Shown: piece by piece, positions 1-21,087 of the stretch
Layout: each line of letters begins with the position of its first letter
Position numbering within the stretch: position 1 is the first letter of the stretch
Virus record (IMG/VR): IMGVR_UViG_3300027906_000183
Coordinates: 1 to 21,087 of that record
DNA from: a virus
Direction: 5' to 3' (one strand)
Length of the DNA stretch: 21,087 nt
Translations under genes and position numbers: made by a program
The notes under the pieces: model-generated
Told to the model about the DNA's origin: nothing
Database searches by the model: none
The model's input: only the letters and a program-made list of their open reading frames with translations

Positions 1-214
1 CCGATCCATTAATGACATAATAGTCTGCTCCTAACTCCTTACACAATGCTTTTGCAATAGTTGTCTTACCAATACCTGCTGGACCAGAGAGTAACAAGTT
101 AGGTATCTGACCCTGATCCAAGAAACCTTTAAACATTTTCTTGGATTCTACAGGTAGGATACAATCATCCACCTTCTCAGGTCTATACTTTTCCACCCAT
201 AAGAAATCGTTCAT
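1..214 (-). CDS. 44: Sliding-clamp loader large subunit gp44 (N-terminal part, runs off window)
   Basis: AAA+ ATPase subunit of the T4-type clamp loader. With gp62 it opens the gp45 ring and loads it onto primer-template for the phage polymerase. Only about 71 residues are visible. They start MNDFLWVEKYRPEKVDD, the typical opening of RFC/gp44 proteins, and contain a Walker A motif GPAGIGKTT at about residues 44-52, followed by AKALCKELGADYYVINGS. The ATG (214-212) overlaps the methyltransferase stop as ATGA, and AGGAG lies about 8 bases upstream inside that gene, so translation is probably coupled. In T4 and cyanophages gp45 and gp44 are neighbours; here a methyltransferase separates them. 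The rest of the gene is beyond base 1. Confidence 0.93.
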   Translation of the reverse strand, partial: MNDFLWVEKYRPEKVDDCILPVESKKMFKGFLDQGQIPNLLLSGPAGIGKTTIAKALCKELGADYYVINGS

Positions 215-1098
215 TTGACATACTCCTCATGTAGTTCACACCCAATATAATGCCTATTGAGTGAATTTGCAACCCTTCCAGTGGTACCTGATCCCATGAA
301 GGGATCCAATATGATATCACCTTCCTTACTACCTGCTAGTATGCATGGTTCTATAAGGTCTGGTGGGTACACAGCGAAGTGAGTCTTCATCTTACTAGGT
401 TTATTAGTAACAGACCACACACTACGCTTATTCTTCTTAGGATAACTCTTAGTTAATCCAGTATGAGGGTTGAGTCCAGTACCAGGATTATGATACTTAC
501 CACTCTTTCTATTCCTAGTTCCCCAATCCTTAGCAGGTTCTTTTATTGCTTCATTATCATAGAAATATTTCTTATTCTTACTGAGTAAGAAGATATACTC
601 ATGTGATTTTGTGCAACGATCCCTTACTGATTCTGGCATCGGGTTTGGTTTGTGCCATATAATGTCTTGACGTAGATACCACCCATCAGCACGGAGAGCA
701 AACGCAAGCATCCAAGGAATACCGATGAGATCTTTTTCTTTGAGTCCATCTATCTTGTTACCTCTTCTGGGGCACTTGGTTGGGTGGTCTTGATCGCTAG
801 TAGCAAGTGTTTGTTTTGCTAATGCTTGACCTTTACCAGGTCTATAGTTGTAATAACTATCACCTATGTTAACCCATAGTGTACCATCGTCAGTTAGCAC
901 ATCCCTAACTGATCTGAATACTTCTACCAACTGTTGTATATATTCTTCTGGTGATTGTTCTTGACCTATCTGATTCTCTTCATCCCCATAATTTCTCAGT
1001 CCATAGTAAGGAGGTGAGGTTACACACATCCTTACTTTCTCATCGATTGTCTTGAGTGTATCTCGACAATCTCCAACTAACGTGACATCAATACTCAC
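211..1098 (-). CDS. Solitary DNA methyltransferase, beta-class N4-cytosine/N6-adenine type
   Basis: Predicted S-adenosylmethionine-dependent methyltransferase acting on an exocyclic amino group of A or C. Counted from the GTG start, catalytic motif IV TSPPYYG is at about residues 27-33 and the AdoMet-binding motif DPFMGSGTT at about 265-273. This IV-before-I order defines the beta class, and the target-recognition region is likely the basic stretch between. SPPY occurs in both m4C and m6A enzymes, so the base is undecided. I chose GTG (1098-1096) because GGAG lies 7 bases upstream; a TTG at 1116 would add six residues and overlap gp45 more. It overlaps the gp45 3' end by 11 bases and the gp44 start by 4. 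No restriction gene is adjacent. Its place between gp45 and gp44 looks like an inserted accessory gene. Confidence 0.88.
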   Translation of the reverse strand: MSIDVTLVGDCRDTLKTIDEKVRMCVTSPPYYGLRNYGDEENQIGQEQSPEEYIQQLVEVFRSVRDVLTDDGTLWVNIGDSYYNYRPGKGQALAKQTLATSDQDHPTKCPRRGNKIDGLKEKDLIGIPWMLAFALRADGWYLRQDIIWHKPNPMPESVRDRCTKSHEYIFLLSKNKKYFYDNEAIKEPAKDWGTRNRKSGKYHNPGTGLNPHTGLTKSYPKKNKRSVWSVTNKPSKMKTHFAVYPPDLIEPCILAGSKEGDIILDPFMGSGTTGRVANSLNRHYIGCELHEEYVK

Positions 1099-1789
1099 TA
1101 TCTGGCTCCAATGCAATGAGGTACTCTAATGATGAGACATTATCCTCTGCACTTTTGCTGATTATACCTGTGAACTTGGCAACCTTACACTGGAATATGT
1201 CTAATGTATATGCTGTACATAGTTTATTAGGTCTGATAACAGTTAGGTTCTCAATCTTAAGGCAGAAACAAAAATCCTTTTCGACGGAACCTAACTCTAT
1301 CTCCAGTGAGTTTGACGCACTATTACGCTTATCAGTTACGATAGCAGATAGTTTACCCTTATCACCTGTAAAGCATATGTCTGGCAACTGATAGGTAGAT
1401 GCAATCCTCTGAATCTGATTAAGGTCAGATACATCTAACCTAGTTGACACAACTGGATCACCCATGTCTTGTATAGAGTCAGGTGGTTGTGTAACCATAC
1501 GCTCTTCAGCATAGTAATACTTAATAAGACTACGCTTAGATGTGATGTCTACACGTTGCTCTTGGAACTCAACATCCCCATTGTCCAACGTCTTGATACT
1601 GTTAATCAGGTTACCTAGATCATAGATCGGTGCCTGTTTCTTAAAAGTAAACGCAGGAAAATCTGCAACAGCAAGTATGTTCTTGTTGTTTGAGATCGTG
1701 GAGACCTTGTTGCCTGGTTTAAACACAATAGATGGATTGATTTCTCTAAAAGAAGTCAACACTTCCATTTCATAATCTGTAAATTTCAT
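1088..1789 (-). CDS. 45: Sliding clamp gp45 (DNA polymerase processivity factor)
   Basis: Trimeric ring clamp that tethers the phage DNA polymerase. In T4 it is also the mobile activator of gp55-dependent late transcription. At 233 residues it is close to the T4 gp45 length (228). Recognisable segments from memory of the family are the N-terminal INPSIVFKPGN, the central APIYDLGNLINSI, and a C-terminal acidic end, ALEPDSEY, like T4's ALEADS. The ATG at 1789-1787 overlaps the upstream stop as TGATG; an in-frame TTG one codon earlier is less likely. The 3' end carries the ribosome-binding GGAG for the methyltransferase. Its presence together with gp55 at 9966 fits a T4-style link between replication and late transcription. 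Confidence 0.93.
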   Translation of the reverse strand: MKFTDYEMEVLTSFREINPSIVFKPGNKVSTISNNKNILAVADFPAFTFKKQAPIYDLGNLINSIKTLDNGDVEFQEQRVDITSKRSLIKYYYAEERMVTQPPDSIQDMGDPVVSTRLDVSDLNQIQRIASTYQLPDICFTGDKGKLSAIVTDKRNSASNSLEIELGSVEKDFCFCLKIENLTVIRPNKLCTAYTLDIFQCKVAKFTGIISKSAEDNVSSLEYLIALEPDSEY

Positions 1790-2097
1790 CAATAGGTTAA
1801 CTCCTGAGAAGGGATGTCGTTGATTTGTTTGTCGTCAGGATAGGTTGTTCCTGAGAAGTAATATAATAGTATAGCATAGTGGATGATTTTTAGCACGTCC
1901 TGCTTATGCTGATTCTTTTTCTTGTAACGAGATGCATACTTAATGATATTGGATTGGCAGAAGTGCTCTGCTGATCCTATTGCCTCAAGGAGGTCTAATG
2001 TCTGCACATCTTTTTCCTCGTTAGAGTAATGAGATCGGTAGGTGGAAGAAATATAATCTTGTACCACCTTCATCGTTTCGTCTTCTCTATACTTCAT
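1789..2097 (-). CDS. DUF3310/SaV-like small phage protein
   Basis: 102-residue protein with the core FCQSNIIKYASRYKKKNQHKQDVLKIIHY at about residues 47-75. This matches the general pattern of the DUF3310 (SaV) family found in many phages, where a C-x-x-x-IKY-x-x-R-x-x-KK block is followed by a D-x-x-K-x-x-HY helix. The family's biochemical role is unsettled; some homologues are labelled nucleotide kinases without strong proof, and no P-loop is visible here. The start ATG overlaps the upstream oxygenase stop as ATGA and its stop overlaps gp45 as TGATG, so it is embedded in the replication operon. I infer a role in nucleotide or DNA metabolism from context only. Confidence 0.75.
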   Translation of the reverse strand: MKYREDETMKVVQDYISSTYRSHYSNEEKDVQTLDLLEAIGSAEHFCQSNIIKYASRYKKKNQHKQDVLKIIHYAILLYYFSGTTYPDDKQINDIPSQELTY

Positions 2098-2651
2098 TGT
2101 GAAAATCTTTCTAGTTGAGTGAGGTAAACATCGTCAGTAACCACATGCGAGAGAGCATCTCTTATGAATGGATTCTGAACGTTGGACTGGTTCCACCAAT
2201 GGACTACTTGTCGTGATCCCTTAGTGACTGGGTGTACTCTGTGTACTATACCAGTTGGGTAGGATACTGCCCACCCCATAGGTAACCTAGTATACACTGA
2301 GTAATCACCTAGTTTTAACTCCAATTCACCACCCTCATAATCATCATTAAGAAATAGAGTAGTAGAGACATCGAGTCTCTTGTCATCGAGGTTAATGATT
2401 TCATCTGAGTGCCAGTCATAACTATCTCCTTCGAGATATTCTTTATAAGTATAACCTGATCTGTAATTGCTGCAAGTGATAATGTCGTGATCACTTTCAT
2501 CAACATAAGAATCAAGCACACCGTCCCTATGACTGAAACCCCTAATCTCTAAGCAAGATTTGAGGTGGTTCTTGACCACCTCAAAGTCACCTGCGAAGGA
2601 TTTAATATGATTGATTTGTTTCGGATGGAGTATCCTGATCTTGTGCAGCAT
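2094..2651 (-). CDS. 2OG-Fe(II) oxygenase (prolyl-4-hydroxylase/PKHD type)
   Basis: 185-residue double-stranded beta-helix dioxygenase using Fe(II) and 2-oxoglutarate. The iron-binding HxD is seen at H81-S-D83, the distal histidine is probably H137 in GIVHRVHPV, and the 2-oxoglutarate-binding arginine is R147 in KGSRQVVHWW. The layout resembles YbiX/PKHD-type hydroxylases. Such genes are common accessory genes of marine T4-like phages, with unknown substrates. The ATG at 2651 lies inside the 3' end of the preceding AAA+ gene, a 50-base overlap, and has no clear Shine-Dalgarno; no other ATG nearby fits, though an internal GTG at codon 25 is possible. Its stop overlaps the next start as ATGA. 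Confidence 0.9.
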   Translation of the reverse strand: MLHKIRILHPKQINHIKSFAGDFEVVKNHLKSCLEIRGFSHRDGVLDSYVDESDHDIITCSNYRSGYTYKEYLEGDSYDWHSDEIINLDDKRLDVSTTLFLNDDYEGGELELKLGDYSVYTRLPMGWAVSYPTGIVHRVHPVTKGSRQVVHWWNQSNVQNPFIRDALSHVVTDDVYLTQLERFSQ

Positions 2652-3777
2652 AAGGTGTGTCTGATAGGTCTACTTTAGCATCAATCTTGCTATAGAGTTC
2701 TAAGAATGACTCTTTGGTCTCATCGTCAAAGCGGTTGAGACATACTTTAAGTGCCTTGATGCGATCCTTAAAGATGGCAAACGCACGGATTACATGAACC
2801 AGTCTACGAGTTGAGATAACTTCATCCACTCCACCTTCAGCGAAGGTCTTACGGATAATCTCTGCCCATGTAGTGAGATTCTCAGTATACTCATCGTCAC
2901 AGCAGTTTAATTCTGAACAATAGTTATTAAGAATCTTCTTCTCATAACCTACATTAGGATACTCTTGCTCAAATGTCAAGGGGAACCTTTCTAAGAATGC
3001 TTCATTCAGTACATTAGTACCAACGAACCTACCGTCATCGGATCCTTTACCCTTAGTGTTAGCAGTTGCGATAACTGTGAACCCTGCAGAAGGTTTTACA
3101 TACTTACCAATCTTTTTGAGAAATACACCCTTCCCTTCGAGAATTGATTGTAAGCATAGGATCTTGTTAGAGGCGAGGTCAAGTTCATCGAGTAAGAGAA
3201 CTGCTCCACGTTGGAGTGCTTCGATGACAGGACCGTTGTGCCAGACAGTGCTACCGTCCACGAGACGAAAACCGCCAATAAGATCATCTTCATCTGTTTC
3301 TACTGTAATGTTTACACGAATAAGGTCTCTACCCAACTGAGCACATGCTTGCTCTACACCGAAGGTCTTACCATTACCTGATAAACCAGTGATGAATATA
3401 GGATAGAAGATCTTTGATTTTACAACCTTCTTAAGGTCATTAAATGTACCGAATGGAACATAGTTTGGATCCTTATCAGGTACTAAGTCCTTACCTGCTA
3501 GGTATGCAGGGTCAAATGAATCAACAAGTTCAGTCTTTGGTTGTGTAGATTCTTTATAAGTCTTTTCTAATGCTTCTCTTACTGTGAATGTCCAGTTACC
3601 TTTACTTGTCTTCTGTACTTGGTTGGAGCATGATCTAGTAAGTCTTGCATATATGCTAGGAGTCTTTACTCCGAAGTGGTTTGCTGCTTCTGAAACTCTC
3701 TTGCTTGTAAAGTCACCCTTGTCTGGGGATAGAAAGTTTAGCAGATCGTCATTGCTGAATGTTGATGTGAAAGGCAT
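2602..3777 (-). CDS. cobS: CobS/MoxR-like AAA+ ATPase
   Basis: 391-residue AAA+ ATPase of the MoxR/CobS group (AAA_5 type). The N-terminal ~110 residues look helical and could bind a partner or DNA. The ATPase core shows Walker A GLSGNGKT (131-138), a TDEDDLIGGFR block (161-171), Walker B VLLLDELD (193-200) and a sensor-type IATANT near 236. Cyanomyovirus homologues are annotated cobS after the cobaltochelatase subunit, but MoxR ATPases more generally act with VWA-domain partners to remodel or metallate proteins. The gene directly upstream encodes such a VWA protein, so the two probably form one complex. The ATG at 3777 lacks a clear Shine-Dalgarno; a promoter-like sequence and a palindrome lie just upstream. 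A true role in cobalamin synthesis is unproven. Confidence 0.88.
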   Translation of the reverse strand: MPFTSTFSNDDLLNFLSPDKGDFTSKRVSEAANHFGVKTPSIYARLTRSCSNQVQKTSKGNWTFTVREALEKTYKESTQPKTELVDSFDPAYLAGKDLVPDKDPNYVPFGTFNDLKKVVKSKIFYPIFITGLSGNGKTFGVEQACAQLGRDLIRVNITVETDEDDLIGGFRLVDGSTVWHNGPVIEALQRGAVLLLDELDLASNKILCLQSILEGKGVFLKKIGKYVKPSAGFTVIATANTKGKGSDDGRFVGTNVLNEAFLERFPLTFEQEYPNVGYEKKILNNYCSELNCCDDEYTENLTTWAEIIRKTFAEGGVDEVISTRRLVHVIRAFAIFKDRIKALKVCLNRFDDETKESFLELYSKIDAKVDLSDTPYAAQDQDTPSETNQSY

Positions 3778-3801
3778 TGGATGTTTGTTTCTTATATACT
3801 A

Positions 3802-3830
3802 ATGATATAGCCATGTGGCTACTATATCAA
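3802..3830 (-). promoter_or_regulatory. Sigma70-like promoter with overlapping palindrome upstream of cobS-like gene
   Basis: On the minus strand TTGATA (3830-3825) and TATCAT (3807-3802) are separated by exactly 17 bases, each one mismatch from the sigma70 consensus. The same stretch is an inverted repeat, with arms TGATATAG (3803-3810) and CTATATCA (3822-3829). The promoter elements therefore sit in the two arms, as for an operator or cruciform. It lies 25 bases from the cobS-like start. This is a sequence prediction only. Confidence 0.5.
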
Positions 3831-3833
3831 GGG

Positions 3834-3855
3834 TTAGTGGACACTAATCTGAGTG
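3834..3855 (-). other. Mutually exclusive small hairpins after the VWA gene stop
   Basis: Just after the VWA gene stop, two hairpins can form in the minus transcript. One pairs GACACT with AGTGTC around a CAGATT loop; the other pairs TTAGTG with CACTAA around two bases. They share bases, so only one can form at a time. No U-tract follows either, so they do not look like a terminator. They may be a processing or translation-control structure, or chance. Confidence 0.35.
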
Positions 3856-6009
3856 TCACGCTATCTGTCCTGCGAAGGCAGATAGCAGTCTTCTACTTGC
3901 ACCTTTACCTTTAAGAGATTTCTTAAAAGCACTGGTTAACTGACGCTTTGTGGCATCTGCAGCAACTTCCATGGTGGTCTCTTCGTTCTTACCATTGGCA
4001 ATGACATAGAGTTCAGAATATGCTGCTGTTTTTATTACAGCAAGTCTGTCTTTCTTCCATTGCTTTTTGTACTCATCTTGCTCCCAGATACCCATGCGTG
4101 ACATGTAGGATGAAAACTCTCTTGGTGGGCATAGTCTGAAACCAAGTACGTTGCACCATGTATATCTGTCTCTAATTACTCTGATTAGAGCAGCAGTCAT
4201 AGAAGGACCACCATTTTTAATGTCACTGTAGTATCTTCCAGTCTTCTTATCTCTAAGAATAGATCTGTAATTTAGATGATACTCATACGGTCTATTGATG
4301 TACTCGGTCTTTGGATGAACCTGACCAATTTGTTGTGCTTCACCATCAGTTAGAACAACTAGGTGGCACTTCTCTACACCTTGCTTTGTTTTCCACTTAG
4401 GAAGTAGATCTATACAGGTTGATAGACCTTCATTAAGTGGAGTACCACCTAGTCCTAAGAAGTGTGGGGGTGCAGGTACTCTTGCATTATCGTAACTCCA
4501 GTTGTGGTGTGCATCGAAGTACTTTGCAACTCTGAATAGATTTCTTGTCTGTCTAGTGAAGTCCTTAGCATTACCTTCACTTGTTAGGAGGTTATACATT
4601 CTGAATTTAGGATCGATCCATAGATCTAACTCTTGTTGCTTTGCAACTTTTTCTTCATCATCCATATAACCGTATCCATATGTACCCTCATGTAAGAATG
4701 CATATACATCAAATGGGATGTTAACTTTCTTACAGAACTGAGTTAGGTTGATCAATTGCTTAACAGTATCAAAGATTTCTCTACTCATGGAACCAGACCA
4801 GTCTAGTAGGAAGACAAGACCATGGTTCTTACCCTCAGGTATTGCTGTAATCTTCTTAAAGATGTCCTCAGAGAACTTATACTGATGAAGTTTAGTTGTG
4901 TCTAGTGTACCAGTCTTAGACTCAGATGATCTAGCATAAGATGTTGCTGCTTTCTTACACTCAAACTCCTTTACAAGATAGTTAACATCTTTCTGTGTGT
5001 CCTTTGACCATTGTCTGTAAAGTTCATCAACCCAATCCATTCTCTCAGGGTATTCTCTAGTCTCTTCTTTCCAGTGCTCTTCTGCTCTGTCCCAGATAGA
5101 CTTGTTATCCACGAGAACCTTATCTGAAAATACAGTAGGTACGTTAACGTATGATGGAACATGTGCATCTAGATCTGTAAGATCTTTTGCGTTATTATCA
5201 AAAGCATTCTGAGTAGTAACTTCCATGTACTCCTCTTCAGTCTGTCTTCCATAGTCAGGCAGGTCACCTGCTGCTGCATTACCACCAAACTCTTGATCTC
5301 CATCGCTATCTGAGTTACCTTCCTCATCCTCTCCTTCTATCTCTTCTCCCTGTGCATTTGGAGATGGCATTTCCTGACCATTATTATCCATTTTCTCCCC
5401 TTCACCTTGTCCTGCTTCCATCTCCAGTGAGAAGTCTGACTGTGACTCACCTTCTTCCTTCTGCTTCTTCTCAAATTCTGCTTTCATAAACTGAAATATA
5501 TCCTTAGCAACCTCTAATGCTTCTTCGAATGTTTCTGTGACCCCTGCAGCGTCTTTTAGAGGGGTCTCAGCAGCAGTAAATGGTACCATTGCGTATGAAC
5601 CAATCTTATAGTGGAGGTTGATTCTGTCTACAAGTGTCAACTCTGTAAGATCTTTGCCATTTATCTCGAAGAAATCATTATCAGTTAGTTGACTGTATGC
5701 TTTATGAAAATCCTTCTGAAGACCAGGAAACTTACGCTTCATTAACTTCTCGATACGAGCATCCTCTGTCACGTTAATGAAGGACATTGGTACTCCAAGT
5801 GTTGCAGGGTCTTCGTTAGGTGTGTATAGTGCGTGCCCAACCTCATGACCCACGAGCATATTATATACGTCATTGCTTGTCTTCCAGATTGGAAGTGTCA
5901 AAACTCTATTCTGAACATCAAAGGATGCTGTCTCCACTTTCTTGTGCTCTACAAGAAGGTTCTCAGTAGCAAGGAGTTTTGCAAGGTTTCCTTTGATCTC
6001 GATGTTCAT
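3856..6009 (-). CDS. CobT-like protein with HExxH motif and VWA domain
   Basis: 717-residue protein, presumed partner of the MoxR/CobS-like ATPase encoded next. The N-terminal domain has HEVGH (55-59), a zinc-peptidase-like HExxH, followed by NVTEDARIEK (79-88), which may supply the third metal ligand. Residues about 185-245 are very acidic and low-complexity, as in CobT. The C-terminal half is a von Willebrand A domain with MIDAS residues DWSGS (403-407), a GGTPL threonine and LTDGE. Proteolytic activity is not proven. I chose ATG 6009 because MNIEIKGNLAKLL is a natural family-like start; ATG 6042 adds 11 residues but overlaps a TATAAT box. Neither start has a good Shine-Dalgarno. CobT-type VWA proteins dock on CobS-type rings, so a metal-chelatase or protein-remodelling complex is a reasonable inference. 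Confidence 0.85.
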   Translation of the reverse strand: MNIEIKGNLAKLLATENLLVEHKKVETASFDVQNRVLTLPIWKTSNDVYNMLVGHEVGHALYTPNEDPATLGVPMSFINVTEDARIEKLMKRKFPGLQKDFHKAYSQLTDNDFFEINGKDLTELTLVDRINLHYKIGSYAMVPFTAAETPLKDAAGVTETFEEALEVAKDIFQFMKAEFEKKQKEEGESQSDFSLEMEAGQGEGEKMDNNGQEMPSPNAQGEEIEGEDEEGNSDSDGDQEFGGNAAAGDLPDYGRQTEEEYMEVTTQNAFDNNAKDLTDLDAHVPSYVNVPTVFSDKVLVDNKSIWDRAEEHWKEETREYPERMDWVDELYRQWSKDTQKDVNYLVKEFECKKAATSYARSSESKTGTLDTTKLHQYKFSEDIFKKITAIPEGKNHGLVFLLDWSGSMSREIFDTVKQLINLTQFCKKVNIPFDVYAFLHEGTYGYGYMDDEEKVAKQQELDLWIDPKFRMYNLLTSEGNAKDFTRQTRNLFRVAKYFDAHHNWSYDNARVPAPPHFLGLGGTPLNEGLSTCIDLLPKWKTKQGVEKCHLVVLTDGEAQQIGQVHPKTEYINRPYEYHLNYRSILRDKKTGRYYSDIKNGGPSMTAALIRVIRDRYTWCNVLGFRLCPPREFSSYMSRMGIWEQDEYKKQWKKDRLAVIKTAAYSELYVIANGKNEETTMEVAADATKRQLTSAFKKSLKGKGASRRLLSAFAGQIA

Positions 6010-6187
6010 TGTATTTGGTCGTATTCGTTTGTATATACACATTATAATAAGAAACCCTCCGCTTGGGAGGGTTGAGTAGACACTTTTTTAAGTGACTCCT
6101 TCTGGCTTTTGCTTGTCGCAATGCCTGTGGTTTAAGCTTTCGTTTGGGTGGCTTCCCTGAGTTGTGTTGCCAGTTAGGGGTGTTCAT
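5963..6187 (-). CDS. Small very basic protein, possible -1 frameshift site
   Basis: Open frame of 74 codons starting ATG at 6187, four bases after the preceding stop. The first 35 residues are Lys/Arg rich (GKPPKRKLKPQALRQAKARR, then SHLKK) and look like a genuine nucleic-acid-binding segment. The rest reads through a terminator-like hairpin and overlaps the VWA gene by 47 bases, which is less convincing. At codons TTA AAA AAG the frame carries a dnaX-type A-AAA-AAG slippery heptamer, 9 bases before the hairpin. A -1 shift would end the protein at TAA (6044-6042), exactly past the hairpin. A short protein of about 45-50 residues is therefore an alternative. No family is recognised. Confidence 0.42.
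   Translation of the reverse strand: MNTPNWQHNSGKPPKRKLKPQALRQAKARRSHLKKCLLNPPKRRVSYYNVYIQTNTTKYNEHRDQRKPCKTPCY
6042..6073 (-). terminator. Intrinsic terminator-like hairpin after the gp55-47-46 gene group
   Basis: On the minus strand AACCCTCC (6073-6066) pairs perfectly with GGAGGGTT (6060-6053) around CAAGC, followed by a T-rich stretch TCTTATTATA. An 8-bp GC-rich stem with a weak U-tract is a plausible terminator for the operon above. A TATAAT box (6046-6041) sits in its tail, but no -35 was found at the right spacing. Confidence 0.6.
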
Positions 6188-6191
6188 TGTC

Positions 6192-6356
6192 CTAGAAGGA
6201 TGCTTCTGCTAGTGTACCAGTCTCTGCTGCGTCAAATTCCACATAGGTTAACTCATCATTGTAAACCCATCTGATTTTATCCCAGATCCAATAGAAATCA
6301 TCCTCATCTAGGTCTAAAAAGAGTGCTCTCTCGTTCCAATAGATGTGATAGGTCAT
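6192..6356 (-). CDS. Conserved-looking 54-residue acidic protein
   Basis: Short complete frame MTYHIYWNERALFLDLDE to GTLAEASF, ending TAG at 6194-6192. It is rich in aromatic and acidic residues (FYWIWDKIRW, DELTYVEFD) and has no recognised domain. The start ATG overlaps the gp46 stop as ATGA, the same coupling seen throughout this operon, which strongly supports its being a real gene. The next small gene starts four bases after its stop. Function unknown; its position directly after gp46 suggests co-expression with the recombination nuclease genes. Confidence 0.72.
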   Translation of the reverse strand: MTYHIYWNERALFLDLDEDDFYWIWDKIRWVYNDELTYVEFDAAETGTLAEASF

Positions 6357-8071
6357 GTGTCGTCTTGGATTTTAAGGGTGGAAAAGTCAGACTGCTTATC
6401 AAATGAGATAATCCGTTCGAATTTATCCAATAGTATATCACCTTTGTGTGATATGACAAATAGATTAGTATTCAGACCCAATCCCCTTAGTATCTTGAGT
6501 AGTTCATCAGTACTACCTTGGTCTAGGGAGGAATCAAATACCTCATCAAGGATTAGTAAATTTGTACTAACACTGTTTTTCATCTTGGCGATTTCTCTCC
6601 AAGTAAAGAGCAATGCTAGGTCAATTTTCTGCTTCTCACCCTCTGAAAACGATGCATATGAGAAGGAATCCCTGTACCTAGACAGTATATTCTCATTAAA
6701 GTTCTCGTCAAGGGTGAAATTGACGTAGAAGTCCATGCTTTGCAGATATTTATTGATCTTATTGTTTATAACAGGTACAAACTTAGAAACTATCTTCGAC
6801 TTGATACCATCATCTCTTAGCAATCCAGACACTACCTTAAGGTTGTCTGCCTGTTTGTTCACGTTGGAACAAAACTTCTCCTTCTCCTCCAATTTCCACT
6901 CAAAATGCACTAATTCCTGCTTTTCTGCCTCTAAATTGGTTGCTTCACTCCCTACTTCGGTCATCAACCTAGTATTCTCCTTTAGAATACGCATCTCTTC
7001 CTTGGTTAAAGACTGGATTGCATACCTATGAGAGTTAATAACAGCAGCTTTTGCCCTGAGATCCTCCACCTCAGTACTCATGCTAGTAATATGCTCTGTG
7101 ATCTCTGAATGAGCAATGCTTAACTCATCCACCTTCTGTTTGAGGGAGGTTACTTTACTTTCCTTTAGTTCAGCACCTATATTTTGAGTACATACTGGAC
7201 ATGTATCGTTTTTCTGGAAGAAATCTACGTCTTTATTAGATGCTTTCTTCTTCACGTTGAGTTTGGTCTTCATGACCTTTAACTGTTCGTGTTTCTGTAC
7301 TGCCTTATCAAGTTCTAAAACCTGTGGAGTGATCTTATCTATCTCCTTTTCCTTATCTTTGATCTCTTTCTTGATCTCTTCTACTCTCTTCTCATTATCA
7401 TCAAACTTTTTCATCATAGTACCAGTAGTTCTCTGGTCTACCTGCTCTAGGTTCTCTATATTTTTTCTCTGCATCTCAACCTTCTGTTGAGCAATCTCCA
7501 ATTCATACTCACATTGATTCTTTTCATCTCTTATATCCTTTATCCTCTCCTTAAGGAGACCATTCATGAATGAGAAGATCTGGATGTCCAATATATCTTC
7601 GATAACTTCTCGCCTGTTAGGTGCGGTAAGTTGCATGAAGGGGACAAATGTGGATGAACCAAGTATGACGACCTGGGTAAAACTTTTGTAGTTAAGTTTG
7701 AGGACTGATTGCTCCAAGTATTTCTGCGTATCCTTGACTGCAGCGTCTTGATCAAGGAGTTCATCGTTTCTAAAAATCTGGAATACATTGGGTTTCACTC
7801 CTCTAATTACTTTGTATTTAATGGTTCCAACTACAAACTCTACCTCTACTCTTAACTCTTTTTCATTAATACTATTAATAAGTTGTGATCTGCTGATCTT
7901 TCTAAAAGGTTTATTAAACAAAGCAAAGCACAGAGCATCCAACATAGTGGATTTCCCTGCACCATTACTCCCTATGATAAGGGTACTCTGTTTTTCACCC
8001 AGTGGAATCTCTGTGAACTGTTGACCTGTGGACAAGAAGTTCTTCCATCTGATATTCTCAAATCTAATCAT
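6353..8071 (-). CDS. 46: Recombination endonuclease ATPase subunit gp46 (Rad50/SbcC-like)
   Basis: 572-residue SMC-like ATPase that works with gp47 to resect DNA ends for recombination-dependent replication and host DNA breakdown. Walker A GSNGAGKST is at 34-42. Long charged coiled-coil arms run through about 170-410, with a Rad50 zinc-hook CPVC at 291-294 at their tip. The ABC signature is SFSEGEKQ (474-481) and Walker B LLILDEVFD (505-513). The length matches T4 gp46 (560). The ATG at 8071 overlaps the small upstream gene by 8 bases, and its own stop overlaps the next start as ATGA. All catalytic motifs are intact. Confidence 0.95.
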   Translation of the reverse strand: MIRFENIRWKNFLSTGQQFTEIPLGEKQSTLIIGSNGAGKSTMLDALCFALFNKPFRKISRSQLINSINEKELRVEVEFVVGTIKYKVIRGVKPNVFQIFRNDELLDQDAAVKDTQKYLEQSVLKLNYKSFTQVVILGSSTFVPFMQLTAPNRREVIEDILDIQIFSFMNGLLKERIKDIRDEKNQCEYELEIAQQKVEMQRKNIENLEQVDQRTTGTMMKKFDDNEKRVEEIKKEIKDKEKEIDKITPQVLELDKAVQKHEQLKVMKTKLNVKKKASNKDVDFFQKNDTCPVCTQNIGAELKESKVTSLKQKVDELSIAHSEITEHITSMSTEVEDLRAKAAVINSHRYAIQSLTKEEMRILKENTRLMTEVGSEATNLEAEKQELVHFEWKLEEKEKFCSNVNKQADNLKVVSGLLRDDGIKSKIVSKFVPVINNKINKYLQSMDFYVNFTLDENFNENILSRYRDSFSYASFSEGEKQKIDLALLFTWREIAKMKNSVSTNLLILDEVFDSSLDQGSTDELLKILRGLGLNTNLFVISHKGDILLDKFERIISFDKQSDFSTLKIQDDT

Positions 8072-8327
8072 GCACTGAAGGAGGGAATACTATATGATCT
8101 GGTTGGATGACCGTATAGTGGTATCCAAACTGATTGCAGTTTTCTTTGACCTGATCCTCTTCTATCTCCATGAGACGAAGATCTCTACTGTACCCATCAG
8201 CAACCAAGTGCTGATGATAACGTTCAGCATCATCAGGGTGCTCAAATATTTGGACTACCCTCTCTTTAAGAGTCTCGTCTTTGATAGCATACACCCCTCC
8301 ACTTCTTTTGTCAACTAGAACGTACAT
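8064..8327 (-). CDS. Conserved small protein between gp47 and gp46
   Basis: 87-residue soluble protein starting MYVLVDKRSGGVYAIKD. The pattern is two short beta strands, then an acidic helical part (FEHPDDAERYHQHLV), then a Tyr-rich end finishing VIQPDHIVFPPSVHD. I recall similar small proteins at this spot in cyanomyoviruses but know of no proven function. Its ATG overlaps the gp47 stop as TAATG and its 3' end overlaps gp46 by 8 bases, so it is made in step with the Mre11/Rad50-like pair. An accessory role for that complex is an inference from position. Confidence 0.82.
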   Translation of the reverse strand: MYVLVDKRSGGVYAIKDETLKERVVQIFEHPDDAERYHQHLVADGYSRDLRLMEIEEDQVKENCNQFGYHYTVIQPDHIVFPPSVHD

Positions 8328-9361
8328 TAAATCCTTTGTGCCTCTACATATAATGATTTAAGGATCCCAAAAATCTCATCCTTGTTATCAATTTCGCTAA
8401 CACATTTCTGCAATATCGTTAATGTATCTTCTGCCTCAATAGAATCATCAACATCTTCTAAATGTAAGAACTGATCCTCTATGATTTTTAAGTCAGCAAT
8501 ATTGGCATCATTGATCTTCTTTAAAGTCTTGTCAAACAAGACCCTATCTTCTTTCTTCTCAACAATTAGCTTAACATAGCTACCCTTAAGGGTATCATAT
8601 TGTATATCAGAAGTCTCATCATCCTTGTAAATGATCTTGTGAAACATTTTGTTAGGATTCTTATGAAATGTTAGCCTCTTTGTTTTAGTATTTAGTGTAT
8701 GGAACCCACGTTCCTGACCGTAATCATTCCAGTAAAGTTGGTACGGGTTTCCAAGGTATCTAATGTTACCCTTGGTACTCCTCATATGGAAATGCCCACT
8801 GCATACCATCTCGAACTTGTCAAAAATGGCAGGATCCTGTCCGTGTTCCATGGTATGTCCAGGAACAGCCTCAAAACCGTTAAGCTCAAGATGCCCAAGA
8901 CAGATGCTTGCACTACTAGTGTTGATACTTCGAAAGGATTCTTTACGGTTATCATCACATATCCAAGGAAGAAGAAGTATATCGAGACCGTCAATATTAA
9001 GTTCAGTCGGATCAGATATAACGGTGATATTACTGTACTCAGCAAGTAATAATTCTGGTGAGTTGACTCTAAGAGTATTTTTATAATAGATGTCATGGTT
9101 ACCTACCATCATGTATTGCTTGACACCTCTCTCCAAGAGAGGATCAAACCACATTTCTTTAGCAGCATCTAGGGAATAGAAATTGACATACTTCCTTCTA
9201 TCAAATGTGTCTCCTAGATTGATGATCGTATGGATCTTATGCTTATCAATAAAAGGAAGGACAGTATCGTGATAAAAGGATTTGTATTTGTCTATGTAAA
9301 ATTGGTTATCATTCCTGACCCCGAAATGCTGATCAGTTATCAGTAGAATTTTGGATGTCAT
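8327..9361 (-). CDS. 47: Recombination endonuclease nuclease subunit gp47 (Mre11/SbcD-like)
   Basis: 344-residue calcineurin-like metallophosphoesterase, nuclease partner of gp46. The two-metal site residues are visible in order: D10-x-H12 (ITDQHFG), GD at 50-51 (NLGDTFD), GNHD at 87-90, H157 (CLGHLEL) and GHFH at 189-192. The length is close to T4 gp47 (339). The ATG at 9361 lies within the 3' end of a 53-residue gene (29-base overlap), and the stop is shared as TAATG with the small gene that follows. It acts in end resection and recombination-dependent DNA replication. No missing catalytic residues. Confidence 0.95.
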   Translation of the reverse strand: MTSKILLITDQHFGVRNDNQFYIDKYKSFYHDTVLPFIDKHKIHTIINLGDTFDRRKYVNFYSLDAAKEMWFDPLLERGVKQYMMVGNHDIYYKNTLRVNSPELLLAEYSNITVISDPTELNIDGLDILLLPWICDDNRKESFRSINTSSASICLGHLELNGFEAVPGHTMEHGQDPAIFDKFEMVCSGHFHMRSTKGNIRYLGNPYQLYWNDYGQERGFHTLNTKTKRLTFHKNPNKMFHKIIYKDDETSDIQYDTLKGSYVKLIVEKKEDRVLFDKTLKKINDANIADLKIIEDQFLHLEDVDDSIEAEDTLTILQKCVSEIDNKDEIFGILKSLYVEAQRI

Positions 9362-9494
9362 ACTCTATAGTAACCTTCCTACTTATTCTACCTTGAGAAT
9401 TGGATGTAGTCAAGTGCTCTATTTTGATATCGTCTTTCATCATTGAGATCTCCTGCAACAACTGCTTTAATCTTTCCTCAGTTCTACTACCCAT
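9333..9494 (-). CDS. Small charged protein between gp55 and gp47
   Basis: Complete 53-residue frame, MGSRTEERLKQLLQEISMMK to DIQNSTDN, ATG at 9494 and TGA at 9335-9333. The first half is an amphipathic helix with heptad-like leucines, suited to coiled-coil pairing; the second half (RISRKVTIEYDI) looks beta-like. It overlaps the gp55 stop by 8 bases and the gp47 start by 29, filling what would otherwise be an unusual gap in a tightly packed operon. I believe cyanophages carry a similar small gene here, but no function is known to me. Confidence 0.68.
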   Translation of the reverse strand: MGSRTEERLKQLLQEISMMKDDIKIEHLTTSNSQGRISRKVTIEYDIQNSTDN

Positions 9495-9966
9495 AACGTT
9501 GATTAGTCTCCACTCTTGATTTGATGTAGTTCATGTCTGAACTGTTTTCATTTCCATCTGTGTGGAACACCTCCTCATATCCCTTACGCTCTAGGATCTT
9601 CTCTCGTATGCTCTGCTGTCTCTTCTCCTTAGCAATTCTCCTCAGGTATGCATAATAAACGATCTGAGTGAAGTAAGCAAAAGGGTTTCTCGATTTCTCT
9701 GGATCAAAGTTGTGGATATATTGTATGCAATTCTCTATTCCATCTCCAATCATATCCTCCCTATACATATAGTTTATAAAATTTGGTCTATATGATAGAT
9801 GTGTTGCAATCTTTAGGAAGCATTCACCAATGTAGTTAGAGACACGAGGCTTTGGATCACCTGCTTCTGCAGCAGCTGCAATCTTTTCACGATAAACAAT
9901 TAGTTCTGCTAAGAACTTCTTATTGTCTACATAGTGTTCTTTCTTTTTAGTTGACTTCCGTGCCAT
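9487..9966 (-). CDS. 55: Late-transcription sigma factor gp55
   Basis: 159-residue divergent sigma factor that directs host RNA polymerase to late promoters with a TATAAATA-type box. The central segment (MIGDGIENCIQYIHNFDPEK, then SRNPFAYFTQIVYYAYLRRI) matches the T4 gp55 region 2-like block (DGIEASIKGLHNFDE, NPHAYITQ). I prefer ATG 9966 (MARKSTKKKEHYVDNKKFLAE), the usual cyanophage-like start; ATG 9978 adds four residues. Neither has a clear Shine-Dalgarno. A sigma70-type promoter lies just upstream, fitting expression before late genes. It would serve the TAAATA-type sites before the structural genes in this window. Confidence 0.93.
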   Translation of the reverse strand: MARKSTKKKEHYVDNKKFLAELIVYREKIAAAAEAGDPKPRVSNYIGECFLKIATHLSYRPNFINYMYREDMIGDGIENCIQYIHNFDPEKSRNPFAYFTQIVYYAYLRRIAKEKRQQSIREKILERKGYEEVFHTDGNENSSDMNYIKSRVETNQRYG

Positions 9967-10000
9967 AGTATACGCCATACATTAACTCACGGTTAGCATA

Positions 10001-10029
10001 ATTATAGTTCATGGTGCGTGAATTGTAAA
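10001..10029 (-). promoter_or_regulatory. Sigma70-type promoter upstream of gp55
   Basis: TTTACA (10029-10024), a 17-base spacer and a perfect TATAAT (10006-10001) on the minus strand. Predicted start near 9994, giving a leader of roughly 15-30 bases to gp55. This is the best host-type promoter seen in the window. Confidence 0.68.
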
Positions 10030-10034
10030 GGGGG

Positions 10035-10077
10035 CTTGACAAGACCCTACACAATGGGTAGACTCAACACTGTCAAG
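10035..10077 (-). repeat. Inverted repeat between the 152-residue gene and the gp55 promoter
   Basis: Arms CTTGACA (10035-10041) and TGTCAAG (10071-10077) are perfect complements, and inside them ACCC and GGGT can extend the structure. One arm includes the TGA stop of the upstream gene. The sequence after it on the minus strand is C-rich, not U-rich, so it is not a standard terminator. It ends only a few bases before the gp55 -35 box and could be an operator. Confidence 0.4.
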
Positions 10078-10531
10078 GGTTGGAGGGATCCTTAGGTTCT
10101 GTTTTGTATATACTCTCCAAAAAGGAGCGTGCATCACTAACTTTAGATATTAAACCCATATTGGAACTCATTGGAACTTCACCTTTCTCTGATTCTGGTT
10201 CATGTAATATTTCTTTCTTAACCCATCTCTTGTACATTCTTATAGCATCCTTACTCATAGGAGCGATGCTGATGACAGATCGTTCTTCTATTACAAAGAA
10301 CTCTTCATCTGAAAAATTTACCCATTTAATAAAACCAACTGCAATCTTTTGATCTGTACTAGTATTACCTTCCATCTCTACGATCTTTGTCTTAGCAGGG
10401 TGTTGTATAAACAGTAGATCAGTATCTAAACCTGGATCCTTTGTCAATAATACCTCACCAAGGATCTCTTCCCCAGTAATCAACTTAACCGTTCCGTAAA
10501 ATTGTTCGTCGTGTCGGATGTAATTAATCAT
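10073..10531 (-). CDS. Conserved 152-residue protein between UvsW and gp55
   Basis: Starts MINYIRHDEQFYGTVKLITGEEILGEVLL. The N-terminal ~95 residues look like a small all-beta barrel, and the repeated GTVKL.TGEEILGEV pattern is reminiscent of an Sm-like or SH3-like fold; this is a guess from pattern only. The C-terminal part is charged and probably flexible (HEPESEKGEVP), ending in a short helix (ARSFLESIY). The ATG overlaps the UvsW 3' end by 8 bases. Its position between a recombination helicase and the late sigma factor is typical of cyanomyovirus gene order as I remember it. Function unknown. Confidence 0.83.
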   Translation of the reverse strand: MINYIRHDEQFYGTVKLITGEEILGEVLLTKDPGLDTDLLFIQHPAKTKIVEMEGNTSTDQKIAVGFIKWVNFSDEEFFVIEERSVISIAPMSKDAIRMYKRWVKKEILHEPESEKGEVPMSSNMGLISKVSDARSFLESIYKTEPKDPSNP

Positions 10532-11981
10532 TTTTTAGTTTAACTTCTTTGATCTCGTAATCAAAATTCTCTTCTTCATATATCTTTCGTCTTATGACTA
10601 AGTGACGAAGAGTATAGTTAAGTTTGGAACCTCTACTACAGTCATCCGCTATATCGAATAATGTTGCCTGTGCTTTGTTCTCACCTTTCCTTAGAACCCT
10701 ACCAATACTCTGAAGATTTCTGACCCTCGACTTGGATGGACTCGCAAAGATTACATTGTGCAAATTCTTAATGTTAATCCCAGTAGAGAAGGTTCCATAG
10801 GACGCTAGTATAATAGCATCCTTCTCCTTCTCACATATCGAACGTGCTTCTTCACGTTCCATTGCATCTATACCACCATGTATGAAGAAAATCTTACGAT
10901 TTTCACTCACCTTACTATTTAGCAATTCCCACAAGGGTTCTCCGTGCTTTTCGACGTAGTTAAAAAGAATTAAAGTGTTACCCCGTAAGTCACACGCAAG
11001 ATTTATGATCAAATTGTTTCGTTTTGGATGGGAAACAAGGTAATCTATCTCTTGGAAATAGTCGTCAAAGGGTACAAACCCATGCTTACATAACAGGACA
11101 CACACCTTTAGTGGTGTTAGGTGTCCTTTTTTCATGAGGTCTATGGTCTTAGTGACCTGATCTACCTTCCCGAACAAACCTTCCAACACTAACTGATGAG
11201 TCTCCATTCCGTCAAGGGTACCTGTCAAACCCACTCGGTACTTAGCGTCATGACACTTGGTGAGAATCCCTGTCAGACTCTTCGCCTTATAAAGATGTGC
11301 TTCATCCCCGATAATGACATCAAAACGTTTAAAGAACTTACGGGGTTCCTTATAAATGCTCTGCCAAGTACTAATAACGACTGAATGATCAACATACTTT
11401 TCTTTACCTGCTTGTATTTTGTGTAAGTCATTTGTTTTCCATCCGTACTGTCTGAAATCTTGTGCTAACTGTTCCACCAGTGACACCGTAGGTACTATAA
11501 TAAGTATATTTCTATCAAAACCTAAGTGCCAACGGACTATAGCATAGATGATTAAGGATTTTCCTGATCCTGTTGGGGATAGTAGAAGTTTGCGATGGTG
11601 CCTAAGTGCCTGATAAATTCCTCGTAACTGGTAGTCTCGTACTTTAAAAGGTAATCCCAATGATCTAACGTAGCCCGCAACACTCTCAGGGCTGATGATA
11701 GATTCCCAATCGTCTGGTCTTCCATAGTTACTATCTCCAATTGTAAATTCATAACCCCTCTCCTCTAAGAAGTCGGTCACATAATCAAAAAGACCCGCAT
11801 ATATTTCACCAGTTGCAGGTGAGTATAAGCGGATCTTACCATCCCATTTCCATTTTTGGTACTGAGGCATGTACTTAGCACCTGGAACATCAAAAATAAA
11901 ATGTTCACTCAGTTCCTTATGGACATGCGGCTCGGCAGTTACCTTAAGATAAACCTCGTTCTTCTTTTGTATAACTGTCAT
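10524..11981 (-). CDS. uvsW: Recombination helicase UvsW
   Basis: 485-residue superfamily 2 helicase that in T4 unwinds branched DNA and R-loops, helping switch from origin-dependent to recombination-dependent replication. The N-terminal ~110 residues form the DNA-binding part (AKYMPQYQKWKWDGKIRLY). Motif I SPTGSGKS is at 135-142, DEAH at 226-229, motif III-type TGT near 254, and the C-terminal motif VI QSIGRVLRKG is intact. The length is near T4 UvsW (about 500). ATG 11981 forms a TGATG junction with the UvsY stop; a TTG one codon earlier is less likely. It is co-transcribed with UvsY, its partner in recombination. Confidence 0.95.
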   Translation of the reverse strand: MTVIQKKNEVYLKVTAEPHVHKELSEHFIFDVPGAKYMPQYQKWKWDGKIRLYSPATGEIYAGLFDYVTDFLEERGYEFTIGDSNYGRPDDWESIISPESVAGYVRSLGLPFKVRDYQLRGIYQALRHHRKLLLSPTGSGKSLIIYAIVRWHLGFDRNILIIVPTVSLVEQLAQDFRQYGWKTNDLHKIQAGKEKYVDHSVVISTWQSIYKEPRKFFKRFDVIIGDEAHLYKAKSLTGILTKCHDAKYRVGLTGTLDGMETHQLVLEGLFGKVDQVTKTIDLMKKGHLTPLKVCVLLCKHGFVPFDDYFQEIDYLVSHPKRNNLIINLACDLRGNTLILFNYVEKHGEPLWELLNSKVSENRKIFFIHGGIDAMEREEARSICEKEKDAIILASYGTFSTGINIKNLHNVIFASPSKSRVRNLQSIGRVLRKGENKAQATLFDIADDCSRGSKLNYTLRHLVIRRKIYEEENFDYEIKEVKLKND

Positions 11982-12403
11982 CAATATTCTGCATACTTTT
12001 TCAGTTCGATAACGTTCTTAATTTGGAATCCTCTATTGGAGCACTGCTTAAGAATGTTCTCCAAATAATTTATACAAGTTTCGAGGTAGTCTATTTTCTG
12101 TTTGGTACGGATGAACTCATCATCTGCCCAGATGTATGTATTGAGGTCTCCTTTTAATACTTTAAAGTTAAAAGGTTTTTCCTGATAGATAGCAGCAGGT
12201 GCTTTACCAGAATAGTATTCGAACTTCTCCTTATACATGCGTTTATTCCTTGTCTCAGCATCAGATAGGAGTAATCTGAAATGTGCCCACAAGTTAAGGT
12301 ACTTCTCATGGATGACAGTTACCTTAAAATTTTCCGTGTCGAGATCGTTCTGGTCGATTTTACAATCTTCCTTCCATGCATCACGAATATCATCAAGATT
12401 CAT
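11981..12403 (-). CDS. uvsY: Recombination mediator UvsY
   Basis: 140-residue mediator that helps load the UvsX recombinase onto gp32-covered single-stranded DNA. Its length is nearly identical to T4 UvsY (137). Shared features recalled from the T4 protein are the start MNLDDIRDAWKEDCKID (T4 MRLEDLQEELKKDVFID), FEYYSGKAP (T4 LDYYSGRG), and the C-terminal CSNRGFQIKNVIELKK (T4 IKSRGFAIKHIQDMR). Mostly helical and charged. The ATG overlaps the tail gene stop as ATGA, and its stop overlaps UvsW as TGATG, so it is linked to both a structural and a recombination gene. Confidence 0.92.
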   Translation of the reverse strand: MNLDDIRDAWKEDCKIDQNDLDTENFKVTVIHEKYLNLWAHFRLLLSDAETRNKRMYKEKFEYYSGKAPAAIYQEKPFNFKVLKGDLNTYIWADDEFIRTKQKIDYLETCINYLENILKQCSNRGFQIKNVIELKKYAEY

Positions 12404-12996
12404 GCTAAATTAGTTTTTCTCTTACCTATTGTGTCCTGTATGTCGTATATATCATAGCGAAAACTTGCTTGAGCTACAGCATACTCTGTACCATCTATTG
12501 TAGCATTAAACTCTAGTGCTGACAAGGAGATAGGGAACATGTTCTCAAACGTGACAAAGAAATTTGTCTGAAAATTACTGTTTAATACTGCTAATGATCC
12601 ATCAGAACGTACATTGGTCTGTAGTTTACTAGTAGGGAGTTTTTGTTCTGAATTGTCCTCTAAGTGTACTCTTTCAGCAAAACCTCTACCAGTTACCATA
12701 CCTCTCATCCAGTTATGTAAGATCAAATAGTTTTCTAGATCTTCATCTACAAGGAATTGTAAGTTAAGAGGATCATAATTAAGTCCATGACCATCCCAAC
12801 CAAGAGAACGACCCATAACAGTGGGTTGTTCTACCTGACTTATACTGATAGCAGGGATGTTTGCATTCTGAGCAAAGTATGTCACCTTAGGGAAGTCTGA
12901 TAATACAAACTTAAAACCTATAGGAGACAAGAAATTCCTATTCTCTATCTGACCTTGCCAAGACTGCGGTGGACTTTGCTCGAATAGTTCTGCCAT
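12400..12996 (-). CDS. T4-like tail/baseplate structural protein (gp19/gp54-like; gp3-like in some annotations)
   Basis: 198-residue virion protein. The pattern NFLSPIGFKFVLSDFPKVTYFAQNANIPAIS, followed by LQFLVDEDLENYLILHNWMRG, is characteristic of T4-type tail-tube and tube-initiator folds, including the gp19/gp54-type ENY..(L/M)..W motif. Marine T4-like phages carry such a gene between the capsid genes and uvsY, variously annotated; I cannot tell from sequence alone whether it caps the tube or belongs to the baseplate. The ATG overlaps the previous stop as TAATG. A GGAAGAG ribosome site and a CTAAATA late-promoter-like box (13022-13016) precede it, supporting late expression. Confidence 0.78.
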   Translation of the reverse strand: MAELFEQSPPQSWQGQIENRNFLSPIGFKFVLSDFPKVTYFAQNANIPAISISQVEQPTVMGRSLGWDGHGLNYDPLNLQFLVDEDLENYLILHNWMRGMVTGRGFAERVHLEDNSEQKLPTSKLQTNVRSDGSLAVLNSNFQTNFFVTFENMFPISLSALEFNATIDGTEYAVAQASFRYDIYDIQDTIGKRKTNLA

Positions 12997-13178
12997 TACT
13001 CTTCCTCTGTCTGACTATTTAGTTCTGCAATGATCTCATCGTGATCTTTTGCTGCTCTTCTGAAGGCATCAAACTGTGCTTCTATAGAAGGTTCTTCCCA
13101 CTCTAGAGTATGTGGAGTACTCTCTTCGAACTCCAACTCTGGTTTTGGTTTACGAAACCACGATAGAAATCTTTTCAT
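12996..13178 (-). CDS. Small charged hypothetical protein (60 residues)
   Basis: Starts MKRFLSWFRKPKPELEFEES: a short basic, aromatic N-terminus followed by a strongly acidic remainder ending in EEE. The N-terminus could touch membrane lipid but is too short for a transmembrane span. The ATG overlaps the upstream membrane-protein stop as ATGA, and the stop overlaps the tail gene start as TAATG, so it is a bona fide link in a coupled chain. No family is recognised. Its 3' end contains a late-promoter-like box for the next gene. Confidence 0.72.
   Translation of the reverse strand: MKRFLSWFRKPKPELEFEESTPHTLEWEEPSIEAQFDAFRRAAKDHDEIIAELNSQTEEE
13016..13022 (-). promoter_or_regulatory. CTAAATA late-promoter-like box
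   Basis: CTAAATA on the minus strand, 19 bases before the ATG of the 198-residue tail gene. It matches the TAAATA core of the T4 late promoter TATAAATA and the same motif before other late genes here. Confidence 0.45.
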
Positions 13179-13459
13179 CTTCTTACAACTGCTGGAACAT
13201 CTCCATCTCCATCATCATCTTCATCCCATGGATCTTCTATCTCGATGCCATTATGAATCCGATTCTGCAATGATGCATGTAATGGATCTCTAGTAAAGTC
13301 AACTACTAACAACTCATCTCCTTCCTTTACTTCTGATAACTCTGGATGAATTGGTGTGGGTTTTCGTATAGGTTCATTCATTGCTCCCCACCCGACGGAC
13401 ATTAATCTAAATGCTTGGATGAAAAGGAATGCCGAAAATACTATAAACAAAAATGCCAC
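13175..13459 (-). CDS. Small membrane protein with acidic C-terminal tail
   Basis: 94-residue protein with an N-terminal hydrophobic segment (about residues 2-18, FLFIVFSAFLFIQAF) that is probably a membrane anchor with a short outside N-terminus. A Pro-rich middle follows, then an Asp/Glu-rich end (EDPWDEDDDGDGD) and a basic VVRR. The start is GTG at 13459, chosen because AGAAGGT lies 6 bases upstream and a perfect TATAAATA late promoter sits 20 bases upstream. The stop overlaps the next gene as ATGA. No family recognised; late expression suggests a role in assembly, membrane change or lysis, unproven. Confidence 0.75.
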   Translation of the reverse strand: MAFLFIVFSAFLFIQAFRLMSVGWGAMNEPIRKPTPIHPELSEVKEGDELLVVDFTRDPLHASLQNRIHNGIEIEDPWDEDDDGDGDVPAVVRR

Positions 13460-13479
13460 TTATTACCTTCTTTAAAAAT

Positions 13480-13487
13480 TATTTATA
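13480..13487 (-). promoter_or_regulatory. T4-type late promoter TATAAATA
   Basis: Exact TATAAATA on the minus strand, 20 bases before the GTG start of the small membrane protein gene, with a good ribosome site between. It overlaps the 3' end of the preceding gene. Confidence 0.7.
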
Positions 13488-13797
13488 TCCTCGGTATATA
13501 TCCTTTATACTTCTCAACCTGTGGTATAACTTCTAACTTAACCTTCTCCACAATATTATCGACGACATTAACATCAATATCCATGAATGGTGGAATGATA
13601 CCAAGTATACGAAGTAATCCATCTACAAATAATGCTAGACATGTGAATCCAAGGATCATACTAATGATAGTAGCATCCCTGTTGTGTTTACGCATCGACT
13701 CTTCATCTATCCTTCTTGCTTCTGCAACAGCCTCTGCGATTAATATATCGACCTCTTCTTTTGTGTAGGAGATCTTTCTGATCATCTCTTCAGTCAT
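13483..13797 (-). CDS. Hypothetical membrane protein (104 residues)
   Basis: A charged N-terminal helix (YTKEEVDILIAEAVAEARRI) is followed by a single hydrophobic segment at about 44-69 (ATIISMILGFTCLALFVDGL onward) and an amphipathic C-terminus. Likely a one-span inner-membrane protein. The first ATG (13797) has GGAG only two bases upstream and coincides with the predicted transcription start; the second ATG (13785, residue 5) follows GAAGAG directly and may be the true start. An extended -10 promoter lies immediately upstream. No family recognised. Confidence 0.68.
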   Translation of the reverse strand: MTEEMIRKISYTKEEVDILIAEAVAEARRIDEESMRKHNRDATIISMILGFTCLALFVDGLLRILGIIPPFMDIDVNVVDNIVEKVKLEVIPQVEKYKGYIPRI

Positions 13798-13803
13798 GAC
13801 TCC

Positions 13804-13832
13804 ATTATAGCACTACATGTAATATTCGTCCA
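13804..13832 (-). promoter_or_regulatory. Extended -10 promoter before the 104-residue membrane protein gene
   Basis: TGCTATAAT (TATAAT at 13809-13804) is an extended -10 element. TGGACG (13832-13827) at 17-base spacing matches TTGACA in four of six positions. The box overlaps the stop region of the preceding 54-residue gene. The predicted start falls at or near the downstream ATG, giving a leaderless or very short leader. Confidence 0.5.
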
Positions 13833-13977
13833 GTACGTCCAGTGTTCTGTTTAAATACTCGTCTGCACCTTTGCACTCCCACTCACCCTTCTCTCCAATC
13901 TCACACTTGTAGTGTAACTCTCTCTTGAGTTGCATGAGTCGGGAGGTCATATCAATTTTGTTTAGTCTGCCATTCAT
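13813..13977 (-). CDS. Small helical protein (54 residues)
   Basis: Complete frame MNGRLNKIDMTSRLMQLKRE to NRTLDVLDEYYM, ATG 13977 and TAG 13815-13813. The composition is charged and helical with two cysteines (KCEIGEKGEWEC) that could pair or bind metal. It looks like the small cyanophage proteins found near the capsid genes, but I cannot name a family. A CTAAATA late-promoter-like box lies 23 bases upstream and AGG precedes the ATG by about 10 bases. It is the first gene after the tRNA terminator. Confidence 0.72.
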   Translation of the reverse strand: MNGRLNKIDMTSRLMQLKRELHYKCEIGEKGEWECKGADEYLNRTLDVLDEYYM

Positions 13978-14000
13978 GGCTAGTACCTATTCTGCAATAA

Positions 14001-14007
14001 TATTTAG
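14001..14007 (-). promoter_or_regulatory. CTAAATA late-promoter-like box after the tRNA terminator
   Basis: CTAAATA on the minus strand, 23 bases before the 54-residue gene and 13 bases after the terminator. The terminator plus box arrangement is repeated at 14978-15013. Confidence 0.45.
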
Positions 14008-14020
14008 GTATACTAGCATA

Positions 14021-14045
14021 GAAAAAGAGACCCGTAGAATCTCTT
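14021..14045 (-). terminator. Intrinsic terminator after the tRNA gene
   Basis: On the minus strand AAGAGATTC pairs with GGGTCTCTT (seven Watson-Crick and two G-T pairs) around TAC, followed by TTTTTC. It ends the synthetase-tRNA cassette and is a near-copy of the terminator at 14985-15013. Confidence 0.75.
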
Positions 14046-14068
14046 GTGTGGATATATAGTTATTTAAA

Positions 14069-14156
14069 CTGTAAGGGGTGGAGTCGAACCACCAAGTCCC
14101 GCACGCAGAACAGCAGGGAAACAGCCTGCCACGTTTACCAGTTTCGTCACCTTACA
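14069..14156 (-). tRNA. tRNA with GUU (Asn) anticodon and long variable arm
   Basis: 88 bases including the discriminator, no encoded CCA. Acceptor TGTAAGG pairs perfectly with CCTTACA. The D-arm is ACG/CGT with loop AAACTGGTAAA. Anticodon stem GCAGG/CCTGC encloses CTGTTTC, giving U33 and anticodon GUU. A 19-base variable region can form a 6-bp hairpin. The T-arm is GGTGG/CCACC with loop TTCGACT, and the discriminator is G73. The long arm and D-arm are class II features like bacterial tRNA-Leu, whereas Asn tRNAs are class I, so the identity is ambiguous. Position 37 is U, where tRNAs nearly always have a purine. It lies 8 bases after the synthetase-like stop and before a terminator, so it is probably cut out of the same transcript. 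Confidence 0.88.
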
Positions 14157-14164
14157 TTGAGGCA

Positions 14165-14956
14165 CTACTTGAGTGCCGAGATGAGACGCTGGATACCTAT
14201 ACCTCCTCCACTCCTAGGGAAGAAGTCGAACTCAAGGAATTCATCAAGTTCCTTCTCTACTCTTTCCTTACCAAACAGATCAATAATAAGTTGAGAATAC
14301 TTACCATCTGATATGGTATAGAAGGTCTCTCTCATCTGATCCTTGTCGGTACTCCTTTCAGCACTACCAATAGTTTCTTTACCACCTAAGATAACATCTA
14401 TCTTTTTACTGGTACCATCATCGTTCCGTGCCATGTTCCAGAATGGTGAGGTAAACTCAGGGAACTCAGTAATCATACCAGAACCAATTGCTAATTCATG
14501 AGCATGGTCTAGTTCTTCTGATCTAAATTCCTTACCCCATTCACCATAAGTTTTGATGGTTAGTTCAGGTAATCCCAAATATTCACACAATTCTTTCTCC
14601 ATCTCTTCGAGTTCTTTAACACCTCCCTTCATCTCAAACTCAAACATGGGGAAGATAACTTCATGTCTTCCTGGTACAGGGTTTGGTTCTGCTCTGTACG
14701 ACGTTGAGACACAGAAAAACCCCTCTGCTTTGGGGTTGGATAGTAATTCATATTCTAACCACATCTGACCTGTCTGTGGTAGTGGCCATACCTGACCATT
14801 GTAATTGTATGTTGCTACTGTCTCTGGATCTTCACAAGCAGCAAGGATACTTAAACGATTTTGGGTATGAACCTCAAGAAAATTTTTAGACAAAAAAAAT
14901 GACCTCAATAGGTCAACCACGTCGGAGTATTCTTTTGGATCAATTAGGGCTGTCAT
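14165..14956 (-). CDS. Minimal class II aminoacyl-tRNA-synthetase-like protein (AspRS/AsnRS/AsnA core)
   Basis: 263 residues, only the class II catalytic core; full AsnRS has about 430-470 and starts with an anticodon-binding OB-fold that is missing here. Motif 2 is visible as SYRAE (R88, E90) with RHEVIFPMFEFEM at 97-109. The class IIb GGKETIGSAER block is at 191-201 and motif 3 is GGGIGIQR (250-257). Compared with AspRS/AsnRS, the usual PHSG becomes PRSG and the E before the motif 3 arginine is Q, a variant also seen in asparagine synthetase AsnA. It may charge the adjacent tRNA, amidate aspartate, or aminoacylate something else; sequence alone cannot decide. The ATG at 14956 has a weak ribosome site. 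A CTAAATA box lies 21 bases upstream, and a terminator-like hairpin lies inside codons 14-22. Confidence 0.8.
   Translation of the reverse strand: MTALIDPKEYSDVVDLLRSFFLSKNFLEVHTQNRLSILAACEDPETVATYNYNGQVWPLPQTGQMWLEYELLSNPKAEGFFCVSTSYRAEPNPVPGRHEVIFPMFEFEMKGGVKELEEMEKELCEYLGLPELTIKTYGEWGKEFRSEELDHAHELAIGSGMITEFPEFTSPFWNMARNDDGTSKKIDVILGGKETIGSAERSTDKDQMRETFYTISDGKYSQLIIDLFGKERVEKELDEFLEFDFFPRSGGGIGIQRLISALK
14892..14915 (-). repeat. Terminator-like hairpin inside the synthetase-like gene
   Basis: On the minus strand TGACCT and AGGTCA form a perfect 6-bp stem around ATTG, followed by eight Ts. It resembles the intergenic terminators at 14985 and 14021 and shares a TTTAGACAAAAAAA flank (plus strand) with the former, but lies within coding sequence at about codons 14-22. 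Confidence 0.5.
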
Positions 14957-14977
14957 TATCTTTGGACAAACTGAATC

Positions 14978-14984
14978 TATTTAG
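14978..14984 (-). promoter_or_regulatory. CTAAATA late-promoter-like box before the synthetase-like gene
   Basis: CTAAATA on the minus strand, 21 bases before the ATG and directly after the gp23 terminator T-tract. Such an arrangement would restart late transcription for the synthetase-tRNA cassette. Confidence 0.45.
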
Positions 14985-15013
14985 ACAAAAAAAGAGACCC
15001 CGTAGGGTCTCTT
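14985..15013 (-). terminator. Intrinsic terminator after gp23
   Basis: Minus strand AAGAGACCC pairs perfectly with GGGTCTCTT around TACG (a tetraloop), followed by a run of seven Ts. A small extra hairpin, ATCGT/ACGAT (15022-15034), lies between the gp23 stop and this terminator. Confidence 0.88.
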
Positions 15014-15034
15014 GTTTGTATATCGTAATACGAT

Positions 15035-16381
15035 TTACATTAGGTTGTCAACAAGAACACGTCTGTAGTAGCGGTTCTTATTAGGATCAAGATCTCCACC
15101 GCCTTGGTCTGTGCCTTCCGCAAATGGGTTAGCAACCATTCCGTAACGAGTCTTAAAGCCAATTTTTGGTTGGAATGTATCCTGACCAACGGCTCTGACC
15201 ATTTGGAGTGGAACGTATGGACAGTAGAACAGTCCAGCGTCATAGGCAGAAGAACCTTTGTATCCAGCAACGTAGAAGTGTCTGTCACTTACGTTAGCAG
15301 AGTAAGGGTCAACATAAACCTTGATTCTTCCGTTAAGAGTACCAGCAAGTGTGCTGCTGTTGTCATCAGGAAGTAGGTTTGAGTTTCCAGCAAGAGCAGG
15401 AGTGTAGTCAAGTACACCAGCCATTGATAGAGCAGAAGCTACGTCTGCAGAACATATTAATATGTTCCCTTTTCCACGACGAGTTTCATGCCCGATTGCG
15501 TTCATGTCTCTTTCGATCTGGAATAGAAGACCTTTAAACTTCTCAACTGACCATCTACCGTTGGAGTCAACGTCTAGGTCAAATACTCCAGCAGTTGCTG
15601 TGTTGTTCTGAGCACCAGGTCTTGCAACCTTGTATACAGATCTTACAACTTCACGGTTGATTTCAGCAAGAACCTCTGTTGAGAGGATGTTTGCCAATTC
15701 TGACTCAGCGTCTAAGCCGTGAACTGCCTTAAGGTCTTGTGCTAGTTCTAAACTGTACTCAGCTTTGAGTGCTCTGGACTTAGCAGTCACAGTAACTTTC
15801 TCAATACTGAAGTTCATTTCAGCGAACTGGTTTCCAGCAGCATCACCTAATGCTTCAGCTTCTGCTGTAGGCATTCCGTCTGATGTGTTGTATGTTCCAG
15901 ATGCGTTTAGAAGTCCTGGGTTAGATCCAGCTTGTGCTGTTCTACCTAGGTCACTAGCAGCGTTCTCTGCTGAGAACTCTGTGTCTGCTTCGTTAAAGAA
16001 TGCTTCGGATCCAGCTGTACGGTTAGTACCATAGCGTGATCTCATCGCAAAGATAAGACCTGTAGGACCAGTCATTGGTTGGACACCAGCAATGTCATAA
16101 GCAATAAGCTTAGGCATTGATCTCCTGATTAAGGAGATTAAAACTGGGTCGAAACCAGCAACAGGACCAGTTGCTGTAGAACTACCACTGAAACCTGCAG
16201 TACCAGCAGACATTGTGGGAGCAGCTTCGTTAAGAACGCCAGCTTCTTCCCTTAAAAATCTTTCTTGGTTTTCTAGCAGGACTGAGGTAACTGCCTTTCT
16301 ATAACCATCTTTGATATTGTCTATCTCAGAGTGCTCTAGAATGGGTTTCCACTTTTCCTGCAATGATTCTGAATTAAACAT
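15035..16381 (-). CDS. 23: Major capsid protein gp23
   Basis: 448-residue HK97-fold capsid protein, shorter than T4 gp23 (521), as usual for cyanophages. The start MFNSESLQEKWKPILEHSEI matches the family. A prohead-protease site of the (L/I)xE|(A/G) type is at L50-N-E52|A53, so the first 52 residues are probably removed by gp21 during maturation. Conserved blocks such as SLIRRSMPKLIAYDIAGVQP and the FQPKIGFKTRYGMVANPFAEG end are intact. The start has only a weak AAGAGA ribosome site, and a poor TATAAAGTA element lies about 30 bases upstream, so expression may also come from the gp22 promoter. The gene ends just before a strong terminator. Confidence 0.97.
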   Translation of the reverse strand: MFNSESLQEKWKPILEHSEIDNIKDGYRKAVTSVLLENQERFLREEAGVLNEAAPTMSAGTAGFSGSSTATGPVAGFDPVLISLIRRSMPKLIAYDIAGVQPMTGPTGLIFAMRSRYGTNRTAGSEAFFNEADTEFSAENAASDLGRTAQAGSNPGLLNASGTYNTSDGMPTAEAEALGDAAGNQFAEMNFSIEKVTVTAKSRALKAEYSLELAQDLKAVHGLDAESELANILSTEVLAEINREVVRSVYKVARPGAQNNTATAGVFDLDVDSNGRWSVEKFKGLLFQIERDMNAIGHETRRGKGNILICSADVASALSMAGVLDYTPALAGNSNLLPDDNSSTLAGTLNGRIKVYVDPYSANVSDRHFYVAGYKGSSAYDAGLFYCPYVPLQMVRAVGQDTFQPKIGFKTRYGMVANPFAEGTDQGGGDLDPNKNRYYRRVLVDNLM

Positions 16382-16435
16382 TGCGTTTTTCTCTTTGGAA
16401 AAAAATAGATTTACTTTATAATATAAGAGTTGTTA

Positions 16436-17476
16436 TCACCTAGCCCAACGGCTTAATGCAGTAGCATATGCACTCATGGCATCGCCAGCAATTTCGCCAC
16501 CTTCGATTGTTACTTCATCGGATTTCTCCTCTGCAGCAGCAGGCTTAGTAGAGAAGTAAGACTCTTTAAGAGTGTTTACTTTATCTCTAAAGGCATCTTC
16601 ATCACTAAACTCAACAGCTTCGGCAAGAGATTGTAGTTTCTCCTTCTGTGTGAGGGAGAGTCCCTCGCTCAGCTCGTTCACGATCCCATTCTTAATATAG
16701 CTGCCGACCTCTTTTGATAGGCCAACGTTCTCTTCGATTTGTTCGTTGAGTTTTGACTCCATAGTATCGAGTTGCTTGGTCATCTCATCTACCAAGTCAA
16801 CTTTTTCGTCGGGAAGATCAATATGATTCTCGACAAAAACTTGTTTGAGACCTGCCATGACAGATTCTGCCATTTCGGTTTTGATTCCGTGCTCAATTGC
16901 GAGTTCGTTATTCTTAATCCAAGAATCCACATGGTATTTAAGAGTCTCGTCAACCTTTTCTGCAAGCTCGGACTTCATAGTCTCGACTTCTTCGTCTAGG
17001 ACTTTTGCATAATCAGTATGCATACGTTCTAGTTCTTCGTTGATACGGGAAACAACTGCTGCTTCGAAGATAGTCTTTGCTTTTTCTTTAAACTCTTCTG
17101 ATAGGTCTTCACCTTCAGTAAGAGCAGCAACGTCAGCAGAGAGATCTATTTCGATAGTTTCAGTTTCCTGATCAGGTGTTTCAGCAATAACCTCACCTTC
17201 AGGTTCGTGACCAGCTTGTACATCGCCTTTATCACTAAACTCAGCCTTCTTACCGCTTGCAGCAGATGGTTTTGTTTGTGGAGCTGATGCAGTTGGACCG
17301 CCACCAGTCTTGTACTTATTGGAATCGTCAGTTGGTTTGGAGTTCTGAGGTGTAGGTCCACCTAGATCTTGATAACCACCTTGTCCAGGAGTTCCACCTT
17401 CACCTTTAGGTTGTGGATCACCAGGTTTGGCGTTCTTTGTCACTGCATTTTCATCAATAATTTGTTCATTAGACAT
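16436..17476 (-). CDS. 22: Prohead core scaffold protein gp22
   Basis: 346-residue scaffold that fills the prohead and is degraded by gp21. The N-terminal ~110 residues are low-complexity and rich in Gly, Pro, Gln and Thr. From about 125 onward the protein is highly charged and helical with coiled-coil character, ending SAYATALSRWAR. Several (L/I)xE sites (for example LTE|G and LSE|G) fit cleavage by the prohead protease. A strong ribosome site AGGGAGA lies 5 bases before the ATG, and a perfect TATAAATA late promoter lies 42 bases upstream, overlapping the end of the gp21 region. Its position between gp21 and gp23 is the standard T4 order. Confidence 0.93.
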   Translation of the reverse strand: MSNEQIIDENAVTKNAKPGDPQPKGEGGTPGQGGYQDLGGPTPQNSKPTDDSNKYKTGGGPTASAPQTKPSAASGKKAEFSDKGDVQAGHEPEGEVIAETPDQETETIEIDLSADVAALTEGEDLSEEFKEKAKTIFEAAVVSRINEELERMHTDYAKVLDEEVETMKSELAEKVDETLKYHVDSWIKNNELAIEHGIKTEMAESVMAGLKQVFVENHIDLPDEKVDLVDEMTKQLDTMESKLNEQIEENVGLSKEVGSYIKNGIVNELSEGLSLTQKEKLQSLAEAVEFSDEDAFRDKVNTLKESYFSTKPAAAEEKSDEVTIEGGEIAGDAMSAYATALSRWAR

Positions 17477-17518
17477 TGTAGTCTCCCTCTGTGTACAATT
17501 TTGGTTATTTGCTATAGT

Positions 17519-17526
17519 TATTTATA
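17519..17526 (-). promoter_or_regulatory. T4-type late promoter TATAAATA before gp22
   Basis: Exact TATAAATA on the minus strand two bases after the gp21 stop, 42 bases before the gp22 ATG. The 52-base gap between the genes is otherwise AT-rich leader with the gp22 ribosome site. Confidence 0.72.
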
Positions 17527-17528
17527 AC

Positions 17529-18173
17529 TTACAGACTTTTTAAGAATGTATCGAATGCGGAAATCTTCCTTTCAGCAATCTGATGTGCGGCTGCGTTGTT
17601 AATTCTGGACTTAATTGCGTCCAAAGTAGACTCAGCAACGTTTCCATTGTTCCAAACCCATTCTTTTCCTTCTAGGATACCTTCCACAAATGCGTCAGGT
17701 GCTGATGGATCTGCAACTATGTCAGCAGCAGTAGCTAGTACGAAGTCATCACATACTACCTTCATTCCATTTGATTCTTTAATAGAACCCAATCCCCGTG
17801 AAGAAACTCCGAGTTTAATTCCTTCATCGAGTAATTCTTTAGTCACACGTCCCATAGGGGTATCAAGTATGCGTGCCTTGCCCACAAAATTGTTACCTTC
17901 CCTCTGTAATGACGTAATCAAATGAGATACCCTATCCAAATTGATAGTTGGTCCTTCTGGATGACCGAGTTCACCCATAGCACGACCCTTCTTAACATAA
18001 CTTTCGTTATATTTCTGGACCTCTCTTCCAAGAGTATCTATAGGGTACATACGTCCATTGCGATTTTTGATCGCACCTTGTAGGAAAACACCTTCGATAT
18101 AGGTCTTGCGTTTGCTGCCTTTACCTTCGGTAATTACCTTAGTATCATGAATTGTTTCCGTTATCAGTCTCAT
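17529..18173 (-). CDS. 21: Prohead core protease gp21
   Basis: 214-residue serine protease of the herpesvirus-assemblin/T4 gp21 type that cleaves scaffold and capsid proteins at (L/I)xE sites. The catalytic histidine is H71 in MGELGHPEGPT and the nucleophile is in GVSSRGLGS (S124 or S125). The VVCDDFVLATAADIVADPSAPDAFVEG block (about 139-165) is typical of the family. A possible self-cleavage site ITE lies at residues 4-6. The ATG lies inside the acidic core gene's 3' end (29-base overlap). Located between the gp67/68-like gene and gp22 as in T4. Confidence 0.95.
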   Translation of the reverse strand: MRLITETIHDTKVITEGKGSKRKTYIEGVFLQGAIKNRNGRMYPIDTLGREVQKYNESYVKKGRAMGELGHPEGPTINLDRVSHLITSLQREGNNFVGKARILDTPMGRVTKELLDEGIKLGVSSRGLGSIKESNGMKVVCDDFVLATAADIVADPSAPDAFVEGILEGKEWVWNNGNVAESTLDAIKSRINNAAAHQIAERKISAFDTFLKSL

Positions 18174-18435
18174 CTGATGGTTCCTCGGTTGATGTATCTT
18201 CTACTGATGACGGGGTGCCAGGTGCTTCCGCATCATCTTGCTCCTCAGCTTCTGTTTCTTCACCCTCGTCTGGTGTCTCTGGTGTAGGAGTGAACATTTG
18301 TTTACCCACTTCCTGCTTCATGGAGTCAATAGAATCCATGGCCAGTTCTTTCATACGAGAATCAACGTAATCACTAAGATCTTTTCCACCACCGAATACG
18401 GTGTTTACTATATCAATCGAACTTTGAGAAGGCAT
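18145..18435 (-). CDS. Acidic prohead core protein, gp67/gp68 positional equivalent
   Basis: 96 residues: a helical N-terminal half (SSIDIVNTVFGGGKDLSDYV, then MKELAMDSIDSMKQEV) followed by a very acidic, Thr/Pro/Ser-rich tail (EGEETEAEEQDDAEAP). In T4 the genes between portal gp20 and protease gp21 are 67 and 68, and gp67 is a small acidic scaffold protein, so this is probably the cyanophage counterpart, though sequence similarity is only in character. A CTAAATA box (18463-18457) precedes the ATG by 21 bases in an AT-rich 24-base gap. The 3' end overlaps the gp21 start by 29 bases. Confidence 0.72.
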   Translation of the reverse strand: MPSQSSIDIVNTVFGGGKDLSDYVDSRMKELAMDSIDSMKQEVGKQMFTPTPETPDEGEETEAEEQDDAEAPGTPSSVEDTSTEEPSDETDNGNNS

Positions 18436-18456
18436 AATTATAATTTATTATAATAC

Positions 18457-18463
18457 TATTTAG
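18457..18463 (-). promoter_or_regulatory. CTAAATA late-promoter-like box before the acidic core gene
   Basis: CTAAATA on the minus strand, 21 bases before the ATG at 18435, overlapping the last codons of the portal gene. Confidence 0.45.
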
Positions 18464-20082
18464 ATATCTCCCTTTTTATAATCTTTAGGATCCATAGTTG
18501 GCTCCTCTTCCACTGGTTCAGGTTCGGGAGGTGTTGCTGCTAGTTCCATCTGCATCTTCTCAAGTTGAGCGAGTTCTGCGGGTGCAACTACAAGACCAGC
18601 TTCGATTTCAGCAGTCATCTGTTCGTCTATTTCACCGAATTCAGCATCAGTCTGCTTAAGTATATAGCGTCTCATGTACTCAACACTGAAATACTTACCT
18701 ACGAATGGATCCATTTGAGCAAGAAGTGCCATTCTTTCATTCATCACTTCCTTCTCTTTCATTTCAGAGAAGTAGTTGTCAGCAATAAATGTATACTGAA
18801 TGTGCTCCTTAAACTCAGACCATTCATCTATACTAATAACACCCTTAAGAATAAGTTGTGTCTTAAGTAGATCATTAAACAGATCGGTAAACTTCTTACG
18901 CAGTCTAACTATGAACTTCTGGAATTTAACTTCATCTCTAGTGATCTCTGCACTACGTCCGATGTTAAATGAACTCTCAGACTCCATGCGTGACTCAGGG
19001 ACATTAAGAGAACGATAAAGTTTCTTCTGGAAGTACTTTACATCCTCTAATTCACCTAAATTTTGACCACCAGGTAGAGTAGTAATCTCTGTACCACGGC
19101 CACCTTCACGTCTAGGTAACCAGAAGTCTTCCAACATGGACATGAACTTCTTGTCATCACGAATCTCACCAGTGTCAGCGTTATATACTAACTTATTCCT
19201 ATAGCGAGACATGACCTCACGGAGGTACTGTTCTGCCTTCTGCTTAGGAAGATTTCCTACATCAATGTAGAATATTCTACGTTCTGGTGCTCTTGATAGT
19301 CTGTATATAACTAAACTATCCTCAATCATACGCAACTGATTGAGTGCTTTAATTGCTTTATGAAGATGTGATAGCACATAGTTCCGTTGCATATCCATCT
19401 GTCCAGAGTGGACATATGTAATAGCATCAGGTGCAATCTTAACACCATTGTTCTCGTATCCTTTTAGTCCTTTCGGTGAGTATATGTAATACTCTACTGA
19501 CTTAGGAACGATACTTGTGACCTCAGGATCTACTACTCTCTGTCTATCCTTAGGTTTGTCAAATTCTATGACCTTTTTAATCTTTCTAGGATCAATGTAC
19601 CTAAGTTCCGTAATACCTGCAGATGGATCTTGCACATCAATCATCTTATGATAGAAGAGTCTTCCGTCGATATACCATCTACGGAATATATCATATGCTT
19701 TTCTATCAAAATCTAATAAAACCAAAACGTTTTCGAACTCATCTCGAATAACGTTCTTTAGGTTCTGTGAGATTTTTAAATTTTGTAAATTTATATCAAC
19801 AGGGTGATCGTTTAGATCTCCTGCGATTGCTTCATTAACTACATCGTTAATAGCACTGTCCGCTTCTGGGTGAAGGGACATTTCTCTGTAGCGTCCAATG
19901 AGATCAGCTTCGCTTGCTTTATTAGCAGCGTCACCCATCTCAACATACTGACCAAAATAACCACCTGCAACTATTGGACTCGCAGCATCTTCTGATTCTT
20001 TACGCACAAAAGAAGGCTGGGTTCCCTGCTTAGGAACCTTAGCCTTCTTTCTGTCAAGCGAATAACCAAATAATTGAGACAT
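18460..20082 (-). CDS. 20: Portal vertex protein gp20
   Basis: 540-residue portal that forms the dodecameric ring through which DNA is packaged and to which the tail joins; T4 gp20 has 524. Recognisable family segments are the SEADLIGRYREMSLHPEADS start region, FRRWYIDGRLFYHKMID, the RAPERRIFYIDVGNLPKQKA block and VPESRMESESSFNIGRSAEITRDE. The C-terminal ~40 residues are Pro/Glu-rich. I chose ATG 20082 (a TTG one codon earlier is less likely) with GGGA about 9 bases upstream. AATAAATA/CTAAATA late-promoter-like boxes lie 30-34 bases upstream. This is the widely used cyanophage marker gene. Confidence 0.96.
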   Translation of the reverse strand: MSQLFGYSLDRKKAKVPKQGTQPSFVRKESEDAASPIVAGGYFGQYVEMGDAANKASEADLIGRYREMSLHPEADSAINDVVNEAIAGDLNDHPVDINLQNLKISQNLKNVIRDEFENVLVLLDFDRKAYDIFRRWYIDGRLFYHKMIDVQDPSAGITELRYIDPRKIKKVIEFDKPKDRQRVVDPEVTSIVPKSVEYYIYSPKGLKGYENNGVKIAPDAITYVHSGQMDMQRNYVLSHLHKAIKALNQLRMIEDSLVIYRLSRAPERRIFYIDVGNLPKQKAEQYLREVMSRYRNKLVYNADTGEIRDDKKFMSMLEDFWLPRREGGRGTEITTLPGGQNLGELEDVKYFQKKLYRSLNVPESRMESESSFNIGRSAEITRDEVKFQKFIVRLRKKFTDLFNDLLKTQLILKGVISIDEWSEFKEHIQYTFIADNYFSEMKEKEVMNERMALLAQMDPFVGKYFSVEYMRRYILKQTDAEFGEIDEQMTAEIEAGLVVAPAELAQLEKMQMELAATPPEPEPVEEEPTMDPKDYKKGDI

Positions 20083-20112
20083 CAAATATTCCCGTTTACT
20101 AGTATCATAACA

Positions 20113-20123
20113 TATTTATTTAG
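20113..20123 (-). promoter_or_regulatory. Overlapping late-promoter-like boxes before gp20
   Basis: Minus strand CTAAATAAATA contains both CTAAATA and AATAAATA, close to the T4 late consensus, 30-34 bases before the gp20 ATG in the gap after gp19. Confidence 0.5.
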
Positions 20124-20143
20124 GTTAGTAAACTATACTACTA

Positions 20144-20782
20144 TTACTGTGCACCATCTACAGTAATTACAGGTTCCCAGTATTGTACTTGGAACTCTAC
20201 TGTATACTCTTCTGGAGTATCATTAGTTCCCCAATCGAGATCTAATGCAGATATGTTAGATGGCCAGATACCTGACATCTGTGCTTTCTTAATGACATCA
20301 CCACCTCTAGAGAGTTGCTCCACAGTGGCATTACCCATGTAGTCATCAGTTTTCTGAGAAGAAGAACCATTAAACTTATACTCTTGTATAGCCTGTGCCC
20401 AAACTTCTAACTGTTTTCTGATTGTGAAATTCTCATCATTGAGAACTGTTACTGACCATGGTTCGTAAGTTCTGTCACCTGCAATCTTAAGTTGACGACC
20501 TCTAAAAGGTACCTCAACAACACCGATTGTTGATGCAGGGAAGCTTGATGCTTTAATTAAGAACGTAGATTGTTCTTGTAAAGTACTTCCTTTATTACTA
20601 GGGTCACCACCTGATCCACCTGTGTTTGTGAGGGGAACTAATGGTGCAGTTGCTTCTTTAGGTTTGTATAATTTAACCTGAAACAGATTGGGGCGTGCTA
20701 GTTCAGAAAACTTACCCCTAAAATCATCAATTGTTGATGTAGTTATTTTGCTATTGGTCGTTGTGTTACTATAGTCTGCCAT
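20144..20782 (-). CDS. 19: Tail tube protein gp19
   Basis: 212-residue tube protein forming the hexameric inner tail; T4 gp19 has 163, and the extra length is largely an N-terminal extension and a Gly/Ser insert (TGGSGGDPSNKGS, about 53-65). Typical segments are ARPNLFQVKLYKP, SFPASTIGVVEVPFRGRQLKIAGDR and WSVTVLNDENFTIRKQLEVW. The C-terminal EEYTVEFQVQYWEPV is the usual end strand. The ATG at 20782 has AAGGAG about 11 bases upstream in the 35-base gap after gp18. No late promoter was found in that gap, so it is probably read through from gp18. Confidence 0.94.
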   Translation of the reverse strand: MADYSNTTTNSKITTSTIDDFRGKFSELARPNLFQVKLYKPKEATAPLVPLTNTGGSGGDPSNKGSTLQEQSTFLIKASSFPASTIGVVEVPFRGRQLKIAGDRTYEPWSVTVLNDENFTIRKQLEVWAQAIQEYKFNGSSSQKTDDYMGNATVEQLSRGGDVIKKAQMSGIWPSNISALDLDWGTNDTPEEYTVEFQVQYWEPVITVDGAQ

Positions 20783-20817
20783 TTTTTAGATACTCCTTGA
20801 TGTGATAAACGGGATAA

Positions 20818-21087
20818 TTAGGATACTACTTCTGAGAAACTAGCACCAGTTCTAGTAGCAGTAAACTGGAGTGTGATGAAGTTGATCGACCTTGTTGGTT
20901 TTACAAAGATTTCAGCAAAGAATTCACCACGATCAATAGCATCAGGTGGGTTGTTGGTAGAATCACAAACAACTAAGAAGTCAACAACACCTCTTCTTGC
21001 TTGTACACCACGAAGATAAGGATTAATAATATTTTTAAATCCCTGTCTGGTGAACTCATCATTCATTTCGAATAGTTGTGACTTAGC
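20818..21087 (-). CDS. 18: Tail sheath protein gp18 (C-terminal part, enters from window edge)
   Basis: Last 89 residues of the contractile tail sheath; the start lies beyond base 21087. The visible end contains RQGFKNIINPYLRGVQARRG, VVDFLVVCDSTNNPPDAIDR and FVKPTRSINFITLQFTATRT, which is the conserved sheath C-terminal domain, followed by TAA at 20820-20818. An in-frame ATG at 21066 is internal, not a start, because the frame stays open to the window edge (AKSQLFE precedes it). It is followed by gp19, as in T4. Confidence 0.95.
   Translation of the reverse strand, partial: AKSQLFEMNDEFTRQGFKNIINPYLRGVQARRGVVDFLVVCDSTNNPPDAIDRGEFFAEIFVKPTRSINFITLQFTATRTGASFSEVVS

Follow-up and report, generated by a model that had tools for sequence, protein, structure and literature searches.

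A class II-shaped tRNA with an asparagine anticodon and its link to an AsnRS-like enzyme gene in T4-like cyanophages

A class II-shaped tRNA gene behind an enzyme gene

In a T4-like cyanophage we observed a tRNA gene with a conserved cloverleaf, an anticodon and an acceptor end of the Asn type, and close linkage, seen from both sides, to a gene whose product has the fold and pocket motif of asparaginyl-tRNA synthetase (AsnRS). The explanation that we favour, with confidence that is evenly balanced, is that the two would form a dedicated Asn-tRNA/enzyme pair, in which a phage tRNA on a tRNA-Leu scaffold has been re-addressed to asparagine and acts as the partner of the enzyme encoded upstream.

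The window, by which we mean the whole stretch of 21,087 nucleotides that was analysed (IMG/VR record IMGVR_UViG_3300027906_000183), is a fragment of this phage, with the gene for the capsid protein Gp23 among those on its minus strand, next to further phage genes. At the DNA level, the named phage closest to it over this region is P-SSM7 (80.1% over 77% of the query), whose record annotates the pair as 'tRNA ligase' and 'tRNA-Asn', and P-SSM2 and P-SSM5 also carry both genes. Neither gene is therefore newly found, as both are annotated in public phage records. A search of the open-access literature, with subscription journals mostly outside it, recognised no description of the tRNA/enzyme pair, and the same search returned nothing on a class II body with Asn identity, on the two-sided linkage, on the loss of decoding hallmarks or on the pyrimidine-gene neighbours described below.

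ARAGORN finds a single tRNA in the window, at positions 14069 to 14156 on the minus strand, with anticodon GTT. This class II-shaped tRNA ends in the discriminator G73 (position 14069), and CCA is not encoded. The acceptor stem has 7 bp (UGUAAGG/CCUUACA), the D stem 3 bp (ACG/CGU), the anticodon stem 5 bp (GCAGG/CCUGC) and the T stem 5 bp (GGUGG/CCACC, with T loop UUCGACU). The anticodon loop CUGUUUC contains U33, the anticodon G34-U35-U36 (14120 to 14122) and U37 (14119), where E. coli tRNA-Asn (asnT, loop CTGTTAA) has A37; the variable arm, at 14094 to 14112, is 19 nt long. Taken alone the sequence is unremarkable: the Rfam tRNA model RF00005 did not match it at E 0.001 or better, and its folding energy is unexceptional (z -0.99; 29 of 200 shuffles equally good). 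The case for a real tRNA is a comparative one. Elsewhere in the window, positions 17780 to 17950 (minus strand) give a weak sub-threshold match to the Rfam family Bacteroidales-1 (26.5 bits against a gathering threshold of 60), which is probably due to chance.

Conservation and covariation of the tRNA

Orthologous loci numbered 88, comprising the window, 80 IMG/VR loci, three phage records and four MAG contigs, with two of them (L041 and L081) being the same phage. The anticodon loop was left free and 82 loci were parsed, the remaining six being cut by contig ends, three of them inside the tRNA. In all 82, the acceptor, anticodon and T stems are paired at 7/7, 5/5 and 5/5 positions (G-U allowed), U1-A72 and G73 are present, and the anticodon loop reads YYGUUUM in one of five versions; 57 different sequences are represented. 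A clean cloverleaf with a 19-base variable arm, a Leu-like body, GUU, G73 and U37 had been described in an earlier, sequence-only reading of this DNA, and all of these proved real and conserved, with GUU, U37, G73 and fully paired stems in every parsed orthologue. The same reading had envisaged an ordinary Leu anticodon in orthologues as the finding that would speak against it; the orthologues do not carry one, and a single locus (L304) has a tRNA-Leu(UAA) at the tRNA site, behind what appears, judged by eye, to be its own promoter.

In an alignment of 31 diverse sequences, standard pairs fill 99.5% of 730 pair cells and compensatory changes occur in every helix. Double changes numbered 169, compared with 48 in shuffles (none of 500 shuffles was as high), and sliding the partners left at most 51% paired, the structure having been derived from the same alignment, which favours the real pairing over the slid versions. 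The variable arm is also a conserved stem, with 96.4% of its cells paired. A chance match or pseudo-tRNA is ruled out by this covariation, and the class II-shaped GUU RNA is confirmed, by comparative sequence analysis, as a genuine tRNA.

With the anticodon not imposed, ARAGORN assigned Asn(GUU) to 68 of the 80 IMG/VR loci, another register to five and nothing to seven. On 60 of 71 further viral loci its assignments were mostly Asn, with Asp in three and Leu in L304, and several were missed. Among 138 unique RNAs, one has a variable region of just 6 nt, and in the remaining 137 its length ranges from 12 to 38 nt. The long arm can be lost, as phage loci L298 and L335 show: both have GUU and a D arm of the Leu type, but their variable loop is short.

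Linkage of the tRNA to the enzyme gene

The tRNA begins 8 nt after the stop codon of the enzyme gene in the window, both on the minus strand, and the median distance from that codon across loci is about 14 nt. The enzyme-tRNA cassette is present in all 82 parsed loci (of the 88), and its settings differ, being between gp23 and gp3 in P-SSM7 and beside a lipase gene in P-SSM2. The linkage was approached from both sides, using locus sets that overlap in contigs. The search that started from the enzyme recovered the RNA at 77 of 83 cyanophage loci (the other six have 0 to 95 nt downstream), at 51 of 71 further viral loci (two of the other 20 are truncated) and at 4 of 80 loci on genome contigs, those four falling with or next to phage members on the tree. 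In the search that started from the RNA, 99 of 120 loci carried the enzyme on the strand of the RNA, at an upstream distance of 26 to 251 nt. Among the other 21, the match lies within 133 nt of a contig end in 11, and ten do not fold as a tRNA (seven low-scoring and three with other spacing; ARAGORN found no tRNA in any). Within these 120 loci, every match that folds as a tRNA and lies away from a contig edge is thus accompanied by the enzyme. The tie to the neighbouring enzyme, which had been proposed from the window alone, is strongly supported by this linkage.

A perfect 6-bp hairpin (GGCACT CAAGT AGTGCC; 14161 to 14177, minus strand) spans the stop codon of the enzyme gene just 5' of the tRNA, and a perfect hairpin of at least 5 bp occupies this junction in 76 of 79 cyanophage loci. 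The hairpin arms vary between phages yet stay complementary, though they lie partly in coding sequence. A tRNA so close behind the stop codon, with a hairpin between them that could serve processing, might suggest an uncharged passenger or an element for the 3'-end or processing of the enzyme mRNA. We consider this very unlikely, because a processing signal would have no need of the anticodon, discriminator and U1-A72 conserved among the 138 unique RNAs, nor of the CCA that 70 of the 138 encode.

The enzyme does not need the tRNA, as it is found without the RNA in bacteria, huge phages and viral loci. By the pattern scan it occurs without the RNA in 22 viral loci having at least 130 nt downstream, although in one of these, L335, the scan overlooked a GUU tRNA whose variable loop is short. 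The class II GUU tRNA pattern (with Y33 fixed) is absent from the whole of the huge-phage records LR756501 (735 kb) and LR756508 (484 kb), and both records encode enzymes with about 46% identity. With U33 and GGTARAC fixed, the pattern was found in none of 25 bacterial genomes carrying the enzyme. A class II GUU partner located elsewhere in the enzyme-bearing bacterial genomes was considered and rejected on this U33-fixed count (0 of 25). The Chitinophagales MAG holding locus L092 contains an orphan class II-shaped tRNA-like gene (L369/L389) with the loop UUGUCUC; the L369 RNA has a GUC anticodon, U37, U1-A72, G73 and an encoded CCA, and is not named by ARAGORN; the 18 kb fetched around it contains nothing that matches the enzyme significantly.

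A tree was made from 156 of 211 distinct proteins, with roughly a quarter of the cyanophage rows retained; it is a quick tree with an arbitrary root and many forks open. The tRNA-bearing enzymes group on it with moderate support (3 label changes versus a shuffled mean of 21.1), and the group adjoins Pasteurella and Rhodospirillaceae proteins located beside orotate genes.

Identity positions and the Leu-like body

Base frequencies were taken from 132 RNAs from the enzyme-side scan, near-copies included. The scans behind this set and the 138 unique RNAs required G34, U35 and Y36, so that the invariance of positions 34 and 35 is built in. The 138 RNAs include loci found RNA-first, by a search pattern that fixed Y33 and U37, and that scan was for this reason excluded from the frequencies at positions 33 and 37. 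Position 73 is G in all 132 RNAs, the third anticodon base is U36 in 129 of them and C36 in three, and U1-A72 is present in 137 of the 138 unique RNAs. E. coli asnT shares U1-A72, G73 and GUU with the phage RNA and has A37 and a short variable loop. AsnRS recognises G34-U35-U36 and G73, and LeuRS requires A73.

The body of the tRNA is Leu-like in its D arm and long variable arm. The RNA covariance model R1 had matches in all 25 enzyme-bearing bacterial genomes and is thus non-specific, but 140 fetched from among the matches listed were mostly tRNA-Leu (87 Leu, 31 Ser, 15 Tyr, four ordinary Asn, one Phe, one Gln and one unnamed by ARAGORN), with no class II GUU tRNA among them. The class II tRNA-like gene L369, with its GUC anticodon, is one of these 140. 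An anticodon-switched tRNA-Leu had been one proposal of the sequence-only reading; as an origin this is supported by the R1 matches, and as an RNA charged by LeuRS it lacks support, G73 being invariant. Of the features of a tRNA-Leu, the phage RNA has the body and neither the anticodon nor A73, carrying GUU and G73 instead. The consequence drawn from that proposal, namely that host LeuRS would place Leu at Asn codons, takes its appeal from the D arm, the variable arm and the R1 matches, but the identity set at the acceptor end and in the anticodon is that of Asn (G73 in 132 of 132 and U1-A72 in 137 of 138), and in view of the dependence of LeuRS on A73 we regard this outcome as extremely improbable. 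Compared with a decoding tRNA-Asn, for which E. coli asnT is the yardstick, the window RNA has GUU and the Asn-type acceptor end (U1-A72, G73), and lacks both the short class I variable loop and the combination of U33 with a purine at 37, having U33 but U37.

The partner tRNAs of the marine phage loci L315, L323 and L325 have a GUC (Asp) anticodon in an otherwise similar cassette, and that of L348 has GUU with G37. Charging with Asp, whether the phage enzyme or a (non-discriminating) AspRS performs it, would be in keeping with the GUC found in three of the 132 relatives and with the fold common to AspRS, AsnRS and AsnA. It is nevertheless highly unlikely, given GUU in 129 of the 132 and an enzyme pocket without the lysine of the AspRS type.

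The anticodon loop and decoding

U33 and a purine at position 37 are features of decoding tRNAs, t6A37 belonging to the same background, and A33, C33 or G33 would be expected to impair decoding. In the 132 RNAs, U37 occurs in 126, G37 in four and A37 in two (a purine in just six); U33 occurs in 93, with A33 in 19, C33 in 17 and G33 in three, so that U33 is lost in 39. According to a review, position 37 is often a purine, stabilising pairing (PMC11231383). Across the family, the features read by the synthetase (GUU, G73) are kept and those facing the ribosome (U33, purine 37) are not. Because GUU and G73 persist while U33 is often lost and a purine at 37 is rare, this looks like selection for charging with Asn and weak selection for decoding. 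A non-decoding role, also raised by the sequence-only reading, gains weight from the loss of U33 in relatives, the window RNA itself having U33.

The loop could also be read in terms of translation, as a backup tRNA-Asn altered against host anticodon (or modification-dependent) nucleases, with the enzyme merely assisting its charging. The near-invariance of GUU fits such a backup, as do the U33 retained by the window RNA and the three ordinary tRNA genes (Ile, Arg and Leu) just upstream of the enzyme in P-SSM7 and L068. The loop does differ from that of a cellular tRNA in having U37 for A37, the yardstick being E. coli asnT and not the tRNA of the host, and some members, having C33, no longer carry the UGU motif that the queuosine enzyme reads. 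On the other hand, A33, C33 or G33 in 39 of 132 relatives should impair decoding, a Leu-type body is unnecessary for evasion, and a backup needs no tie to one enzyme gene, whereas, away from contig edges, every copy of this RNA that was seen had the enzyme beside it. Even with a published precedent for nuclease-evading loop changes in phage tRNAs (PMC10264068), we give the backup a limited chance, well short of an even one.

The AsnRS-like enzyme

The gene at 14165 to 14956 (minus strand) encodes 263 aa with the class IIb catalytic domain of an AsnRS-like protein and no anticodon-binding domain. It belongs to the class II synthetases D, K and N in Pfam (PF00152) and to a PHROG family of unknown function (phrog_29758). 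The AlphaFold model (pLDDT 93.0, pTM 0.90) has human AsnRS 8h53 as its top predicted structural match (Z 26.1, rmsd 2.2, 240 aligned), with AspRS (Z 25.2) and archaeal AsnA (Z 23.8) appearing nearly as good, and the best PDB profile match is AsnRS 2xgt (E 1.6e-12). Residues 1-263 align to the catalytic part alone (e.g. residues 230-528 of human AsnRS). Among the features of an asparagine--tRNA ligase, the N-terminal OB domain is absent and the class IIb core and AsnRS-type pocket motif are present. The pocket motif QTGQMWLE aligns with QSSQLYLE of AsnRS and QSPQLYKQ of AspRS; its L-E is invariant in 67 members, and the AspRS-type lysine is missing. Where the aligned AsnRS has EGG, the loop reads ILAACEDP in 134 of 156 members, with close variants in the rest. 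The enzyme scores 20.8 bits with TIGR00457 (asparagine--tRNA ligase; cut-off 342.6) and 18.5 bits with NF005055 (asparagine synthetase A, NCBIfam; cut-off 389). Having no anticodon domain and falling far below the AsnRS cut-off, it is not filed as an AsnRS.

Mean net charge is -19 in tRNA-bearing members and -11 in tRNA-less bacterial ones. Since 64 alignment columns show at least 98% identity across tRNA-bearing phage and tRNA-less bacterial enzymes, both groups may run the same reaction, which is not necessarily aminoacylation. The enzymes of L290, L292, L293, L300 and L315 have a C-terminal tail like YxxRxIVANM, absent from the cyanophage members inspected.

If the two genes form a dedicated pair, the RNA would be charged with Asn, possibly by either of two routes. 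The phage enzyme, having no anticodon domain, might charge it through the acceptor end and body, or host AsnRS might do so through G34-U35-U36 and G73, with the phage enzyme then acting on the Asn-tRNA. The missing anticodon domain and the strong negative charge argue for charging by the host, and the AsnRS-like pocket for charging by the phage enzyme. Given the family-wide loss of U33 and purine 37, at least part of the use of the RNA would probably be off the ribosome, and off-ribosome use of the pair is a serious possibility, while the window tRNA, which keeps U33, might still decode AAC and AAU. Several points speak against a dedicated pair. The enzyme is without the OB domain that reads Asn anticodons, the tRNA-bearing enzymes are very acidic, which does not favour RNA binding, the structural matches to AspRS and archaeal AsnA are almost as good as those to AsnRS, and the enzyme occurs without the tRNA. 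The chemistry, which the tRNA-bearing and bacterial enzymes may share, need not be aminoacylation.

Bacterial relatives and pyrimidine genes

The bacterial relatives of the enzyme are mostly 51-63% identical (loci on genome contigs such as L091, L099, L112, L130, L136, L151, L152 and L164). A pyrD-, pyrE- or pyrF-like ORF is present in the fetched stretch of 23 of the 76 tRNA-less genome loci, a count for which there is no background rate to compare. NCBIfam cut-offs are passed by pyrF and pyrD of L130 and by pyrE of L112; a fourth reference ORF (L130, 4413-4889) is phosphoribosyltransferase-like only. Among 158 viral loci, the enzyme has a pyrE-like neighbour no more than about 2 kb away in four (L030, L040, L044 and L069), the one in L030 passing the pyrE cut-off. 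Two others (L349 and L351) have, within the same distance, a phosphoribosyltransferase-like ORF that no family model names as PyrE. PyrE identity for the L130 ORF at 4413-4889 and for the L351 ORF was rejected, as no PyrE model matched them. These neighbours at tRNA-less loci suggest that the enzyme is not simply an AsnRS, and the family is possibly a new pyrimidine enzyme.

We compared 25 enzyme-bearing bacterial genomes, many of them MAGs or small genomes, with 14 controls, none of which has the enzyme family. The ATCase cut-off is passed in 3 of 25 versus 14 of 14 controls, that of CarB in 4 of 25 versus 14 of 14, and that of dihydroorotase in 3 of 25 versus 11 of 14 with TIGR00857 (PyrC) and 0 of 25 versus 1 of 14 with TIGR00856. 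Weaker matches occur in the 25 genomes for ATCase (6), CarB (19) and PyrC (TIGR00857; 11). The canonical AsnRS cut-off is passed in 13 of the 25. In the Pasteurellaceae, none of 101 genomes sampled passes the ATCase cut-off and three have the enzyme, so the absence of ATCase there is uninformative on the enzyme. Mutual exclusion of the enzyme and ATCase within this family accordingly found no support, the absence being family-wide.

These data raise the idea of Asn-tRNA as an off-ribosome carrier, the dedicated substrate of an upstream enzyme whose family serves pyrimidine synthesis. One speculative route would run from Asn, bicarbonate and ATP to dihydroorotate, Asn holding N1, C6, C5, C4 and N3 of the ring. 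The neighbours at the 23 of 76 genome loci (again with no background rate) and at the 4 of 158 viral loci favour the idea, as does the contrast between 3, 4 and 3 of 25 genomes passing the ATCase, CarB and PyrC cut-offs and 14, 14 and 11 of 14 controls; the loss of U33 and purine 37 would hold the RNA off the ribosome. However, the absence of such a tRNA from bacterial members means that the core reaction can do without it, and an AsnRS-type pocket suggests activation of the alpha-carboxyl, which is of no use in pyrimidine synthesis. The weaker ATCase, CarB and PyrC matches, in genomes many of which are MAGs or small, and the absence of ATCase from Pasteurellaceae independently of the enzyme, also weigh against it, and we consider the carrier role unlikely. 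The fuller proposal, in which a leucine-shaped, Asn-charged tRNA, barred from the ribosome by its loop (U37, often with a base other than U at 33), would be a dedicated substrate or cofactor of a pyrimidine-feeding enzyme whose tRNA-less bacterial forms bypass CarAB-PyrB-PyrC, we consider slightly less probable again.

Significance

Should the dedicated pair charge Asn, many marine phages would carry a compact, naturally occurring synthetase-tRNA pair whose tRNA body is unusual and which could find use as an orthogonal pair. It is directly testable, since the cultured phages P-SSM2 and P-SSM7 carry it. Should the RNA not be used in decoding, it would represent a viral tRNA dedicated to metabolism. 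In either case attention is drawn to a bacterial AsnRS-like enzyme that is often near pyrimidine genes.

Comparison with known systems

Canonical tRNA-Asn(GUU), as in E. coli asnT, resembles the phage RNA in GUU, U1-A72, G73 and a 7-nt anticodon loop; the phage RNA differs in its class II arm, Leu-like D arm and U37, in the frequent loss of U33 in relatives and in its link to an enzyme. With bacterial tRNA-Leu it shares the D arm, the long variable arm and the 3-bp D stem, and it departs from tRNA-Leu in GUU, G73 and U1-A72. The phage enzyme is like AsnRS (class IIb) in its predicted catalytic fold (Z 26.1) and its Q-x-x-Q-x-x-L-E motif, but unlike AsnRS it has no OB domain, has SILAACEDP where AsnRS has EGG, and reaches 20.8 of 342.6 bits. 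The archaeal AsnA/AsnS-like proteins (3rex/3p8t; Z 23.8 to 3rex), HisZ and EpmA consist of the catalytic domain alone, as the phage enzyme does, and two papers offer synthetase paralogs in amino-acid biosynthesis as a precedent (PMC9437257, PMC7373986). In contrast with AsnA and the free-standing paralogs, this enzyme family is linked to a tRNA in its phage members, and in bacteria its genes often have orotate genes nearby. Finally, an altered anticodon loop is common to the phage RNA and to nuclease-evading phage tRNAs (PMC10264068), whereas the RNA described here has a different type of body and a close coupling to one enzyme gene.
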